From a virus, in the IMG/VR virus record IMGVR_UViG_3300020473_000021, positions 1-64,000 of that record: a DNA stretch of 64,000 nucleotides. The stretch is one strand, 5' to 3'. Positions 1-64,000 of the stretch are shown here, piece after piece (the stretch's first letter is position 1; every line of letters begins with the position of its first letter). The notes under the pieces were generated by a model that did no database searches, was not told the origin of the DNA, and was given only the letters and a program-made list of their open reading frames with translations. A program made the position numbers and the translations under genes.

Positions 1-174
1 CGACTGTCTGTATATTTAGTCGATTCCGATAAAGTCTTACAGGGTGAAACGCAATGTGCTTTCCATCCTGACAATGCCACGTTGATTGAACAGTTGGACT
101 TTGAACGGTCCATCGAATATGGCTATGGTCATCGAAGTTCTTTAACTTTGGAGCCACTAAGAGAGCTAGCCTAA
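1..174 (+). CDS. C-terminal fragment of an unknown protein
   Basis: The window opens inside a reading frame that stays open from base 1 to a TAA at 172-174, giving 57 residues that end SLTLEPLRELA. The start lies upstream of the window. No domain is recognisable in this piece. It is followed 19 bases later by the next gene, on the same strand and with its own ribosome site, so it is probably the previous member of the same transcription unit. The absence of stops and the fit to downstream gene spacing support coding; function is unknown. Confidence 0.6.
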   Translation, partial: RLSVYLVDSDKVLQGETQCAFHPDNATLIEQLDFERSIEYGYGHRSSLTLEPLRELA

Positions 175-193
175 AAAACGCGGGAGAGTAATC

Positions 194-448
194 ATGTCTA
201 AAATCAGTTCAATAACTGAGCGAGTAACGACAATAAAAAGCGGTCTGTATTTAACACCTAAGGAACCGATCGATGAATCCGTTCAGAAGTTGTTGGGTAA
301 ATCTTTTCTTTATCGTTACCATCGCCCTAACCACGTTTATAAAGGGCGCGTTATTTCCATTGTGGACAATAAACGTATCGTGGTGATGTTTGAATCGGGT
401 GAAGTAATGACCCGATACATCAGTAGCTTTGATTTTAAGGAGGATTAG
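194..448 (+). CDS. Small hypothetical protein, 84 aa
   Basis: The start ATG is preceded by GGGAGAG at a good distance. The product is 84 residues with a mixed, basic composition. Its second half (YKGRVISIVDNKRIVVMFES) reads as short alternating beta strands, as in small SH3- or KOW-like barrels; that is inference from pattern only. No catalytic motif is seen. The gene sits two bases before the next start, so the two are probably translated together. I do not recognise the family. Confidence 0.7.
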   Translation: MSKISSITERVTTIKSGLYLTPKEPIDESVQKLLGKSFLYRYHRPNHVYKGRVISIVDNKRIVVMFESGEVMTRYISSFDFKED

Positions 449-450
449 CT

Positions 451-624
451 ATGCCGAGTAAAAGTAAGAAACAATCACGCTTCATGCGGGCTGCTGCTCA
501 CGATAAAGAGTTTGCTGACAAACACAACATCGATCAAGACGTAGCTCGTGAATTTGTTAAGAAGGATCAGGAAGAAAAGGAAAAGAATGATGGTAAGGAA
601 TCTGATTCAGAAAATAAAAGCTAA
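451..624 (+). CDS. Small basic phage protein (MPSKSKKQ family, DUF3008-like), 57 aa
   Basis: This short gene has a perfect AAGGAGG ribosome site ending 7 bases before the ATG and starts two bases after the previous stop. The product begins MPSKSKKQSRFMRAAAHD and continues with EFADKHNI..VAREFVKKD, then a highly charged Lys/Glu tail. The N-terminal pattern (P-S-K-S-K-x-Q-x-R-x-M-R-A..H) is one I know from many small phage proteins of unknown function, DUF3008-like. The last 38 bases overlap the next gene in another frame. Coding confidence is high; role is unknown. Confidence 0.75.
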   Translation: MPSKSKKQSRFMRAAAHDKEFADKHNIDQDVAREFVKKDQEEKEKNDGKESDSENKS

Positions 625-1060
625 ACTGTCGCCATTCCCTAGTGAAATAAAAGGTCATTGGTATACTGGGGCTTGGTATATGTGGCAGTGTGATCTCAAC
701 AAGTTTGATCTACCAGCTAAAAGCGATAAGATAGTACCATTTGCAACCGGTAAGAAGATTGCGTTCGATCCGTTTGAGGTCGGATTAATCTACTCACACA
801 GAAATGGTAATTTGGTAGATGGACTTATTCCTGTCATGATGATTGAGGATATGGTAGGTCTTTATGAGCCAAGTAAAACCTATCCTAGACAGGAATTGAG
901 ATCTGATCTTGCCGCTTGGGATGATGGGCGTAAAGTCGATTTAACCTTTAAGAAATCGATACCACTAAATAAGGTAGTTGATATATTACAACTTAAAGGT
1001 CGTCGTATGACGTTCCTTGGTCCCGACCACAAAATGGTCATTCACTCTAAAACATTGTAA
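587..1060 (+). CDS. Hypothetical protein, 157 aa
   Basis: I place the start at the ATG at 587 (a second ATG follows at 590) because AAGGA lies just upstream. An earlier in-frame start at 548 would overlap the preceding gene much more and has no ribosome site. The product has a short basic N-terminus, then a globular region with WYTGAWYMWQCDLNKF and FDPFEVGLIYSHRNG. No known motif was recognised. It is the last gene before a long gene-free, structured stretch, so it probably ends a transcription unit. Confidence 0.7.
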   Translation: MMVRNLIQKIKAKLSPFPSEIKGHWYTGAWYMWQCDLNKFDLPAKSDKIVPFATGKKIAFDPFEVGLIYSHRNGNLVDGLIPVMMIEDMVGLYEPSKTYPRQELRSDLAAWDDGRKVDLTFKKSIPLNKVVDILQLKGRRMTFLGPDHKMVIHSKTL

Positions 1061-1109
1061 AACGTTACAGGGGTGAATAACTATATGTAGCAGTGATGCT
1101 TTCCCATTG

Positions 1110-1451
1110 TGTCATTGTGAAAAACCGTCTGGGTAGCGCCACCTTTGGTGGGAGCCATTGGAACTAACAGACACATCGAAGGTTTTTGCCCTTATCTGCG
1201 TTCGGGCTATCCTTACTTCCTTGTGTGTGACTCCAATAGCAGCCAATTGTGGCGTCCAGATACAGCCGCACATTCAGGGTCTTCGTGTGCGGTAGAGGGC
1301 CTATAAGCTGACGACCTAGGCGTTCCATGTTTACTCCTATAAATGTTAGGGATGCCTGCCGAAGCTCGAGTTCGATCGCAAGGGCTTGAGGGGGTAAAAC
1401 CAATAAACCGCGTCTCCCGGAGTCTTCGGACTCTGGGAGGTTTATTATTTT
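1110..1451 (+). ncRNA. Candidate structured non-coding RNA with its own terminator
   Basis: The 412 bases from 1061 to 1472 hold no convincing gene. On the plus strand they show nested pairing: AAAAACC (1120-1126) with GGTTTTT (1181-1187), GTCTG (1127-1131) with CAGAC (1168-1172), and CCACC (1139-1143) with GGTGG (1147-1151). Further stems are GCCC/GGGC (1188-1191 with 1204-1207) and CCGCACA/TGTGCGG (1266-1272 with 1286-1292). It ends in a strong intrinsic terminator. I do not recognise it as a tRNA or a known RNA family. It could also be a structured leader of the next gene, but the terminator 22 bases before that start argues for an independent transcript. Confidence 0.4.
1402..1451 (+). 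terminator. Strong intrinsic terminator
   Basis: CTCCCGGAGTC-TTCG-GACTCTGGGAG forms a long stem with a TTCG tetraloop. It is extended at the base by AATAAACC/GGTTTATT and followed by TATTTTTGTC. It closes the gene-free region and precedes the ATPase gene at 1473. Confidence 0.85.
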
Positions 1452-1472
1452 TGTCTTACTCAGGAGACTATT

Positions 1473-2141
1473 ATGTCAGAGACAAACTTAGGCGACATTA
1501 AAGCAAGTTTGGTAGGTGATCACAATCCCGGTGAAATCACAGCCATACTTGGAACATCACATTCGGGTAAGACCGAAACGCTAATTAAGTTGGTAGCCAT
1601 TGAAGCTATTGAGCGTGAGACAAGTGACTATGATGAAATTATATTCGTCGTACGTGAAGAGAAACCGGAGTTAGTTGCTCGTAAATCGTTGTTCTATTTC
1701 CTAAAACATCTCGGTGAGATACCTGAGCAGATGTCGTTTGATGATACCGTACAGTTTGTACTGGACGACGACATCATCAATAAGCATTGGGATAACATCA
1801 AAATCGTGTATGCTCCGTTGGGTGCTGACTTACAAGACGATATCCACGTCGGTAAAAAGAATACACTATTCTTAATCGATGGGCTCGGTAACATGACGAG
1901 TGAATTTATCGAGTCATTTAAAGCTGATGGGAATAGTCTTGTTATAACTGCAAGTGCACCTGTATCGGGAATAGGTAGTTTGTCGGATGCTGTAGGTAAA
2001 AACACACTATCATTACCTAACTTGGCAGACCGAACGATCATCACTGAACGTAAGTCAACCGAGCAAGGTGTCAATAAACATCAGTTGACGCACGGTGATG
2101 ATGTCAAAGAACTATCTACGGTCAAACTCGAAGTTTTCTAA
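1473..2141 (+). CDS. Small RecA-fold P-loop ATPase, 222 aa
   Basis: The protein has a Walker A motif GTSHSGKT at about residues 27-34 and a Walker B-like strand NTLFLIDGLGN near residues 127-137, in the order expected of the RecA/KaiC/DnaB ATPase core. At 222 residues it is a core domain only, with no separate N- or C-terminal domain. The ATG follows AGGAG. It is the first gene after a terminator and runs closely into the next two genes, the third being dcd. A role in DNA replication or recombination is an inference from the fold; it is not clearly UvsX, RecA or a full helicase. Confidence 0.6.
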   Translation: MSETNLGDIKASLVGDHNPGEITAILGTSHSGKTETLIKLVAIEAIERETSDYDEIIFVVREEKPELVARKSLFYFLKHLGEIPEQMSFDDTVQFVLDDDIINKHWDNIKIVYAPLGADLQDDIHVGKKNTLFLIDGLGNMTSEFIESFKADGNSLVITASAPVSGIGSLSDAVGKNTLSLPNLADRTIITERKSTEQGVNKHQLTHGDDVKELSTVKLEVF

Positions 2142-2150
2142 GGTGGGAAA

Positions 2151-2660
2151 ATGAGTAATAACGTAGCCAGTATATCGGCTTTCAAAAAGAATAAGAAGAA
2201 GCGTGTTTCTGATGCGGTGCCTGATGACTATAAAGGTACTTACCATGAGGATGTAATGCGCTTAACTTCTCTATTGGAAGATCTGTGTATCGATCCTAAG
2301 AACGAAGAACCTTTCTATACATCGGGGATAAACAACTTCACCGTAGAAGGTAAAGTTCATCCAACGTTGATGTTCGATGGTTTAATGAATGACATGTCAG
2401 ATCGCCTACCTGAGGCAGCGGTGTTTCCGTTTGCACTCATAAACGGTGCAGCGTCACATGAAGACCGTAAAGAAGAATTCTTGGACACGATGAGTAAAGT
2501 GTCGAGTCTTATCATTACGGTTTGTTGTGAAATGGGTAGACGTACGATGTGCGCTAGTCACGATCAAGATGAGATTAGTCTGTTCGTTGAGGCCGATGAC
2601 GGTAGTGCTGTTGTGCTCTCAATTAAGATACACATGAATGGTAAGGAAGTAGAAAAATGA
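2151..2660 (+). CDS. Hypothetical protein, 169 aa
   Basis: The gene starts nine bases after the ATPase stop, with AAGGTGGG as ribosome site, and its TGA overlaps the ATG of the dCTP deaminase gene (ATGA), so translation is probably coupled. The product has a Lys-rich N-terminus (FKKNKKKR) followed by an alpha/beta region, and its later part contains two Cys (TVCCEMGRRTMC). No family was recognised. Position suggests a link to the flanking ATPase and nucleotide-metabolism gene, but this is only context. Confidence 0.7.
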   Translation: MSNNVASISAFKKNKKKRVSDAVPDDYKGTYHEDVMRLTSLLEDLCIDPKNEEPFYTSGINNFTVEGKVHPTLMFDGLMNDMSDRLPEAAVFPFALINGAASHEDRKEEFLDTMSKVSSLIITVCCEMGRRTMCASHDQDEISLFVEADDGSAVVLSIKIHMNGKEVEK

Positions 2661-3295
2661 TTTTATCTGACATCACGATCAGACAACTATGTACCGGTCC
2701 AGAATACGAAGGTATTTTATCTGAGGCCATCGATGAAATGACAGCACGGGTCGTGCGTAAGATACCACATGGTCGTCCCATGATCGAACCATTCGTATCT
2801 GAGTCTATCAAGAACGATGAGCGTGGTCGCATAGCTAGCTTCGGTTTATCGTCATATGGCTACGACGTCCGACTGGCTAAGAAGTTTAAGATATTTACCA
2901 ATATCAATAACTCACTAATCGACCCGCTCGATATGCCAGAAGACTGCTATCACGAGCAGGAAGGCGATAGTGTCATATTGCCACCCAATAGCTATCTCTT
3001 AGGACATACGGTAGAGACCTTTGATATCCCACGCAATGTCTCCGTTGTATGCTTAGGAAAGAGCACGTGGGCTCGTGCTGGCGTTATCGTTAACGTTACA
3101 CCTATCGAGGCTGGCTTTAAGGGTCAGGTAGTCATTGAGATATCCAATGCAACGAATCTACCCATTAAGATCCATGCGGGTATGGGTATCGCACAATTCC
3201 AATTCTTCTTAGGCGATCGTCCGTGTGAAGTATCGTACGATGATCGCGGTGGGAAGTACCAGGGTCAGTCTGGTATTCAACTGGCAAAAGTTTAA
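2657..3295 (+). CDS. dcd: dCTP deaminase (Dcd / dUTPase-fold)
   Basis: The 212-residue product matches the dCTP deaminase/dUTPase trimer family. It has SSYGYDVRLAKKF near the N-terminal third, the substrate and catalytic block CLGKSTWARAGVIVNVTPIEAGFKG (S, R and the catalytic Glu of IEAG), VVIEISN after it, and a C-terminal GKYQGQSGIQLAKV tail that closes the active site in this family. The known reaction is deamination of dCTP to dUTP in the cytoplasm, feeding phage dTTP synthesis. Whether it also hydrolyses dUTP, as bifunctional archaeal versions do, cannot be judged here. It is slightly longer than the usual 190 residues, with an N-terminal insert. Its start overlaps the previous stop by four bases. 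Confidence 0.93.
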   Translation: MILSDITIRQLCTGPEYEGILSEAIDEMTARVVRKIPHGRPMIEPFVSESIKNDERGRIASFGLSSYGYDVRLAKKFKIFTNINNSLIDPLDMPEDCYHEQEGDSVILPPNSYLLGHTVETFDIPRNVSVVCLGKSTWARAGVIVNVTPIEAGFKGQVVIEISNATNLPIKIHAGMGIAQFQFFLGDRPCEVSYDDRGGKYQGQSGIQLAKV

Positions 3296-3323
3296 ACACG
3301 AAAAGTAAAGGGGATAATTGATA

Positions 3324-3797
3324 ATGAAAAACGCACCGTTATTTGTAAACAAAGTAAAAGGCGCACTACATTCAGTCAAGTTGGGTGTGGATATCATGCT
3401 TAAAACGAATCCACAGGGTGAGATCAATCAGGTTGTAGATATCCTAGATCTTATCCACCAAGAAGTTCATTCACATACCGCTGGCGTCGATGGTCCAACT
3501 ATCGATATCGAGTGGTTGCGTGACAACATATCGGGCAATGACTTATCTGCTATGTTGGTGACTGATGTAGAAGGTCCTAACGGTGAGTGGTTGGGTAGTG
3601 AAGATGCCGCATGTACAATCCGTGGTCCTATTGAGACTACAGTGCGACTCAACAATACAATAATTCGAGTCAGTGGCATCTCCGAAGAAGAGACTCTCGA
3701 TATGACAACAAAAGTACGCATCACATCTGAAGGTGCTCCGTTGTTTGAGAATATGAACTACTTACTTATGGCTGAAGTGAGTGTTTCTCTACAATAA
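3324..3797 (+). CDS. Hypothetical protein, 157 aa
   Basis: I prefer the ATG at 3324, preceded by AAAGGGG, over a TTG two codons earlier. The product shows an N-terminal amphipathic helix (VNKVKGALHSVKLGVDIML), an acidic middle and a beta-rich C-terminus; no catalytic motif was seen. It is the last gene of the unit starting at 1473 and is followed directly by a TTCG-loop terminator. Function unknown. Confidence 0.75.
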   Translation: MKNAPLFVNKVKGALHSVKLGVDIMLKTNPQGEINQVVDILDLIHQEVHSHTAGVDGPTIDIEWLRDNISGNDLSAMLVTDVEGPNGEWLGSEDAACTIRGPIETTVRLNNTIIRVSGISEEETLDMTTKVRITSEGAPLFENMNYLLMAEVSVSLQ

Positions 3798-3805
3798 CCA
3801 ATTCG

Positions 3806-3833
3806 AGGGAGCTTCGGCTCCCTTTATTTTTTG
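3806..3833 (+). terminator. Intrinsic terminator
   Basis: GGGAGC-TTCG-GCTCCC followed by TTTATTTTTTG, just after the stop at 3797. It closes the dcd unit. The following 60 bases contain an A/T-rich stretch (CCGATTATATTGATATTT) that may hold the promoter for the gene at 3895. Confidence 0.9.
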
Positions 3834-3894
3834 TTGTACAGTGATAACCGATTATATTGATATTTAATGTCGCCCGTATAACAGGAGAACAATA

Positions 3895-4164
3895 ATGGAA
3901 CCAGGATACAGTAGTCTAGGTGTAGAGCTTGGTGATGAAACGCTTTCTGAAATAGCGATTAAAGAAAAGATAAACCGCCGTATCAATCGCCTAGCCAGTG
4001 AACTCTCACCTCAAGCACTCAAAGTCGTCTCAGAGCGCCTGAAAGCCAGCGAGGCGGGTTTAATCGGTAAGTTCGCACATTCAGACGAGGAAGCTCTTTT
4101 AGAGGTTGAGATAGCGCGTGAGGTGGATTCGGCAATAGACCAGTTGAGGAGTGGAAATGGCTAA
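3895..4164 (+). CDS. Small hypothetical protein, 89 aa
   Basis: ACAGGAGAACAAT precedes the ATG, a good ribosome site. The 89-residue product looks almost wholly helical and charged (IKEKINRRINRLASELSPQALKVVSERL...), with no known motif. Its end overlaps the next gene by eight bases in another frame. Helical small proteins of this kind are often structural adaptors, but that is not supported further here. Confidence 0.7.
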   Translation: MEPGYSSLGVELGDETLSEIAIKEKINRRINRLASELSPQALKVVSERLKASEAGLIGKFAHSDEEALLEVEIAREVDSAIDQLRSGNG

Positions 4165-4339
4165 GTCTAAAAACCGTAAGAAGAAGATCTCCGAGGCAGA
4201 GAAACACCGTCGTCAAATGCAATCCTATCGAACTCAGTTCCGCCAGATTCCTAAGAACAAGATGACTGAGGAAGATGTGGAAGTTGCTAAGGAGCTAGAA
4301 GCGGCTCACGTCGACTCAATTTCTGGCCCATGGTCTTAG
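4157..4339 (+). CDS. Small basic hypothetical protein, 60 aa
   Basis: The ATG at 4157 follows GAGGAGTGG and overlaps the previous stop, so translation is probably coupled. The N-terminus is very basic (AKSKNRKKKISEAEKHRRQ), which would allow nucleic-acid contact, and the rest is acidic and helical. No family recognised. The gene is followed by a promoter-like element at 4353. Confidence 0.65.
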   Translation: MAKSKNRKKKISEAEKHRRQMQSYRTQFRQIPKNKMTEEDVEVAKELEAAHVDSISGPWS

Positions 4340-4352
4340 TTATCCGAAAGTA

Positions 4353-4378
4353 TTTGAAGTATATATCACTAACGTGAG
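4353..4378 (+). promoter_or_regulatory. Promoter-like element P1
   Basis: TTTGAAGTATATATC followed by ACTAAC and GTGAG. It shares this layout with six other intergenic sites in the window. A possible 5' stem-loop (AACGTG...CACGTT, 4371-4392) follows at once. It would drive the gene at 4454. Confidence 0.55.
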
Positions 4379-4397
4379 TGCTCGTGCACGTTTTCTC

Positions 4398-4433
4398 GGT
4401 AGGGGCGTAAAGTCCCTACCTTTATTCCGTCTT
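4398..4433 (+). terminator. Hairpin followed by TTATTCCG
   Basis: GGTAGGGGCGTAAAGTCCCTACC is a strong stem-loop at 4398-4420, followed by TTTATTCCGTCTT instead of a T-run. The start of the next gene is only 20 bases on. This is one of a recurring class of sites in the window and may be a terminator, a processing site or part of a promoter. Confidence 0.6.
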
Positions 4434-4453
4434 GAAAGTAAAAGGCCATTATC

Positions 4454-5068
4454 ATGTTGAAAGAAAAAGAAATGAAGGAAATGAATTTAGAGTTGGCTAA
4501 CTCTAACCCACACTCACTTGAGATAAAGTTAAGTCTCTACTTGGACTTAAGTCTGTTTGAGGGTGGTTGCGGCTATAGAGGTAATCTATTAGATGAAATT
4601 CGTAAGTCTGTATCTGGCGAAGTGAACGATTATGCTGACACACTACCTAAACTAAAACCACACCACATAAACAATGTTGAATTAAAGCAACTATGTCAAA
4701 CTACAGAGTTTGGTGAAGACGATATTGTTGATAGGGATTACCCCCCAGAGATCGATTTATTATGTGGATACTCCCTACACGATGAAAGAGTGGGAGTTAT
4801 AGAGCCTTTCGCGGAAGTTTACAATTGGGATGATCCGGAGTTAGAAGATTTTATTGTACCAGTAAAAGCGGCGTATTCTAAAATAAGCGGCGACTTATTC
4901 GTTTATTTCAAAAACAATAAAGTAGATTTAAACTACCATGAATTTATCCTGGTTGACGTTACCATTTTCTCGGCATGCGACCTTAATGCTTATGACGACA
5001 TAGATCCAATTGCTTACTACCACGATGTAGTTGATGATATCATGGACTCTGAAATAGACGATATTTAG
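4454..5068 (+). CDS. Hypothetical acidic protein, 204 aa
   Basis: The ATG at 4454 has AAGG ten bases upstream; a further in-frame ATG lies six codons on. The product is rich in Asp and Glu, ending DIDPIAYYHDVVDDIMDSEIDDI, and holds no recognisable motif. It is transcribed alone: a promoter-like element and hairpin precede it and a terminator follows 15 bases after its stop. Acidic single-gene units near the replication genes could be early regulators or DNA mimics, but nothing beyond charge supports that. Confidence 0.7.
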   Translation: MLKEKEMKEMNLELANSNPHSLEIKLSLYLDLSLFEGGCGYRGNLLDEIRKSVSGEVNDYADTLPKLKPHHINNVELKQLCQTTEFGEDDIVDRDYPPEIDLLCGYSLHDERVGVIEPFAEVYNWDDPELEDFIVPVKAAYSKISGDLFVYFKNNKVDLNYHEFILVDVTIFSACDLNAYDDIDPIAYYHDVVDDIMDSEIDDI

Positions 5069-5082
5069 AAAGACAACATAAT

Positions 5083-5112
5083 AGGAGGGCACCAGCCCTC
5101 CTTTATTTTTTG
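5083..5112 (+). terminator. Intrinsic terminator between converging genes
   Basis: GGAGGGC-ACCA-GCCCTCC followed by TTTATTTTTTG. It ends the plus-strand gene at 5068 and lies just before the stop of the minus-strand gene at 5119. Confidence 0.85.
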
Positions 5113-5118
5113 TCTTTA

Positions 5119-5538
5119 CTATGACCAGTCACGCATTTCGTGTAGCATTTCTCGCCATTCTTTATCTGACCCATCAAACATCTTCAATGCTTTATTGGTT
5201 TCTTTCTTTAATACCCATTCGATCTTGCTAATGTCTTGCTCAATAGTGAATGAGTTACTATACCCATGTTCAGTACTTACTTCATCGACTTCAATTTTTA
5301 CTTTATATTTCTCATCCAGTCGAGGAACGCGGGGTAAGTTAGCATTATCGCAAGAACAGTACCGGAATGTCAGGCGAATACGGATATCCTCATCACTAGC
5401 ATACCGTTGTTCAAAACAAGCAGCACACCAATTATCTTTAGACGTCACCATGCGTAGAGTGAAACCCATCTCTACTAGGTATTCTTTTAATTGATCAAAA
5501 AAATTAGACTGACTTTTACATCGGATACAAACTGACAT
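5119..5538 (-). CDS. Cys-rich hypothetical protein, 139 aa
   Basis: The start at 5538 (MSVCIRCKS) is chosen because AAAGGAAA precedes it; a longer reading to 5592 would run through a terminator hairpin. The product has three Cys pairs (CIRC at the start, CAAC in the middle and CSC), which suggests one or two zinc sites. The last third is helical and charged. It lies downstream of the DnaB-like helicase on the same strand but behind a terminator. No family recognised. Confidence 0.65.
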   Translation of the reverse strand: MSVCIRCKSQSNFFDQLKEYLVEMGFTLRMVTSKDNWCAACFEQRYASDEDIRIRLTFRYCSCDNANLPRVPRLDEKYKVKIEVDEVSTEHGYSNSFTIEQDISKIEWVLKKETNKALKMFDGSDKEWREMLHEMRDWS

Positions 5539-5551
5539 AAAGTTTCCTTTC

Positions 5552-5580
5552 CAAAAATAAAGGGAGACCGAAGTCTCCCG
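5552..5580 (-). terminator. Intrinsic terminator of the helicase gene (minus strand)
   Basis: Read on the minus strand, GGGAGAC-TTCG-GTCTCCC is followed by TTTATTTTTGG. It lies directly after the helicase stop at 5593 and before the gene at 5538. Confidence 0.85.
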
Positions 5581-5592
5581 ATTATAAAGCAA

Positions 5593-7134
5593 TCAATCAT
5601 CAAAATCGATTTGCTCGCCTTGTATATCCATCAAGCTACCGAGTGAACGATCTTCACCATTAATATCGTCCGGTAAGAAACCAATCTCAGAGAAAGGTAA
5701 ATAGAAACTCCGGTCCTTAATCGGTGTAGGTCGTACCGTACGGTGCTTACCACGGTGTACGTGTAGATAGAACTTCTTATTGCGTTCTACGATGTCTACG
5801 AAGATCTCAAGGTCTGCTTCGTTGGCGATACGCTTTGAACCATCCCAATAGTTCTTACCCGCAACCTCTTGTAGGAAGTTACCAACACCTGAACGTTTAA
5901 GGTTCATCGACTCTTGCGATAGCTGGTGTGGGGTAATGAACAAGATTCTTCTTGCCGACATAAAATTACGAACGTTCTGCATCAACTGTCGAACATCCTC
6001 ACCAGTCATACCACCACGCTGTTGAAAGTTGCTCTTATTGATCAATGCAAGGTAGTCACAAGTGATGGATTGTACCTCAAAACCATTCTCCTCATAACGA
6101 AGTACCATATTGAATAAATCGTCAGAAGTAAATGTCGTCGGGTCGATACGCATCATCGCGACTTCAAACCCAGTTTCCGATAAACGCTTGGATACATAGC
6201 GCGACGCTTCTTCTGGGTTGACTTTACTGATGTCGACTTCTTCACCAGTATCGTTCTCAATCAAAGCGATATACATCCGCAAAAGATCTTTCTCAGCTTC
6301 GTTCTCTGTCGAGATATATAGCTTGATCGCCTTTTTGTTAGGATCATCCAAGATAGGTTTGTTGTGAATACACATCTGACGGAATAAATCGTGTGTCAGA
6401 CCAGATTTATAATTGTGCGTTAGACCACCCACCAACACAAACATACCACGTCGCAGTGTGCCTGATTCACCCAGCATGCGATTCATAGCATGCCAACCTG
6501 TCTTAAACCCACTTGCAGTACCAATATCTCCATCGGCATCCTCTTTAGCTCGCTCCATTAGCGCAGATAAAGATTTGGGGTCAGACATAGTTGCCATGTT
6601 TAAAATGTAGTCCTGCTGGTTTTTACTCCAGCTTGACGAGTATTCTTCTAAGTCAGCAATAAGGGATGTGACAAATTCTCTTGAGTTGTTGACTTTCTTT
6701 TGCTCATACAGCAGGGTGCGGTGAGCTTTATCAATGCGCTCACGAAGTTTCCACTGCATGTATTTATTCTCTAGTTCCTTTCTGATGTCGGTGCACATCT
6801 TCACCACACCATCGTCATCACGCTTTTTAATCCGATCTAAGTCAGACAATACTTCTTTTATCTTATCATCATATTTACTTATATAGCTAAAGCGCTGATT
6901 CATCGAATCAAAATCAAACTGTTCATTCTGTGGTTGCTCTAACATCCACAATGCAAGTTCTTTCAATGTTAGGATAACACTTCGTCCGATATCACTCTCT
7001 GTGACATGTTCTGGCAGCTTAAGGTTATCCAAGATATTCTTTGCAAGCTCATCTGAGCGCTTTTCAATTTTAGCACACGCACTCTCACCAAAGAGTAGTG
7101 TTATCAATCTCACTAGTACGTATTTTGTATCCAT
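5593..7134 (-). CDS. DnaB-like replicative helicase (SF4), 513 aa
   Basis: The 513-residue product has a helical N-terminal region (1-130), a linker (about 131-205) and a RecA-fold ATPase core from 206. The core shows GGLTHNYKSG (236-245) at the Walker A position, with Tyr where the second conserved Gly of GxxxxGK[ST] is expected; STE (275-277) in motif H1a; a hydrophobic strand ending SITCDYLALI as Walker B; and TPHQLSQES as the DnaB motif-4 region. The likely job is unwinding at the phage replication fork. A second copy of the core lies at 39587-41404; both share RxFYLPFSE near the core's end. Residues 136-150 are nearly identical to a stretch elsewhere in that paralogue. ATG preceded by TAAGG. 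Confidence 0.75.
   Translation of the reverse strand: MDTKYVLVRLITLLFGESACAKIEKRSDELAKNILDNLKLPEHVTESDIGRSVILTLKELALWMLEQPQNEQFDFDSMNQRFSYISKYDDKIKEVLSDLDRIKKRDDDGVVKMCTDIRKELENKYMQWKLRERIDKAHRTLLYEQKKVNNSREFVTSLIADLEEYSSSWSKNQQDYILNMATMSDPKSLSALMERAKEDADGDIGTASGFKTGWHAMNRMLGESGTLRRGMFVLVGGLTHNYKSGLTHDLFRQMCIHNKPILDDPNKKAIKLYISTENEAEKDLLRMYIALIENDTGEEVDISKVNPEEASRYVSKRLSETGFEVAMMRIDPTTFTSDDLFNMVLRYEENGFEVQSITCDYLALINKSNFQQRGGMTGEDVRQLMQNVRNFMSARRILFITPHQLSQESMNLKRSGVGNFLQEVAGKNYWDGSKRIANEADLEIFVDIVERNKKFYLHVHRGKHRTVRPTPIKDRSFYLPFSEIGFLPDDINGEDRSLGSLMDIQGEQIDFDD
6685..6729 (-). repeat. 45-base tract shared with the second helicase gene (copy A)
   Basis: On the minus strand this tract codes KAHRTLLYEQKKVNN in the linker of the helicase. 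It matches 40208-40252 on the plus strand at 41 of 45 bases with no gap. The flanking sequence does not align, and the tract lies at different places in the two proteins. Confidence 0.85.
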
Positions 7135-7276
7135 TGCTCAACCTTACAGCATTATTTTTCAACAAAAGATGTTTATGAATTCTATGACCATATCAAAGGT
7201 CACTCAGATACTTTTTGAAATGTCTTCAAATAGTGTGTATCCATTTTTTTAATTAACATCCTCCGGAGGATACCTA

Positions 7277-7819
7277 ATGCGTATAGTAATCATACCGTAT
7301 TGGTTACAAACTACCTTATTAAGAAATGGATTGTCACTACGCGACTGCTGCGACAAAGATGCGTTTAAACCTTACGTATCTAATGGAGACTTACGTCGTT
7401 ACCAAGATGCTCAGCACATCGGCGCGAGTTATTTGGCAGACCGTTTCAAATTTAACATACAAGATCTATTATCTGTCGGAGTGAATTTCGGTTCACCTAT
7501 CGAACTGGATAATAAAGAAAATGATTTCGTATGTTCGGTTTCCGACAATCTAGAAGTGCAACATGTTTTGGTGGGTCGTGCGCTTACACCCGACCTTAGT
7601 ATGAGTGTACATGCTAATCCAATGGCATTGAACAGCGGGGAAATTGTCCTTGCCATTACGGTTAACGTGGAAACGAGTGAGGATCGTCCTGGTTTTGAAT
7701 CTGAAGCTGCGACACACTTCTTCAAAGATCTTAACGAGGCTCTCTACAACTGTCACGTACCAATTAGCAGTCTTGCAAACTGTGGGCTGCTCTCAGCTTA
7801 TGTTAATCGTTTAAACTAA
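7277..7819 (+). CDS. Hypothetical protein, 180 aa
   Basis: The ATG follows CCGGAGGATACCTA, a strong ribosome site that sits in a small palindrome (ATCCTCCGGAGGAT, 7257-7270). The gene is divergent from the helicase across a 142-base A/T-rich gap that should hold both promoters. The product opens MRIVIIPYWLQTTLL and shows alternating strands and helices with no known motif. It lies immediately before the major capsid gene, so a head-related role is possible from position only. Confidence 0.7.
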   Translation: MRIVIIPYWLQTTLLRNGLSLRDCCDKDAFKPYVSNGDLRRYQDAQHIGASYLADRFKFNIQDLLSVGVNFGSPIELDNKENDFVCSVSDNLEVQHVLVGRALTPDLSMSVHANPMALNSGEIVLAITVNVETSEDRPGFESEAATHFFKDLNEALYNCHVPISSLANCGLLSAYVNRLN

Positions 7820-7892
7820 TGTTATAGTAGTTTAGCTAAATGCGGCTACTTTGCCCGTTAGTTTTCTTTTTGATCAAAAGGAATAAAGTATT

Positions 7893-10034
7893 ATGTCAAA
7901 CAAAAACCGTTTCAACAGTCAATTGAACGAAGCGATTGTTACACTGAACACTGAACTGAATGAGTCTGGTGTCGGTGTATCACAAAACGTTGCGAAAGGT
8001 GTTTACTCGCAAGAAAGCATGCACCACTTCCAACAAGGTCAAGCAGAAACCGAAGGCGTTCGCGCTTCAGTTAAAGCTGCTATCGACAGCCTGACTCATG
8101 ATGAGCAAGGCGAGCGTTTCAGCCTGGAAGACAACAGCCCGGCGTTGCAAGCTGGTATCATTGCAGCGATCGCATCTGATTCGCCTGCGGATTACCACAA
8201 GCAAGCGATGACTGCATTCAACGCATCTCACTCTATGGAATCTCTGTACAGTGGTGTTGGCGGTGAATTGGAAGTTGTTGATGGCGACTACAGCCAAGAA
8301 TCTTTCGATGAAACTCAACTGGCTAACTTCAAAGCTCAGAACATCATGTACAACGTGTTGGCGTCTCGTCAGGACCCGTTTGCGGAAGCATTCTTCCCAA
8401 CTAAGGTTATCACGCCAGCAGAAGGTGGTATCTCGATCCAGATCGACAAGCAAGAAGTGCTTGACTATGCTACACACGGTACCGATGGTAGCCGTCTGAA
8501 AGACAACCGTCGTAACTTGATCGAAGCATATGCGAACCACGAAATCCTGAACCGTCCGGCAACTGAAGTTGTTCCTCACGCTCGTGAAGACGGATCAGCT
8601 GACGACAAATTCGTAGCGAACTCATTGGTAGCTACCAAGTCTCGTGAAGTCAACGGCGTATCTGTTAAGACTCGTCCATTGAAAGTTGGCAAACGTGTTA
8701 ACCTTCTTGGTATTTCACAACACCCTGGTCTTCTTGACAATGGCGCACTGACTAACAGTGACCAGTTAGCACCAGGTATGCGTCTGTCTAAAGTTTTCGT
8801 ATCGATGACTAACGAAGCTGGCGACACGACTGAAGTTGTACCTTTCGGTACTGCGAACATGAGTCGCGTTCAGTTCCGTAAATCTCATGAAGGTTCTGGC
8901 CGTGAAGTTACTCTTAACTTCCCTGCTACTTTCATCCTGGATCAGAACACCAAAACTCTTGCTGGTGCAGACATCACTGTACTGGGTAGCACTATCGCCG
9001 ACAACAACCTGGTTGTATCTTTGGATATTACTCTGTCTGGCCGTGCTGACCTTAACAGCGGTGACGTTGAAGTCAACAGCTCTGAAGTTCACGTTGATCG
9101 TGTAACTGATGAAACTGGTGAAGCAATCGCTCTGACTGAAGGTGCCGGTAAAGCAATCGTTGACGCTATCGAAGGCGCATCGAAAGTATTCGGTTATGAA
9201 CTGCAAGCACGCCGTAGCAACAGCAACTGGCGTTCTACTGGTGCATTGATCGACGTTACTCCTTACACTGAGAAATACGCGGTTGAATTGGGTTATCCAA
9301 TCACTGTACTTTCTCCTGCTGGTGAAGAAGCTAACGGTGCTAAGATCTCTGGTATGGTTAACGCTGCGCGTATCCGTAACAGCAACCAAGCAGTAACTAC
9401 CCTGATCAACTACGCTGAGTCTCTGGAAGCGTACCAAGAAGCGTGGAAGCGCGGTGCTAAGACTGACATCATCGGTGCAGCACGTCACTTGGTCATGCCT
9501 TACTTCAACGTACAGGACATCGACATCGCGGCACGTATCAACAGCATCAGCTCTCACGAGCGCGCTGAAGATATCCAAGGTGTGTTGGTAGCACAGATCC
9601 GTGACGAAGCATATCGCATGTATCGTGACTCTAACTACGGTCCTGCACTTGACATGGCTAACGCTGGTACTCAAACCAAGCCTAAGCTGTTGATTGGTTG
9701 TGACGCTGTAACTGCACGTTACTTACAGCTGGACGGCGACACTCGTCTGTTAGGTAATGAAATGGACTATGAAGTTGTTTCTACCAACGACAGTCGTATG
9801 ACCGACACCCTCTTCCTGACGTTCACTACTGGTAAACCTGGTAGCGAAGACGGCTTGACCTTTGGTGTTCACGGTTACGTTCCTGAAATGATTCAGCGTG
9901 TAACTACTCAGCGCAACGGCGCAACTGAGCAGAACGATCGTGTTGTTCCTCGTAGCATCCACGTTCCAGTATTGCCAGTACTGTCTCGCATCAACCTTCA
10001 GAACCTGCAACAAGCAGCTACTGAAAAGGCATAA
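7893..10034 (+). CDS. Major capsid protein, phiKZ-like, with S-x-E propeptide
   Basis: The 713-residue product is about the size of phiKZ-type major capsid proteins. The first 136 residues look like a propeptide, polar and helical, with four S-x-E sites (SQE 39-41, SLE 77-79, SME 114-116, SQE 134-136). S-x-E is the cleavage motif known for phiKZ-like head proteins. The presumed mature N-terminus, from about residue 137, leads into NIMYNVLASRQDPFAEAFFPT, a stretch I associate with this capsid family. Codon use is shifted toward CTG, AAC and CGT relative to neighbours, as expected for the most expressed gene. AAAGGA precedes the ATG and a terminator follows the stop, giving a one-gene unit. Confidence 0.85.
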   Translation: MSNKNRFNSQLNEAIVTLNTELNESGVGVSQNVAKGVYSQESMHHFQQGQAETEGVRASVKAAIDSLTHDEQGERFSLEDNSPALQAGIIAAIASDSPADYHKQAMTAFNASHSMESLYSGVGGELEVVDGDYSQESFDETQLANFKAQNIMYNVLASRQDPFAEAFFPTKVITPAEGGISIQIDKQEVLDYATHGTDGSRLKDNRRNLIEAYANHEILNRPATEVVPHAREDGSADDKFVANSLVATKSREVNGVSVKTRPLKVGKRVNLLGISQHPGLLDNGALTNSDQLAPGMRLSKVFVSMTNEAGDTTEVVPFGTANMSRVQFRKSHEGSGREVTLNFPATFILDQNTKTLAGADITVLGSTIADNNLVVSLDITLSGRADLNSGDVEVNSSEVHVDRVTDETGEAIALTEGAGKAIVDAIEGASKVFGYELQARRSNSNWRSTGALIDVTPYTEKYAVELGYPITVLSPAGEEANGAKISGMVNAARIRNSNQAVTTLINYAESLEAYQEAWKRGAKTDIIGAARHLVMPYFNVQDIDIAARINSISSHERAEDIQGVLVAQIRDEAYRMYRDSNYGPALDMANAGTQTKPKLLIGCDAVTARYLQLDGDTRLLGNEMDYEVVSTNDSRMTDTLFLTFTTGKPGSEDGLTFGVHGYVPEMIQRVTTQRNGATEQNDRVVPRSIHVPVLPVLSRINLQNLQQAATEKA

Positions 10035-10065
10035 TGCGTAGATAATCCATCGTAGATGGGATATC

Positions 10066-10104
10066 GGGAGGGAGCTTCGGCTCCCTCCTGTTATTTTTTT
10101 TTTG
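10066..10104 (+). terminator. Intrinsic terminator after the capsid gene
   Basis: GGAGGGAGC-TTCG-GCTCCCTCC followed by TGTTATTTTTTTTTTG. One of the strongest in the window, as fits the most abundant transcript. Confidence 0.92.
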
Positions 10105-10118
10105 ACTAGCCGATGAGA

Positions 10119-10143
10119 TTTGAAAAATATATCATTAGTGTGG
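10119..10143 (+). promoter_or_regulatory. Promoter-like element P2
   Basis: TTTGAAAAATATATC, ATTA, GTGTGG. It lies between the capsid terminator and the next gene, and a weak 5' stem (GGTTA...TAACC, 10142-10165) follows. Same layout as P1 and P3. Confidence 0.6.
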
Positions 10144-10182
10144 TTAGTAGTAGTGGTACTTAACCGTAAGGGAGATTAACCA

Positions 10183-10209
10183 ATGGCATTGAATTATAAT
10201 GACTATTGA
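10183..10209 (+). CDS. Possible 8-residue leader peptide
   Basis: AAGGGAG lies at ideal distance before an ATG at 10183 that opens MALNYNDY and stops at 10207-10209. The stop overlaps the start region of the gene at 10199, whose own ATG has no ribosome site. The arrangement fits a leader peptide whose translation feeds ribosomes to the downstream start. It may instead mark a single-base change in the true start region. Confidence 0.35.
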   Translation: MALNYNDY

Positions 10210-11311
10210 GTCAGCATTGGTTGACGAGTTAGAGTACTCCTATAGTGAGGCGGATGCCGTTGAGTATTCTCGATCTGAGATTCCTGAACATAGTCCGCTC
10301 CAAAAGAAGTTGGTGTATTACAACAACATCGGGGAAGACCTAATTGTCGTCGACCGTACCGGTATACAGATGATAATAAAATCGCAGGCTGGAAGGCATG
10401 GTGGTCTTGCGATAGAGAAAGTATACCATGTTGGGAAAGGTGTGGAAGTCGATCCCAACAATGTAAGTAGATTCGAAGGAGGTCCAACTAAAGAAAGAAA
10501 AGCACTCAATGAAGCAATAGAGGCATACGACAATAGCGATAGCATCGCTTGTCGAAAAATGTCAGTCGTTTACACTATCGATCGGGATAAGTTATTAGAA
10601 GGAGGACATCCATTATACGTACCCGAAGTCGATCTCGTGGTGGCTGTAAGAAGACTCCACGAACCTAGGAAAGTTTTACACCCATATAGCGACACCAGTG
10701 CGCGATATCGAATACTCAAGCAATCTGTCGAAGACATCGGTAGACCTACGATGCGCTTTGAGGTATTCATCGTCAGTAACGATAGAATCCATGGAGATCG
10801 TTACATCAACGTACTGGGTGATGTATACAAAGTACCATCTGTTGTACGTCAAGATTTACAGGATGGTGTATATGTATGTAGCAGTGGTTGCATTCCCGGT
10901 CCCGGTGAACGTATACCAAAAACATTCAAACGCTACACGTATGATGAAGCACGCGAACATATAACGCTTTATAGCTGCCCCAATGAGGCTAGGACCTTCG
11001 GTGATCCTCAGGGTGAGCGTGAGCGTGAATTTAGACGTCTAGAGAATGAGTACAAAGAAGAACGTCTCGATATGGAACGTCAAATGGCTAAAGAGAAGCT
11101 GGAGCGTGAGAAACTCCGTGCGGAACAAGCCGATATGATTGCTGAGCTTGATCATTACCGTAAGTTGAAAGAAATGAAAGACAAGGATTATTTTGATGAT
11201 CGATCTAGAGTCCGAAAGGATAATAGTGAAGTAGTCAAATACATACCAGCTATTATAACTGGTATCCTTGCCGTTGCTACGCTGGCTGTAAAACTAAGTG
11301 ATAAAAAATAA
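10199..11311 (+). CDS. Coiled-coil membrane-anchored protein, 370 aa
   Basis: The ATG at 10199 lacks a ribosome site and overlaps an 8-codon leader frame; an in-frame TGA just upstream excludes a longer start. Residues 1-275 are globular, including a conserved-looking VYVCSSGCIPGPGER region. Residues 278-335 form a long charged coiled coil (EREREFRRLENEYKEERL...). Residues 347-363 (YIPAIITGILAVATLAV) are one membrane span at the C-terminal end. This tail-anchored layout is unusual for a head gene. It lies between capsid and the polymerase-like gene. Function unknown. Confidence 0.75.
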   Translation: MTIESALVDELEYSYSEADAVEYSRSEIPEHSPLQKKLVYYNNIGEDLIVVDRTGIQMIIKSQAGRHGGLAIEKVYHVGKGVEVDPNNVSRFEGGPTKERKALNEAIEAYDNSDSIACRKMSVVYTIDRDKLLEGGHPLYVPEVDLVVAVRRLHEPRKVLHPYSDTSARYRILKQSVEDIGRPTMRFEVFIVSNDRIHGDRYINVLGDVYKVPSVVRQDLQDGVYVCSSGCIPGPGERIPKTFKRYTYDEAREHITLYSCPNEARTFGDPQGEREREFRRLENEYKEERLDMERQMAKEKLEREKLRAEQADMIAELDHYRKLKEMKDKDYFDDRSRVRKDNSEVVKYIPAIITGILAVATLAVKLSDKK

Positions 11312-11320
11312 GGTAAATCC

Positions 11321-12943
11321 ATGGATAAGAACCTTCTAGACCAGGTCATCGCTGAAACACCACAGTTGAATTCCCGCATCATGAACGGGTTAGCAACTGA
11401 ACAATTAATGGGGGTGGAACAATTTGTAGATCAAATATTCCGGTGCGCAGCACAGGACTTTCCAGAGGGTCTTGTGTATGAAGGTTATAAGCGGTGTTCT
11501 CCGAAAGAGGAGTTCAACGTGGCCACTAAGGCAAGAGAGAATCAACGCCGATTCGATCTAGCTCGCAATGACTACTTCATGGTGAAGTATGTATTTACAT
11601 TTAACGGTGAGGAACTATTCCCACGGTACATGTATTTACCCTACGTCAACAAAGGTGGTATATTGCACATACGTGGTAAGCGCTTTGCAATTAGTCCAGT
11701 ACTTGCAGATCCAGCGTTTAGCATCAGTGGTCAAAGCATGTTTATCCAACTGACACGTATACGTCTTACATTCGAACGTACAACACATCACTTCATGTTA
11801 AATGAAGATCGTGAATCGACCTATGTCGTATGGTCTTGGGTTCACACTACTGCACGCAATCGTTTCAATAAATCCAGTTCCAGCTCTCGTATTAAATACA
11901 GTACGATGGCTAATTACTTGTTTGCGCGATTCGGTTTTACAGAAACAATGAAGCGGTTTGCAGGCGTTGATGTTGTGGCGGGAGAGGATGACATCAATAC
12001 GAAGAACTATCCTAAGAGTAAATGGGTTATATGCTCATCTACCGGGATACGTCCTAGAGCGTTTGATCGTAAGAAGGAATACCGAGCGACCAATATTAGA
12101 ATTGCCATACCAAAAGATCAATACGGTCAAAAGGCAAGGTCACTGATCGGTTCCTTCTTCTACATTGCAGATCACTTCCCTAACGATGTACGGTTAGAGG
12201 ATCTCGATGATGTGTGGATGTGGAAAGTTGTATTGGGTCTTATCATCTATGGTCCTGGCAGTAGCTATGGTATCATGGTACAAGAGATCGACGATCACCT
12301 CATGTCGATGGATGAATATGTTGACTTTATGGTCAAACAACGACTCGAACGAGTCGGTATCAAGTGCGACGACATCTACGAGATGTTTATGTACGTGATA
12401 GAAATGCTAGCTCACAAAACCATCACCAACAACGATGAGGTATCTAGCATTTATGGGAAGCAATTGATCACACTGCGATATGTCCTATTCGACATCATCT
12501 CCAAAGTGAATACACTTATGTATAAACTGAAGAATGTGATGAAGAAACATGGTCAGCTCAGTGAAAATGAAATCAACGCTCAAATGAACAGACATCTGTT
12601 TACAGGCACGATCTCTAAGATCAGTAACCACGCATTGCATCCTGAGGTAGTACCCATTTCCACGTCCAATGACAATATGTTCTTTGGGATTACGTGTAAC
12701 ATGGTACCTCAAGATAATGCATCTGGTTCAGGCTCTAAGAAGAACCTATCTCTAGAAGATCCGTCTAGACACTTGCATGTGTCATTAGCAGAAGTCGGCT
12801 CATACAGCAGTTTCCCAAAAGCTGATCCCACGGGTCGTTCCCGGATTAACCCGTGCTTGAAGCTCGCTCCCGACGGTATGGTTCTTAAAGATCCAGACAA
12901 ACAGGAGCTACTAGAACGTGTCCAGAGGCTTATCAGTCGATAA
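11321..12943 (+). CDS. Probable N-terminal part of a phage RNA polymerase beta subunit, 540 aa
   Basis: Residues 101-134 (RYMYLPYVNKGGILHIRGKR.., then FAISPVLADPAFS) follow the order and character of the RpoB segment where a glycine turn, I-x-G-x-x-R and a conserved S-x-x-x-x-x-P lead into strands. Residues 433-520 show the later beta pattern: a YGKQLITLRYVLFDI helix, HLFTGTISK, and a SLAEVGSYSSFPKADPTGRSRINPCL block that sits where RpoB has its S-x-L-S..R..P...GR..P region. PhiKZ-like phages split beta into two genes and keep an N-terminal half close to the capsid gene, which matches size and place here. It would transcribe phage genes with partners outside the window. The match is by eye and remote. 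Confidence 0.55.
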   Translation: MDKNLLDQVIAETPQLNSRIMNGLATEQLMGVEQFVDQIFRCAAQDFPEGLVYEGYKRCSPKEEFNVATKARENQRRFDLARNDYFMVKYVFTFNGEELFPRYMYLPYVNKGGILHIRGKRFAISPVLADPAFSISGQSMFIQLTRIRLTFERTTHHFMLNEDRESTYVVWSWVHTTARNRFNKSSSSSRIKYSTMANYLFARFGFTETMKRFAGVDVVAGEDDINTKNYPKSKWVICSSTGIRPRAFDRKKEYRATNIRIAIPKDQYGQKARSLIGSFFYIADHFPNDVRLEDLDDVWMWKVVLGLIIYGPGSSYGIMVQEIDDHLMSMDEYVDFMVKQRLERVGIKCDDIYEMFMYVIEMLAHKTITNNDEVSSIYGKQLITLRYVLFDIISKVNTLMYKLKNVMKKHGQLSENEINAQMNRHLFTGTISKISNHALHPEVVPISTSNDNMFFGITCNMVPQDNASGSGSKKNLSLEDPSRHLHVSLAEVGSYSSFPKADPTGRSRINPCLKLAPDGMVLKDPDKQELLERVQRLISR

Positions 12944-12957
12944 GCCTTATATCGTCT
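12926..12957 (+). terminator. Hairpin over the stop codon, followed by TTATATCGTCT
   Basis: AGGCTTATC-AGTC-GATAAGCCT spans the stop of the polymerase-like gene and is followed by TATATCGTCTATGG, a variant of the TTATKCCG tail seen at other hairpins. There is no T-run. Confidence 0.5.
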
Positions 12958-12969
12958 ATGGTAAATAAT

Positions 12970-12994
12970 AATAAAAATATATCATTGACGTGAA
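12970..12994 (+). promoter_or_regulatory. Promoter-like element P3
   Basis: AATAAAAATATATC, ATTGAC, GTGAA, in the 102-base gap before the gene at 13046. It is followed at once by a perfect 16-base palindrome at 12995-13010. Confidence 0.55.
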
Positions 12995-13010
12995 TTAAGG
13001 ACGTCCTTAA
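12995..13010 (+). promoter_or_regulatory. Perfect 16-base palindrome TTAAGGACGTCCTTAA
   Basis: It lies directly downstream of promoter-like element P3. It could be a 5' RNA structure, though a palindrome with no loop is a poor hairpin, or a binding site for a dimeric regulator. Confidence 0.45.
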
Positions 13011-13045
13011 ATGATCGCTCTCAGATATCAGGAGTCATTTTACAT

Positions 13046-15154
13046 ATGTATCATAATCAGCAGCAACAGCAGCCTGATCCGTTTAGACAGATCCTAAACT
13101 TCAACGGGCAGCAAGTACCACCTGTACCTCGCATGATTCAGTGTGGTAACCTTGCTTCTCCACATGAAGTGAATCAGATCCACGCGGGGTTGATTCAGGG
13201 TATGTTTAATAAGGCTCAACGTGGACACCCTCTTCGGGTCTACATGTTGAACGTCTTATCTCAGGCTGGCTTTGAAAACCAAGAATATGCAGCAATGCTC
13301 GATGGCGCTATCGAGTTTTATGCATACTTGCGTCAAGCTACAAACCAAAACGACCCAATGGGCGTTACGGTTAATACCATCATCAATACTGAACTGGCCG
13401 CGTTTTGTCGTAACCACGGTGAGTGTCAGAACTATATTGACCAACCGACTGCACAGAATCTGCAAAACTATGCTCAGCAGTTTGATCAGATCAGTCATGC
13501 CATTCGTCAATGGAATCAACAACAACAATCCATGATGAACGGTTATGGTAATCAAGGTGGTATGCAGTGGCCTAACCAGCAAAATAACATGGGCATGAAC
13601 CAAGGTAATATGATGGGTTATCAACCCAACCAGATGAACAATCAAATGAATAATCAGTTCGGTGGTGGTCATAACAACTTTGGTGGAATGAATAACGCAA
13701 GCACTATGAACCGTCGTCCGAATCGGTTCGGTGGAAACGGCAACAACAATAATGCCGATATGCTGAGTTCTAATCGTGGCCCACAAAATAATAACGTAAC
13801 GTCGTCAATGAACCGCCCTCGGGCAGATCGCTTTGCATCACGTAGTGCCGGTATGGACCCCACGCCAGACCATCGCCCTAACGATAACGGTGCCACGTTC
13901 GACACGTCTAACGTTAATCAATCTAAAGGACCTAAGTCTCGGTACCTAGGTCGCAACCAACAACAAGATAATATCGATCAAGGGGATAACGACATGCAAA
14001 TGTTTGATGATACGACTCGCCAGATTACTGGTCACCAACGCCGTCTAGAGGTAGAGGAAGCGCTAAGCAGTATGCCTGACCCGCTTAAAGAAGAGTATCA
14101 TCGTCGGCTACCCGCCGTTCCCCGGAGTCATAAAGTCATCGCTACTGGCGATCAATTTGTTGTCGTAGAAGGAAACAATATGGATTACGCAGATCATGAG
14201 TCAGACCCTAAAATGGTCGCACTCTCTAAAACAAATAAAGTCCAACCTAAAGTCGTAGAAGACGAAAGTCGTTGGCCACTTATGTCTCGCCCTGATGTGG
14301 TTGAGGCCGGTAAAGAACATGAAGAGCTGGATGAAGTTGTTGCTGAATCACTGATCTATGACGGACCAGTAAAAGCATCATCTATCTATGAAGCTATCTC
14401 TAACTGCTATATCGGTCTTACCGATGAGATGGCAGATGAAAATGGTAAACTTGATCCTAAATTCTTCAACGAGAAAGCCGTTGAGTTCTATCCTCACTTC
14501 ACCCAACAAGTCGTGGGTGCTACCAAGGATGATATGGAACTTATCGAGCGTCTTCGCAACACTCGCAGTGCCCGCGAGTTAGTATCGTCGCTGCGTGACT
14601 ACGCATCTGACCTTACTGATCACGTATGGCATATGCTACAGTCTCGTCTAACAGATGTAGTGAATCGTCGTCTGAAGGTTTATACTTCTGGCGCTATTGA
14701 AATCGATTCAATCGCTGATGACTATGATGATCTGATGGATGCACTTAATGGTGGTAACCACACCAGTGAATCTATTGAGAACTTCAAGCAGCGTCTACAT
14801 CTTGAACTGAAACGTGCGTGTATTATCCGCAGTTACCAGTTGGATGAAAGTGAAGACCTTGAAGGCGTACAAGAATTCTACACTAGCGCAGCAATCGTAC
14901 ACTTGCCTTGGACTTCCAATGCAATCGATATCAAGTTGCCTAGTGATGGTACGCCTGCTATGATTACACGTGAGTTGTCTGAGGACATCTTAACTGCATG
15001 TATGTCGCTAATCAAGCGTACGTCTCATGACAGTAAGAACCCAGCATCACGTCGCTTCATGGTTACCCGTGACGGTGTCGTAGTAGAAATCTTTGAAGGT
15101 GAGTTCGGTGAAGCCTCTGTATTGATGGCCCTTCACAAAGGTGCTGACCTTTAA
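13046..15154 (+). CDS. Protein with Asn/Gln/Gly/Met-rich prion-like region, 702 aa
   Basis: Residues 1-155 are helical and fairly ordinary, apart from a QQQQQ stretch at the start. Residues about 156-300 are extremely rich in Asn, Gln, Gly and Met (MNQGNMMGYQPNQMNNQMNN is typical), the composition of prion-like disordered regions. Residues from about 330 to the end return to a folded, charged protein with no motif I recognise. It lies in the head block between the polymerase-like gene and the portal. TCAGGAGTC is the ribosome site. Such regions can drive condensation or filament formation; that use here is speculation. Confidence 0.75.
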   Translation: MYHNQQQQQPDPFRQILNFNGQQVPPVPRMIQCGNLASPHEVNQIHAGLIQGMFNKAQRGHPLRVYMLNVLSQAGFENQEYAAMLDGAIEFYAYLRQATNQNDPMGVTVNTIINTELAAFCRNHGECQNYIDQPTAQNLQNYAQQFDQISHAIRQWNQQQQSMMNGYGNQGGMQWPNQQNNMGMNQGNMMGYQPNQMNNQMNNQFGGGHNNFGGMNNASTMNRRPNRFGGNGNNNNADMLSSNRGPQNNNVTSSMNRPRADRFASRSAGMDPTPDHRPNDNGATFDTSNVNQSKGPKSRYLGRNQQQDNIDQGDNDMQMFDDTTRQITGHQRRLEVEEALSSMPDPLKEEYHRRLPAVPRSHKVIATGDQFVVVEGNNMDYADHESDPKMVALSKTNKVQPKVVEDESRWPLMSRPDVVEAGKEHEELDEVVAESLIYDGPVKASSIYEAISNCYIGLTDEMADENGKLDPKFFNEKAVEFYPHFTQQVVGATKDDMELIERLRNTRSARELVSSLRDYASDLTDHVWHMLQSRLTDVVNRRLKVYTSGAIEIDSIADDYDDLMDALNGGNHTSESIENFKQRLHLELKRACIIRSYQLDESEDLEGVQEFYTSAAIVHLPWTSNAIDIKLPSDGTPAMITRELSEDILTACMSLIKRTSHDSKNPASRRFMVTRDGVVVEIFEGEFGEASVLMALHKGADL

Positions 15155-15184
15155 TAGTTTGTGTGTCGCTGAGAGCGGTGCTTT

Positions 15185-15217
15185 GGACTGAGATCGCGAC
15201 TCAGTCCCTTTTTATTC
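15185..15217 (+). terminator. Intrinsic terminator
   Basis: GGACTGAG-ATCGCGA-CTCAGTCC followed by CTTTTTATTCTG. It is the first of two hairpins in tandem; the second, at 15223, has the TTCCG tail. Confidence 0.8.
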
Positions 15218-15222
15218 TGAAA

Positions 15223-15256
15223 GTGGGGAGGTAGCGCTCCCCACATATTCCGTTTT
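15223..15256 (+). terminator. Hairpin followed by ATATTCCGTTTT
   Basis: GTGGGGAG-GTAGCG-CTCCCCAC, then ATATTCCGTTTT and the next ATG 13 bases on. It sits right behind a normal T-run terminator, so a second plain terminator would be redundant. Confidence 0.55.
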
Positions 15257-15268
15257 AAGGTTGACAGT

Positions 15269-15718
15269 ATGAACGCAGCAGCAATATTAGCACAATCATT
15301 TGATTTCGGTACGGTACTTACTACAGAGCAGTTGACTAACATAATCAACCGTTCACCGCAAATGGTATCGCACCTAGAACATCTGGCTACTGAAGATATC
15401 GATAAGTTGTCAGAAAGTGAAACTTACGTAATCCCATCAAAAGGCGATGAGTTTAATGATTTGGATATACGTGAGAAATTGGAAAGAGCACGCGACCACG
15501 GTATGGCTGTGGGATTTCAGCAAGTGCTAAATGGCTATTGTGCTTTCCGTAAATTACCCATCGACGGGTTAGAACATGAAATGCCAGTAGCATTACTCAT
15601 ACTCGGCGTAGAGTATGATGTCGCAGTAAATAACACTGATGGTAAGAACGAGTTAGTTATCGGTTCACCAGCTCGAGCTGATGGATCTTATGCTCGCATC
15701 AACATCAATTATCTGTAA
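15269..15718 (+). CDS. Hypothetical protein, 149 aa
   Basis: The ATG is preceded only by a weak AAGG and closely by the TTCCG-tailed hairpin. The product is a 149-residue mixed alpha/beta protein (NAAAILAQSFDFGTVLTTEQL at the start), with no known motif. It is flanked by terminators on both sides and so is its own unit. Function unknown. Confidence 0.7.
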   Translation: MNAAAILAQSFDFGTVLTTEQLTNIINRSPQMVSHLEHLATEDIDKLSESETYVIPSKGDEFNDLDIREKLERARDHGMAVGFQQVLNGYCAFRKLPIDGLEHEMPVALLILGVEYDVAVNNTDGKNELVIGSPARADGSYARININYL

Positions 15719-15771
15719 CAGTTTAAGAGAGGTGTGTGTTTCTCATCCCCTTAACACATACCGATCGGATG

Positions 15772-15802
15772 CAGGGGGCGTGGGGCTCCCTGTATTTTTT
15801 TT
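15772..15802 (+). terminator. Intrinsic terminator
   Basis: CAGGGGGCGTGGGGCTCCCTG followed by TATTTTTTTTG, after the gene ending at 15718. Short stem, long T-run. Confidence 0.7.
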
Positions 15803-15821
15803 GTAATCGTACGCTAAATAA

Positions 15822-15847
15822 TTTGAAAAATATATTGTGTAGGGGAG
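15822..15847 (+). promoter_or_regulatory. Promoter-like element P4
   Basis: TTTGAAAAATATATT, GTGTA, GGGGAG. It is nearly identical to P2 in its first 15 bases. The GGGGAG at its end doubles as the ribosome site for the gene at 15857, so the mRNA leader would be very short. Confidence 0.5.
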
Positions 15848-15856
15848 TATGAAGTA

Positions 15857-16546
15857 ATGCATTCAAAGGGGATTAAGTATATGTTTAGTAAACTGAAGCA
15901 ATTCGGTCGCTCAGTTAGTCAATCGTTTAAAACGATATCGACACTGAATGATCGGTTTGTCTATGTTAACAGTATAAAGTTTCACGGTGACCAAGACTAT
16001 TATCCCCAATGTGTGGATAAGCTACTTGAGTGTATCGGAACCAAATACGTTAAATTATTAATAGACTTAGATATAGAAGTGTTCATCGCACCACGTTCTG
16101 CTGGAACTACCATGTCTAACATGCTAGATTCATTGCGTGGATTGGGTGGTGTGTACATGCATGAAGGTAACCCAATATTGATAATTGATCACGACCGTCT
16201 ATTGTCTGAAACACAAGGTCTATCGCAATATCAATCTATCATAACACTCGAGTCTTTCCTAGCGCATGAGTTCAAACATATTGAACAAATACGTAGCGGT
16301 AAACTTAAGATATATCGTGAAAATGGTGAATCTATTGTAGAATGGTGTGGTAGTAAATATCTATTTAACTACATCAACTCATTACCACTTGCGATGTATG
16401 ACGACTTACCTTGGGAGCAAGAAGCAGTAATCGCTGAGATCGAATATCTTTATCAGCTTGGGTATATCGCCAATATGGAACAAGGTTGGGAATTAAGACG
16501 TAATCAATATAAGGTGCTGGATAAGCAACGCCATCCGTCTTTATAA
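15857..16546 (+). CDS. Putative zinc metallopeptidase (HEFKH), 229 aa
   Basis: The sequence SFLAHEFKHIEQIRSGKL contains HExxH, the zinc-binding signature of gluzincin-type peptidases, on a helix preceded by hydrophobic residues, as is usual. About 40 residues later LPWEQEAVIAEIEYL offers a Glu as third ligand. Length 229 is normal for a small catalytic domain. The first 30 residues are basic and may be a separate segment; ATG at 15881 is an alternative start with AAGGGG. In phiKZ-like phages the head protease is a serine type, so this is more likely a wall- or host-directed or unknown peptidase. Substrate unknown. Confidence 0.5.
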   Translation: MHSKGIKYMFSKLKQFGRSVSQSFKTISTLNDRFVYVNSIKFHGDQDYYPQCVDKLLECIGTKYVKLLIDLDIEVFIAPRSAGTTMSNMLDSLRGLGGVYMHEGNPILIIDHDRLLSETQGLSQYQSIITLESFLAHEFKHIEQIRSGKLKIYRENGESIVEWCGSKYLFNYINSLPLAMYDDLPWEQEAVIAEIEYLYQLGYIANMEQGWELRRNQYKVLDKQRHPSL

Positions 16547-16551
16547 ATAAA

Positions 16552-16613
16552 TAGGGCTGCCTCAGGGTAGCCCATTTATATGGCTGCTATTTATTTTTTG
16601 TTAATTCCTGAGG
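16552..16613 (+). terminator. Weak hairpin and T-rich stretch
   Basis: GGGCT-GCCTCAGGGT-AGCCC lies just after the stop at 16546; TTTATTTTTTG follows about 25 bases on. The distance makes it a poor classical terminator. It excludes a start earlier than 16622 for the next gene. Confidence 0.4.
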
Positions 16614-16621
16614 AGCGTGGT

Positions 16622-17020
16622 ATGGATTCTACGAACGGTTGTATTGCCAGCATCTACCTTTACTTCTATAAACTGATCTTCGGTCAGAAGGACGTTGAAT
16701 TGGAAGTCAAGCAAATGCAAGAACGTAATGTTGCAGGTGTGCTTGAATGGAGGCCGTGGGGTTCCAATCGTTGGACTAAACGTATCGTACTTCCGCTACC
16801 AAAGCGAAAGCAAGAATTGAATCAGTTGGATATACTGTTCATTATCAATCGACTCAAGGGTACGGTTTACTTTCCTAAGAAGATCGATACTCGGTGGAAA
16901 ATGAAGTTTGTCTATCGAGACAAACCATACTTCATTGAGATTGATAAATCTGGTATGGCACGTTATGGCTCCGACCATGAGACCTTCGGTAGATTCGAGC
17001 TCAACAGGGCAACAGGATAA
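16622..17020 (+). CDS. Hypothetical protein, 132 aa
   Basis: The ATG at 16622 is preceded by GAGGAG and begins MDSTNGCIASIYLYFYKLIF; a possible earlier start at 16580 lies in a hairpin region. The product is basic with several aromatic strands (WRPWGSNRWTKRIVLPLPKRK). No known motif. It is followed by a bidirectional terminator shared with the converging minus-strand gene. Confidence 0.65.
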   Translation: MDSTNGCIASIYLYFYKLIFGQKDVELEVKQMQERNVAGVLEWRPWGSNRWTKRIVLPLPKRKQELNQLDILFIINRLKGTVYFPKKIDTRWKMKFVYRDKPYFIEIDKSGMARYGSDHETFGRFELNRATG

Positions 17021-17032
17021 AAGCACCATAAG

Positions 17033-17064
17033 GGGAGGGCATCAGCCCTCCCTCTTATTTTTTG
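17033..17064 (+). terminator. Intrinsic terminator between converging genes
   Basis: GGGAGGGC-ATCA-GCCCTCCC then TCTTATTTTTTG. It ends the plus-strand gene at 17020 and abuts the stop of the minus-strand gene at 17066. Confidence 0.88.
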
Positions 17065-17065
17065 T

Positions 17066-19147
17066 TTACGATATTCGATCTACACCCACTGAAGGAATGC
17101 GTATCTTGATGTGTTCACGAGTACTATTCTCAATACTGACTTTCTGCTTAAGGTCAATATCGATCTTCTGGTCATTCCGCACAGCCTCAAAGTTATATGG
17201 ACCGATAGGATTCATAGAAGATGTTTGTCGATCATGGACCTTAAACATTTCATCGCGAGTATAGTCTCGATTGATATCAATGAAACGACCAGTATGTGCT
17301 TTAGATTTACGGTTATGCACTTTTGGTGTTGCTGTATCGAGTATCCGATAAGACGTGTTGTTGATGCTTTGTAAGTAATGAATGCTATAACTTGACAAAT
17401 GTGACATGACTTCTAACATGTTCTTTTGTAAGTCACCTAATACACTACCTGAAATACCAACATCCTCACCCATTACCGCCGATACGATATTGTTGGCAAG
17501 CAAGTCGAGATCCAACACACCAAGATCGAGTATATCGAAACCACGTAACTCTAACCAGTCTTTATAGTTCTCACCAATACCGAAGTCAATCTTAACATCG
17601 TGATAAAGATGCATGTTAATCGCTTCTAACATCGCACTGACATCTGGATCTTCTTGTTGGGCATATATGTTGCGGTGTGCGTTTTGCGCTTTAAACACCT
17701 CATAACAGAAGTCTCTAAATCCAGCGACAGATATGTAAGAACCTACAGGCGGTTGTAGTTTACGCATCTCGTTAATGTAGGAATCATCCACAAGACTCGT
17801 ATCTACGATATCTCTTAATTGATCTAACGTAGGTGGATTAGTCTTGATTACATTCCGAGCCCAGATAGGTGGAATCGTCAAGAACTCTACATCTCTTGCC
17901 TTGTTAAACGCATAGAGATAAATCAAGAATGCTTCTTTCACCGTAAGTGGTAGCGATACACCAGTGGTGGGGTTAGGAACGTTCACAATGGCTGTGAAAC
18001 GATCTGTTCCCGCAAGATAGATCCAATGGTTCAATATAGCTTCTTCTTGGGTAAATGGTACACTATCGGTGGTATCTAGTATTGCCGATTCTAGCGTTTT
18101 AGTTGGCAGCCGATTACCTTGAGCGTTTTCCATGAGCATTCTAGTTTCGACTAGTGCTTCTGGCTTCTCACGGATATTACCATCTGCTATTGGATATTGT
18201 TTCTCAAGAAGATCATCGATCGTTCGAATATTGCTACTACCGTCACCTGGGTGATCGTTTAGTGGTATACGACGCATTTCCACTTCAGGCTTCAACTCTT
18301 CTACGATGTCTGTAGTGTTATGAAACATCTCATATGCAGCAAGTGGTAAGTTGCGTTCCGTGATCATCTTTTGCAAGAGGATATCGAACGTTTCTTTCTT
18401 ACCCGAGTTACGTTGCAAGTAAGCTATATTGCGATACAAGAACAACTTTTGCTTTAATGTCATATATGGGATGTATCGATCCAAACCATTAAAGCTTGCT
18501 AGATATTCACGAATGTGGTAGCTATGTACCTCGTTAGTATGACAGCGTTCAAGTCTAGCGTTGAGTATTTCGTTAGGTAAATGTGAAAACATAACCCCTA
18601 ACATCGCCGCCGTGTAGTACTCATCTACTAATGAATAACCGGCAACATTCCAACGTAAGAAGAAGTTCTTTATCCACGTTTCGATATCTGCCATAAGTGT
18701 ATGTTCTTGGACTTCTACCATCTTCTTGTCGTAGTGAAGTATGGTGCCGTCTTCAGCTTCAATCGCTTTATTGATATCGACAGGATTAAGTATACCAAGG
18801 ATTAGATTCTCTTGGTCTGGAAACTCCCTCACTAGCTCCTTGTAGTAACGAGAACCATAAACGTAGGCATCTCGTGTTGCTCGGTGTCGAGTGAGTTCTT
18901 CTTTTGTAAAGTCTATGGTCTCTAGTGTATCCATAGATGTAACGCGCATCATTCTGTCTGTTGAATGGTACAGACCCGACAAATTCATATAGTACTTCCA
19001 CGTTTGGGGATTGGCCTGATCTACAGGTTTTCCCATCATTTGGAAGTGTCGGTTGATGCTCTCAGCAACTAGGCTAGATTTTACTACCATCGTCTTACTC
19101 AGATGCATGATCTGATTGAGATAGATGCGGTAATAGGAACTTGACAT
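17066..19147 (-). CDS. Large conserved-looking hypothetical (probable virion) protein, 693 aa
   Basis: I place the start at 19147 (MSSSYYRIYLNQIMH), preceded by AGAGG; a longer reading to 19240 would overlap the divergent portal gene. The 693-residue product is long, soluble and rich in aromatic residues, with no transmembrane segment and no catalytic motif I can name. It is the only minus-strand gene in the head block and is divergent from the portal gene across 39 bases. Size and place suggest a head, neck or tail structural component, but no family match is claimed. Confidence 0.75.
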   Translation of the reverse strand: MSSSYYRIYLNQIMHLSKTMVVKSSLVAESINRHFQMMGKPVDQANPQTWKYYMNLSGLYHSTDRMMRVTSMDTLETIDFTKEELTRHRATRDAYVYGSRYYKELVREFPDQENLILGILNPVDINKAIEAEDGTILHYDKKMVEVQEHTLMADIETWIKNFFLRWNVAGYSLVDEYYTAAMLGVMFSHLPNEILNARLERCHTNEVHSYHIREYLASFNGLDRYIPYMTLKQKLFLYRNIAYLQRNSGKKETFDILLQKMITERNLPLAAYEMFHNTTDIVEELKPEVEMRRIPLNDHPGDGSSNIRTIDDLLEKQYPIADGNIREKPEALVETRMLMENAQGNRLPTKTLESAILDTTDSVPFTQEEAILNHWIYLAGTDRFTAIVNVPNPTTGVSLPLTVKEAFLIYLYAFNKARDVEFLTIPPIWARNVIKTNPPTLDQLRDIVDTSLVDDSYINEMRKLQPPVGSYISVAGFRDFCYEVFKAQNAHRNIYAQQEDPDVSAMLEAINMHLYHDVKIDFGIGENYKDWLELRGFDILDLGVLDLDLLANNIVSAVMGEDVGISGSVLGDLQKNMLEVMSHLSSYSIHYLQSINNTSYRILDTATPKVHNRKSKAHTGRFIDINRDYTRDEMFKVHDRQTSSMNPIGPYNFEAVRNDQKIDIDLKQKVSIENSTREHIKIRIPSVGVDRIS

Positions 19148-19186
19148 AACAACCTCTAACAAGGCTCCTCGAGGGAGACGGTAAAT

Positions 19187-21877
19187 ATGACTGAAGCAAA
19201 TAACAAAAAGCGTCAGAGCTTTGATAACCGCTCGCGGCATAGTACCGCGATAGCTACGAAGCTAATGAAAAACCCTACGGGTCAGCGCGCTTACGATGAT
19301 AAAGGTAATCGTAAACAAACGCCGCCTCCGACGTCCGTACTCAACGCAATGTCTCAAAGAACCGCACAAGTGGGTCAAGACATTGAGTCGATGAAACAAT
19401 TACTTCCTGATATTACGCTTTCAGAGCAAATATTGGTCAGTAGTATTTTGTCACCAAAAGACATGACAACACCGACGTTGTCTTTTGCAAATGGTGCTAA
19501 TTTTGAAAACCAAGAATTGGGTCCTAAGTTAGCGAAGATCTTAAGTGATTACTTCACCAACGACTATAAGATTAATACAAAGCTGTCTGGAATCTTAAAG
19601 GATGCTTTGTTTGGATCTGGTGCCCATATTCGAATGATTATTCCAGAATCTTCTTTGGACGACATCATCAATGAGTCAGGTCGTATAACACTAGAAAGCG
19701 TCAGACCACATATCCGCAGTACCTCAAGTCTAGCACTTGAGTCTATTGGTATTTTAGGTCCTAGTGACGATTCATTAAAAGATAAAAATAAAGCCGATGA
19801 AAATGCAGAGGTTTCTTTTGAATCGATGTTTGTCGATCGCCCATCGAATCCTAGGGAAGAAGACAAAATAGAGAAATCTTGTTTTATTACCGTGACCGAT
19901 AACCCCGATGCTGTAAAGATGCCTTTGTTGTTTGATAAGATCAGACAAGACAAAGTACGTTCAGCTCTGACTCGTCGTTTTCGTGGTGCTTCATTAGAGG
20001 CACGTAAAGAAAAAGAAGAGAAGAAGGGTAAGAAGGATAAAGATAAGAGTAAGGTTGAGAAAGAGCAGGAACAAAAAGAGAAGCGCGTCAGCCTAGGTAA
20101 AACCGATCGAGAAATCGAAGAGCGTCTAGCCGCAAATCGCGATCTTACTGCTGAGCCGTTAGTAGAAGTCAAAACCCACGAGCAGACGGGTCGAGATATG
20201 TACGGTCATCCGCTTGTTACTACTTTGGCTACTGAAGCAGTTATCCCTGCACATACACCTGGCAACCCAAGCGATCACATCGGATACTTCGTACTATTGG
20301 ATCAATACGGTAATCCAGTGAACATGTCATCTGTTCAGGATCATTATCAAGACCTACGTAGTCAGTTCAGTAAAAACACCGCAGACAACCAAGTATCTTC
20401 TTTATTGAAAGAGATTCGTGGTATGCAAGGTATGGACTTTCAACAAGATCCTACGCAAGCCATACAGCAAGCAACTGATGCCTTTGCTGATATCATCGAG
20501 CGTAACTTACTGTCTCGATTAAGAAACGGTGTGGGCCATTCAGCGGCTGAGTTAGGGCGTCCTAGTGACATCTATCAGATCATGATGTCTCGAGCGATGC
20601 GGAAGAAACGCACACAGTTGTTATACGTACCAACTGAACTCATGTCATACGTAGCATTTGATTTTACCCACACAGGGATCGGTAAGTCGTTACTTGAAGA
20701 ATCCCGTATCGTTGGTTCACTTCGTGCGATCCTAATGTTTGCTAACACCATTGCGGCTATTAAGAACTCATCGTCTCGTACTGACCTTGAGATTACATTA
20801 GATCCTGAAGATACAGATCCGATGTCAACCATCACTCAAGTTAAAGATGCGTTCATGCGCTCTCGCAGTGAAGCGTTTCCCTTAGGTGAAGGTAACCCTG
20901 GTGCTATCGTCGATTACTTGAATAAATCTGGTGTCGATGTTCTTTATAGTGGTCACCCTGGTCTACCTGAGATGCGGGTTCAAGCTAACGACAAGCAAGG
21001 TGGTCGGACTATCGTTGATCGTGACCTTGAAGATCAATTACGTCGTCAACACATCATGGGCTTTGGCCTATCGCCAGAGACCGTTGATGTGAGTGGTGAC
21101 ATTGAGTTTGCTACGTCTCTTGTCAACTCATCACTACTTCTAAACAAACGTGTTGCACTATATCAGCAGCAGTTTGAGCGTATGGAAGGTGACTTTATCT
21201 GTAAGTACACTCGTAACTCAGAACCCCTCATAACGAAGTTAGAGGAATGTATCACTGAGTACGGTCACAAGAAAGATAAAGAAGACCCTGAGAAGGTCAT
21301 TGAGAAGTTTTTGAGTAATCTTGAGGTGCAACTACCTAAACCCGATTCTGTGACGTTAGAGACGCAAATGGAAGCGTTCCGCAACTATCAGGATGCGTTG
21401 GATATGGCAGTTGGTGCGTTCATCAATGATGAGATGGAAATGCTTGATGCGGAAGGCGACTTTGGTCGTAATCTACGTAACATCAAAGCAACCATTAAAG
21501 CTTACTACGAGCGTCGTTGGTTACGTGACAATAACGTGTTACCAGAACTCTTTGAGATGGTCGATAAAGGGTTGGATGACAAACCAATGCTTGAGTTTGG
21601 AGAAATCCACTCGGCACATATGGAATCTATCCTTGGAGCATTCCGTGAATATGTTAAGCAAGCTGAAGAAGCTCGTAAGAAGCGGGAAGCAAAAGCCGCA
21701 GAAGAGGGAGAAGAAGTTCCTGGTGATTCTACTGGAGACGATGCTAGTAGCTCTAGTGGTGGCTTTGGTTCTGACGATAATTCTGATAGTGGTGGCTTTG
21801 GAGATGATTCCACCAACACAGACGACAACAACAGCGACGACGGTCTTGGTGGTGGTCTAGGTGACGACTGGCTATAA
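19187..21877 (+). CDS. Portal protein (phiKZ gp129-like), 896 aa
   Basis: The C-terminal half has the portal core pattern: QLLYVPTELMSYVAFDF, GIGKSLLEESRIVGSLRAIL, then a run of helices and LSPETVDVSGDIEFATSLV, the order seen in T4 gp20-like and phiKZ-like portals. The N-terminal half is longer than in T4, with a Lys/Glu-rich insert near residues 270-305. The last 60 residues are a Gly/Ser/Asp-rich tail (SSSSGGFGSDDNSDSGGFGD). The portal is the dodecameric DNA entry ring at one capsid vertex. Size fits phiKZ-like portals of about 860 residues. GGGAG precedes the ATG. Confidence 0.7.
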   Translation: MTEANNKKRQSFDNRSRHSTAIATKLMKNPTGQRAYDDKGNRKQTPPPTSVLNAMSQRTAQVGQDIESMKQLLPDITLSEQILVSSILSPKDMTTPTLSFANGANFENQELGPKLAKILSDYFTNDYKINTKLSGILKDALFGSGAHIRMIIPESSLDDIINESGRITLESVRPHIRSTSSLALESIGILGPSDDSLKDKNKADENAEVSFESMFVDRPSNPREEDKIEKSCFITVTDNPDAVKMPLLFDKIRQDKVRSALTRRFRGASLEARKEKEEKKGKKDKDKSKVEKEQEQKEKRVSLGKTDREIEERLAANRDLTAEPLVEVKTHEQTGRDMYGHPLVTTLATEAVIPAHTPGNPSDHIGYFVLLDQYGNPVNMSSVQDHYQDLRSQFSKNTADNQVSSLLKEIRGMQGMDFQQDPTQAIQQATDAFADIIERNLLSRLRNGVGHSAAELGRPSDIYQIMMSRAMRKKRTQLLYVPTELMSYVAFDFTHTGIGKSLLEESRIVGSLRAILMFANTIAAIKNSSSRTDLEITLDPEDTDPMSTITQVKDAFMRSRSEAFPLGEGNPGAIVDYLNKSGVDVLYSGHPGLPEMRVQANDKQGGRTIVDRDLEDQLRRQHIMGFGLSPETVDVSGDIEFATSLVNSSLLLNKRVALYQQQFERMEGDFICKYTRNSEPLITKLEECITEYGHKKDKEDPEKVIEKFLSNLEVQLPKPDSVTLETQMEAFRNYQDALDMAVGAFINDEMEMLDAEGDFGRNLRNIKATIKAYYERRWLRDNNVLPELFEMVDKGLDDKPMLEFGEIHSAHMESILGAFREYVKQAEEARKKREAKAAEEGEEVPGDSTGDDASSSSGGFGSDDNSDSGGFGDDSTNTDDNNSDDGLGGGLGDDWL

Positions 21878-21957
21878 GTCCGTAGGTTAGGTGGGAAGGG
21901 TGCTAAATCGTATGTATCCTTCCTACTCTTCTGTCTTTTATAAAAGGAAAAAGAACT

Positions 21958-22815
21958 ATGCGTATTGTAACACGTACCGTATATGGTGCGGCGATGAGTA
22001 CGGCACAATACCTAAGGCTTCCTTATACTCCTAAGGAAAGCTCTACCTTAAATGAAAAGTTTGGTATTGCCGCTAATGAACTTCCCGGTGAGGAAGATTT
22101 GTATGGCGTTCGTTATTTTGCTATCGGTGATGGTGGCCACTCTGCGGTAACTGGTGCAGACGGTAAACCGTATATCTCGCCAAACAACCATGCGGCGACT
22201 GATGCAGCATGCTTTAACCATGTTCCTTTTGTGCTTCGTGAGATCTCTGATGATCTTACTGTGGAAGAGCGTAAGAAGTATGGTTTACGTAAGAAAGAAA
22301 CTCACGGCGGTCGTGAATACTTTGCTTACTACTTGAAGCGGTTGGATGTTGAGAACGTTCGCATTAACATGCAGAAAACAGTGGCGACAGATGGTAGTCA
22401 GACGACTCAACCATTTACGCCTACCAGCGCTAACTTGAATCCGCAACCGATGTCTGAGACTGACCTCGAGTCAAACGTCATTCAGTCAAGCGGTGAATAT
22501 GTAGCAGCTAATGCTGTTGTTACGATTGATTTCAATGCGGCTGATGCAGAAGAACTTCGTAATGTAGCACGCATCATCTACGGTGCGGAACACCATGCTA
22601 TCATTTCTGAGATTGCATTAGTGGGTGCTGTTGATCGTACGACTACAGGTCCAGGTCCAGGTAATCAGACCATTCAGTATCGTGAAGCTATCGGTACACA
22701 AGTTGTAACGCACATTACTTCTTACTACCAAATGAACATGCAGAACAATGGATTTACGTTTACTGCGGACGTTGGTGGTACGGAGCCGTTGTTTACAGCG
22801 ACTGAAGGTCAGTAA
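21958..22815 (+). CDS. Virion-like protein downstream of portal, 285 aa
   Basis: The ATG is preceded by AAAGGAAAAAG. The 285-residue product has a beta-rich, Asn/Thr/Gln-rich make-up (TDGSQTTQPFTPTSANLNPQ), a GDGGHS loop and no enzyme motif, like neck or tail-completion proteins that follow portals. Its TAA shares a base with the ATG of the resolvase gene (TAATG), so the two are translationally coupled. The assignment to the virion rests on place and composition only. Confidence 0.65.
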   Translation: MRIVTRTVYGAAMSTAQYLRLPYTPKESSTLNEKFGIAANELPGEEDLYGVRYFAIGDGGHSAVTGADGKPYISPNNHAATDAACFNHVPFVLREISDDLTVEERKKYGLRKKETHGGREYFAYYLKRLDVENVRINMQKTVATDGSQTTQPFTPTSANLNPQPMSETDLESNVIQSSGEYVAANAVVTIDFNAADAEELRNVARIIYGAEHHAIISEIALVGAVDRTTTGPGPGNQTIQYREAIGTQVVTHITSYYQMNMQNNGFTFTADVGGTEPLFTATEGQ

Positions 22816-23444
22816 TGCTTGAATTGCCTGACAATGGTGATGTACTTCGTATCTTAGGTATCGACCCCGGTACTCAAACATTAGGTACGGCGGTACTCGA
22901 CTTAGACTTAAAGACGTACGACATTCGCATCGTACACTGTGAAACATATAAAGCAGACCATTTAGCTAAGTTCGATCCACGGTTTCAGGACATCTCACAG
23001 GCGCATGGTGATTTAGCCATGCGCCTTATTGCGCATAAAGAGAATTTGCGTAGTCTAATGGAACATATGGTTATCGATGAGTTGGTTGCTGAATCCTCAT
23101 TCATGCACATGCGAGCTCATGCGTTTGAAGCATTGGTTCGTTGTATGGAAAGTATTCGCTTAGCGGCTTGGGAATACGACATGAGTATGCCCGTACACAA
23201 AGTAACGCCACAGGGCGCTAAAGCAGCGGTTGGCGCTGCTGGTAAAGGTAAGGGTAAAGATGCCGTTAAGGTTGGTATAAAGAAGCTACTCAAAGATAAC
23301 AGTAAACAGCTTTATTATGAAGCACCTAAAGACTTTGAGCAGCTCGATGAACATAGCATCGATGCAATAGCCATTGGTTATCACCACGCTGTTGCTTGGT
23401 GCAACTTCCTAAAAGGAGGAGACACGATATGCTCGCGGTCATAA
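22815..23444 (+). CDS. RuvC-like Holliday junction resolvase, 209 aa
   Basis: ILGIDPGTQTLGTAVLD near the N-terminus is the first RNase-H-fold strand of RuvC (GIDPGxxxxG, with the first catalytic Asp). ELVAESSFM supplies the Glu of the next acidic strand, and the C-terminal HSIDAIAIGYHHAV gives the last His/Asp pair (DEH.xDA). A Lys/Gly-rich loop (AAGKGKGKDAVKVG) sits where RuvC binds DNA. Known enzymes cut four-way junctions. In phages they resolve recombining or branched DNA before packaging, which fits its place beside the portal. It overlaps the i-spanin start by 16 bases. Confidence 0.85.
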   Translation: MLELPDNGDVLRILGIDPGTQTLGTAVLDLDLKTYDIRIVHCETYKADHLAKFDPRFQDISQAHGDLAMRLIAHKENLRSLMEHMVIDELVAESSFMHMRAHAFEALVRCMESIRLAAWEYDMSMPVHKVTPQGAKAAVGAAGKGKGKDAVKVGIKKLLKDNSKQLYYEAPKDFEQLDEHSIDAIAIGYHHAVAWCNFLKGGDTICSRS

Positions 23445-24007
23445 AAGGGTTTTTTACAGGAAAGAAGATGATCGTGTATGCGGTCATCGGAATCGTGGTG
23501 CTGGGTATATGGGGCGCAATGAAATACGATAATGCCATCATTCGTACATTGCAAGGTGACCTTACCGAAGCGCAAGCAGAGCGGGACTCTGCGGTCATTG
23601 ATGCTGAGATCAATGATGAGGTTAGAACCATTGATGATGAGACACTTAAAGATCAACTCGAACGAGAAGATCAAGTGGATGATCAAACGCGTGGGGCAAC
23701 TGAAGACTTAGATAACGAAATAGATCGTATCCTAAAAGATATCGAAAGTCAGACAGAACAGCCCGACGATGATGCTCCAGTGGATCAGCCAACCCAAAAT
23801 GAAGAGCAGGCGATTGAGGAGACTGAACCGCCTGTAGTTGATAATGGAGATAAAGAGGATGTTGGTACTACCAATGAACGACGAAATGAAGAAAAAGATA
23901 CAGGGTATACTTCCGCTGTTGATGATCGCGTTGCTGGCGCTGCTATTGACAGGATGTGGGACTACTACTGTAACTCAGTGGAAGACGAGGCTTCTTGTAC
24001 CCAGTGA
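23429..24007 (+). CDS. Probable inner-membrane spanin (Rz-like), 192 aa
   Basis: The ATG follows AAAAGGAGGAG. Residues 12-30 (KKMIVYAVIGIVVLGIWGAMK) form one N-terminal membrane span. The rest is a highly acidic periplasmic region with charged helices (LQGDLTEAQAERDSAVIDAE, LKDQLEREDQVDDQT) and a Pro/Glu-rich tail. The 3' end encodes, in another frame, a small lipoprotein gene. This embedded pair is the classic i-spanin/o-spanin layout. Spanins bridge inner and outer membranes and disrupt the latter at the end of lysis. The periplasmic part is longer than average. Confidence 0.65.
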   Translation: MLAVIKGFFTGKKMIVYAVIGIVVLGIWGAMKYDNAIIRTLQGDLTEAQAERDSAVIDAEINDEVRTIDDETLKDQLEREDQVDDQTRGATEDLDNEIDRILKDIESQTEQPDDDAPVDQPTQNEEQAIEETEPPVVDNGDKEDVGTTNERRNEEKDTGYTSAVDDRVAGAAIDRMWDYYCNSVEDEASCTQ

Positions 24008-24227
24008 CAACTTATTGCGTGATTGCACTATTCTAACGCCACCTGAACGTGAAGCGTTCATGCGTGCTACAGAAGAAGAGCAAATCGCCATGTTGAGTCG
24101 CGCTTGGATTGAGCAAACGGGTGAGCTACGTAAATGTGATAATAAAGTCCAATCCATACAAGAGTGGAAGCAGAAAGCTATCCAACTGCAAGAAAAGTAC
24201 GATGAAGTAATCGAAGTAAATCCGTAG
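23874..24227 (+). CDS. Outer-membrane spanin lipoprotein (Rz1-like), 117 aa
   Basis: A basic N-terminus, hydrophobic LPLLMIALLALLL and lipobox LTGC form a lipoprotein signal. The mature part reads VPSDNLLRDC, TPPEREAF..ATEEEQ, LSRAWIEQTGELRKCDNKVQSIQEW, the pattern of Rz1-like o-spanins (two Cys, PP, then a helix ending C-N-x-K...W). The start could be 23874 or 23886; neither has a strong ribosome site, as is common for nested o-spanin genes translated by coupling. It overlaps the i-spanin by 134 bases in a different frame. The stop lies inside the terminator stem. Confidence 0.72.
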   Translation: MNDEMKKKIQGILPLLMIALLALLLTGCGTTTVTQWKTRLLVPSDNLLRDCTILTPPEREAFMRATEEEQIAMLSRAWIEQTGELRKCDNKVQSIQEWKQKAIQLQEKYDEVIEVNP

Positions 24228-24254
24228 GGTTGATCCCCTACGGTTTATTTTTTT
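24222..24254 (+). terminator. Intrinsic terminator after the spanins
   Basis: CCGTAGGG-TTGATC-CCCTACGG then TTTATTTTTTTG. It overlaps the o-spanin stop codon and closes the head/lysis block. Confidence 0.88.
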
Positions 24255-24267
24255 GATTTAACCCCCA

Positions 24268-24292
24268 AAGAAGAATATATAATGCAATTGAT
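24268..24292 (+). promoter_or_regulatory. Promoter-like element P7
   Basis: AAGAAGAATATATAATG then CAATTGAT; weaker than the other members at the right end. A clean 5' stem-loop follows: AAGGTTA (24295-24301), loop CATAGA, TAACCTT (24308-24314). Confidence 0.4.
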
Positions 24293-24352
24293 TAAAGGTT
24301 ACATAGATAACCTTATTTATAGGAAATCAAACTTTTGGGGATTTATCAATAT

Positions 24353-24790
24353 ATGTCAGACCAATTACTTAATGTGATAATCATCGCGATAATACCTTCC
24401 GCATTGTTAGTGTTCTCGGCAGTCTACTGCACATACAAGATAATGAAGAGACAGCCCTGTACATATAAACACTACGAGCGTAAGCGGGATGAGTTATCGG
24501 GATTGAATGAGATGTTAGAGTTTTTGACTGCTAACAAGAAAGCCAATGACCTCGCCGAGATGATCGGTCCTCGTAGTATCTTCTATCCTGTCACAACAAA
24601 AAACACCGCATCGGGGATATTGGTTGGGGAAGCTTACGTGGTTACCAACTTAGGCCTCGAGAGGGTTGTCATCAGTAGTGAGTTATTATCGATAGCTTTA
24701 AGTTGCGACGATCCACCTGCTGTGTTACAGGTCGTAGCCAATAAAAATGGTATGGATAGAACGATCAACGGCCTATTAGTTCGGAGGTAG
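24353..24790 (+). CDS. Membrane protein, 145 aa
   Basis: I choose ATG 24353; a TTG at 24335 is possible. Residues 7-29 (NVIIIAIIPSALLVFSAVYCTY) are one membrane span, followed by a basic stretch and a cytoplasmic globular part of about 110 residues with no known motif. It opens the accessory block after a promoter-like element and stem-loop. Possible roles include inner-membrane effectors of host takeover or superinfection exclusion, but no direct evidence. Confidence 0.65.
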   Translation: MSDQLLNVIIIAIIPSALLVFSAVYCTYKIMKRQPCTYKHYERKRDELSGLNEMLEFLTANKKANDLAEMIGPRSIFYPVTTKNTASGILVGEAYVVTNLGLERVVISSELLSIALSCDDPPAVLQVVANKNGMDRTINGLLVRR

Positions 24791-24796
24791 CGATTA

Positions 24797-25192
24797 ATGG
24801 CAACAAAACGTTTTAAGAGTAATAAACTACTGGTCAAGCAGTTGATTGCTCGATTCATGGAGTCACCGCATAGGTCAGATATGCATGTGGGTGATAGGAC
24901 GGATAAAGATAAAGGCATATATCGTTTTCATCGCGATGGTAAAGTACGTGCCATCCTGAAAGATATATTAGTACCCTTTGAAAATCCTGAATTTTTAGAT
25001 GGATTTATACCTGATCCAAAGACCGATGGCGATGATTTACACTTAACCCTACACATCGAAGAAGATAAAGTCTTTGAAGTTATGGTTTGGGATTATAACC
25101 TCGATTACCGAATTCGACACGTATGTATCCATGTCGATGGTAAGCCCGATAAATATAGATTGTCTAACTACGTACCTCGCAAAGGAGAATAA
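24797..25192 (+). CDS. Hypothetical protein, 131 aa
   Basis: The gene starts six bases after the previous stop. The product is basic at the N-terminus and then beta-rich (DDLHLTLHIEEDKVFEVMVWDYNLD). Its order of elements (D..KGIYRFHRDGK, then an LHLTLHI strand and an EVMV strand) loosely resembles the following gene and the C-terminal domain of the protein at 25583, so the three may be diverged copies. That similarity is weak and judged by eye. Confidence 0.65.
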   Translation: MATKRFKSNKLLVKQLIARFMESPHRSDMHVGDRTDKDKGIYRFHRDGKVRAILKDILVPFENPEFLDGFIPDPKTDGDDLHLTLHIEEDKVFEVMVWDYNLDYRIRHVCIHVDGKPDKYRLSNYVPRKGE

Positions 25193-25195
25193 ATC

Positions 25196-25564
25196 GTGGG
25201 TAAAATTGAGATGCTTCTTGGTAAGCTTGAAAAACCATTAAAAGAAGATCCAACGATTCAGAAAATGATCGTTGCCGATAAATCTGACGTTGAGAATGGT
25301 AAGTTCCATATCGAAGCTGATGAGAAGGCGTATTACTTGGGTGATGTCATTGCTAAAGAATTACCGCGTGGCGATGGCATGATCAAGTTGTTGGATCAAA
25401 TCATGGGTGATATGATTTTGGTGTGCTATATCGACCTTAATAGTCATATCGAATATGAAGCATATAAGCGGGACGGCACGCCAGCATTTGGTTACATTTT
25501 CAGTATCGATAATGAACCAGTGAAAGATCCAGTTCTAAAGGATTACCGTCCAACCGTTAAATAA
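25196..25564 (+). CDS. Hypothetical protein, 122 aa
   Basis: The start is GTG at 25196, preceded by AAAGGAG, three bases after the previous stop. The product is 122 residues with a helical N-terminus and an alternating-strand C-terminus (DMILVCYIDLNSHIEYEAYKRDG). No known motif. It belongs to a tight run of genes from 24353 to 26683 and may share a fold with its left neighbour. Confidence 0.65.
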   Translation: MGKIEMLLGKLEKPLKEDPTIQKMIVADKSDVENGKFHIEADEKAYYLGDVIAKELPRGDGMIKLLDQIMGDMILVCYIDLNSHIEYEAYKRDGTPAFGYIFSIDNEPVKDPVLKDYRPTVK

Positions 25565-25582
25565 AAATAAAATGGATGTATT

Positions 25583-26683
25583 ATGCTCTCAAGACAACAG
25601 AAGGGCCTCGTTCGTGCGATAATTAAAACGCATAAAACTCGAGTGGAACAGATACTTAATACTGTTTCTATCGATGAACGAGATGAGGTTGCTGATCGAT
25701 TATTAGTGCATTGGGGCGCTGGACTTTATTTCAACGCTGGCGAACTAATACGATCGGGTGACCGGATGACGGCAGTCGGGATGTTTCGATTTGTACCCGA
25801 TGACTACCTAGATGTCTATGAAAATATGGACATACTCGAGCTACTTCGAGTTATAGAGGTGGTTGTTAGAATTCGCTCAGGTAATGAAGGTTTCCATACT
25901 CGCAACAAGTGTGGTACTTGTCTTACCGGTGATTGGATGCATGGTGAGTGTATGCAATGCACAACCCAATCATATCCAGGTATTATGAACGAGCGACTTA
26001 AGATCGATGTTCCGACGAATAAAGATGTTTACTTGACTGAGATCAATTACTTCTTTAAGGATGCCGACCTGTCTGAAATCTATTACGATCGAGTGGTGTC
26101 TATTTGGGGTGATGTTGCACTCCAGAAAAACATCATTTCCTTCATTGCTGATAACTGGGATAATACCATGTTACAAGTAGTGAAGCATCGTAAAGTAAAA
26201 AGCCAGTTAGCAATTCGCACTCGATTAAGTAATCGTGGTATTGACCATGGTTATTTAAACGATCACCAATTGTTAAAAGCTGTCTGGTTCTTCCGAGCGT
26301 TTGATGCTCAAGCAATGAAAAACAAGAGGAACGAAATAATGAAGTTCAACAAGACAATGAAGCGCATCAGCAAGCGACTAGCAGATGACAAGTATCTGCA
26401 AATGGCTATTGTTGACGGTGAATCTAACCCCGATGAAGGGCACTATGTCCTAGATATAGAAAAGAAAAACCGCAATGCGTTTCGATTCTTCCGTGATCAG
26501 TTCTGCGGGCAACTAGAAAAGAACATCGACCGCGTTCGTGGTCAAGGTGGTAGTATGCGCGTATGTATCGAACTGACTGGTGAAGATTCTACTGTTGGTA
26601 TTGAGTTATTCAACCCAGACGGTTCTGAAGCTGGCGAATTTATTGTGACCCAAGAGGGCACAAAACAGCCTGAATCAGCATAA
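25583..26683 (+). CDS. Zinc-ribbon-containing hypothetical protein, 366 aa
   Basis: Residues about 112-128 have CGTC, nine residues, CMQC (KCGTCLTGDWMHGECMQC), a likely zinc site. The first 250 residues are otherwise helical. The last 120, from KFNKTMKRISKRLADDKYLQ, form a separate domain ending in strands (MRVCIELTGEDSTVGIELFN). An internal ATG at 26339 lies at that domain boundary. No family recognised. It ends just before a hairpin with the TTATGCCG tail. Confidence 0.7.
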   Translation: MLSRQQKGLVRAIIKTHKTRVEQILNTVSIDERDEVADRLLVHWGAGLYFNAGELIRSGDRMTAVGMFRFVPDDYLDVYENMDILELLRVIEVVVRIRSGNEGFHTRNKCGTCLTGDWMHGECMQCTTQSYPGIMNERLKIDVPTNKDVYLTEINYFFKDADLSEIYYDRVVSIWGDVALQKNIISFIADNWDNTMLQVVKHRKVKSQLAIRTRLSNRGIDHGYLNDHQLLKAVWFFRAFDAQAMKNKRNEIMKFNKTMKRISKRLADDKYLQMAIVDGESNPDEGHYVLDIEKKNRNAFRFFRDQFCGQLEKNIDRVRGQGGSMRVCIELTGEDSTVGIELFNPDGSEAGEFIVTQEGTKQPESA

Positions 26684-26690
26684 TACATTC

Positions 26691-26724
26691 GAGGAGAGCA
26701 TTTAGCTCTCCTCTTATGCCGTCT
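26691..26724 (+). terminator. Hairpin followed by TTATGCCGTCT
   Basis: GAGGAGAGC-ATTTA-GCTCTCCTC followed by TTATGCCGTCTAC. The next gene starts 20 bases on. No T-run. Confidence 0.6.
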
Positions 26725-26744
26725 ACACTAATAGGAGAGCCTGT

Positions 26745-26975
26745 ATGGACCCACAAGAGTTTAAAAAGCTGTGTAAAGGTAAAGAGGTTACTGTTAAGGC
26801 AGATGACCTCTATGCGCTTCTCAGTTCGATTGGTGGACCGCCTCACATACTGCGTGAGCAGCTGGTTATAATGGACATGAACCGTAAATTGGATGAAGAA
26901 CATTTCATCCTTAATTTAGAGAACGCCTTGATTGAGGCTGTTACTCAGGAGAAAGATAATGGCAACAGCAGTTAA
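26745..26975 (+). CDS. Small hypothetical protein, 76 aa
   Basis: ATAGGAGAGCCTGT precedes the ATG. The 76-residue product is mostly helical (DPQEFKKLCKGKEVTVKADD at the start) with no motif. Its last 17 bases overlap the start of the zinc-ribbon gene. It is first in a three-gene overlapping set, 26745-27775. Confidence 0.65.
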   Translation: MDPQEFKKLCKGKEVTVKADDLYALLSSIGGPPHILREQLVIMDMNRKLDEEHFILNLENALIEAVTQEKDNGNSS

Positions 26976-27216
26976 GATGGAATCGTTACCTGACTATCGT
27001 CAAGAAGAAATTCAACAGATGGTGGGTACCAATACTAAACCCGTGAGGATTGCAATTTGCCAACACTGCCAATCTTGCCACATTAAAAAGGTAGTTGGTC
27101 ATTTCGGTCAAGTGGATATACTCTGTACAAACTGCAATCGGTATGGTCCGTGGAGCTGGAGAATGACTGTCCGCAATCCAAACTCAGTAAAGAAAGGTAA
27201 GCGTAAACATGGATAA
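26959..27216 (+). CDS. Small zinc-ribbon protein, 85 aa
   Basis: The ATG at 26959 follows CAGGAG inside the end of the previous gene. The core is ICQHCQSCHIKKVVGHFGQV then ILCTNCNRYGPW: two CxxC knuckles 22 residues apart, a typical zinc ribbon. The C-terminus is very basic (NPNSVKKGKRKHG). Small zinc-ribbon proteins in phages often bind nucleic acid or act as transcription accessory factors; the exact role is unknown. Its end overlaps the next gene by eight bases. Confidence 0.72.
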   Translation: MATAVKMESLPDYRQEEIQQMVGTNTKPVRIAICQHCQSCHIKKVVGHFGQVDILCTNCNRYGPWSWRMTVRNPNSVKKGKRKHG

Positions 27217-27775
27217 CAAGAAAGAATTTGAAGAGTTAGTTAATGACCTAGTAGATCCGGTGGATTCAAAGGTTGTTATGAAAGCGGTGGAAGACCATCC
27301 TAAATTGATTGCAACGTTAACTCGATTGATTAAGTCGGCAGCTAATCACGCGCAAGATGCGCAAGTCGATATGGCTAAGACAATATCGGAAGATATCGAG
27401 CGCATACGTCAAACCATCGAAAATGGTGGGTGGAATTACACCACAGTTTTAGATGAACAAGACACTGTTCGCTTTTGTTATACCACAGGACTTATGGACC
27501 TCGCTGGCATTGAAGTGATGGTTACTCCGGATGTAAAAATGGAAGAAGATGTATTCCGTGAACGGGTGGATGCAGTCACTCACCTCATGGGCATTAGCCA
27601 TGGTCTATATGTGGAGCAAGAAAACATCCCAGCTATTCAGAAGGCTGCTGGTGACTTTGAAGTGGATACCACTACCGTACTACAGTTAGTAGAAGACGGT
27701 TGTGCACATATCGTAAACTTCTATCCGGCTGATAAAACGAATACCGCACCGGGTTATCGCATCGCCTTAAAATAG
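27209..27775 (+). CDS. Hypothetical protein, 188 aa
   Basis: AAGGTAAG precedes the ATG within the end of the zinc-ribbon gene. The product is helical in the first 75 residues (FEELVNDLVDPVDSKVVMKA) and alpha/beta after that, with a patch LAGIEVMVTPDVKMEEDVF. No catalytic motif seen. It ends the overlapping set and is followed by a promoter-like element. Function unknown. Confidence 0.7.
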   Translation: MDNKKEFEELVNDLVDPVDSKVVMKAVEDHPKLIATLTRLIKSAANHAQDAQVDMAKTISEDIERIRQTIENGGWNYTTVLDEQDTVRFCYTTGLMDLAGIEVMVTPDVKMEEDVFRERVDAVTHLMGISHGLYVEQENIPAIQKAAGDFEVDTTTVLQLVEDGCAHIVNFYPADKTNTAPGYRIALK

Positions 27776-27789
27776 TCGATTTAACTAGA

Positions 27790-27815
27790 TTTAAGGTATA
27801 TATCGTAGACATGAG
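27790..27815 (+). promoter_or_regulatory. Promoter-like element P5
   Basis: TTTAAGGTATATATC, GTAGAC, ATGAG, preceded by CGATTTAAC as in P6. A perfect 5' stem-loop follows: AGGAGTAG (27820-27827) with CTACTCCT (27836-27843). Confidence 0.6.
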
Positions 27816-27871
27816 ATTCAGGAGTAGCATGTTGACTACTCCTATATAACTTATTACTCAGGAGAACTATC

Positions 27872-28270
27872 ATGTCTAAAGTATTAAACTCTTTTCTAGT
27901 AGCATATGAACGCATTGATCACGAGATTGACTCTGATTTAGTTAAAGCTAGTGCAAACGGTACCGGTTACTTAGACGGTCTCGTAACACTCGATAAACCA
28001 GATGATGTTGATGTCAGTAGATTCACCGATTCCCACGGTCGTCGTGGTATCGTTTATTATACTCCAACTGGTAACGTTGTTGTGTTTGAACGTTATGTTC
28101 GCAATTCAGAAAGCGATGTAATACCTTTTGTATCTAACGGTCCACGTTGGTGGAAGATGCTATCTTCAGGAGCGATTGATATCGATCTGATGGACACACT
28201 ATCAAACAACATCAACTATCCCAATAACGTTGCTAAGGCGTTCATTAGCGACCTTAATAAATATCAATAA
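27872..28270 (+). CDS. Hypothetical protein, 132 aa
   Basis: TCAGGAGAACTATC precedes the ATG. The product begins MSKVLNSFLVAYERIDHEID and carries several strands (RRGIVYYTPTGNVVVFERYV). No motif recognised. It has its own promoter-like element and a hairpin right after the stop, so it is likely expressed alone and strongly. Function unknown. Confidence 0.7.
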   Translation: MSKVLNSFLVAYERIDHEIDSDLVKASANGTGYLDGLVTLDKPDDVDVSRFTDSHGRRGIVYYTPTGNVVVFERYVRNSESDVIPFVSNGPRWWKMLSSGAIDIDLMDTLSNNINYPNNVAKAFISDLNKYQ

Positions 28271-28272
28271 TC

Positions 28273-28305
28273 GGAGTGGGATATCCCACTCCCTATTTCC
28301 GTTTT
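28273..28305 (+). terminator. Hairpin followed by CTATTTCCGTTTT
   Basis: GGAGTGGG-ATAT-CCCACTCC, then CTATTTCCGTTTTAAAA. It precedes the lipoprotein gene by 25 bases. Confidence 0.6.
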
Positions 28306-28329
28306 AAAAATTAAAAAGGACATTATGCC

Positions 28330-29862
28330 ATGAAAAATATTAAATCTATTTTAGCTCTCAGTATCATGTTATCTTTAACGGCCTGTGGTGGCGGCGGAAG
28401 TTCATCACCTGAACCATCTGACCCCATCCCACCAACAGGTGGTGGTAACGACGGCGGTGATGATGGTGGTAACGATGACAACGGTGACGGTAATGGTGAT
28501 ACCACAGCATTTACCATTAGTGGTAAAGTCATTGATGGTTATGTAAGTGGTGCCACTGTATTCGTTGATATCAATGGTAATGGTCAACTGGATGACGGTG
28601 AACCTAATGGTGAATCGACTGATGCTGGCGATTATACGTTAGAAATCTCTGAAGCTAATGAGAATGTCGAGGAGTGCATCACCTTTGCACCTATCGTCGT
28701 TGACGTGCCCGTTGGAGCTATCGATGAGGACTTAGGCGAGGTGGAAGAGGCTTACACCATGACGCTTCCACCGATTAACGAAGATGCGTTCGACAGTGCC
28801 AATATCACGCCACTAACGTCAGTTCTTTGGGAAACATTCCAAAATGACTTTGCGTTAGAAGATGGCAATTTAGATCCAGTAGTTGCTTGTGAGCAATTGC
28901 TTGAAAATCACGAGTTGATCTCGCAATTCAAAGATCGTTTAGATTTCACCATTGGTAAGATTGTAGAAAACTACAATATCTCTGAAGATGAAATTTACAG
29001 CGACTTTGTAGCATCAGGCAATACGGCGTCTTATGATCTTGCCCAACAAATCGTGGTGGGTCTTAAGAAGTCGTTGGCTGAATCTAACGCCATCAAAGAA
29101 CAAAGCCCAAATGCTGTACCGCTAATTAGCTATTTAAAAGACAGCGGTGAGTGGGTGCGTGAAGAGTATATCTACACACCTGCTAGCGATGTAAGTAGTG
29201 AAGGCTGGTCTGATAATGCTCGTGTTAGTGCGAAAACCGAAACGGTAAGTAGTGACTTCGAGCAACGTTTTGATACGATCTATACCTACAACCGTCGTTC
29301 TTCTTTCCGTGAGATGAATGGGGGTGAAGTAGAGGTAGCGTATTTCAACGAGACCTGTAATACAGCTGACATCTTTGAATATACTGAAGATCCTACCAAT
29401 GGTCAAGCAACTAAAATCAGCGTAACCAACAATGATGACAGTTGCATCGACTATCGTTATAAGTCTATCGAAGTAGCTGAGTATAACAACCTCGATCAGC
29501 AGCTTGGTACAATCTACAGATACTCAATTGCATACAGCGATGCCGCTGGTGGCTACACTATGTTTGATTACATGGAAGACTTCCACGGGTCTAAAGAATC
29601 GCTTAATGTTGATTCTATCTTAAACGATGCGACCTCGTATGAGTTCTCTATGTCTGAAGACTATGATGTGGAACAACTGATGGAAAACTTCACTATTGTA
29701 GAAACCCGCGTTCGTGAGATGGATGGTGAGAACCTCGTCGATACCTCACGCGTTATCAATAGTGGTGGTGCTTCTTGGAAGCGTAAAACAACATTCCCTG
29801 ATGGTACTAGCGAAACGCAATGTAAAGATTCGCGTGATGCCGCATGGGGTGCTTGTGAATAA
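28330..29862 (+). CDS. Bacterial-type surface lipoprotein, 510 aa
   Basis: The N-terminus KNIKSILALSIMLSLTACGG is a lipoprotein signal with lipobox LTAC. It is followed by the GGGGSSS spacer and a Gly/Asp/Asn-rich linker (about residues 25-60) common in outer-membrane lipoproteins of marine gammaproteobacteria. Residues 63-110 (FTISGKVIDGYVSGATVFVD, then GNGQLDDGEPNGESTDAGDY) form a beta-sandwich repeat of the SdrD/carboxypeptidase-regulatory type with an Asp-rich loop that may bind calcium. The remainder is acidic and unassigned. It is much longer than known phage exclusion lipoproteins. Likely role: change to the infected cell surface, for example blocking superinfection; this is inference. 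Confidence 0.75.
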   Translation: MKNIKSILALSIMLSLTACGGGGSSSPEPSDPIPPTGGGNDGGDDGGNDDNGDGNGDTTAFTISGKVIDGYVSGATVFVDINGNGQLDDGEPNGESTDAGDYTLEISEANENVEECITFAPIVVDVPVGAIDEDLGEVEEAYTMTLPPINEDAFDSANITPLTSVLWETFQNDFALEDGNLDPVVACEQLLENHELISQFKDRLDFTIGKIVENYNISEDEIYSDFVASGNTASYDLAQQIVVGLKKSLAESNAIKEQSPNAVPLISYLKDSGEWVREEYIYTPASDVSSEGWSDNARVSAKTETVSSDFEQRFDTIYTYNRRSSFREMNGGEVEVAYFNETCNTADIFEYTEDPTNGQATKISVTNNDDSCIDYRYKSIEVAEYNNLDQQLGTIYRYSIAYSDAAGGYTMFDYMEDFHGSKESLNVDSILNDATSYEFSMSEDYDVEQLMENFTIVETRVREMDGENLVDTSRVINSGGASWKRKTTFPDGTSETQCKDSRDAAWGACE

Positions 29863-29872
29863 CCTTAACATC

Positions 29873-29908
29873 TAGAGGTAGGTAACCCCTACCTCTATTA
29901 TTCCGATT
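29873..29908 (+). terminator. Hairpin followed by TTATTCCGATTT
   Basis: TAGAGGTAGG-TAACC-CCTACCTCTA then TTATTCCGATTTGGAGG. The ribosome site of the next gene is only a few bases beyond. Confidence 0.6.
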
Positions 29909-29919
29909 TGGAGGTAGGG

Positions 29920-30405
29920 ATGTTCCCTCAAGATAAAAACTCAACACTGACAACAAAGGAAGTCGATGACTTCTGTCGGTCGTTAGAGGAGTACGACAGT
30001 TTACTCTATCGTTCTCACCGAAAGATTCGTAAGGAATGGCAGGAGTTTTCTTACAACAAATTATTGTCGATGAATTCTGCTGCTGTAGAAACATTGGACA
30101 TTCCAGTAACTTACATCACACCGCCCTTTGCGGTATTGCATTTCAAGTGCTGGTTAAGAGCGTTAACGCTCGATCACAATCACCAAACTCACGGTAAGTG
30201 GGATAACTACATGAACGATGTGCGTAAGTATGATTTATTTAAGCCCAGCAAAAGTGTAGACCTTTCTATCCTAGAGAAGTACTTTCTAGAGTTTGATGAA
30301 AAAGCGGTGACGTCTTTCCCGGACTTCATTAGTTATTTAAACAGCAACGTATTATCCATTGATCCGACTAAAGTTGCTGACGATTTAAAACAACAATTTG
30401 CATAA
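29920..30405 (+). CDS. Hypothetical protein, 161 aa
   Basis: The ATG at 29920 is set by GGAGGTAGGG immediately upstream; a TTG at 29908 lies in the punctuation element and is unlikely. The product is mostly helical (VDDFCRSLEEYDSLLYRSHR) with no known motif. It is closely followed by a membrane protein gene. Function unknown. Confidence 0.68.
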   Translation: MFPQDKNSTLTTKEVDDFCRSLEEYDSLLYRSHRKIRKEWQEFSYNKLLSMNSAAVETLDIPVTYITPPFAVLHFKCWLRALTLDHNHQTHGKWDNYMNDVRKYDLFKPSKSVDLSILEKYFLEFDEKAVTSFPDFISYLNSNVLSIDPTKVADDLKQQFA

Positions 30406-30418
30406 CGCAAAGGAGCGT

Positions 30419-31030
30419 ATGATGAATAACACATTTTATCAGATCGATTGGGGTGTAGCACTTACCTATGCTTTTGTAGTATCGTTAGGTGCAACAATCA
30501 TACTTGGTGGTCTGTCTTCTTTTCTAGACTACATGGCTGAAAAGCGTGAGCATGGAATCAGTAAACGCATGCGATACCTATCCAACCTATCTAATCTCAC
30601 CCATGAGGAGAAGGTAGAAATCATCGGTAGTTTTAACTACGCCGATAAAGTTGATGGTGTTTCACTACACAAGGTACTGATCAGCTTCACCAATCGAAGT
30701 GGTGTCGCCTACGATAATGTCGAGTGTGGCTACCTATTCACTAATGATCACGAGAATGAACTCTTTGATCGTCCGTTTAATGAATACCTTATCCGCACGT
30801 TATTGCGTAGTCGCTACAACGTAGAAGAGGTTCAGTTTTCATTAGCCAAACTGACAGATTCTGAGTTCAATCAAATCCGTAGAGATGTACAGATGGTTAG
30901 ATCTGAAAAAGTACGTGAGTCTCAGATTACTGACCTGCGCAGTAAAGCGGATAAATCTATCGTGACACCGCAGTTAACCGTCTTGTCTGAACTTAAACAA
31001 AACAATTTAAAACCTATATCACAAGTGTGA
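30419..31030 (+). CDS. Membrane-anchored hypothetical protein, 203 aa
   Basis: AAAGGAG precedes two adjacent ATGs (30419 and 30422); the second has the better spacing. Residues 12-35 (GVALTYAFVVSLGATIILGGL) are one N-terminal membrane span, followed by a basic helix and a soluble domain of about 150 residues (VLISFTNRSGVAYDNVECGY). No family recognised. It follows the lipoprotein and a soluble unknown on the same strand; all three may act at the envelope, by position only. Confidence 0.68.
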   Translation: MMNNTFYQIDWGVALTYAFVVSLGATIILGGLSSFLDYMAEKREHGISKRMRYLSNLSNLTHEEKVEIIGSFNYADKVDGVSLHKVLISFTNRSGVAYDNVECGYLFTNDHENELFDRPFNEYLIRTLLRSRYNVEEVQFSLAKLTDSEFNQIRRDVQMVRSEKVRESQITDLRSKADKSIVTPQLTVLSELKQNNLKPISQV

Positions 31031-31069
31031 TACGCTATAGCGATTGAATTGATTTAAGGGGAATTAACT

Positions 31070-31720
31070 ATGGCGGTAACTGTGCGAGATCGAAATTTCA
31101 TGAAACCATACTTGAGGAGTAGTGACATGGCAAATAAGAATCGCGGCAACCGTAAAGGTCGTCAAGCAAACAAACAGACTATCCCTGACGACATTCGTCG
31201 TGGTACTAGCTATCAGACGCGAAACCCATCGAAGGATGAGGATGTTTCTGAGGCAAGTGTTGCAGATATTCGTCAGAGTCAAACTGAAGTCGTTGTGGAT
31301 GATCCACCCCAGATGACTAAGGTCGATGATGACCAAGCATCAAACGACGAAGCTGTTTCAAATCAAACAAATGATGAAGGAGATACTAACGTGTCTGAAG
31401 AAAATAAAACCCCAGAAGCAAACCAGGCATCACTCGTTCTTTTCCGCACTAAGCAAAATGGAGACCGGGTACAGCGTGCAGAAGTAACCGTACCTGTAGA
31501 AGTGGGTAGTCACCCATTGATTCGAATGCCTACTACCGATAAAGAAAACGATAGCGCTACATTGTCGTGTGGTGTTCGTTTCGTTATCACTGAAGAAGAT
31601 ATGGATAGCGGTGACGCTATCACGTCTGCAATTGAACGCTTTAATCGTAAGTACCGCAATAATCCTGTCGTGGGTAGATACCACGTTGAGATTAATGTTG
31701 ATGCTGATAAAGCAGCGTAG
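31070..31720 (+). CDS. Hypothetical protein with disordered N-terminal half, 216 aa
   Basis: ATG 31070 is preceded by AAGGGG; an in-frame ATG at 31127 has GAGGAG. Residues 1-107 are low-complexity, charged and rich in Asp, Asn, Gln and Lys (disordered). Residues 118-216 look folded (SLVLFRTKQNGDRVQRAEVT, ATLSCGVRFVITEEDM). A GTG at 31391, preceded by AAGGAG at eight bases, could start translation of the folded half on its own. Function unknown. Confidence 0.65.
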   Translation: MAVTVRDRNFMKPYLRSSDMANKNRGNRKGRQANKQTIPDDIRRGTSYQTRNPSKDEDVSEASVADIRQSQTEVVVDDPPQMTKVDDDQASNDEAVSNQTNDEGDTNVSEENKTPEANQASLVLFRTKQNGDRVQRAEVTVPVEVGSHPLIRMPTTDKENDSATLSCGVRFVITEEDMDSGDAITSAIERFNRKYRNNPVVGRYHVEINVDADKAA

Positions 31721-31730
31721 ACGACATAAA

Positions 31731-31780
31731 GGATGGTGGGTCTAACCCACCATCCTAGTCTTCTTATTTTTTTATTTTTT
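31731..31780 (+). terminator. Intrinsic terminator
   Basis: GGATGGTGGG-TCTAA-CCCACCATCC, then TCTTATTTTTTTATTTTTTG. It ends the plus-strand run and overlaps the end of the converging minus-strand gene. Confidence 0.9.
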
Positions 31781-32890
31781 GAGTGACTTATCAACCCATA
31801 TCAAAGAAGATAGACATGCACGATAAGCATTCTTATCCAAATCGATAACTAACTTCACTACATCCCGACAGATATCGCGTTTAGTAATGGATCTTACTCG
31901 GTTGATCATGGTGTCGCTGATCTCTTTACTCATGCCCGATTGGTAGAAAACTTTATAAAGACGATCAATAGATTCCTTATATCGCTTCACCGACTTATTC
32001 ATCTCATTACGAGTATCGGTATAACGACGATCTTCCCTTAAGCTTTCTATTACTGTATCACATAACGCAATGGCTTGTCGATATGTAAGGGCATCGAGCT
32101 CTTGAGTCTTAACGCCGCCAATACTCTCCAGTCGAATACTTGACAGAAACTTACCTGCGTCATCGTACTCTTTATCCGCCAAGATAAGGCGAGAACCTAA
32201 AATAGGCTCATCGATAGGAAGACCAGCGATCATATCACTTCTCTCTTCATAGCCTAAGCGATCTATATAAACTTCAAACAATTCATCTAACTTGTCGCTA
32301 TCACCTACCCAATGGACATCTCTTTCAGCACGCTCAGAAATATCTTCTAGTGCATCGATGTATCCATTCGTTGCGCCAGCTAATGTATTCGCCGAATTGT
32401 TCTGTTGGAATATACCTGAAGATATATCAAGCACACCCATAGGTCGCTTACCGTCCATCAGAAGTACAGAATGTAGACCAATACTTACACGTCCCGTATT
32501 CCAGTCGCTTGATTGTTCTTTGTTTCGTATAGTTTTCTTAATGTCGACGGCTTTATCGTGTAGCTTCTTTCTAGACGAGAACAGTTTATTGACAAGATCT
32601 TTTGTCTTATCAATAATAGCTTCTATGGCACGCATAACGGCTGCTATGATGCGATGTACGGGTGAGCCCTTTTGAAAAATACCCGCTTCTAATGATAAGT
32701 CTTGCGTAACTAATTTAAGATTTTCTATCGCACTTTCCATGGTAAGGTCACCCGATTCTACTTGAGACTCAAGTGAAGCCGTATAGTGCAATGTACTCTC
32801 TAGGTGATCTAGAGAAACAAGACTCTTATCGATATCTTGATGAAGTTGCTCCATGCTTATCGCATCTTGCAGAATGTTTGCTTCTATCAT
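31772..32890 (-). CDS. Inner-head (inner-body-like) protein with cleaved propeptide, 372 aa
   Basis: The first 68 residues are helical and acidic with repeated cleavage-like motifs: SME 12-14, SLE 39-41, TME 50-52 and SLE 66-68. After that the character changes to basic and helical (RIIAAVMRAIEAIIDKTKDLVNKLF). PhiKZ-like phages fill their heads with inner-body proteins made as precursors and cut after S-x-E by the head protease, so this layout is a strong hint of that class. The mature chain would be about 304 residues. GGAAGG precedes the ATG. It sits with a small membrane protein in a minus-strand pair. Confidence 0.6.
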   Translation of the reverse strand: MIEANILQDAISMEQLHQDIDKSLVSLDHLESTLHYTASLESQVESGDLTMESAIENLKLVTQDLSLEAGIFQKGSPVHRIIAAVMRAIEAIIDKTKDLVNKLFSSRKKLHDKAVDIKKTIRNKEQSSDWNTGRVSIGLHSVLLMDGKRPMGVLDISSGIFQQNNSANTLAGATNGYIDALEDISERAERDVHWVGDSDKLDELFEVYIDRLGYEERSDMIAGLPIDEPILGSRLILADKEYDDAGKFLSSIRLESIGGVKTQELDALTYRQAIALCDTVIESLREDRRYTDTRNEMNKSVKRYKESIDRLYKVFYQSGMSKEISDTMINRVRSITKRDICRDVVKLVIDLDKNAYRACLSSLIWVDKSLKK

Positions 32891-32895
32891 TTTTA

Positions 32896-33276
32896 TTACC
32901 TTCCACTCATTCCTCTAGATGAAAATGCTTCAATGGCATTGTTCCCATAATAAGCTACGATCAATGTCGCTGAAATGGCATAACACCATCCTACAACAAT
33001 ACCCAACGCTTTGATGACTTCAGTATCGTAAATACCAATAGCAATCCATATCACTGTCTGTATGGCAGTCCACCATAACCCAATGTAAAAACCACGACGT
33101 CTATGATTCCACCAACGTTCTGGATTAGGATGTGTATTAGATCCATTAGAACTTGAGCGCCTTGACGTACTCATGCTCATATTGCGAGATGATGATCGCC
33201 TTGATGTATTTTGTATTGTACTTGACCTTGTATTTGTTTTGGTCTCAGTACTACTTCCCCGGCTTGAACTATACAT
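32896..33276 (-). CDS. Ser/Arg-rich two-span membrane protein, 126 aa
   Basis: Residues 1-50 are a run of Ser, Arg, Thr and Asn (SSSRNMSMSTSRRSSSNGSN), predicted disordered and very basic. After WWNHRRRGFYIG come two membrane spans (LWWTAIQTVIWIAIGIY and ALGIVVGWCYAISATLIVAY) and a short tail YYGNNAIEAFSSRG. Two short spans and a small size would also suit a holin; the window has endolysin and spanins but no other holin candidate. Position next to an inner-head gene does not favour lysis. Stop and next start are five bases apart, so the pair is co-expressed. Confidence 0.55.
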   Translation of the reverse strand: MYSSSRGSSTETKTNTRSSTIQNTSRRSSSRNMSMSTSRRSSSNGSNTHPNPERWWNHRRRGFYIGLWWTAIQTVIWIAIGIYDTEVIKALGIVVGWCYAISATLIVAYYGNNAIEAFSSRGMSGR

Positions 33277-33374
33277 AATGTATTCCTCTATTCGCTATAC
33301 GATTCTACCAGCTCGAGATAATTTCAAACCTATATTACCTATTGGAGTATCCTCACGTGAAAAGAGACTCTATT

Positions 33375-33992
33375 ATGATAAACGAATTAAAAATGACAGC
33401 ATACACGAAGTTGCAACTTTTTCATTTGCTAGTCGATAAAGATGAAGAACTACTCCTCGCGATGGGTTGTTCTAGTATACCTAGAAATACGATAGCTGTA
33501 TTCATCAATGATCTACGATGGTGTATCAGTCGTATGAACCCTGCTAAGTTAGTTAATGTATCTGACATTCCAGCCTATGGATTCAAATACAAATTAGCAA
33601 AGCATCGCCGACAACGAATCATCGTCATCGACGTTAATGATCGCCAGTTTATTATTACCTTACGTTGGACGCAACATGGTAAGAATACTCGCGATTCATA
33701 TCTGTCGGATTTGTCAGTTGGCATCGTAGAATACCTCGGTGGACAACTATGGACACCGGTTGATGTTAAGTTTTTACACGCTAAAGTAAATCGTTTGCGG
33801 GATGATCACAGTGTCTTTTTCAGGATCATGAATAAGGCAACTGAAGATCTTGCTAACGCACCTAGTATGGGTATCAACAAAACTCATTATGGTCAAACCC
33901 TGATTGACTGGCTGTACAAATTGGGGGAAGGCCAAGCACCACACATTGACACACACAAAGAAGAGAAGGAGTTCCTACATGGGACACGTTAA
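33375..33992 (+). CDS. Hypothetical protein, 205 aa
   Basis: I choose ATG 33375 after AAGAGA; a TTG at 33342 is less likely. The gene is divergent from the membrane protein across about 100 bases. The product is basic and mixed alpha/beta (RRQRIIVIDVNDRQFIITLR), with no known motif. Its last 14 bases overlap the next gene. It starts a long plus-strand run, 33375-45357. Confidence 0.65.
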   Translation: MINELKMTAYTKLQLFHLLVDKDEELLLAMGCSSIPRNTIAVFINDLRWCISRMNPAKLVNVSDIPAYGFKYKLAKHRRQRIIVIDVNDRQFIITLRWTQHGKNTRDSYLSDLSVGIVEYLGGQLWTPVDVKFLHAKVNRLRDDHSVFFRIMNKATEDLANAPSMGINKTHYGQTLIDWLYKLGEGQAPHIDTHKEEKEFLHGTR

Positions 33993-35292
33993 CGGATCAA
34001 ACCATATCGAACCGGCTATCCGTAGTCAGATTGGTCGCCACAATATCCATGTTGACGACATTAAAATGTTGAGTCGAGTAGAACGTCAGCGTAACTCAGA
34101 TAACTATCTGCGTAACGTAATGGCTGCTCTACGGGAACATGGAGCACGGGGTAGTCTGGCTAACATGGAAACCGCACTGATTAAGAACTTCAATAAAGTC
34201 AGTAGCGATGGACACAACGTCAGTACTTATTTAGTCGGTGTTGATATCGACTTTGCATTGAATCGGGATTCTTTTAAGAACTCCTGCTTCTACAACTTTC
34301 ACTTAGACCTTGGTGATCAGTTGGGGCTACATTTCAATTCAGACGACCGGATTGAAACGACACCCATGATCACCGACTTGGCTGTTTTTCAGGACGGTAA
34401 GCGCCTTGTTGATGAGGACGTTCACCCAGGTTACATGACATCGATACCAGGACATAACCTCTATCTTGAGTTCCACGATAAAAACGGTTATGTGGATGAC
34501 AGCAATATTCACGATATCTGCTTGCGTACTCGCTTCCGTAATACACAATGGAAGAACGCGGTCATGGGTCGCCACAAAGATGGGTCTAGTCATAACCTGC
34601 GATTCAGCGCAAGGATCTTGGTGGCTATTCAAGTCGATGAAGCGTCTGACAAACTACTTGTTCACTTCAATGAAGATGAGTACAAGAAGCGTTGTGAGCG
34701 CATGGGTCTGGACATTGAGCATGAAGCTTATGAAGATCGGTTCTTACCTTTAAACTCTGTTGTATTCGCATGTCGTGCGACAAAAGTGGGATCTGGGTTA
34801 AGTAAGATGTGGCTCACTAAAGAACAACTTGAAAAGCGTGATATCTACGCCTCACGAGTTAAGTGGGTAAAACATCAAACAGCCGTCAATAAGCAACAGT
34901 CTTGGTTAGAGCGTGAGCGTGCTATGCATGGTAAACCATGTTACATGTTAAATAGCCTACAAAGTAAGCTAGCGTATGCATTGCCTCTTGAAGCACTTGA
35001 TGAGGAGGGTATGATGGCGCTTAACTTTAACCTGTGGGGTCGTCCACGTTATCTAATCGGATTGGAGCTTTATGTTCAAAACACCTACAAGGTAATCGAG
35101 ATAGACCAGAAGAGAGCACTTGAAGAACAGGCTAAACAAGAAGCGTTCGGTGAAGTCTATCAACCGAGCGTTACTGAAGCAACTGCTGGGTCTGTCGTTG
35201 AGCGTCCTAAGAAGACGAATACTTATCGTAGTCTTAGGAATAAGTTCACTATCCCCAACCTTAGTGAGGGTGCAATATGCAACCAGGTTTAA
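33979..35292 (+). CDS. Hypothetical protein, 437 aa
   Basis: AAGGAG precedes ATG 33979, inside the end of the previous gene. The product is 437 residues, MGHVNGSNHIEPAIRSQIGR at the start, rich in strands in the middle (NVSTYLVGVDIDFALNRDSF) with a charged helix near 375-400. No catalytic motif or membrane span seen. Its end overlaps the following small gene by 16 bases. I do not recognise it. Confidence 0.72.
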   Translation: MGHVNGSNHIEPAIRSQIGRHNIHVDDIKMLSRVERQRNSDNYLRNVMAALREHGARGSLANMETALIKNFNKVSSDGHNVSTYLVGVDIDFALNRDSFKNSCFYNFHLDLGDQLGLHFNSDDRIETTPMITDLAVFQDGKRLVDEDVHPGYMTSIPGHNLYLEFHDKNGYVDDSNIHDICLRTRFRNTQWKNAVMGRHKDGSSHNLRFSARILVAIQVDEASDKLLVHFNEDEYKKRCERMGLDIEHEAYEDRFLPLNSVVFACRATKVGSGLSKMWLTKEQLEKRDIYASRVKWVKHQTAVNKQQSWLERERAMHGKPCYMLNSLQSKLAYALPLEALDEEGMMALNFNLWGRPRYLIGLELYVQNTYKVIEIDQKRALEEQAKQEAFGEVYQPSVTEATAGSVVERPKKTNTYRSLRNKFTIPNLSEGAICNQV

Positions 35293-35474
35293 TGTCAGCA
35301 ATAGCGGCCGGATTAAGTTCCGGCCAACTCTCCTCTACTCAAAAGCTACCATTGCATGGCATGTACGGTAGTTCTCCCCGACAAGGTGAGAAAGTGGGTA
35401 GTGGTAAAAAGCGTAAAGAAATCAAGTCTAACCTCAAAGAGGCCATTCTTAAATTACAAAAATCTAAGGATTGA
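35277..35474 (+). CDS. Small basic hypothetical protein, 65 aa
   Basis: GAGGG six bases before ATG 35277 supports the start, inside the end of the preceding gene. The product is low in aromatic residues, with a Gly/Ser/Gln-rich first half and a very basic helix at the end (GSGKKRKEIKSNLKEAILKL). It is three bases ahead of the next start. Role unknown. Confidence 0.62.
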   Translation: MQPGLMSAIAAGLSSGQLSSTQKLPLHGMYGSSPRQGEKVGSGKKRKEIKSNLKEAILKLQKSKD

Positions 35475-35477
35475 GTT

Positions 35478-35903
35478 TTGGAAATCGACACACATAAGGT
35501 TACATTTCTACTGGATGAGATACTGCCGGTATTTGAACATCATCTACGTAAAACACCAACCGATCCATCATCACTGATCGATCAGATAAATCGTGGTGAT
35601 TGTGGGTTGTTCTCACTTTGCTTAGGTTCAGGTCTTGAAGCGATGGGTGAGACGGTCACCTACATCGAGGTCAACGGCCAATTTCGAGGTCACGCATTTG
35701 TTAAGTGGGGCGATAAGTATTTCGACTCTGTCAATCCAGAAGGACTTGACTCGTTAGAGAAGTCTAAGTTCTGGAAAGAAGACATGCGTGTCTCTGAGCA
35801 AGATTATGAAACTCAAAAACGTTCTTGGGTACATGAAACCGATGATTTGGGATTAGCGATCTTAAATGATTGGAAAGAAGTCCTAAGAACTCTTAATGAG
35901 TAA
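35478..35903 (+). CDS. Papain/transglutaminase-like Cys-His-Asp domain protein, 141 aa
   Basis: The start is TTG at 35478 after AAGGA; no ATG fits. Residues 38-90 contain a Cys on a helix start (NRGDCGLFSLCLGSGLEAMG, Cys42), a strand, then RGHAFVKWGDKYFDSVNPEG with His72 and Asp83. Cys-helix...strand-His...Y-x-D is the order of papain-fold peptidases and transglutaminase-like enzymes. The domain recurs twice in the gene at 37077. Substrate unknown; protein modification or peptide cleavage in the host is possible. The family link is a visual judgement. Confidence 0.5.
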   Translation: MEIDTHKVTFLLDEILPVFEHHLRKTPTDPSSLIDQINRGDCGLFSLCLGSGLEAMGETVTYIEVNGQFRGHAFVKWGDKYFDSVNPEGLDSLEKSKFWKEDMRVSEQDYETQKRSWVHETDDLGLAILNDWKEVLRTLNE

Positions 35904-35912
35904 GGATAAAAA

Positions 35913-36728
35913 ATGAACGACTTAGATAAGTTGGAAATAAAGTTAAGTACATCGCAAGAATCATTATTTCGCATGTTTCATTTCATCAGTACAAAATTCC
36001 CTGATGTACCAAGCGATATCATCGATCCGGTCATGAAACAACACGAACAAATTGCCATTGGTATATTTGAACACAAAATGGGCGGCGATTTGAGTCGCTT
36101 TAAAAATCGATTCAGACCTGCTGGCGTCGGAACGTATGGTACCATCCTTACTTGGTTGTTAAAGCCTATTGAATTGGGTGAAACCATCGTCGCGGTCGAT
36201 GGAATAACTATCAGACGGTCTAAAGAAAAAGAGTGGGCTGCTGACTTTCTAGAAGTTGTTATCGATCAAGTCACTTTCCGATTGACAGCCTTGATGGACA
36301 TCCCTTCCACCATCGCACTCATCTACGATCTATTCATTAGACGGCCCACCAACGCGCCTAATCTTGAGTTCAGCGATCGGTTAAGGCTACTTAACGCATC
36401 TGTTGCGACTTTAAATAAAGAATTTATGGAAGTGGCAGCTAAGCGTGATATGTTCTCTAAGTATGATTTTAAACCCAACGATGAGGGGTTTGTTAAAGGT
36501 CAACTTAGAGTCAAAGGCGCTGGCATGATAAATGTCAGGATTAAGACGGATGACTTTGGGTGGGTTCACGATAACCTAAGGATCATCGAAACGGGTTATG
36601 ACGGTTTCGATTCAAACATAATGCACCGTTTCCATGTAGCTAGCATACTTCGGGAGCTAATGGATAATGGTGAATATGAGACTGAATTTCCCAAAGAGTG
36701 TTTGGAGGATGAAGACGATGGCAGTTAA
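35913..36728 (+). CDS. Hypothetical protein, 271 aa
   Basis: AAGGAT precedes ATG 35913. The product is helical in its first 60 residues and mixed afterwards, with a strand-rich region GQLRVKGAGMINVRIKTDDF near the C-terminus and an acidic tail. No motif recognised. It sits between two genes of the papain/transglutaminase-like family, with its end overlapping the next gene by 11 bases. Confidence 0.7.
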   Translation: MNDLDKLEIKLSTSQESLFRMFHFISTKFPDVPSDIIDPVMKQHEQIAIGIFEHKMGGDLSRFKNRFRPAGVGTYGTILTWLLKPIELGETIVAVDGITIRRSKEKEWAADFLEVVIDQVTFRLTALMDIPSTIALIYDLFIRRPTNAPNLEFSDRLRLLNASVATLNKEFMEVAAKRDMFSKYDFKPNDEGFVKGQLRVKGAGMINVRIKTDDFGWVHDNLRIIETGYDGFDSNIMHRFHVASILRELMDNGEYETEFPKECLEDEDDGS

Positions 36729-37065
36729 GGCAATGGTAGGTAATAAACGCGTCCCTTCTGTCGATATCACTCGGTTGTCAGTGTTACTACAGACAATCGC
36801 TAAACACGATATTGATCTAGAAGAAATGGTCTTAGCACAAGTTGTTTCTGGTGATGGGACACAGGTCTTCAATGTAGGCTGTAGTTTCGGCGTGACAGAG
36901 GGTGGCAAACCCTACTTCCACATGGATCATCCTGACTTAGGGATTTATTCCGTCAGTAAGTCAGGTGGTTCAGCCGATATCGTGCAGATACCTAAAACGG
37001 TAGAGCAAGCTCAGGCAATGAAAGCGGTAGCCGAGCGCTATATTGAAACACATACTCGTCGATAG
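36718..37065 (+). CDS. Small hypothetical protein, 115 aa
   Basis: The ATG at 36718 has GGAGG nine bases upstream, inside the end of the preceding gene; earlier in-frame starts lack a site. The product is 115 residues (MAVKAMVGNKRVPSVDITRL) with a VVSGDGTQVFNVGCSFGVTE strand pair and a C-terminal helix. Function unknown. It precedes the tandem papain-like gene by 11 bases. Confidence 0.65.
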   Translation: MAVKAMVGNKRVPSVDITRLSVLLQTIAKHDIDLEEMVLAQVVSGDGTQVFNVGCSFGVTEGGKPYFHMDHPDLGIYSVSKSGGSADIVQIPKTVEQAQAMKAVAERYIETHTRR

Positions 37066-37076
37066 GAGACATCTTA

Positions 37077-37967
37077 ATGTGTTCTGATAAAAAGAAAGAT
37101 CCGGTACCGCAACAACATTGGCCCACCACATGTTTGGTATCGCAAGCTGAACCGGGTGAGTTACGTGCCAACAGCATCATCGCAGTAGATACGAGTAATC
37201 TACGATATCAGAGTATATTGGTTCCGTTGATCGATGCGATACGTAATAGCCATCCCGACATGCAGAAACTTTACATGGAGGGTCAGTGTTACAACTTCCA
37301 TCTTATCATCAAAAGTCTATTCCCTGAAGCTGAGTGTTATTACAACCAGATAGAAGGTCATATACTAACGCGACTAGGTGGTGAATACTACGATATTCGT
37401 GGTATGATGGAAGAGCTCCCAGAAGGCTATGAGCCGTTCGATAAGACTGGTATAACCGATCATCCAAGTAATTGGGGAAAACGCGATACAAGGCGTTTGA
37501 CGCACTCTGGTGGGGAGGTTGTGGATGCTAACTGGTTATTATCAGGAGATATGGGTGGTAGAGACACTATCGACATGAGCAAAGTCCGCTATGTCCACGG
37601 TAAGATGGAATCTTTTCTTAAGAACTACGATAGTGAATATCACATTCGCCCTGGTAGTCCTGTACTTGCACTTATGTTAGGTCAAGGACTAAGGGAACTT
37701 GGCGCTGACGTTGTGTATGTACAGATCTTCGATGAGGACTCGTGTGATGTAATGGTCAATTGGAACAATGTGTTCTTTGACTATCACCACGGTGATTTTG
37801 ATGCAGTAGTACAATCACCCTTTTGGAGTGAACAAAAAGAAGTCCTCGTCTTAAATGAAGAGGTAACGACTCGTCAACACACGACTGGCTTCGACTATGA
37901 CCTTTTTCCAGGGATGATTCTATCTGAATGGAAACTTGCCTTGGAAGAATTCCCAGAAGAAATTTAA
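37077..37967 (+). CDS. Tandem papain/transglutaminase-like protein with one degenerate copy, 296 aa
   Basis: Domain 1 (about 60-125) shows GQCYNFHLIIKSLF (Cys71), QIEGHILTRLGGEYYDIRGM (His95, Asp106), the same Cys-helix, strand-His, Y-x-D order as the gene at 35478. Domain 2 (about 185-260) aligns best with that other gene (LALMLGQGLRELGADVVYVQ against LCLGSGLEAMGETVTYIEV, and SPFW against SKFW). There the Cys position is Ser194 and the His position is Asp224, so it should be inactive. AGGAG precedes the ATG. Active plus dead copies suggest a regulated or scaffolded enzyme, or decay after duplication. Confidence 0.5.
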   Translation: MCSDKKKDPVPQQHWPTTCLVSQAEPGELRANSIIAVDTSNLRYQSILVPLIDAIRNSHPDMQKLYMEGQCYNFHLIIKSLFPEAECYYNQIEGHILTRLGGEYYDIRGMMEELPEGYEPFDKTGITDHPSNWGKRDTRRLTHSGGEVVDANWLLSGDMGGRDTIDMSKVRYVHGKMESFLKNYDSEYHIRPGSPVLALMLGQGLRELGADVVYVQIFDEDSCDVMVNWNNVFFDYHHGDFDAVVQSPFWSEQKEVLVLNEEVTTRQHTTGFDYDLFPGMILSEWKLALEEFPEEI

Positions 37968-37979
37968 TAAGGAGATTTA

Positions 37980-39065
37980 ATGTCTGACATTAGTACCATT
38001 TCAGGTGCACTTACGTGTTCCATGGAACCTAGTGTATTATTAGAGAAATCAGTAAGGCACCATATGCTCGCAAATGGGTTATCTTTTTTAGAGGGAGTTA
38101 ACCATTTAGGGTTGGTGGATATTGATCACGAAATATTAGAATCAGCTCATCGAAAACTAATTTCGATGGGTTGGAATTCTAGATTAACTAAAAGCGAGGG
38201 ATATGGGCAAGATAATAATTTAGAGACTGTTGTCGCTTTTCATTTCAAAGACGATAAGATAATCGGACTTATAATCGTTAGATGGGTTAGACATTCAGAT
38301 ACTCTAAGAATGGGTTACTTGATTGTTGATGATCTGAAAGAGCACAAATTAAAGACGTTAGATATATTTAAACCGTACGTCATGCCACAGCCTGTGGAAA
38401 TTAATACTCTAGTAGGATTCGACGAAAGTAAAGGTAACCCCAAGTTAGTAAGTCGCAAAATAGGCGGTAACGATAACGTCCCCCTAGATTGTTTTTATCC
38501 TTTCATTGAAGAAAGTATAGATGATCTATCGTCTAACTACATCAAGTCGAACGGTAACTTACTACTACTAATGGGTATTCCTGGAAGTGGTAAAACCACA
38601 TTGATGCGGGATATTTGTAGGAGACAAAGAGATAGAGATATCTATCAGATATCAGGACCTACTCTGATAAATCATCCGCTGTTCAACGAGTTCATATCTG
38701 AACTTAAAGACGGGTCCGTTGTAGTCATTGAAGACGCCGATGAATTACTTATGTCTAGACGCGGTGGCAATCAGACCATGTCCATGTTGTTGAATGAGTT
38801 GGATGGTATCGCCACACGAGATGTTAAGATCATAATGTCTACAAACTTACCCAATGTAAACGATATCGATGAAGCTATTTACCGCACTGGTCGGTGTTAT
38901 AAGGTAATTAACTTTAGAAAACTCAACCTCGATGAGATCAACATCATCGCCTCTGAATGCGATATTGATGTGTCACATATAAGTGATAAATCAGTTTTAG
39001 CTGATGTTTTCAACACATCTCCCATTCGCGATAAAGACGTCAAATCAAGTGTCGGGTTTCTATAA
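37980..39065 (+). CDS. AAA+ ATPase, 361 aa
   Basis: Residues about 200-207 are GIPGSGKT (Walker A). VVVIEDADELL (about 243-253) is Walker B, IIMSTNLPN (about 281-289) is sensor 1 with Asn, and AIYRTGRCYKV holds the arginine finger region. The arrangement is that of classical AAA proteins, near the BCS1/FtsH type. The first 190 residues are a separate domain with no known motif that probably binds the substrate. AAGGAG precedes the ATG. Such single-ring AAA proteins remodel or unfold proteins; the target here is unknown. Confidence 0.8.
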   Translation: MSDISTISGALTCSMEPSVLLEKSVRHHMLANGLSFLEGVNHLGLVDIDHEILESAHRKLISMGWNSRLTKSEGYGQDNNLETVVAFHFKDDKIIGLIIVRWVRHSDTLRMGYLIVDDLKEHKLKTLDIFKPYVMPQPVEINTLVGFDESKGNPKLVSRKIGGNDNVPLDCFYPFIEESIDDLSSNYIKSNGNLLLLMGIPGSGKTTLMRDICRRQRDRDIYQISGPTLINHPLFNEFISELKDGSVVVIEDADELLMSRRGGNQTMSMLLNELDGIATRDVKIIMSTNLPNVNDIDEAIYRTGRCYKVINFRKLNLDEINIIASECDIDVSHISDKSVLADVFNTSPIRDKDVKSSVGFL

Positions 39066-39096
39066 CCGACCAGAAAACAATTGAGAGGAAGATACT

Positions 39097-39474
39097 ATGT
39101 TATCTAAATACGAAAACGTAAGTAAGCCTTCAGAGTTCAAAAACAACACCCTAAGATTGTTTATGGGTGATGATCCCGAGCAATCTCCTGAACATAATGT
39201 AAAGACTGGGTATCTTGCAATTTTTGATGCTGATAAAAATTATCCAACGAAGGAAGAACTTAATAAATTAAAGCAGGATTGTTTTGAAGCTTATGGTTTT
39301 TCCCATGTAAGTCTGAACGATCAACCCTTTCAGACGATGGGTGCTGACACTAGTAAATACGATATAACCATAGAAATTTGGGCATTCGAAAGTGAAGAGC
39401 CCGACGATACGGGTAAGAAGGATGTTGAGTTATTTCACATCATCTATTTAAACGGCGTATCGACACTGCACTGA
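39097..39474 (+). CDS. Hypothetical protein, 125 aa
   Basis: GAGAGGAAG precedes ATG 39097. The product is acidic, with two strand-rich stretches (GYLAIFDADKNYPTKEELNK and DITIEIWAFESEEPDD) and no known motif. It is followed by a gap with hairpins before the second helicase gene. Function unknown. Confidence 0.68.
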   Translation: MLSKYENVSKPSEFKNNTLRLFMGDDPEQSPEHNVKTGYLAIFDADKNYPTKEELNKLKQDCFEAYGFSHVSLNDQPFQTMGADTSKYDITIEIWAFESEEPDDTGKKDVELFHIIYLNGVSTLH

Positions 39475-39503
39475 TGATTGATTAGCAATCGTTAGTTTTC
39501 AAC

Positions 39504-39560
39504 TGACTGAGATCCATGTTGTTGTGGATTAGGTCATTACATCCAAGATAGCAATATCTT
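39504..39560 (+). promoter_or_regulatory. Tandem stem-loops upstream of the second helicase gene
   Basis: TGACTGAGATCCA (39504-39516) pairs with TGGATTAGGTCA (39525-39536) with internal mismatches, and AAGATA-GCAA-TATCTT (39545-39560) forms a second loop followed by AATTTTAC. They fill the 112-base gap and may be a leader structure or an inefficient terminator. Confidence 0.4.
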
Positions 39561-39586
39561 AATTTTACTATACGGAGTAATAAACT

Positions 39587-41404
39587 ATGTCAAATGTAGA
39601 AAATAATGAACCAACTGAAGCGTTGCGCGAATTAATGAAGGGTGCTAAACGTAAAGAGTTTCCGGGATTCAAAACTCGCTGGAAGGCTCTGAATCGTATA
39701 CTGAGCCCAACAGCTAAGTTGGAGCGTGGTAAGTCATTACTCATCGGTGGATTAGAACATAACTATAAAACCGGATTGTTGACGGACTTATTTGTAGACT
39801 GTTGCGTTCTTAATAGCCCGGATGATGTAGCTAAAGATAAGTCTTTAAATATATACATCACAACAGAAACGTTAAAGTCGATGGTGATCTCTGATATTTA
39901 TGAATCTATGACGGGGTCGCCTTGTGACAATGGCGTTGCTGTAGAGGACTTTGTTAACGATGGATTGGGTAAGTCTGGCTTTCACTATCAGATATTTCAG
40001 GCTAACCCGAATGCGTTCGACTATGATGATCTAATCAATAAATTACAATTCCACATCGACACTGGTTGGGATATACACTGTGTTTTTATTGATAACGTTT
40101 TACTCGTCAACGACAAATCAACTAGCCTAGACTCGATGTTAGCTAAATTGAAAGAGTTCATGACTAAGAACAATATTCTTTTTGTGGGAACACACTGGTT
40201 ATCGCAAAAGGCTCACCGCACTCTGATGTATGAGCAAAAGAAAGCCAACAACACTTCTAGTTTCTTAGAAAATATAGTAGATGACAACTTGTGGTTTTCT
40301 AGTAACCAAGTCCCTCGCTTATTTAACGTTGAGTTATTTGTTGATACGGTAAAGTCTTCGGGTGATGATTATTTGCATGTTGCACGTGGGATGGGTGATG
40401 GTCTAGGCGGTATTCCATTTAAAGATCGCAACTTCTATTTACCATTCTCCGAATATTGTAGTCGGGTTAAATCGGACGTGCGCAACGTAGATATATCCAT
40501 CGATAGACTACGTAGCGATCCGTTGGAGTTAAAGACCAATCGATTCAAACCTGATGAGATACTTTTTGAGTCTGGTGGGTTTGTTATTGCATCGGGTACG
40601 TGGACTGAACCGGGTGGTACTCCTATCTCTAATAAGCTGGCATGCCGTTGGCATCCAGATGAAGGAGTTGGCTATCCCAACGGTCGAGGTTATCCGCAAT
40701 GGATGAATCTTGGTCGTCTGATGAAACATGACGTAGAAGAACACAAGCTATCTAAGTTTGGTAAACGCATTAAACTTAACTTTGATCCTGACCACAGTGA
40801 GATAACTGTTGGTAATTGGGTTAAAGCAGATGGTGACTGGTTTCTAGTCAACTACGTCTATGGATCATCGGGTAGTATGGTCAGCGCTATGGGTCGGGGT
40901 AAATCTGGGCCATTCCCAATTGAGGTGGAAGATATCGATGAGGTGGAAACTGGGTTGTCTACCTTAGGTATCTGGCATGCGATGAAAGCTAAAGGTGATT
41001 ATCTTGTGTGGATAACACCACGTGGAGCATTAGCCACTACTAAGGTTGATGATACTATCAATCAAAATGGCAACATCATCCAAAAGAATATCTATCTGGA
41101 AGGCGACTTCATTTGGGATAATAAATATCAAGTGGTAAGTGAACACATTGGTTTCACTTACATGCTAGATGGACATTACCTCATTGGTAAGTTGCCGGGT
41201 GATTTATCGGAAGATGAACTTCACGATCAAGTTCGTAAGATGGGTAGGCACTTTGCCGTTGATGTTATTCGAGACATCAAAGACCTTAAAGAGGGTCACA
41301 ATGTTGAGCATCGAATGGAAGATGAGATTGGTAGTCGTCAGAAAGACGTTTTCCATGGCGATCTTTTATTGGATGCTATCTACTATGATGTTACTGAAGA
41401 GTAA
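39587..41404 (+). CDS. DnaB-like ATPase paralogue with beta-rich C-terminal domain, 605 aa
   Basis: Residues 25-300 copy the helicase core of the gene at 5593: FKTRWKALNRIL, GGLEHNYKTG (Walker A, again with Tyr before Lys), YITTETLKS, CVFIDNVLLV, THWLSQKAH, and RNFYLPFSEY. The N-terminal helical domain and linker of true DnaB are missing. Instead there is a 300-residue C-terminal part of strands with many Gly, Asp and Trp (WFLVNYVYGSSGSMVSAMGR). Residues 208-222 (KAHRTLMYEQKKANN) nearly equal the linker of the other helicase. It could be an accessory helicase, a helicase inhibitor or loader, or a structural ATPase. GGAG precedes the ATG. Confidence 0.7.
   Translation: MSNVENNEPTEALRELMKGAKRKEFPGFKTRWKALNRILSPTAKLERGKSLLIGGLEHNYKTGLLTDLFVDCCVLNSPDDVAKDKSLNIYITTETLKSMVISDIYESMTGSPCDNGVAVEDFVNDGLGKSGFHYQIFQANPNAFDYDDLINKLQFHIDTGWDIHCVFIDNVLLVNDKSTSLDSMLAKLKEFMTKNNILFVGTHWLSQKAHRTLMYEQKKANNTSSFLENIVDDNLWFSSNQVPRLFNVELFVDTVKSSGDDYLHVARGMGDGLGGIPFKDRNFYLPFSEYCSRVKSDVRNVDISIDRLRSDPLELKTNRFKPDEILFESGGFVIASGTWTEPGGTPISNKLACRWHPDEGVGYPNGRGYPQWMNLGRLMKHDVEEHKLSKFGKRIKLNFDPDHSEITVGNWVKADGDWFLVNYVYGSSGSMVSAMGRGKSGPFPIEVEDIDEVETGLSTLGIWHAMKAKGDYLVWITPRGALATTKVDDTINQNGNIIQKNIYLEGDFIWDNKYQVVSEHIGFTYMLDGHYLIGKLPGDLSEDELHDQVRKMGRHFAVDVIRDIKDLKEGHNVEHRMEDEIGSRQKDVFHGDLLLDAIYYDVTEE
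40208..40252 (+). repeat. 45-base tract shared with the first helicase gene (copy B)
   Basis: Codes KAHRTLMYEQKKANN next to the DnaB motif-4 position (THWLSQ). It matches 6685-6729 on the minus strand at 41 of 45 bases. Bases on either side do not match. Confidence 0.85.
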
Positions 41405-41420
41405 TATCGATCGATAACTA

Positions 41421-41449
41421 GGGAGACTTCGGTCTCCCTTTTATTTTTT
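41421..41449 (+). terminator. Intrinsic terminator
   Basis: GGGAGAC-TTCG-GTCTCCC followed by TTTTATTTTTTA, right after the paralogue's stop. The stem is identical to the minus-strand terminator of the first helicase gene (5562-5579). Confidence 0.9.
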
Positions 41450-41497
41450 ATCTGTCTGGCTTATCAAATGTGAATAGTTTAAATAATGGAGTAAGGT

Positions 41498-42067
41498 TTG
41501 CAAGCGAATAAGTTCTTTACCTCTGACCCTCACTTAGATCATGAAAAGGCGATTGAGTTTAACAGTCGACCTTTTAAATCTGTGGAAGAGATGCAAGACC
41601 ACATCATCGGTCAGTACAACGCATTACCTAAAGGATCGATTCTATATATCCTAGGTGATACGTTGGTGAGATCCAATAAAGAGGCGGCAGTAGCACTTCT
41701 TAATAAACTTCCCAAACATCTTAACTATGTGTTTGTCATTGGTAATCACGACCACCCCATCCGTCGATACTTAGAGAAATATGGACGCGTTGTTGATCTA
41801 CTTCAGATACGCCATAAAAAGCGCAAGATTGTATTGTGTCATTATCCAATGCATGAGTGGAGTAGTGGGCAACATGGTAGTATCTTATTACATGGACACA
41901 CGCATGGTAGAATGCAATTCCCTGGCATAACACTAGATGTGGGCTGGGACGTACATAAGCGACCAATCGGCGCAGATGAGATACTTAACTTGACTGAGGA
42001 TATGACAATCTATCAACCTGTCCATGATAGAAATAATGGTAAGACATATTCTGAATTGAATCAGTAG
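41498..42067 (+). CDS. Calcineurin-like metallophosphoesterase, 189 aa
   Basis: The start is TTG at 41498 after GGAGTAAGG. The metal-binding motifs of the family follow in order: SDPHLDH (D-x-H) near residue 9, ILGDTLV (GD), VIGNHDHP (GNHD), LCHYP (H) and LLHGHTHGRM (GHxH). At 189 residues it is a minimal domain, as in phage and YfcE-type enzymes that hydrolyse phosphodiesters or phosphomonoesters. It is too short for SbcD/Mre11 nucleases, which need a capping domain. It stands alone between two terminators. Substrate unknown. Confidence 0.85.
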   Translation: MQANKFFTSDPHLDHEKAIEFNSRPFKSVEEMQDHIIGQYNALPKGSILYILGDTLVRSNKEAAVALLNKLPKHLNYVFVIGNHDHPIRRYLEKYGRVVDLLQIRHKKRKIVLCHYPMHEWSSGQHGSILLHGHTHGRMQFPGITLDVGWDVHKRPIGADEILNLTEDMTIYQPVHDRNNGKTYSELNQ

Positions 42068-42168
42068 ATAGTGCCCACCATCCCTATCTTTATGACAAAC
42101 ATAAATAAGAAGAAGAGACCCATACTCTTCCATGTGCGCTAGTGAATAGCACTACTTAGGAGAGACAT

Positions 42169-42486
42169 ATGAAATTTTGGCTAGTGGTATGTACATTCGC
42201 TGCTGGTGGGGTATGGTATTCTTTTTCAACCGACCACCATCAAATGGATGCATCGATAATCAAAGAGATAAATCCCAGTTGCGATATAATACGGGCTTGG
42301 GAGAGATCTCGATTGAAAGGCGATAGACCGATAGGTTTACCTGCCCCCGATGAAGGAAGGTTAATAGAATGCTTTCCGTCTTATGAAGGTAAAGACCATT
42401 TGATTGAAGATCACTTTAGATATGCTAAATATCTAGAGAATCGACTTATGAGACAATCGAAGTCTCAAGGTGGGGACCAAATATAA
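42169..42486 (+). CDS. Small secreted or membrane-anchored protein, 105 aa
   Basis: TTAGGAGAGACAT precedes the ATG. The N-terminus KFWLVVCTFAAGGVWYSF is hydrophobic enough for a signal anchor or signal peptide; a Cys at residue 8 lacks a good lipobox. The remaining 85 residues are soluble and charged with two more Cys (NPSCDIIRAW, GRLIECFPSY) that could form a disulphide in the periplasm. Function unknown. Confidence 0.65.
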   Translation: MKFWLVVCTFAAGGVWYSFSTDHHQMDASIIKEINPSCDIIRAWERSRLKGDRPIGLPAPDEGRLIECFPSYEGKDHLIEDHFRYAKYLENRLMRQSKSQGGDQI

Positions 42487-42487
42487 C

Positions 42488-42521
42488 GTGGGAGGCTGAT
42501 GCCTCCCACTTATGCCGATTT
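42488..42521 (+). terminator. Hairpin followed by TTATGCCGATTT
   Basis: GTGGGAGGC-TGAT-GCCTCCCAC then TTATGCCGATTTAAC. The tail runs directly into promoter-like element P6. Confidence 0.62.
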
Positions 42522-42528
42522 AACTTTT

Positions 42529-42554
42529 TTACAAGAATATATCGTAGTAGTGAG
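42529..42554 (+). promoter_or_regulatory. Promoter-like element P6
   Basis: TTACAAGAATATATC, GTAGTA, GTGAG. It aligns with P5 over about 43 bases, including the upstream CGATTTAAC. Confidence 0.6.
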
Positions 42555-42601
42555 TTTTAACAAAGAAGTAATTTATTCTAGTTATACGCAGGAGAAAGAC
42601 G

Positions 42602-42682
42602 ATGGAAAATGTGGTAGGAATACCCACTACGTTGACCGATTTCTATTTTGCGTTCAAAATTGTCTTAGGTCGAAGTTTGTAA
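42602..42682 (+). CDS. Possible 26-residue peptide
   Basis: CAGGAGAAAGACG precedes ATG 42602; the frame gives MENVVGIPTTLTDFYFAFKI and stops at 42680-42682. The stop lies in a hairpin (TAGGTCGA...TCGACCTA). The spacing and ribosome site are as good as for real genes here, but the size makes it uncertain. The product may be a leader or a small amphipathic peptide. Confidence 0.35.
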   Translation: MENVVGIPTTLTDFYFAFKIVLGRSL

Positions 42683-42722
42683 TCTCGACCTAATTCGATG
42701 GAACTTAAAGAGGATTGTAAGG

Positions 42723-43490
42723 ATGGAAATATCGCCTAATGTAATTAAAATGGACGATGGTAGTACATTGGATTTGAGTAAATGCAACACCTTAGAGATG
42801 GACTACGATACATTACCAGAAGAAATGACTGGTAGTGGATCTATGCACGCTAGGTTCACCAAGTACGTCCAAGAACTACCTATAGGTGTGGGTGAGATAT
42901 TGAAATTGTCGATAGTATCAAAAGTAAACGGCGGTTTTCGTAAATCTTGGTATGTCTACAGGATCGAAGCAGACACATACCGTTTCATTAATGAATATGT
43001 CAATAAGGGCGTGGCTTACTCCATTGGTGAATCGCCTGAGTTGAGTAAATGGTCTGTGATTGAACCCGTACCAGAGATCCCATTTCATGAATTGGATATT
43101 CTGGCCAAGCACATAATTGTATTCTTTGAAACCGTTGAAAAGCAAGAACGGTATCCATTTATAATAGATACCTCTGAAGCTATAAAGCGGACTTCGAGTA
43201 AAACGATTAAAAAATCACTACTCTGTAAAGATAGAACGATAGTTTATTTAGGTAAACCGCCAATTAAAATTAGGAGAAAATCTAATAAGGGTGAAGGTTC
43301 GCCAAAATCTTTTGGTTATGCTAGAAGACCCCATCGTAGGACGTTGAGACATGAGCGCTTTAAAAATCATCCGAAGTATGGTATCTATAAAGGCGTCCAT
43401 GTGTCAGAGTCTTGGTGTGGTCCGAAAGAGTATGTGAGTAAATCAAAAATATATCGTCTATGGCAGCCGTCTGGAATCGATACTATTTAA
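42723..43490 (+). CDS. Basic hypothetical protein with conserved-looking C-terminus, 255 aa
   Basis: AGAGGATTGTAAGG precedes the ATG. The first 140 residues form an acidic, strand-rich domain (KYVQELPIGVGEILKLSIVS). The last 75 are strongly basic (RRPHRRTLRHERFKNHPKYG) and end GPKEYVSKSKIYRLWQPSG; I have the impression of having seen this ending in other jumbo-phage proteins but cannot name the family. The basic tail would suit DNA or RNA binding. A match to the ATATATC box in its 3' end (43447) is inside the coding frame. Confidence 0.68.
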   Translation: MEISPNVIKMDDGSTLDLSKCNTLEMDYDTLPEEMTGSGSMHARFTKYVQELPIGVGEILKLSIVSKVNGGFRKSWYVYRIEADTYRFINEYVNKGVAYSIGESPELSKWSVIEPVPEIPFHELDILAKHIIVFFETVEKQERYPFIIDTSEAIKRTSSKTIKKSLLCKDRTIVYLGKPPIKIRRKSNKGEGSPKSFGYARRPHRRTLRHERFKNHPKYGIYKGVHVSESWCGPKEYVSKSKIYRLWQPSGIDTI

Positions 43491-43517
43491 TAAATAACTT
43501 TTTTATTTTCATTATCT

Positions 43518-43555
43518 AGGTTAGAGGTAAATGCCTCTAACCTATTTTTATTTTT
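43518..43555 (+). terminator. Intrinsic terminator
   Basis: AGGTTAGAGG-TAAATG-CCTCTAACCT then ATTTTTATTTTTG, between the genes at 43490 and 43573. Confidence 0.85.
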
Positions 43556-43572
43556 GCATTAAGGATAAGATT

Positions 43573-45357
43573 ATGAACGTAGCAAAAACAGAAAACATGG
43601 TATTAAGAGCATATAAGAAATTGAATGAATTGCTCCACGATAAAGACATCGATCATAGTCCCATAGATGTCGGATCTTCTAATGTATTATACCTAATGTT
43701 AGAAGAAATGGTGAGTGTCATAAGAAAACACCCAAGTCTCATGGGTAATATACTTAAAGGCGAGGGTATCGGTCGCGCTAAGAAAAAGCTTGGTGTATCC
43801 TCAATATATCAACCTTCAGAGCATACTTGTTTTACACAATTAATAAATTCCTTTAAAGAAAACAAAGACCGAATAGAGTTGTTGTCGCAACCGGGTAAAG
43901 GTGTCTTGCAGAAAATAACGCTAACACCTGAAAATTATCGCATCGCAGAGTACGATTGGAATCTTTTGTTTGAAGTACCCTCGAAACTTGATTCTTCCTT
44001 AATCTTTCATTTAGAAATACCCGATTGTTTTGAGGTTGGTGATGTTCAAACGTTGCAAACGCACCCGAAGCGATTTCATACGACAACCTGGTTTGTTTCC
44101 GAAGATGTTAGTCTCTACGAGATTGATACGCTAGGCCAGCATCTAGGTAGCATACTTGAAAATAACCCTAAGGATATCGTGCTACATGTTCTAGCTGATC
44201 CTGAGTTTTTCGTAGCTGAAAAGACTATGGATTCAGGAACTGCATCGGGTCGGGAAGAAACAACAGATAACGGGAGTGACGAAATGTTACAAGAAGGCGA
44301 TCAAAATACTAATAAACATAACGATCTGCATGGTGCCATAGACACCACATATGAGCGGATACTGATGACTTTAATTTCAAATATAAACCTCAAACCTAAC
44401 ATGGGTCCGCCCACACGCATCCGTCAGGATTTGTCTGATGTTTATTTCCTATTGACCAACTATCCTGGGGCAATAACTAACTTAATTAAAGAGTCTGGGG
44501 GTATGGACGTATATACCTTGCCTGTGTTTAAGTATAACTTAAATAGACTAAAACAAATTGGCGATACATTGATCAATAGTAAACACCTATCTCCCAATAT
44601 CGTCAAATCTATTGCAAGCGATAGGGATATGTTCAATTATGCTAAGCAGTTAGAGGTTATTTACTCTAGCATAGATAGAAAGCAAGCGGCTAAACCGCTA
44701 ACACCTACCGAGCAGTTTGGTTTAGTGGGAGTTAATGTGGTTGATTGGACGGGCGTTGATCGTGATCAAAATGAAGAGACTGAGCGCTATCACTTAGTCA
44801 CATCCAGTTTTGATCATGACGGTATGTTGCTGGATATGCACTACTACGTAGAAGTCACGCCAGAGGAAGCTAAATTACTTGACCGTAACTATTGGTTGAC
44901 TCGCGATGAGGCTATACGTCGTTTGAGTAAGTTCCACGAGCAGTTGAGATCACTGAATGGTGGCGACACACCCACACATCGCTTCCGGGGTCCTAACTTC
45001 ATTCACTACAGTGAAAATAAAACAGCCGATCTTGTTTTAACAGATCATGATGCTACTAAACTCACTTTAAGTGAAGCAGTTGGTTCTAAGTCTAAACTAC
45101 TCATTGATATCTACGAAGAACACTTCGGGATGGATATGATAGTGGCGACAACGAATGATGAAACGTATTATTGTAAAACCATCAATATCGTTAATAGTGA
45201 TTCTGTTAACATCATTGGGTTTGACGATATACTGTCAGTTATCCCTGACAACGTAGATTGTTCTTTCGGTAAGCGCACGCTGTATGGTTTCGAAAGCGAG
45301 CCGGTAGAACTTACACCAAAACAATTCTACCGTAAGATGATAGAACTCAATAAGTAG
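43573..45357 (+). CDS. Hypothetical protein, 594 aa
   Basis: I take ATG 43573 (MNVAKTENMVLRAYKKLNEL) with AAGGA upstream; an earlier frame start at 43531 lies in the terminator. The product seems to have two folded halves joined by a low-complexity acidic linker (TASGREETTDNGSDEMLQEG) near residues 225-255. Each half is alpha/beta with no motif I know. The gene ends the accessory plus-strand block. Function unknown. Confidence 0.72.
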   Translation: MNVAKTENMVLRAYKKLNELLHDKDIDHSPIDVGSSNVLYLMLEEMVSVIRKHPSLMGNILKGEGIGRAKKKLGVSSIYQPSEHTCFTQLINSFKENKDRIELLSQPGKGVLQKITLTPENYRIAEYDWNLLFEVPSKLDSSLIFHLEIPDCFEVGDVQTLQTHPKRFHTTTWFVSEDVSLYEIDTLGQHLGSILENNPKDIVLHVLADPEFFVAEKTMDSGTASGREETTDNGSDEMLQEGDQNTNKHNDLHGAIDTTYERILMTLISNINLKPNMGPPTRIRQDLSDVYFLLTNYPGAITNLIKESGGMDVYTLPVFKYNLNRLKQIGDTLINSKHLSPNIVKSIASDRDMFNYAKQLEVIYSSIDRKQAAKPLTPTEQFGLVGVNVVDWTGVDRDQNEETERYHLVTSSFDHDGMLLDMHYYVEVTPEEAKLLDRNYWLTRDEAIRRLSKFHEQLRSLNGGDTPTHRFRGPNFIHYSENKTADLVLTDHDATKLTLSEAVGSKSKLLIDIYEEHFGMDMIVATTNDETYYCKTINIVNSDSVNIIGFDDILSVIPDNVDCSFGKRTLYGFESEPVELTPKQFYRKMIELNK

Positions 45358-45402
45358 GAGTATGGTTATGAACCATATGAAATTCACAAGAGGGAATAAG
45401 AA

Positions 45403-45434
45403 GGGAGGCAATGCCTCCCTCTTTTATTTTTTGT
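45403..45434 (+). terminator. Intrinsic terminator between converging genes
   Basis: GGGAGGC-AAT-GCCTCCC then TCTTTTATTTTTTG. It separates the accessory plus-strand block from the minus-strand tail cluster. A small perfect inverted repeat TATGGTT-ATG-AACCATA lies just before (45361-45377). Confidence 0.88.
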
Positions 45435-45435
45435 T

Positions 45436-46242
45436 TTAATCGCGACGGAAGCGCTCGTAAGCCTCTTCCATCTTTTCATCATAACGGTTTTCTTCATAAG
45501 CTGGACCGTTGTAAGCATATGCAAACGATGCCCAGTCTAACTCACGTAACGCATCAAGTAAACGATTGTCTGCCTCGATGAACCTAACAAAAGATTCTAG
45601 CTGCTTATGCTCACCTTCACACACTGAATCGTAGTAGTGTTGTGGGCTTTCATAACCTAATCGTTTCCAATGGAATCCCATGATTTGGAAACGACCATAA
45701 GAAGCCGATTCGATCGCCGCAGCGGGATTGAGAGACATTGCTTTGTCTAAGCGATGGTTTTCCTCAACTCCACCCGAATAACCGCCCCTGTCGGCGTTGA
45801 CGATGTCTGAGGCATATTTCTGACCAAGTTCTGCTGCTAACGTAAGATCATAATGCATGAGACGCTTAAGCATCCAGTGACGCTCAAATAACACTTTGAT
45901 TGTTCCGTCGCTATGGAAACCACCGCCAGACGATTCAACCTCACTGACTGCTCTGAGTGCCTCTACCTCGACGTCGAGGTATGCGGCTGCATCTTCGATA
46001 TCTTTTTCACGCAATGCCCAGTCTGGTTGTTTCTGATCATCCAGTTGCATTTCAATGAGAGTACGCTCACCAACAAGACCATCAACGACCAAACCTTCAG
46101 AACGTTGAAAAGCTTTTACAGCCCGTTCCGTACCAGGACCAAAGTCCCCATCAATAATGCCTTGATAGAAACCTCGTTCCTTCAACACTTCCTGTAGTTG
46201 TTCTACATCAGGTCCCGAAGAACCTAAACGCAATAAGTCCAT
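45436..46242 (-). CDS. Endolysin: peptidoglycan-binding domain plus N-acetylmuramidase
   Basis: Residues 3-63 (LRLGSSGPDVEQLQEVLKER...DGDFGPGTERAVKAFQ) are a PG_binding_1 domain. Residues about 90-268 match the phage N-acetylmuramidase family (DUF3380): AVSEVESSGGGF with the catalytic Glu, KVLFERHWM, SYGRFQIMGFHW and FAYAYNGPAY. It would cut the glycan strands of the host wall at lysis. The N-terminal binding domain and C-terminal catalytic domain order is typical of jumbo-phage endolysins. No signal peptide, so export would need a holin. AGGGGG precedes the ATG. It is the last gene of the minus-strand tail cluster. Confidence 0.9.
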   Translation of the reverse strand: MDLLRLGSSGPDVEQLQEVLKERGFYQGIIDGDFGPGTERAVKAFQRSEGLVVDGLVGERTLIEMQLDDQKQPDWALREKDIEDAAAYLDVEVEALRAVSEVESSGGGFHSDGTIKVLFERHWMLKRLMHYDLTLAAELGQKYASDIVNADRGGYSGGVEENHRLDKAMSLNPAAAIESASYGRFQIMGFHWKRLGYESPQHYYDSVCEGEHKQLESFVRFIEADNRLLDALRELDWASFAYAYNGPAYEENRYDEKMEEAYERFRRD

Positions 46243-46252
46243 TGTAACCCCC

Positions 46253-46699
46253 TTAATGTCGTATATCCGGGTTATTAGACAACAGCGCCAGCCACAACCG
46301 GACTGGTGTGATCAAACCAGGATCGAACCGCAATGCCATGTTCCCTGCCCTCAACGCACCAGAGATGAACTCCGCTGGTGTAGCATGGTTACGATTATAG
46401 TTTTCAGTTGTAGGTAAACGAAACAGGTGTAACCACCCATAGCGTAGGTGTGTTCTATCTCTTATGTAATCGACGCAACGTCGCTGATCTGGGACATCAA
46501 CATTGATCTCTACATGTTTACCTAATAATTCATAAAAGATGTTCCGATGATGGATACGGACACCTTCATATTTACTTATTTCGCAGACAAACCCGTCCTT
46601 GAAATCTATTGCTACACGGTCCCATGGAGAAACCTGCATGATCCGACTAATGATCGATCCAGACCCCCCGCCACGAGAGAAAATGATGCTGGTAGACAT
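46253..46699 (-). CDS. NlpC/P60-related (YiiX-like) protein, catalytic residues apparently lost, 148 aa
   Basis: The pattern SRGGGSGSIISRIMQVSPWDRVAI, then a strand, CEISKYEGVRIH, and later ATPAEFISGALRAG follows YiiX/YebB-type permuted papain folds (gdii.Sr..I...s.SHvai..., Ea..GV, tCsEfv..al). At the expected His there is Asp (WDRVAI) and at the expected Cys-Ser there is Pro-Ala (TPAEF). If the match is right, this is an inactive wall-binding or structural relative. It precedes the endolysin by ten bases, which fits a virion or wall-related job. Confidence 0.4.
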   Translation of the reverse strand: MSTSIIFSRGGGSGSIISRIMQVSPWDRVAIDFKDGFVCEISKYEGVRIHHRNIFYELLGKHVEINVDVPDQRRCVDYIRDRTHLRYGWLHLFRLPTTENYNRNHATPAEFISGALRAGNMALRFDPGLITPVRLWLALLSNNPDIRH

Positions 46700-46834
46700 A
46701 CCGCATATTCCTTAGTCGCACGACGACCGTTTATTTCTTTCAAACGAAAGAAAAAAAGAACACATACTACCTCCTACTTAGTAGGTTCACTAAGAACCAT
46801 ACCATGAGTAAGAGATAGCATGTGTAGTCTTTCA

Positions 46835-47278
46835 TTAATACTCAGTCACCCTTGAGGTGGTCCACTCAGTTGTCCAAGTGGTCGTATAAGGAACAGCTAT
46901 TTCAGTCAAACGTGAGGTTTGAAATGACGTCACTGTCGTTATATAACCAGATGTAACATGTGAAGTAGTCCAACTTGTGGTAACCTGTCGACTCACTGTG
47001 GTAGAACGAGACGTACCACGACTTGTATTTCGTGATGCCGTCCATGTGGTAGTATAATTGGTAGTCCTACTCACTGACGTCGAACGAGTCTTTGTTGTCG
47101 ATTTAGTCGTACTCCGACTTACGCTCCAGCTGGTGGTCCACGATGTCGTCCAACTTGACGTATATGACGTCGAACGAGACTCAGTACTATACAAAGTAAC
47201 CCAATCTCGAGTGTTGAAGTTAGTCGTATGACTACCCGTTATGGTATTATAACTAGTAGTCCATGAAGTGGTTGGCAT
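46835..47278 (-). CDS. Ser/Thr/Trp tetrad-repeat protein, 147 aa
   Basis: Almost the whole 147-residue chain is built of short repeats of the type T-[ST]-x-x with W, Y or R at fixed places (SWTTSWTTSWSVSRSTTKST is typical). The same repeats fill residues about 700-860 of the adjacent fibre. It has no signal, no Hint domain and no poly-Gly. Such periodic chains may wind into beta-helical or triple-stranded fibres. AGGAGT precedes the ATG, 11 bases after the fibre stop, so it is co-translated. A tail-tip or host-contact role is inferred from neighbours. Confidence 0.65.
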   Translation of the reverse strand: MPTTSWTTSYNTITGSHTTNFNTRDWVTLYSTESRSTSYTSSWTTSWTTSWSVSRSTTKSTTKTRSTSVSRTTNYTTTWTASRNTSRGTSRSTTVSRQVTTSWTTSHVTSGYITTVTSFQTSRLTEIAVPYTTTWTTEWTTSRVTEY

Positions 47279-47289
47279 AGTGACTCCTA

Positions 47290-50200
47290 CTATTTCTTAA
47301 CTACGACTCCGCCACCGGGTATGTTGTGAACCAACAACCCACCAGCAAAGTAAGTATCGTATTCTTCAACATCAATACTGACAGTATCGAATTCACCAGT
47401 AACATACACCATGGTTTCGATGAGTACTTCTTCGAGTTCTTCGTTAAGCATGATATCGCCAACTTCAAGATCTCGAACATCAAACCATGACCAACCATTG
47501 CCTTTATTGGCAAGTACTTCGTGTTGTTTAGTAATGGTCAACGTGTCATTAATTAAATAACCCGCACGGAACCAATCCCTTTCAACACTTCTAACAGTAA
47601 CATCGACGTATGTAGGTTTCGATAGGCTTTGTGTTGTCCAATCTCTCCAACCATCGATACTCTCATCGATCATACCTTCAATGTTAACACCACGTAGAAC
47701 GTCACCGACTTTAACATCTCCAGCTAAGATGGTTTCGCCAGATGCCAACCAAAGTTTGGTATCGAGCGATATACAACCACCACCACCACCACCGCCGGAA
47801 TAAGTATTCCTGCTGGTCGTTTTAGAGGTAGAACGAACGGTGTCGGTTGTACGATATGAATAAGTATACTGCATGTAAGAGGATACATATTGAGTATTGC
47901 GTGATCCTTGCTTACTCGTCGTTCGACTGGTCGATTTACTCGTTGACCAACTCGTGGTATAGCTTGTAGATGCGCTATAATTGGTATTAACACTAAAGAA
48001 CGTCGTTTTACTGGTCGTACGACTTGCCGTCCATGAAGTGGTAAAGCTTGTCGTCCAATTAGTATTCCAAACGCTATCTTTAAACGTTTGTCTACTGGTG
48101 GTGTAACTTGTGTTACGCTCCATATAGACTTGCGTGTTACGACTGGTATTGAATCGAGTTGTATATGAACTCATGCGCTCAGTCGTACGAGAGGTCTGTT
48201 TAGATGTTGTCCATTGAGTCACACGACGACGCATAACTTGCAGCTGATAACGATCTGACCAACTACTCCATCCTGCACCAGAACTTTGGTAGCGAACTTG
48301 AAGTTGTAATCCCACATCACTACCTGGTCGGAACCCATTGTTATATGGATTGTGTTTCGTTAGGTCTGATGTAGATTGAACATCGTAAACTACCGTACCA
48401 GATGCATCGCGGATACGCCACTGAGTCCTGATGTGGTCTTCATCGCCATCATACAGACTACCCACCATAGTAAACTCACGAGTGATGCGACCGTCAGCTT
48501 CGCGACCACTAGCCGTTACCGCCGGTTTAGCAATGCGCATGGTATCGATAATGTAAGTCTCAGACCAAGGACTGTCGGTTACGCGATAACCTGCATGTTT
48601 AACGCGAGCATATAGTCGCGTATCGCTTGGCATACCCTTAACGGCTTTACTCGTTAATTCAGTCTTAGACAATTGATCAATCAACCGGTTAGAGAAGTTA
48701 GCGTCAGTAGCTACTTGCCAAACCGAATGACGATGACTGTCGAACGAATCATACGGTCTAACACCAAACGGCGTTGTCTTTATATCGAAATCGATAGGAA
48801 CTCGAGGCATATTACCGGTAACCGCAGGCCACGTAATGGTTGGCTGTTCAACACCACTAAACACAATGTGTAACGTGACCGTTCTAGCTTTACCATCTTT
48901 ATATACCGTAAAGGGTTGATTACCTAAAGGTGAGTTCTTAACAATCTGACCTGTGAAACGTTCACCGACAACACTAATGTCACCTACAGGAGTTTCTACA
49001 GCATAAGAACTCCCCACGTGGTAGTTGGTTATCATCAAGTCGATGTCTTCAGCTTGATAATAACGATTCTCACCATCAAGGTTTATACCACCCATCTCAC
49101 CCGCAGCTTCAAAGGCAGCATCCATCTCGGCTAACGAGACATTATCAACATTACCTAATCCCAACTGTTGTTTGGTGACTTTATGTGGGTTGTTGAAGTT
49201 ACCAGTGTGTGATGATAGCGCATCACCGACAAGGTTATCGATACTCACCTTTAACGTATATGGCGTTAAGTAGTGTGAATCACTCAGACCCTGACTTGCT
49301 ATCGATTCGCTAGCTAATCCATAGTTAACTACTTGACCTAGATTAACTTGCGCTTTAGTAACCTCATGTGGATTTTCTTTATCGGCGATATGCTGATCAA
49401 CCAACACACCACCTTGCTCAGATATGGCAAAGCGCATACCCAACGGATGAATATACGTAAAGTCGTTCTCACCCGTAATAGTTAATGCATTAGATGCCAT
49501 CGGATAATTGTTTAGTTGACCTAAACCCACTTGAGCTTTAGTGACTTGGTGTGGATTGGTATAATCTTCCAAGTGTTGAGTATAATCAGGAACCCACTGC
49601 TCTCCAATCAACCAATGCATTCTGGCCGGAGTTACAAACTTATTTGTGACACCCGACTCATCTGCCATGTCGGAGTTAGTCGCTTCAGCAAAGTTATCAA
49701 CTTCACTCAAACCAACTTGTATCTTAGTGACATCGTGAGGGTCATTATTATCATTAGCGTGATTGGCTAAGTTTTCCAATACCTGATCGAAGTAATCGTT
49801 CAACAAATCCAAACGGTGTTGGAGCATGGCGAATATTTCATCGTGACTCGCTCCATCACCCACAACAAGTGCGGTATGGATCTTCTTCATCAGGTTGACG
49901 AGGAATTCCCAACCATAGATATCCACAATATCAGTCAAGTGACTTTCAGGTGGTAAGAATTCTGGACGACCTAATATACGACCCCATTGAACTTCACGCT
50001 CGTTGAGTTGTAGATCTTCCATTGCGTCGATGATGGCCGGTGCAATAGAAGAGTAATCGCCACCGACACTTTGATATGTCAAACGGATGTTGTTTGATAC
50101 AGACTCATCGGTGATAACGATCCCGGCATAAACGGCTTTATTACTCCGCTCAGTTGGCTCAGTAAAATAAAGAGCTGGCCGATATTGATCTTTATTTAAC

Positions 50201-50373
50201 GGCTGATTATTATCGATATCGTAGATGTTAACAGAGTCAAGATAGAAAGCCCCACCATGGGGCGCAAGGAATCGCTCCTTGTCCCCTAATAATGTTCTTT
50301 GCTCATCACTCACTAAATTAAGTGGTGATTGACCCGTTAGATCTAAGGGATATCTTTGAACACTTACGTCCAT
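47290..50373 (-). CDS. Tail fibre with Ser/Thr repeats and C-terminal Hint domain, 1027 aa
   Basis: Residues 1-170 share an N-terminal module with the fibres at 51425 and 56941 (YPLDLTGQSPLNLV, HGGAFYLDS, LNEREVQWGRILGRPEFLPP, DIYGWEF). Four NPHxVTKxQVGLG repeats follow (about 210-420), then fibronectin-like strands (about 460-700), a Thr/Ser/Arg/Trp tetrad-repeat region (about 705-858) and a GGGGGGG linker. From Cys867 a complete Hint domain begins CISLDTKLWL, has TITKQHEVLA as block B, and ends YFAGGLLVHN at 1017, with ten residues after. The domain should self-cleave. The fibre probably contacts the host. AAGGG precedes the ATG. Confidence 0.8.
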   Translation of the reverse strand: MDVSVQRYPLDLTGQSPLNLVSDEQRTLLGDKERFLAPHGGAFYLDSVNIYDIDNNQPLNKDQYRPALYFTEPTERSNKAVYAGIVITDESVSNNIRLTYQSVGGDYSSIAPAIIDAMEDLQLNEREVQWGRILGRPEFLPPESHLTDIVDIYGWEFLVNLMKKIHTALVVGDGASHDEIFAMLQHRLDLLNDYFDQVLENLANHANDNNDPHDVTKIQVGLSEVDNFAEATNSDMADESGVTNKFVTPARMHWLIGEQWVPDYTQHLEDYTNPHQVTKAQVGLGQLNNYPMASNALTITGENDFTYIHPLGMRFAISEQGGVLVDQHIADKENPHEVTKAQVNLGQVVNYGLASESIASQGLSDSHYLTPYTLKVSIDNLVGDALSSHTGNFNNPHKVTKQQLGLGNVDNVSLAEMDAAFEAAGEMGGINLDGENRYYQAEDIDLMITNYHVGSSYAVETPVGDISVVGERFTGQIVKNSPLGNQPFTVYKDGKARTVTLHIVFSGVEQPTITWPAVTGNMPRVPIDFDIKTTPFGVRPYDSFDSHRHSVWQVATDANFSNRLIDQLSKTELTSKAVKGMPSDTRLYARVKHAGYRVTDSPWSETYIIDTMRIAKPAVTASGREADGRITREFTMVGSLYDGDEDHIRTQWRIRDASGTVVYDVQSTSDLTKHNPYNNGFRPGSDVGLQLQVRYQSSGAGWSSWSDRYQLQVMRRRVTQWTTSKQTSRTTERMSSYTTRFNTSRNTQVYMERNTSYTTSRQTFKDSVWNTNWTTSFTTSWTASRTTSKTTFFSVNTNYSASTSYTTSWSTSKSTSRTTSKQGSRNTQYVSSYMQYTYSYRTTDTVRSTSKTTSRNTYSGGGGGGGCISLDTKLWLASGETILAGDVKVGDVLRGVNIEGMIDESIDGWRDWTTQSLSKPTYVDVTVRSVERDWFRAGYLINDTLTITKQHEVLANKGNGWSWFDVRDLEVGDIMLNEELEEVLIETMVYVTGEFDTVSIDVEEYDTYFAGGLLVHNIPGGGVVVKK
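47323..47775 (-). other. Hint autoprocessing domain coding region
   Basis: It codes residues 867-1017 of the fibre: Cys1 after poly-Gly, block A (CISLDTKLWL..GDVKVGDVL), block B (TITKQHEVLA with the T-x-x-H His), and block F/G (VSIDVEEYDTYFAGGLLVHN). The residue after the terminal Asn is Ile, not Cys, Ser or Thr, so protein splicing is unlikely; cleavage or thioester chemistry is more likely. Confidence 0.8.
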
Positions 50374-50398
50374 ACATCGACCCTTATTTCATTAACTG

Positions 50399-51334
50399 TT
50401 ACTTAAACGGTGTCTTCAACCAGTCCTTCAATGTGTATTCACTGACCGATAGACGTTGGTTGATATGCATGCGATACGGTTCTCGCAAAGCCAACACCGC
50501 TTCCTTATAGCGCTTGATACGCTCGATGATTTCTTCGTCTTCCATGGTAGGATGTAAGAAACCTGAACACTCATGCATCATTATATTTGTGATGCGTTGG
50601 GCGTCATTATCATCGTGTTCGATAACAGAACAATGGCTATGATAAGTCAGTAACCAATCGGTATCTAACCGCGTTAAATCCACGAACTTCTTACCTTTGA
50701 GTCTGGCTAAGAAACTGAACTCAGACGATTGTAAGGTAGCGATCTCTTCAGCATTATTAAACATACCGTGACCACTGAACTTCCTATCAATCTCAATGAT
50801 ACGATCATAGCCGCAAAAGTTAGCGATATCACGAATAGAATCCCGATTTGTAACGGGGTGTGGTTTAATCACCCATTCAGGATCTTTAAGAAGCTCAATC
50901 AGCTTACTCTGGTCAATAGCTTGAAATAGGTTGCTACCTGGTAACATGATGACCTTCTTGAACTTAGGTGCTTGCTCACCAGGTGCCATCTCATATTTGT
51001 CATCAACGAATGAATGTGGAAACTCAAGCTCCGCATCCTCATCTTTTATTTTTTGTGCTAACTGCCAATTGATCTCTGCTGATGCAGTACCAATTTGAAT
51101 ACCACCTAAGACATCATAATAGTTTAATGTTTTAAAGAAAGGTGGTTCAATCGTGATGCAGTCTGTACCCAATGGGAAATCCAAATGTTGGTCGATGAGA
51201 TCTTCGATTCGATGTAACGAAGAAAGTTTCTTATTACGTTTGTTCTCAGGACCAATGCGATCTTTGTTATCGCCATCTTTGTGGAGATGAAGGCGCGTCG
51301 GTGCCTCCATGAATATACCCTTAGAGTCTGGCAT
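50399..51334 (-). CDS. Putative GT-B-type glycosyl- or glycerophosphotransferase, 311 aa
   Basis: The central part reads KKVIMLPGSNLFQAID, EWVIKPHPVTNRDSIRDIAN, FSGHGMFNNAEEIATLQSSE, FSFLARLKGKKFVDLTRL. The order V-x-K-P-H-P, then an acidic/Gly loop, then SSEF..A..GKKxV is that of KpsC/KpsS-type or CDP-glycerol transferase GT-B folds, where the His and Ser-Ser bind the donor. The N-terminal 100 residues are different. It lies between two tail-fibre genes on the same strand. A role in sugar or polyol decoration of the fibre or host surface is a guess. AGGAAAT precedes the ATG. Confidence 0.4.
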   Translation of the reverse strand: MPDSKGIFMEAPTRLHLHKDGDNKDRIGPENKRNKKLSSLHRIEDLIDQHLDFPLGTDCITIEPPFFKTLNYYDVLGGIQIGTASAEINWQLAQKIKDEDAELEFPHSFVDDKYEMAPGEQAPKFKKVIMLPGSNLFQAIDQSKLIELLKDPEWVIKPHPVTNRDSIRDIANFCGYDRIIEIDRKFSGHGMFNNAEEIATLQSSEFSFLARLKGKKFVDLTRLDTDWLLTYHSHCSVIEHDDNDAQRITNIMMHECSGFLHPTMEDEEIIERIKRYKEAVLALREPYRMHINQRLSVSEYTLKDWLKTPFK

Positions 51335-51390
51335 TTTTTATTTCCTATTACGTTATGGTTATAGACATAATAAGAGTCTTACATGTCAAA

Positions 51391-51420
51391 AAATAAAGAG
51401 GGGACTTATGCCCCCTCGAT
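51391..51420 (-). terminator. Intrinsic terminator (minus strand)
   Basis: On the minus strand GAGGGGGC-ATAAGT-CCCCTC is followed by TTTATTTTTTG. It ends the fibre gene at 51425 and separates it from the glycosyltransferase-like gene. Confidence 0.85.
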
Positions 51421-51424
51421 ATAA

Positions 51425-53623
51425 CTACACGATCTCGACTTCAAGAACGCTTGGTTCTCCATTTCGATAAACCGTCATTTTACTTGGACCTGTCGCCCAA
51501 TCCGATTTAACTACGCCTGGAACGATGTCATCGCCAATAGGGAACTGTAGCACATCCCACGTAGACAATGCTTGACTCAAACAACCGAATCCAATCTGTT
51601 GTGCTCCACGGAACACATGTAGATCAGGATCGTCATTTAAGTCGATAGTGAACGTTGCATCAGGTATGTAGTCTGATGTGTTTGTCTGTGTGGTTTCTAC
51701 AGTAATGGTATCACCCACACGCGTCGCTTTAATGCGGACACCGTTAGGTACATCATCCCAACCGTTATTAGGATCATTAGACGAAGTAGGTTTAGAACCT
51801 ACAGAACCATCCGGCCATTTCAAGATACCTTGATAGCGATGTAGTTCTTTCGAATCGACACCGATGGCAAAGTTTTTATGGATTCTGAACTGACCACTGG
51901 TATTGAAACGACGAACAGCCTCAAGCGTATGGACTTGACCACTTGCATCACGAGCATAAGCCAAGACGATACCGATATAGTCATCGTCGCCATTAGCCGA
52001 GCTAACTCTCGCTTCAAATACGTAGTTCTGGTAAGATTCAGGTGAGATAAACCCGATATAAGTTGTGGAGTTAATTGTACACTCAACTGAGTTGGTATCA
52101 GTATTGTACTGCCACGCATTCATCTCAGATTCATCGAATGTCGTCGTTAGCGTATCGCCTTTACGACTGAAACGAGTCCAAGAGTTCAGTATCTCTTGCC
52201 ATGAAGCGCCCTTACCGCCTAGGTTCATCGTTAAAAATGGTGCATCAACTGAATAGTCACTGTAACTATCGTAGTTGGTGATCTGCCATTCATAAGGTTT
52301 ACCACGCGATACCGTAAGTGGACCATCTAACGTAGTTAAGTAGTTAGATCCCGACAATGCGAATCGCTTATCGAGTTGAGCGATCGACATGTTAGGTACC
52401 TTACCTAAACCTACTTGTGCCTTAGTGACCTTATGTGGATTATCCTTACGTGCTACGTGATTCGCTATCTCATCGCCTGCGGCTTGATCTATAGCCTCTT
52501 TAGCTGTTCTGGGAGATAGATATAAGTCGTTACGAGAACCGTCCTTAGCTTGCTGTATAGAAGCCATAGCGAAGTTCTTGAGTAACCCCAATCCCACCTG
52601 ATGCTTAGTGACATTATGTGGGTTAGTGAAATCCTCCAAATGCGCTTGAAGTATTGCACCACCTTGATCGGCGATAGCTCTGCGAGCTAAGTCAGGCGTC
52701 ACATAACGATCGTCTCTCGTGCCCTCTATAGCTTCTTCAATCGTCGCCACAAGAAGGTTAAGTACTTTTCCTAATCCGACCTGAGCTTTAGTCACCTGAT
52801 GAGGATTGTTACGATCGTTTAAATGTTTATCAAGATCTCTCAAGATAAACTCATTAAGGATATCCATCACCTTACTAGGCGTTAGACGAGTATTGTTATT
52901 GAACTCATCATACGCTTCGTCTGTGGTCGATTTAGCGTAGTTAGCAACGTTGCCTAAACCCACTTGGGATTTAGTTACATTGTGGGGATTATCACGACGT
53001 GCTTTATGTTCACGAATACGCATGAGTACGCTATCGGCATATGCATCCATCGATCCATATTCACGTTCAATAAACGCTTCAATCTCAATGTGGGACGTTA
53101 CATCCTTACGCAACACAAGGTCTGTCATGTCGTTCAGTACTTGTACGACATACTCCCAACCGTATATATCACCGATATCATGCAAATGCTGTACAGGTGG
53201 AAATACAGATGGTCTACCAAAAACGTCACCCCAGAGTACCTCACGTTCATCTAAGTTGATGTTATTAATCAAGTTAGCGATGACGGGTTCTATGTTACAA
53301 TAAACACCACCCAACACTTGGTAGTCAACGATTACTCGATCGCCTATCTCAGGATCGGTAATGACGACACCACAACAAATTTCACTATCGGCCAACTTAC
53401 TGGCTTCAGGATAATGAAGTACTGGAATGTATTGCGACTTGATATTAAGTTCACGACCCGTATCGGCATCTCTTACAATGAGCGTGTCTGTGAAGAAAGC
53501 GCCGTGTCGAGTAACAACACTTCGATTGATACCGGGCTTTAGCGTGTGAGGTTCCCCCACTACACGGTTGACAGGCGATTCACCCGTCTTATCTAATCGG
53601 TACTTACGTACGATCTCTTTCAT
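51425..53623 (-). CDS. Tail fibre with lectin-like C-terminus, 732 aa
   Basis: The N-terminal 160 residues are the module shared with the fibres at 47290 and 56941 (YRLDKTGESPVNRVV, NLDEREVLWGDVFGRPSVFP, DIYGWEYV). Four NPHxVTKxQVGLGxVxN repeats occupy about 205-430. From about 440 to 700 the sequence turns into a jelly-roll pattern (STTYIGFISPESYQNYVFEA, DDDYIGIVLAYARDASGQVH) typical of concanavalin-like carbohydrate-binding folds. A short C-terminal strand domain closes it. It probably recognises surface sugar. AGGAGTAG precedes the ATG; the first codons lie six bases after the next gene's stop. Confidence 0.75.
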   Translation of the reverse strand: MKEIVRKYRLDKTGESPVNRVVGEPHTLKPGINRSVVTRHGAFFTDTLIVRDADTGRELNIKSQYIPVLHYPEASKLADSEICCGVVITDPEIGDRVIVDYQVLGGVYCNIEPVIANLINNINLDEREVLWGDVFGRPSVFPPVQHLHDIGDIYGWEYVVQVLNDMTDLVLRKDVTSHIEIEAFIEREYGSMDAYADSVLMRIREHKARRDNPHNVTKSQVGLGNVANYAKSTTDEAYDEFNNNTRLTPSKVMDILNEFILRDLDKHLNDRNNPHQVTKAQVGLGKVLNLLVATIEEAIEGTRDDRYVTPDLARRAIADQGGAILQAHLEDFTNPHNVTKHQVGLGLLKNFAMASIQQAKDGSRNDLYLSPRTAKEAIDQAAGDEIANHVARKDNPHKVTKAQVGLGKVPNMSIAQLDKRFALSGSNYLTTLDGPLTVSRGKPYEWQITNYDSYSDYSVDAPFLTMNLGGKGASWQEILNSWTRFSRKGDTLTTTFDESEMNAWQYNTDTNSVECTINSTTYIGFISPESYQNYVFEARVSSANGDDDYIGIVLAYARDASGQVHTLEAVRRFNTSGQFRIHKNFAIGVDSKELHRYQGILKWPDGSVGSKPTSSNDPNNGWDDVPNGVRIKATRVGDTITVETTQTNTSDYIPDATFTIDLNDDPDLHVFRGAQQIGFGCLSQALSTWDVLQFPIGDDIVPGVVKSDWATGPSKMTVYRNGEPSVLEVEIV

Positions 53624-53629
53624 GATAAT

Positions 53630-54097
53630 CTACTCCTGCATCATCGCTTCTCGATGGTTATCGAGTAGTCTTCCCTTAACACCCACTTCAACTTTACCGT
53701 CGGGAGACCCTTTCTTCGCGATCTTCTTATAATACATCCATCCCATGGCACGCACAGCATAATACATTGAGGTGGCGGCCCAACCGGGTACACCTTCTTC
53801 CAACATACCGCGTTTGAATAAATCATCTGCTTCTTTACGCGTTACACGTCTTGAAGCATATAGGTAGTCGTGCAATAGAGCCGCCCATACAGAACGCCCC
53901 TTAATAGCAGCGTAGATATATGGAACCTTTGGAACGCTGTCTAAGTCTGTAGTGAAGCCAGTCGGTACGGTGTGACCATATTTGTTCCAATCTTCAACAA
54001 CGACCCACCAACCTCGTTTTGGTAATGGTGCAAGTGTCGGGACATTAATGTTATCGATGAACGACTTAACGTCCTTTATTTGCATTTGATCTTTCAT
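53630..54097 (-). CDS. DUF1353-family protein, 155 aa
   Basis: The pattern TVPTGFTTDLDSVPKVPYIY, then AALLHDYLYASRRVTRKEAD, then MYYAVRAMGWMYYKK is the hallmark order of DUF1353 (GFxTDxxSvPr..., HDyLY, aVr.fG). The family is widespread in tailed phages, typically in late tail or lysis regions, with conserved Asp and His that look catalytic. Its biochemical role is unknown to me. It lies between fibre and small tail genes on the minus strand. Confidence 0.8.
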   Translation of the reverse strand: MKDQMQIKDVKSFIDNINVPTLAPLPKRGWWVVVEDWNKYGHTVPTGFTTDLDSVPKVPYIYAAIKGRSVWAALLHDYLYASRRVTRKEADDLFKRGMLEEGVPGWAATSMYYAVRAMGWMYYKKIAKKGSPDGKVEVGVKGRLLDNHREAMMQE

Positions 54098-54130
54098 GAG
54101 TCACCCAAAAATATTTAAATCAGTCATAAA

Positions 54131-54172
54131 GATATCACCACCGCCGAGACCATCGGACAGTGGTGATATATC
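54131..54172 (-). terminator. Long inverted repeat after the gene at 54174
   Basis: GATATCACCAC (54131-54141) is the inverse of GTGGTGATATATC (54160-54172), with inner CCG/CGG pairing. On the minus strand it is followed by TTTATGACTGATTTAA, close to the TTATGCCGATTTAAC tail of other hairpins. Confidence 0.5.
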
Positions 54173-54173
54173 A

Positions 54174-54737
54174 TCAATATTGGGGATCAGTATTCCTCAT
54201 ACCCTCTATAATGGCCTTATGATTCTCAAATGTAGAGACAACGTCAGCAGTAGCGGCCGTTCTAATCTCCGCCTTTGCTACTAATCGGGCAGCGCGTAGT
54301 TGACGCACAAACTCCTTTAGTCGACCCATCTCCACTTTGATATCATTAACGGCCCAACTAACCGTCTCACCTTTAACATCGGCCCAAACTTGTATTTCAA
54401 GTGGTACGCTACCCTCGGTGGTAGGTGATCCTGCTTCTTCCCATTCTCGAATGGCTTCTTCTACCTGACGATATTCAATATCGATAGAGCGGAAACCGAC
54501 TTCCATGTGACTGACACGAACCTCATCTGAGATCCTATCGATCTCAGATAAATAGTACTCTCGCATGGTAAGCCACACACCATCGGTTTTCTCTTTAACG
54601 AAGTCTATCTCAGTCTGATCTAGCTCCGTCATATCGTCGCCCAACACTTCCACTGAAGAGTAAGCCATGTCCCCGTATACGAGTTTTACCGAACCACGAT
54701 AATCCTCAGGGCCTGTCATTGTATATTTAACAAACAT
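54174..54737 (-). CDS. Hypothetical tail-region protein, 187 aa
   Basis: AGGTGA precedes the ATG. The product starts with strands (FVKYTMTGPEDYRGSVKLVY), continues with two long charged helices and ends in a helix. No motif recognised. It is ten bases from the next upstream gene and co-oriented with fibre genes, so it is likely a tail or fibre accessory protein such as an attachment or chaperone factor. Confidence 0.65.
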   Translation of the reverse strand: MFVKYTMTGPEDYRGSVKLVYGDMAYSSVEVLGDDMTELDQTEIDFVKEKTDGVWLTMREYYLSEIDRISDEVRVSHMEVGFRSIDIEYRQVEEAIREWEEAGSPTTEGSVPLEIQVWADVKGETVSWAVNDIKVEMGRLKEFVRQLRAARLVAKAEIRTAATADVVSTFENHKAIIEGMRNTDPQY

Positions 54738-54747
54738 TGATAATCAC

Positions 54748-55218
54748 CTATGTAGTCGGTAAAGCTTCAAGGTAGTGGACTGTTGCAAATCCATCCAAAC
54801 CAGACATGTCGGTTTGACACCCGATATACACTTCCGGTCCTGTTAACGTTATTTGAATACCGTTGTCGGTCCTGAAGAAATCGCTAGATGTGGAATGTGG
54901 TAAAGGTAACACCGTCGAAGTCGTTCGCGAACGAGCAAAACAGTTGGACGTATCTAAGTAGGCCGTCGTAGGGTCCCAGACATCAGTCACAGCAGTCGGT
55001 ACCGGCACAACCTTCGTTGTTGAATTAGGCAATGCACCTAAAGGTATTCTAACGGCCATAACTCTGCGATTCCCTACATACATGTTTGTCTTATAGGGGA
55101 CAGATTGAGTACTGGGAACAATTATACGGGCTTCTTCAGCAATGCGATCGATAAGACCCGATACAAAGCCTCCAAAAGCCTGAGCAGCTTCTGCTGCTTT
55201 ATTTGAAATATCTCCCAT
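54748..55218 (-). CDS. Small tail protein with beta-rich tip-like C-terminus, 156 aa
   Basis: An N-terminal helix (NKAAEAAQAFGGFVSGLIDR) is followed by a strand-rich part with VMAVRIPLGALPNSTTKVVP, a phrase typical of phage tail-tip beta sandwiches (I-P-x-G-x-L-P-N-x-T-T-K). The C-terminus ends EVYIGCQTDMSGLDGFATVH, also tip-like. GAGGG precedes the ATG. A receptor-contact or tip-cap role is likely but unproved. Confidence 0.6.
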   Translation of the reverse strand: MGDISNKAAEAAQAFGGFVSGLIDRIAEEARIIVPSTQSVPYKTNMYVGNRRVMAVRIPLGALPNSTTKVVPVPTAVTDVWDPTTAYLDTSNCFARSRTTSTVLPLPHSTSSDFFRTDNGIQITLTGPEVYIGCQTDMSGLDGFATVHYLEALPTT

Positions 55219-55241
55219 TACTTTGCCCTCAAAGAGTTAGT

Positions 55242-55263
55242 GAGGGGCGACTAAGCGCCCCTC
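55242..55263 (-). terminator. GC-rich hairpin (minus strand)
   Basis: GAGGGGCG-CTTAGT-CGCCCCTC lies between the stop of the gene at 55284 and the start of the gene at 55218. There is no T-run or TTATKCCG tail on the minus strand, so it may be a processing or stability hairpin. Confidence 0.5.
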
Positions 55264-55283
55264 TAAGACAAATCACCCACCAA

Positions 55284-56171
55284 TTAGGTAGTGGTGTAAG
55301 GCGCATTCAGGTCTGCGATAGCATCAGTAAATGCTTGAGTCAGAGTACTGATTGAGCTTGCCACTTCGTTTGTGTCTGCTTTGGTGTCAATGCGACCATT
55401 CAGGGTATTCTCTGTATCGGTCAATGCACCGTCAAGACCTGCTGGTGTAACAAACAGATCAGTCGCTGTACGAGACTGAGTTTGAGCTACTGTCGCTGTC
55501 GCGAAGTTGTCGACGTTAGCCAAACCGATGTCTGCTTTAGTTAATGCAGCAATCGTGTCGTTCAGGTTTTGGATCTGAGTGTTAACCGTGGTCTGATCAG
55601 CTTTTAAGTTGATAGCCGCAGTTAGGTCAGTTTCCAATTGATCAACAGTGGTTTTCGCCGCTTTGGTCGCAACCGCGTCGTTCAATACACCTAAACTGTC
55701 TTGGTTTGCAGAAATTGCAGTAGCAACTTCGTTGATGGTATCCAACGTTTCAGGAGCGATACCTGCTTGCGATTCCCAGAACGCGTTGATAGCCTGCATT
55801 ACACGACGTGGCGTCATGTATACTTCGTTCGTTGCGATAGCCGCGTCCAACTCTTCTGCTTGAGTTAAGTCAGCGATACCGTAGTTCTGGACGTTACCCA
55901 AACCAACCTGTGCGGCGGTTACGTTATGTGGGTTGTCCGTACGAGCAATGAATGCATCCAGTTGGTTCTTGACTTCAAGAGTTGTCAAACCAGTGGTACC
56001 GGCGATCAATAGTACAACGTCATTCAACGATTGACCTTCAAGCGCCAGCGAGTTTTGTGCCAAGTCAGCAGTTTCTGCATTCTTAGCGTCTTTAGCGATC
56101 TCTTTGATCTTAGCACCGAAGGCCAGGATCTGATCACGAAGATTAGCGGTGTTGGTAGTAATAGCTGTCAT
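55284..56171 (-). CDS. Tail-fibre-like protein with coiled coil, 295 aa
   Basis: Residues about 80-100 hold one NPHNVTAAQVGLGNVQN repeat and about 212-224 a shortened one (LTKADIGLANVDN), the same repeats as in the large fibres. Between them and after them run Ala/Thr/Asp-rich helices with regular spacing (NSLALEGQSLNDVVLLIAGT, TAINLKADQTTVNTQIQNLN), likely a trimeric coiled coil. It lacks the N-terminal module of the big fibres and any receptor-like end, so it may be a connector or short fibre. Codon use is GC-richer than neighbours, suggesting high expression. AAGGG precedes the ATG. Confidence 0.7.
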   Translation of the reverse strand: MTAITTNTANLRDQILAFGAKIKEIAKDAKNAETADLAQNSLALEGQSLNDVVLLIAGTTGLTTLEVKNQLDAFIARTDNPHNVTAAQVGLGNVQNYGIADLTQAEELDAAIATNEVYMTPRRVMQAINAFWESQAGIAPETLDTINEVATAISANQDSLGVLNDAVATKAAKTTVDQLETDLTAAINLKADQTTVNTQIQNLNDTIAALTKADIGLANVDNFATATVAQTQSRTATDLFVTPAGLDGALTDTENTLNGRIDTKADTNEVASSISTLTQAFTDAIADLNAPYTTT

Positions 56172-56250
56172 GCTGGTTACCCTTTTAAGTTAATAATGGA
56201 AAATGCATATCGATCGATGTTTGACATTATATCAACCATACGATGGGTAT

Positions 56251-56898
56251 TTACTGCTCTAGTAATACATCAAAGTCATTTAAGACTTCTGACATTAAAG
56301 AGCGGTTACTTACATATGCCTTTTCAACGACACGTTTGGTTGGTAGGTCATCTTTACCAACCTTGTTAGGGTCATTAATAATGGCAATGTTGTAAATTAA
56401 TACAGGTTGTTGAAATGTGTAGATAAAGTTATTATCGTGTCTTATCTTTTCAACATGCCGAACATTATTCAGTTCAGCAACTCTACCATCCGAGATGGTG
56501 ACTTCCTCTTTTGCAAGGCTAGCACCGTTTAACCGTCTGAGTGATTCTCTTAAATCTTTAAACGGTTTACCTTTGGCAACAACTTCTAAGAAATGGCGAC
56601 GTATTAACATCGTAACATTCTCGATAGTAGTACCGATGGTTCCGGTGTTGAACGTGAAGGTCTGCTCACCTAGATGTTTCGATTTAAACACTTCACCCGA
56701 ATCCATATCCACTGAAATGTCTGGTTGCTTACAGTCGTACCAATGTAAAATCCGATATGAAACAACCCGATGTTTAGCAGGATATGGAGCAGAGTAAATA
56801 TCTATATCGATAGGTTGACAAAACACACCCCGACATACGCCTTCATTAGTCTCCAACCGTTCGGTATAAAAAAGCCCAGTACTTTTTGTAATGGTCAT
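56251..56898 (-). CDS. Hypothetical tail-region protein, 215 aa
   Basis: I set the start at 56898 (MTITKSTGLFYTERLETNEG) because GAGGTAGAG precedes it; a longer frame lies in the terminator of the previous gene. The product is strand-rich (VSYRILHWYDCKQPDISVDM) with a basic middle and no known motif. Position between fibre genes suggests a baseplate or fibre accessory protein. Confidence 0.65.
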   Translation of the reverse strand: MTITKSTGLFYTERLETNEGVCRGVFCQPIDIDIYSAPYPAKHRVVSYRILHWYDCKQPDISVDMDSGEVFKSKHLGEQTFTFNTGTIGTTIENVTMLIRRHFLEVVAKGKPFKDLRESLRRLNGASLAKEEVTISDGRVAELNNVRHVEKIRHDNNFIYTFQQPVLIYNIAIINDPNKVGKDDLPTKRVVEKAYVSNRSLMSEVLNDFDVLLEQ

Positions 56899-56907
56899 CT
56901 CTACCTC

Positions 56908-56939
56908 ATAAATAAAAGAGGGGACCAACGCCCCCTCTT
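56908..56939 (-). terminator. Intrinsic terminator (minus strand)
   Basis: AAGAGGGGG-CGTTGGT-CCCCTCTTT then TATTTATGAG on the minus strand, right after the stop of the large fibre at 56941. Confidence 0.75.
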
Positions 56940-56940
56940 G

Positions 56941-59679
56941 TTAACGTTTAGAGAAGTATGTCTCACCTTTCGGCCCGACAAACATCCAACCTAAGTTAGA
57001 TACCACCGCTCGCTTATAACCGATTACATCGGTATCAAAGTCATACGCAAACCAAGTTTCACCTTTGTTGGTGCTGCGGAATATCTGATCGCCGTCTGAG
57101 ACAACGAGGAATAGGCTATCGATTTCATCTGAACGACCTAAAGTAGGATTGAACTCAATGTCCAAAATACTCCAAGTATCAAATGCGAAATCATAGTTAG
57201 CCGTTTCACCGTTAGCATCTTTGAAAAAGACGTTATTGATATCCATGATATCAACAAACGTCATATCGCTTGAGATGCCATTGCTACGACCAGAAATGAT
57301 CTCATCAATACCCTGGCCAGGCTGGAATATAAACGGACCATTGTTGGTTGCTAAGAAAACCATGCCTTTATCAAATCGAGAGTAATCTCGAATCTCACTG
57401 ATTTCGGCATTAGTTTCTTCAGTCCAAGTCACACCCGCATCACCACTGTGGAAAATTGAATCGTTCGTGATGATAACGAAGTTGTTACTTGAGAACTGAC
57501 CTGCGCCATTAATGGTAAGTTTACTAGACAACCCAGTAGGCGTAACATCGTTCCAGTTAGTTCCACCGTTCGATGTACGGAATACTTGTTTGTTAACCGT
57601 AACCACAACCCAAGCATCACCCGTAACGCCTAAGGCTAAGATATCGTCGGTTGTAGGACTATTTAACGAGCTCCAGCTAGAGCCATTAAATCGAGCAATG
57701 CGTCCGCCAACACCCGCAACGATAAATGTACCGTCAGGAGCCGCCTGAAGGGCGTCTATGGATAGATTATAGCTCTCACCTTGGTCTGGATCACCAATAA
57801 AGATACCGTAAGAATATTTCTGTTGGATATCGATTAGGTGTTTACCATCGAGACGCCAGTTAAGATCTTCAAATGACGTAGTCACGCTCTCAGAGAAGTT
57901 CCGCTCATCTTCTTTGATGGTTTCAATCTCAGGCATGACGATTTGATCAATCTGGACTTTTGTCAAGTAAGGTGTGCTATACATATTCTCAACGTTCTGC
58001 TTGGCCTGTTCAGCAGTTGCTACCGACCAGTTGGCAACGTTGCCCAACCCGACTTGAGACTTAGTCACTTGGTGTGGGTTATCAGTCCGCGCTACGTGTT
58101 CCTGTATAGGAGGTAATGCAATCTGATCAACCGTTGCACGTACACCAGCTGGCGTTGCGTACATCTCTTCACTTTCACCCGTCACAGTCGCTGCAACACT
58201 CGCTACGCTATAGTTAGCAACCTGACCAAGACCAACGTCTGCTTTTGTCGTACCACGAGCACGCAATAAAGCATAGTTACCATCTTGTTGTGCATATCGA
58301 GCATCGTAGTCACCCCTTGAGTAGTTTTCTACTTTACTCAAGCCAATCTGATCTTTAGTCACATTGTGTGGGTTGTTCTGATTCTCTTTATGGTTATCAA
58401 TCGCAGCAATAGCAACGTAGTTGATCGCCTCAGCAGTTGCTTCTGGTGTCATAAACTTGTTGTTGGCAACACCATCACGAGCGTCTTGAGCTGTCGCTGT
58501 ATTATAGTTATCGACATTTCCTAACCCAACTTGTCCTTTCGTTACGTTGTGAGGATTGTCCGTGTTGGAATAGTGAGACAAAGCTAATTGTTTAACTTCA
58601 GTATCGATGGCAGCGAATACGCCCGCAGGGGTAGCAAACAAGGATTGGGATGTACCCTCTCTATGTTCTGTGATAGTTGCTGCTTTATAGTTAGGTACAT
58701 TACCTAACCCAACCTGACCCTTGGTCACGTTGTGAGGGTTATTGGATGCACCCACGTGATCTACAACGTCAGCACCAATACGGTTTTCAACGGCCGCTGC
58801 TACACCTTTTGGTGTAACAAACAATGTTTCTGATGTACCGTCTAACGTTTCACCCACAGTTGCCGTTTCGAAGTTATCGACTTTTCCAAGCCCCACCTGA
58901 CCTTTAGTAACGCCATGTGGGTTATCTTTGGCAGCAATGTGATCATCCACTTTGTTTCCAACTTGCACTTTAATTGCTTCAGCAACAACAAGTGGAGTAG
59001 TAAAGCGAACATTAGATTCACCAGCCTGACCCTCTTCAACGGAAGCGGTGGGATAGTTATCCACACTACCAAGTCCGACTTGGGTTTTTGTGACTTCGTG
59101 TGGATTATCGGTTTTAAGTGCGTGAGCAGCTGCTGCACCACCATCCAATTCACCATTAGCGATCGAATCTTTAATGGCTTGTAAGACATCAACTAAATCT
59201 GATGCACCTACTAAGTCTACCAGATCCCACTCGTGATCAATGACTGGGAATTTTTCCGGTAATTGTACAACCTGCTCCCAAGTTGTAATACGTGGGTTAT
59301 TAACCACGTTTGAAAGTAGCTCTGCCGCCTTGGATTCATCAATAATCCATTTACCGCCGATCGTTTGGTATTCAAGCTCTAATGTACCCGATATATCATC
59401 GTTGTAGATAGAGATGGCACCATACACAGGTTTAGCAGTGGCTTTCGAGGCAGAGTTAAATTGATATGATAGAACATAGTCTTCCCCTTTGATAAGTTCC
59501 TTACCAGAGGGATAGTGGACAATCTTCAACCCATCTTCAAAGAACGGTCCAGAGAACGGAACAATGAAGTAGTAATCCAGATAATCTGGAGGGCTAACGA
59601 TATGTCTTTCATTTTTGACCAAGTTCTCAGATTTCCGACCCGTTGGATCAAACGGATAGGTGTAAGATACCTCTGTCAT
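56941..59679 (-). CDS. Tail fibre with beta-propeller-like (BNR) C-terminus, 912 aa
   Basis: The first 160 residues are the shared fibre module (YPFDPTGRKSENLV, SGPFFEDGL, LSYQFN, LELEYQTIGG). Six full NPHxVTKxQVGLG repeats plus one shortened copy (TTKADVGLGQVANY) run from about 190 to 590. The C-terminal 300 residues carry Asp-box elements (VFRTSNGGTNWNDV, IFHSGDAGVTWTEE, IFRSTNKGETWFAY) as in sialidase-like propellers, so it may bind or cleave surface glycans; no sialidase active-site set is visible. AAGGA precedes the ATG. It is the largest repeat array of the cluster and is divergent from the gene at 59788. Confidence 0.75.
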   Translation of the reverse strand: MTEVSYTYPFDPTGRKSENLVKNERHIVSPPDYLDYYFIVPFSGPFFEDGLKIVHYPSGKELIKGEDYVLSYQFNSASKATAKPVYGAISIYNDDISGTLELEYQTIGGKWIIDESKAAELLSNVVNNPRITTWEQVVQLPEKFPVIDHEWDLVDLVGASDLVDVLQAIKDSIANGELDGGAAAAHALKTDNPHEVTKTQVGLGSVDNYPTASVEEGQAGESNVRFTTPLVVAEAIKVQVGNKVDDHIAAKDNPHGVTKGQVGLGKVDNFETATVGETLDGTSETLFVTPKGVAAAVENRIGADVVDHVGASNNPHNVTKGQVGLGNVPNYKAATITEHREGTSQSLFATPAGVFAAIDTEVKQLALSHYSNTDNPHNVTKGQVGLGNVDNYNTATAQDARDGVANNKFMTPEATAEAINYVAIAAIDNHKENQNNPHNVTKDQIGLSKVENYSRGDYDARYAQQDGNYALLRARGTTKADVGLGQVANYSVASVAATVTGESEEMYATPAGVRATVDQIALPPIQEHVARTDNPHQVTKSQVGLGNVANWSVATAEQAKQNVENMYSTPYLTKVQIDQIVMPEIETIKEDERNFSESVTTSFEDLNWRLDGKHLIDIQQKYSYGIFIGDPDQGESYNLSIDALQAAPDGTFIVAGVGGRIARFNGSSWSSLNSPTTDDILALGVTGDAWVVVTVNKQVFRTSNGGTNWNDVTPTGLSSKLTINGAGQFSSNNFVIITNDSIFHSGDAGVTWTEETNAEISEIRDYSRFDKGMVFLATNNGPFIFQPGQGIDEIISGRSNGISSDMTFVDIMDINNVFFKDANGETANYDFAFDTWSILDIEFNPTLGRSDEIDSLFLVVSDGDQIFRSTNKGETWFAYDFDTDVIGYKRAVVSNLGWMFVGPKGETYFSKR

Positions 59680-59787
59680 GACATGATCCTTAATCGAAAA
59701 GACAATGAAATCTTATGAAAACATCATAAAGAACGCCATATCATAAGCTGTTAAAAAATACAGCAGTTGATCATACGGAGAAAAATC

Positions 59788-61038
59788 ATGCAATATAGCA
59801 TCGTTAGAACGTTAGGTAAGAACAAAGGATATGGTGGTCGATATACTGAGATTGATCTTACCGGATTGACCTTTAGAGACCTTTACCAAAATTACCTCGA
59901 CGTCCATTTCGAAGTTAGTCACCCAACCTACACACAACCTAAGTATGTGAAGTTGGAAGATTTTCAAACCCGCATTAGTAATGCAGACATCACACCGAAT
60001 GATTGGTTAGCATCAATCGACAATGAATCGCTCCCGACTGTAGAAGGTGAGCTTAAAATAGTTACTGACTTCGTTGGTCATCGCGATGCCTTTATGGCAG
60101 GTTACGATGTTGAACGAACCGTTATGGGTTATCATCCTGAAACTGAATTCCCCATGAAAGAACGTAAAGATCTATTGATGAAAAAAGACGGTGTGGATTA
60201 TTCTAAGTTGCAGGATAACTGCATCGTTACCGTTAACGGGTTTGTTCAACAAACTTCGGCATCTGAACATGGACTCTATATTGTCGATGGAGCATATGGG
60301 CAGGATAATGCTAATGAAACTACGATCGGTATTACATCGTTTGAAACGCTAGGTGGTATTGAAATTATCAATGTGGATGAGAATAATATCTACCAGCCTA
60401 ATGAAGATAACAAGCTTTACCAGTACACCTACGTCAATCTCGGCGTACCTACAGAGAACCGTGCTGTATTGATGGTAATGGGTGGCTATCTACATGTTCT
60501 CGATAACAGCTATAAATCGATCGGGGATGGGTTAGTTAGAATTGACTTTAACAACTACCCTCTTATCCAGCGCTATTATGAATCGATGGGCTATATCGAT
60601 TTAAGTAGTCTCGAATATACCCCGTTTGATAATAACGAATCGCAACGCTCTGTTAAAGAGTTGTTAGAAAGTAATTCGTTTATTAAGCAGATGCTGAACT
60701 TAAAGCAAACCTTCTTCATCGTTGTTAATAACCCTAACGTTTTTGTTGAGCGGTATCAGCTTGAGAAAAGCGGATTGGTTGGTACATTCTACTCTGAAGA
60801 AAGACCGATGTTGCCGTTAGTTACTCAACGTGGTAAGCTAAAAGAATATTGGTCGTATGAAGACGATGGTAAGTGGGTTGTTAATTGCAATAGTAACCTT
60901 GTCCCTAACTACATCTTTGAACAAACACAATATCGTAAGTTAGACAACGTAACGAATCAGCTGACTCCTTATACACCATACACTCACGACCGTGGGTTCT
61001 TATTGGGCATCGGTTCAGATTCCATAAAGGAAAAATAA
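59788..61038 (+). CDS. Hypothetical, probably virion, protein, 416 aa
   Basis: ATG 59788 follows CGGAG. The product is 416 residues, beta-rich with many Tyr, Asn and Asp (ENNIYQPNEDNKLYQYTYVN), a composition common for baseplate and tail proteins; no enzyme motif seen. It is divergent from the fibre gene across about 108 bases and converges with the spike-like genes. Assignment to the virion is by composition and neighbours. Confidence 0.65.
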   Translation: MQYSIVRTLGKNKGYGGRYTEIDLTGLTFRDLYQNYLDVHFEVSHPTYTQPKYVKLEDFQTRISNADITPNDWLASIDNESLPTVEGELKIVTDFVGHRDAFMAGYDVERTVMGYHPETEFPMKERKDLLMKKDGVDYSKLQDNCIVTVNGFVQQTSASEHGLYIVDGAYGQDNANETTIGITSFETLGGIEIINVDENNIYQPNEDNKLYQYTYVNLGVPTENRAVLMVMGGYLHVLDNSYKSIGDGLVRIDFNNYPLIQRYYESMGYIDLSSLEYTPFDNNESQRSVKELLESNSFIKQMLNLKQTFFIVVNNPNVFVERYQLEKSGLVGTFYSEERPMLPLVTQRGKLKEYWSYEDDGKWVVNCNSNLVPNYIFEQTQYRKLDNVTNQLTPYTPYTHDRGFLLGIGSDSIKEK

Positions 61039-61039
61039 G

Positions 61040-61068
61040 AGGGAGGGCTGATGCCCTCCCCTTATGAC
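61040..61068 (+). terminator. Hairpin followed by TTATGACGTTTT
   Basis: GGGAGGGC-TGAT-GCCCTCCC then CTTATGACGTTTTC, between converging genes. It is a variant of the TTATKCCG-tailed class. Confidence 0.6.
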
Positions 61069-61073
61069 GTTTT

Positions 61074-61598
61074 CTATTTGATCGCTTCTTGGAACTCTGA
61101 AGATCCAGCTGGAAATTCTTCAACGATAGTCCAGATGATTTTCTTAACGACACCTTCAAGATTCTCAATGAAGTGTAGATACATAGGCATCTTTTCTTCG
61201 TCCGTGAGTGACGCATTAATAGCATCTTCAAAATCACCCACTAATGACATGGCGTTGTTTGTGGAAGCCGACACGGATGTACCACCATGTTCTGGATCAC
61301 CCGGATCGACAGCTACCGTGTTCCAAAACTCAGCAAAAGCTAAAGCAAGATCAGAAACATCAATAGCACTCGTTTTATCTAAAGCGCCAGCTAGGATACT
61401 TTCATCCCCACCTGAGTTCTTACCACCCAATACTTCACCATCTTTAGCGTAGTTATTGTACGCTTTAGCAAAACCCGTCGGGAAATCTCCCTTAGGCTTA
61501 ATGTCAGCCGGTTTAGGAGATCCGTCGGGGTTTATTGCTGCCACATCACAAATCAGTGCTGTGAGCTCCTGAGAGCATTTCATGGGATTCAATGCCAT
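61074..61598 (-). CDS. Hypothetical baseplate-region protein, 174 aa
   Basis: AGGTGG precedes the ATG. The product begins ALNPMKCSQELTALICDVAA, has a low-complexity Gly/Ser/Asp middle (EHGGTSVSASTNNAMSLVGD) and helical ends. No family recognised. It is eight bases downstream of the spike-like gene on the same strand, so it probably takes part in baseplate or spike assembly. Confidence 0.62.
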   Translation of the reverse strand: MALNPMKCSQELTALICDVAAINPDGSPKPADIKPKGDFPTGFAKAYNNYAKDGEVLGGKNSGGDESILAGALDKTSAIDVSDLALAFAEFWNTVAVDPGDPEHGGTSVSASTNNAMSLVGDFEDAINASLTDEEKMPMYLHFIENLEGVVKKIIWTIVEEFPAGSSEFQEAIK

Positions 61599-61606
61599 GG
61601 TACCAC

Positions 61607-62575
61607 CTACTGGTTTGTATTGACTTTACTGTAAGATGCACCGCCTTTCTTAATCGATGGAATATCGATCTTCTTAACGGCTTGAATGGCAGATGTCTTA
61701 ATGCCTAAGTTACCGATGACTTGTGACTCATTGATCGCTTTCTCAAGATCCTTGTGTCCGTCACCGTGTGTGTCACCCAATACAGAAGGTTCAACAGCAT
61801 CATCCTCACCAAACTGCATCGTGGGGGCTTTTGCTGTATAGGGACCATCGCAGTGGATGTAGGCTTCTTTCTTGACATAACCATCTAGCTTACCATCACA
61901 ATGGAACTGGATAAGGTCTTTGGAATACGCGTAGATTGTTTTCTTATCTAAGGTAACCTCTGTCTTATCTCGGTTCTTTGCTGTGATGATACGTTCAGCT
62001 GAATCGAGGTGAATTGAATTATTGTCATTGTCAGCGACAAGGAACTTACCATTCTTAGTATCCAACTGAATTGTATATTCAAACGGCTCACCATCCGCTT
62101 GCGTTGTATGTAGAGTAATGTGTTTACCGTGAGTAGATACCTCAAGAGAATACATGTTGTCGCCGGGTTTAAGATCGGCGTATTCTTCTTTGGTAGCAGA
62201 CCACGCATAAATCACCGTCTCTAGACGCCTCAGATCGTCGTCTAAGCCTGTAGGAGACCAATAATACTTATCAGTATCACCATACTGCCAGATAAGTAAC
62301 CTTTCGCCTCTACGGACGTTAGGGGACGTTGTGCGGTTACTACCATGAACTGGTATCCATGTTGCTTTTAATGCACTACGTTGTTTTATCTTGACCGTGT
62401 ATTCTTTTTCAGAGGCATCCTCAGCAGACACATCGGTCTCGGTGATGGAGTCAACAATATCTCCATCTCCCATCGGTAGTACTTCGATTGGCACTACACG
62501 TAATTCATGTGAATCTAATTTCTTGTTTTCGGCTGCAATACCAATGGAAAACAATTTCATCTTTGACATAAACAT
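61607..62575 (-). CDS. Baseplate spike / central puncturing-like protein, 322 aa
   Basis: The N-terminal 130 residues look like an OB-fold with ERLLIWQYGDTDKYYWSPTG, as in gpV/gp5-type spike proteins. From about 150 there is a long regular series of short strands (KHITLHTTQADGEPFEYTIQ, KFLVADNDNNSIHLDSAERI), the rhythm of an intertwined trimeric beta-helix. Later residues (HCDGKLDGYVKKEAYIHCDG) include two His-Cys pairs. A Gly/Ser tail closes it. Such proteins form the membrane-piercing tip of contractile tails. An alternative start at 62569 (MSKMKLFS) is possible. Confidence 0.5.
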   Translation of the reverse strand: MFMSKMKLFSIGIAAENKKLDSHELRVVPIEVLPMGDGDIVDSITETDVSAEDASEKEYTVKIKQRSALKATWIPVHGSNRTTSPNVRRGERLLIWQYGDTDKYYWSPTGLDDDLRRLETVIYAWSATKEEYADLKPGDNMYSLEVSTHGKHITLHTTQADGEPFEYTIQLDTKNGKFLVADNDNNSIHLDSAERIITAKNRDKTEVTLDKKTIYAYSKDLIQFHCDGKLDGYVKKEAYIHCDGPYTAKAPTMQFGEDDAVEPSVLGDTHGDGHKDLEKAINESQVIGNLGIKTSAIQAVKKIDIPSIKKGGASYSKVNTNQ

Positions 62576-62647
62576 AGTAAATTACACCCGTGGTTAATAC
62601 ATACAGTGGGGCGTCACTGTATAGAAACATAATAAAGTGAGTCCGAT

Positions 62648-64000
62648 ATGCGAATACAGGAATTAGAATTAAAAGGATACAAGCGCTTAGGGTTAAGCGA
62701 TATCCGTCATATCCGCATTGATTTAAATAGTGACTATCAAGTCATACTTGGTTCTAATGGTAGCGGTAAGAGTTCGTTGCTTAATGAACTATCGCCATTA
62801 CCTGCTCAACCAAAACAATACAGTAAAGGTGGTTTTAAACGGATCGTCATCCACCACCACGGTAAAGAGTATGTTCTCATATCAAACTTCGATGGGAAGA
62901 ACCATCACTCATTTAAAGTCGATAAAAACGAACTTAATGAGGGTGGGACCATAACCGTACAACGCGACTTAGTTAAAGAACACTTTAACATCACAGACGA
63001 GCTCTTTCAGTTAATCTGCGGTAAGCTAAAGTTCACGCAGATGACAGCGTCTAAACGTCGTGAGTTCTTCACGCGTATGTCTAATAATGACTTGACTTAT
63101 GCTTTCGATATCTTCAAACGATTAGCATCAAAAACTCGCGATGAGCAAGGTGCTGTGAAACATTTAAAGAATCGCATTGCATCTGAGACCGACTTACTTC
63201 TATCGATGGAAGATGACGAGTTAGAAAAGAAAGTTGATAAGCTTCAAAAAGAACTAACGTTGTTAATGGAGCATCGTCGTGTGGATTTACCCAAAGCCGT
63301 TGAGGCTGAAAGAGTATTGAATGAGTCGTTAGATTCTATTAACTCAATATCTACTGAAATATTGGAAGCGCCATTTAGGCAACCTAGTGAAGAACACTTC
63401 GAGAACCTCGAGTCTTTAAGTGTGGCTTGTCAGAAATTATCAAGTGAGTTGTCGGCACAACAACAAATACTCAGTCACTACTCAGAAGAACATGAACGAA
63501 TGACTCGTCTTGTCGGTGAGATGAGTGAGGTCGGTACGACATCTGTCGATGAGTTGAAGGAAAGACTTTCTAGTATCGAAAAAGAAATCGAACAACGTAA
63601 GTCTAAGATCAAAGAATTTGAGTTTAAAGGTGATGTGAGTAACCTCATCGCTAAAGCTCAGGAGATCAAATCTCAGCTTGTCGATACGTTAGGTGCCCTA
63701 CCGGACAACTCAAACCTTAAATACTCTCGTGAGCGCGGACAGAACGCTCTAGACGCCATCGACAACCTTACTCGTGAACAAAGTCATGTTCTGTCTAAGA
63801 TACGCCGTAATGAAGAGCACATCCAACACATCAAAGATGCTAAAAACATCGAATGTCCAGATTGTGGATATCGTTGGAAGCCAGGTGTGTCGGAGCATGA
63901 GCTAAGACAACTTGAAGAAGAAGTTGTTTCGCTTGCTAATCGTGAAGGTGAAATTAAGCAGAAGTTGAGTGAGCTTCGAGAATATCGAGAGTCTTACGAT
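62648..64000 (+). CDS. SbcC/Rad50-like recombination ATPase, N-terminal 451 aa
   Basis: The frame is open from ATG 62648 to the window end. VILGSNGSGKSSLLNELSPL is Walker A; the next part includes KLKFTQMTASKRREFFTRMS, a Q-loop-like region. Residues about 190-400 are long coiled coils (LEKKVDKLQKELTLLMEH..., RLSSIEKEIEQRKSKIKEFE). NIECPDCGYRWKPG is the zinc hook (CPDC) at about residue 403. The second half, with Walker B, lies outside. With an SbcD/gp47 partner it would process DNA ends in recombination-dependent replication. Confidence 0.85.
   Translation, partial: MRIQELELKGYKRLGLSDIRHIRIDLNSDYQVILGSNGSGKSSLLNELSPLPAQPKQYSKGGFKRIVIHHHGKEYVLISNFDGKNHHSFKVDKNELNEGGTITVQRDLVKEHFNITDELFQLICGKLKFTQMTASKRREFFTRMSNNDLTYAFDIFKRLASKTRDEQGAVKHLKNRIASETDLLLSMEDDELEKKVDKLQKELTLLMEHRRVDLPKAVEAERVLNESLDSINSISTEILEAPFRQPSEEHFENLESLSVACQKLSSELSAQQQILSHYSEEHERMTRLVGEMSEVGTTSVDELKERLSSIEKEIEQRKSKIKEFEFKGDVSNLIAKAQEIKSQLVDTLGALPDNSNLKYSRERGQNALDAIDNLTREQSHVLSKIRRNEEHIQHIKDAKNIECPDCGYRWKPGVSEHELRQLEEEVVSLANREGEIKQKLSELREYRESYD

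What the first reader, a model, noticed from the sequence alone, without database searches (positions are those of the whole stretch)
47290..50373. Self-processing Hint domain at the tip of a tail fibre
A full Hint domain with Cys1, T-x-x-H and terminal His-Asn sits at the C-terminal end, after poly-Gly, of a Ser/Thr-repeat fibre. With Ile after the Asn and only ten residues left, splicing is improbable; cleavage at the Gly-Cys bond would leave a fibre with an activated C-terminus that could be trimmed or linked to another molecule. Fibre tips that attach covalently, or diversify by swapping ends, would be new biology.
Basis: partly seen in the sequence, partly recalled or inferred. Interest (0 to 1): 0.75.

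Follow-up and report, generated by a model that had tools for sequence, protein, structure and literature searches.

The report
Self-processing domain capping phage tail fibre
A giant-phage tail fibre ends in an intact intein-like protein-cutting domain, and the same cap, with its catalytic residues kept, sits on fibre-like proteins of several other giant-phage lineages, so these phages probably process their fibre tips chemically, although nobody has yet tested it.

Summary
The 1027-aa ORF (47290-50373, minus strand) of a phiKZ-like jumbo phage ends in TSW repeats, Gly7, a 151-residue Hint domain (Cys867, T948-x-x-H951, H1016-N1017) and ten residues. AlphaFold models it well (pLDDT 85). The nearest solved folds are bacterial intein-like (BIL) domains; the best is Tetrahymena BIL2, reported to make isopeptide bonds. 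A second Hint-capped protein (63% identical domain) lies 80 kb away; each is followed by a small TSW-repeat gene. Relatives cap collagen-like fibre proteins of "hairy" jumbo phages (Erwinia, Dickeya, Yersinia, NCTB) and lie inside a structural protein of marine T4-like contigs. In 36 Hints only eight columns are invariant; all five catalytic residues are among them. dN/dS is about 0.09. Dickeya JA11/JA29 have the same protein ending where the Hint would start, so the module is optional. Best reading: a type-A-BIL-like, self-cleaving cap. Whether the activated C-terminus is hydrolysed, joined to the 10-residue tail or linked to another protein is unknown; "splicing improbable" is too strong, because type A BILs can splice without a +1 nucleophile. 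Covalent attachment and end-swapping are not shown. I found no paper describing such caps.

The parts
47290..50373 (-). Hint-capped tail fibre gene, 1027 aa
49570..50373 (-). N-terminal phiKZ-type fibre domain (residues 1-268), phrog_2163 'virion structural protein'
   Evidence: E 9.8e-101; tblastn to many phiKZ-like phages
49123..49773 (-). four (N/D)NPHxVTKxQVGLGxVxN repeats (residues 201-417)
   Evidence: sequence; tail PHROGs
47797..48219 (-). TSW region (residues 719-859): four-residue xT/S repeat with Trp/Arg/Lys
   Evidence: autocorrelation peaks at 4, 8, 12
47776..47796 (-). Gly7 linker (residues 860-866), N-side of the predicted cleavage bond
47323..47775 (-). Hint domain (residues 867-1017): C867, T948-x-x-H951, H1016-N1017; no endonuclease insert
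47293..47322 (-). ten-residue C-terminal tail IPGGGVVVKK
47308..47358 (-). 51-bp tract identical to the second Hint copy (62% identity elsewhere)
46835..47278 (-). 147-aa TSW-repeat protein, 11 bp downstream, own GGAG ribosome-binding site; possible partner of the capped fibre
   Evidence: the second Hint gene has a 187-aa counterpart

Best explanation
The domain is a working autoprocessing module that resembles type A bacterial intein-like (BIL) domains, carried as an optional C-terminal cap on a tail-fibre protein. After folding, Cys867 attacks the Gly866 carbonyl (helped by T948/H951) to form a thioester, and Asn1017 cyclises next to His1016. The main outcome is release of the cap, leaving a fibre that ends in poly-Gly; a minor outcome could be joining to the ten-residue tail. 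The cap most likely serves assembly: it is present on the precursor and removed on maturation. Shown here: the domain, its fold (predicted), the conserved catalytic residues, purifying selection, recurrence on unrelated fibre-like proteins, and Hint-less orthologues in viable phages. Inferred: that the reaction happens, when it happens, and what the release is for.
For: Eight invariant columns in 36 Hints that are 24-62% identical to this one include all five catalytic residues (C1, T82, H85, H150, N151). Median dN/dS is 0.09 for Alexandravirus Hints against 0.11 for the fibre part. Fold nearest to BIL domains. C-terminal placement with a 7-12-residue tail after the HN, never zero, in every capped relative. 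The same protein without the cap in Dickeya JA11/JA29 stops at ARNPK, at the cap boundary; a Hint-less paralogous fibre of 903 aa in the same genome; the NCTB gp132 relative in Alexandraviruses also lacks the cap (read by eye). Type A BILs mostly cleave (PMC4031507).
Against: No activity data. Gly at -1 is not conserved (Val in the second copy, Leu in marine relatives, Gln in Afa-NA1). Tail sequences are conserved inside Alexandraviruses, which a discarded peptide would not need, though part of that tail doubles as the ribosome-binding site of the next gene. A free-standing homologue in NCTB and in G001 has lost Cys1 and the block-B His, so the fold can be kept without the first step.
Confidence: 0.6

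Rival explanations
1. Ligation: the Gly866 thioester is attacked by an amine of another virion protein, for example the N-terminus or a lysine of the small TSW protein encoded next door, so the fibre shaft is completed by a covalent bond.
For: The closest solved fold, Tetrahymena BIL2, is reported to join its upstream ubiquitin-like domain to a lysine (PMC8616854). Both Hint genes in this genome are followed within 11 bp by a separate TSW gene. Length fits: TSW of the capped fibre plus the small protein is 295 aa, against about 292 in the single-gene paralogue. The motif FQTS near the end of the paralogue occurs in both small proteins and in neither capped fibre.
Against: The colinearity score is only modestly above tetrad-shuffled controls (500 against 442 +/- 15, and the best of 200 shuffles reached 502) and other TSW stretches score higher. 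Capped proteins of NCTB and Alexandraviruses have no TSW neighbour. The two subunits could assemble without a covalent bond.
Confidence: 0.15
2. Splicing: the Hint is excised and the ten-residue tail is joined to the poly-Gly end.
For: Type A BILs can splice without a +1 nucleophile (PMC4031507). Alexandraviruses have Thr at +1 and an invariant Gly at -1, with a conserved tail. In marine relatives an Ig/Fn3-like domain follows the Hint and would be lost if only cleavage occurred.
Against: Ile at +1 here; cleavage dominates in tested type A BILs. Hint-less orthologues lack the tail altogether. Tail conservation is partly due to an overlapping ribosome-binding site and, between the two copies here, to a recombination tract.
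Confidence: 0.12
3. The Hint is an inert structural or receptor-binding tip that uses the fold only.
For: The fold can lose Cys1 and the block-B His in the free-standing NCTB gp135 type. C-terminal ends of fibres often bind receptors (general knowledge).
Against: All five catalytic residues are among the few invariant columns in 36 capped or internal relatives.
Confidence: 0.08
4. A decayed selfish mini-intein that drifted into the 3' ends of structural genes.
For: Intein relatives in phage terminases are found by the same kind of search; no endonuclease is present.
Against: It is at gene ends with variable flanks, not inside conserved active sites; strong purifying selection; Hint-less homologues do not show a clean splice site but simply end.
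Confidence: 0.05

Closest known systems
Type A bacterial intein-like (BIL) domain, e.g. Clostridium thermocellum BIL (PDB 2lwy)
   Same: Fold (TM 0.82 by target length, rmsd 2.3), N-terminal Cys, TxxH, C-terminal HN, no endonuclease, no +1 nucleophile
   Different: Sits at the C-terminus of a phage structural fibre with a ten-residue tail; activity untested
BIL2 of the Tetrahymena BUBL1 polyubiquitin locus (PDB 6y75, 6tmm)
   Same: Best fold match (E 8.5e-10)
   Different: Flanked by ubiquitin-like domains and reported to transfer one of them to lysine (PMC8616854); no such partner shown here
Phage NCTB 'large intein domain protein' gp132 and gp136; Alexandravirus virion structural protein (phrog_38766)
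   Same: Homologous Hint caps (36-45% and about 25-33% identity) on collagen-like or other fibre-locus proteins
   Different: Different fibre bodies; Alexandraviruses have Thr at +1
Tailspike intramolecular chaperone autocleavage (ICA) domains
   Same: A C-terminal self-removed assembly domain of phage fibres: same logic if the best explanation is right
   Different: Unrelated fold, no Hint chemistry (compared from general knowledge; the ICA domain is named in the abstract of PMC8326128)
Pretoxin Hint (PT-HINT, PF07591)
   Same: Weak profile similarity (best E 5e-7 among members)
   Different: No toxin domain after it; only ten residues

Membership tests
Hint (hedgehog/intein) fold superfamily | Hint fold with N- and C-terminal junctions at one active site | tested here: met
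   AF2 pLDDT 85.4 and 55 PDB matches at E<=0.001; all 50 listed are inteins, BIL, hedgehog or Vint; active-site distances in the model were not measured
Type A BIL domain | N-terminal Cys or Ser and block-B TxxH | tested here: met
   C867, T948-x-x-H951; invariant in 36 Hints
Type A BIL domain | C-terminal His-Asn | tested here: met
   H1016-N1017; invariant
Type A BIL domain | no Cys/Ser/Thr at +1 | tested here: met
   Ile at +1 here; not met in Alexandravirus relatives, which have Thr
Type A BIL domain | no homing endonuclease domain | tested here: met
   151 residues, no insert
Type A BIL domain | autocleavage or splicing activity | not testable with these tools
   needs expression of the fibre tip
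Class 1 intein | +1 Cys/Ser/Thr nucleophile | tested here: not met
   Ile at +1
Class 1 intein | inserted in a conserved site, with intein-free alleles equal to the spliced product | tested here: not met
   at the gene end; Hint-less orthologues of the Alexandravirus protein end at the boundary and lack the tail
Hedgehog Hog domain | sterol-recognition region after the Hint | tested here: not met
   only ten residues follow
Polymorphic toxin PT-HINT | C-terminal toxin domain | tested here: not met
   ten residues follow; PT-HINT score below cut-off
Tailspike ICA chaperone | ICA fold and its autoprotease residues | tested here: not met
   fold is Hint; no ICA family among Pfam matches

The most novel reading that the evidence does not exclude
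The fibre is made as two gene products: the Hint activates the poly-Gly end of the shaft and passes it to an amine of the neighbouring TSW-repeat protein, so that a covalent, exchangeable distal half is ligated on during virion assembly.
Probability: 0.12. Interest if true: 0.88.

Novelty: new variant of a known kind. Interest (0 to 1): 0.6.

Why it matters
Known self-processing in phage fibres is by tailspike chaperone domains. Intein-type chemistry at fibre ends, recurring in several jumbo-phage lineages including 'hairy' phages whose hair proteins are still unidentified (PMC6143709), would give a new way to mature or cross-link virion appendages. It can be tested directly, and would supply natural C-terminal thioester tags on rod-like proteins.

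Tried and rejected
Reading the C-tail conservation of Alexandraviruses as proof of splicing: rejected, because GCGGAGAAA (AEK) is the likely ribosome-binding site of the overlapping next gene. Reading IPGGG shared by the two copies here as selection: rejected, because it lies in a 51-bp identical DNA tract. Colinearity of capped TSW plus small TSW with the 903-aa paralogue: suggestive only. Stop-codon readthrough into the small TSW gene: a second in-frame stop follows at once and the gene is in another frame. AF2 of the TSW protein: pLDDT 33, useless. Scan of genomes of 84,980 bacterial and archaeal species with the Hint alignment: no relative found. Literature: no paper on Hint caps of phage fibres in the held library; the Y3 paper that may hold virion proteomics is not held. 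Hint-less homologues of the marine protein: none among nine found.

Full report
Observation. The ORF at 47290-50373 (minus strand) encodes 1027 aa. Residues 1-268 match phrog_2163, and several tail PHROGs cover the NPHxVTKxQVGLG repeats up to about residue 420; tblastn finds the N-terminal 400 residues in phiKZ-like phages of Erwinia, Pseudomonas, Serratia and others, and another window ORF of 713 aa matches a PHROG for a major head protein, so I read this as a phiKZ-like jumbo phage. Residues 719-859 are a four-residue xT/S repeat rich in Trp, Arg and Lys ('TSW'), then Gly7, then C867 ... T948-x-x-H951 ... H1016-N1017 and IPGGGVVVKK. Cys867 is the only cysteine in the protein, although low Cys content is common in these fibres (the 912-aa fibre at 56941-59679 has none).

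Identity of the domain. Single-sequence Pfam matches are weak (PT-HINT E 0.086 for the whole protein, 0.006 for the domain alone). A seven-sequence profile finds PDB 2lwy, a bacterial intein-like domain, at E 2.2e-9, and the Tetrahymena BUBL1 BIL2 domain at 2.8e-6. AF2 on 25 homologues gives pLDDT 85.4, pTM 0.82. Foldseek puts BUBL1 BIL2 first (E 8.5e-10) and 2lwy among the closest (rmsd 2.3, TM 0.82 by target); all 50 listed hits are inteins, BIL, hedgehog or Vint domains.

Family. The same 133,567-bp genome record holds a second Hint-capped protein at 124319-128233 (domain at 127748-128227, 63% identity) with an unrelated N-terminus (phrog_11065). Phage NCTB has two caps (gp136, gp132) and a free-standing pseudo-Hint (gp135); a 199,927-bp IMG/VR contig repeats this arrangement. 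Alexandraviruses of Erwinia, Dickeya AD1, Yersinia fHe-Yen9-02 and Alcaligenes Afa-NA1 carry the cap on a collagen-like virion protein next to two collagen-like tail-fibre genes. AD1 and Y3 are described as 'hairy' myoviruses whose hair proteins are unknown (PMC6143709). In marine contigs with T4-like sheath and tube genes (my reading of the sequences) the Hint is internal, between a unique N-terminal domain and an Ig/Fn3-like domain, with Lys at +1. Structure search of viral models also lists Hint domains in fibronectin- and collagen-containing proteins of uncultured Caudovirales.

Evidence for chemistry. In 36 Hints (24-62% identical to this one) only eight columns are invariant and these include C1, T82, H85, H150 and N151; if columns were equally likely, five given positions would all fall there with P about 9e-8, a figure that ignores shared ancestry. 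Median dN/dS of Alexandravirus Hints is 0.09, against 0.11 for the fibre part, using pairs with dS below 1.2. Capped members keep 7-12 residues after HN; +1 is Ile, Val, Ala, Met, Pro or Thr, never Cys or Ser. -1 is Gly in this fibre, in NCTB and in all Alexandraviruses, but Val, Leu, Thr or Gln elsewhere.

Natural Hint-less forms. Dickeya JA11 and JA29 have the orthologous collagen-like protein (about 49% identity) at the same place in the gene order; it ends ...ARNPK, at the point where the cap begins in Alexandraviruses, and has no tail. In this genome a 903-aa paralogue (128897-131608) aligns with the Hint fibre up to residue 857 and has no cap. The Alexandravirus homologue of NCTB gp132 also lacks it (by eye). 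The cap is therefore an optional module, and fibre ends without Hint and tail are functional, as removal of the cap would predict.

Fate of the activated end. Type A BILs lack a +1 nucleophile, mostly cleave, but can splice by attack of the freed amine on the thioester (PMC4031507). Tetrahymena BIL2 is reported to make isopeptide bonds to lysine (PMC8616854). So cleavage, splicing to the ten-residue tail and transfer to another protein are all chemically open. Conserved tails do not decide: in Alexandraviruses AEK overlaps the likely ribosome-binding site of the next gene, and in this genome the shared IPGGG lies in a 51-bp identical tract in copies otherwise 62% identical (about 5e-9 such tracts expected under independent sites), which points to recombination. 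Both Hint genes here are followed at 11 bp by a small TSW gene with its own ribosome-binding site. The small proteins share the end motif FQTS with the Hint-less 903-aa fibre, whereas the capped fibres lack it, and capped TSW plus small protein has about the length of the uncapped TSW region. That suggests a fibre divided over two genes with the Hint at the division, but alignment scores do not prove it.

Verdict. Hint cap: established by sequence and prediction. Autoprocessing: likely, not shown. Ligation or end-swapping: possible, weakly supported. I found no description of such caps in the open papers searched, although single records are annotated as 'intein domain protein'. I class it as a new variant of a known kind.

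Noticed in passing
L003:2744-3205 (NCTB gp135) and L065 (155-aa ORF): Free-standing pseudo-Hint protein without Cys1 and block-B His but with HN kept, conserved in two phages directly after the Hint-capped collagen-like gene.
   Followed up: partly
window 46835-47278, 47797-48219; G000 127196-127642, 128245-128805, 130736-131602: A four-residue xTS(W/R/K) repeat in five proteins of this genome; no match in cultured phages by tblastn, weak match to phrog_30374, fold not predicted.
   Followed up: partly
window 47308-47358: 51-bp tract identical between two Hint genes 80 kb apart, at the Hint 3' end and start of the tail: probably recent recombination.
   Followed up: yes
L010-L020, L051-L059: Marine T4-like contigs with an internal Hint in a structural-type protein upstream of the tail sheath, L|C ... 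HN|KGGN, no +1 nucleophile; a natural test of splicing without nucleophile.
   Followed up: partly
window 50399-51334: 311-aa protein of unknown function (phrog_26179) placed between two fibre genes; marine contigs also have a 331-aa protein before the Hint gene, but the two are not convincingly similar (E 0.01).
   Followed up: partly
window 45436-46699: N-acetylmuramidase with peptidoglycan-binding domain and a 148-aa protein without family match directly downstream of the small TSW gene.
   Followed up: no
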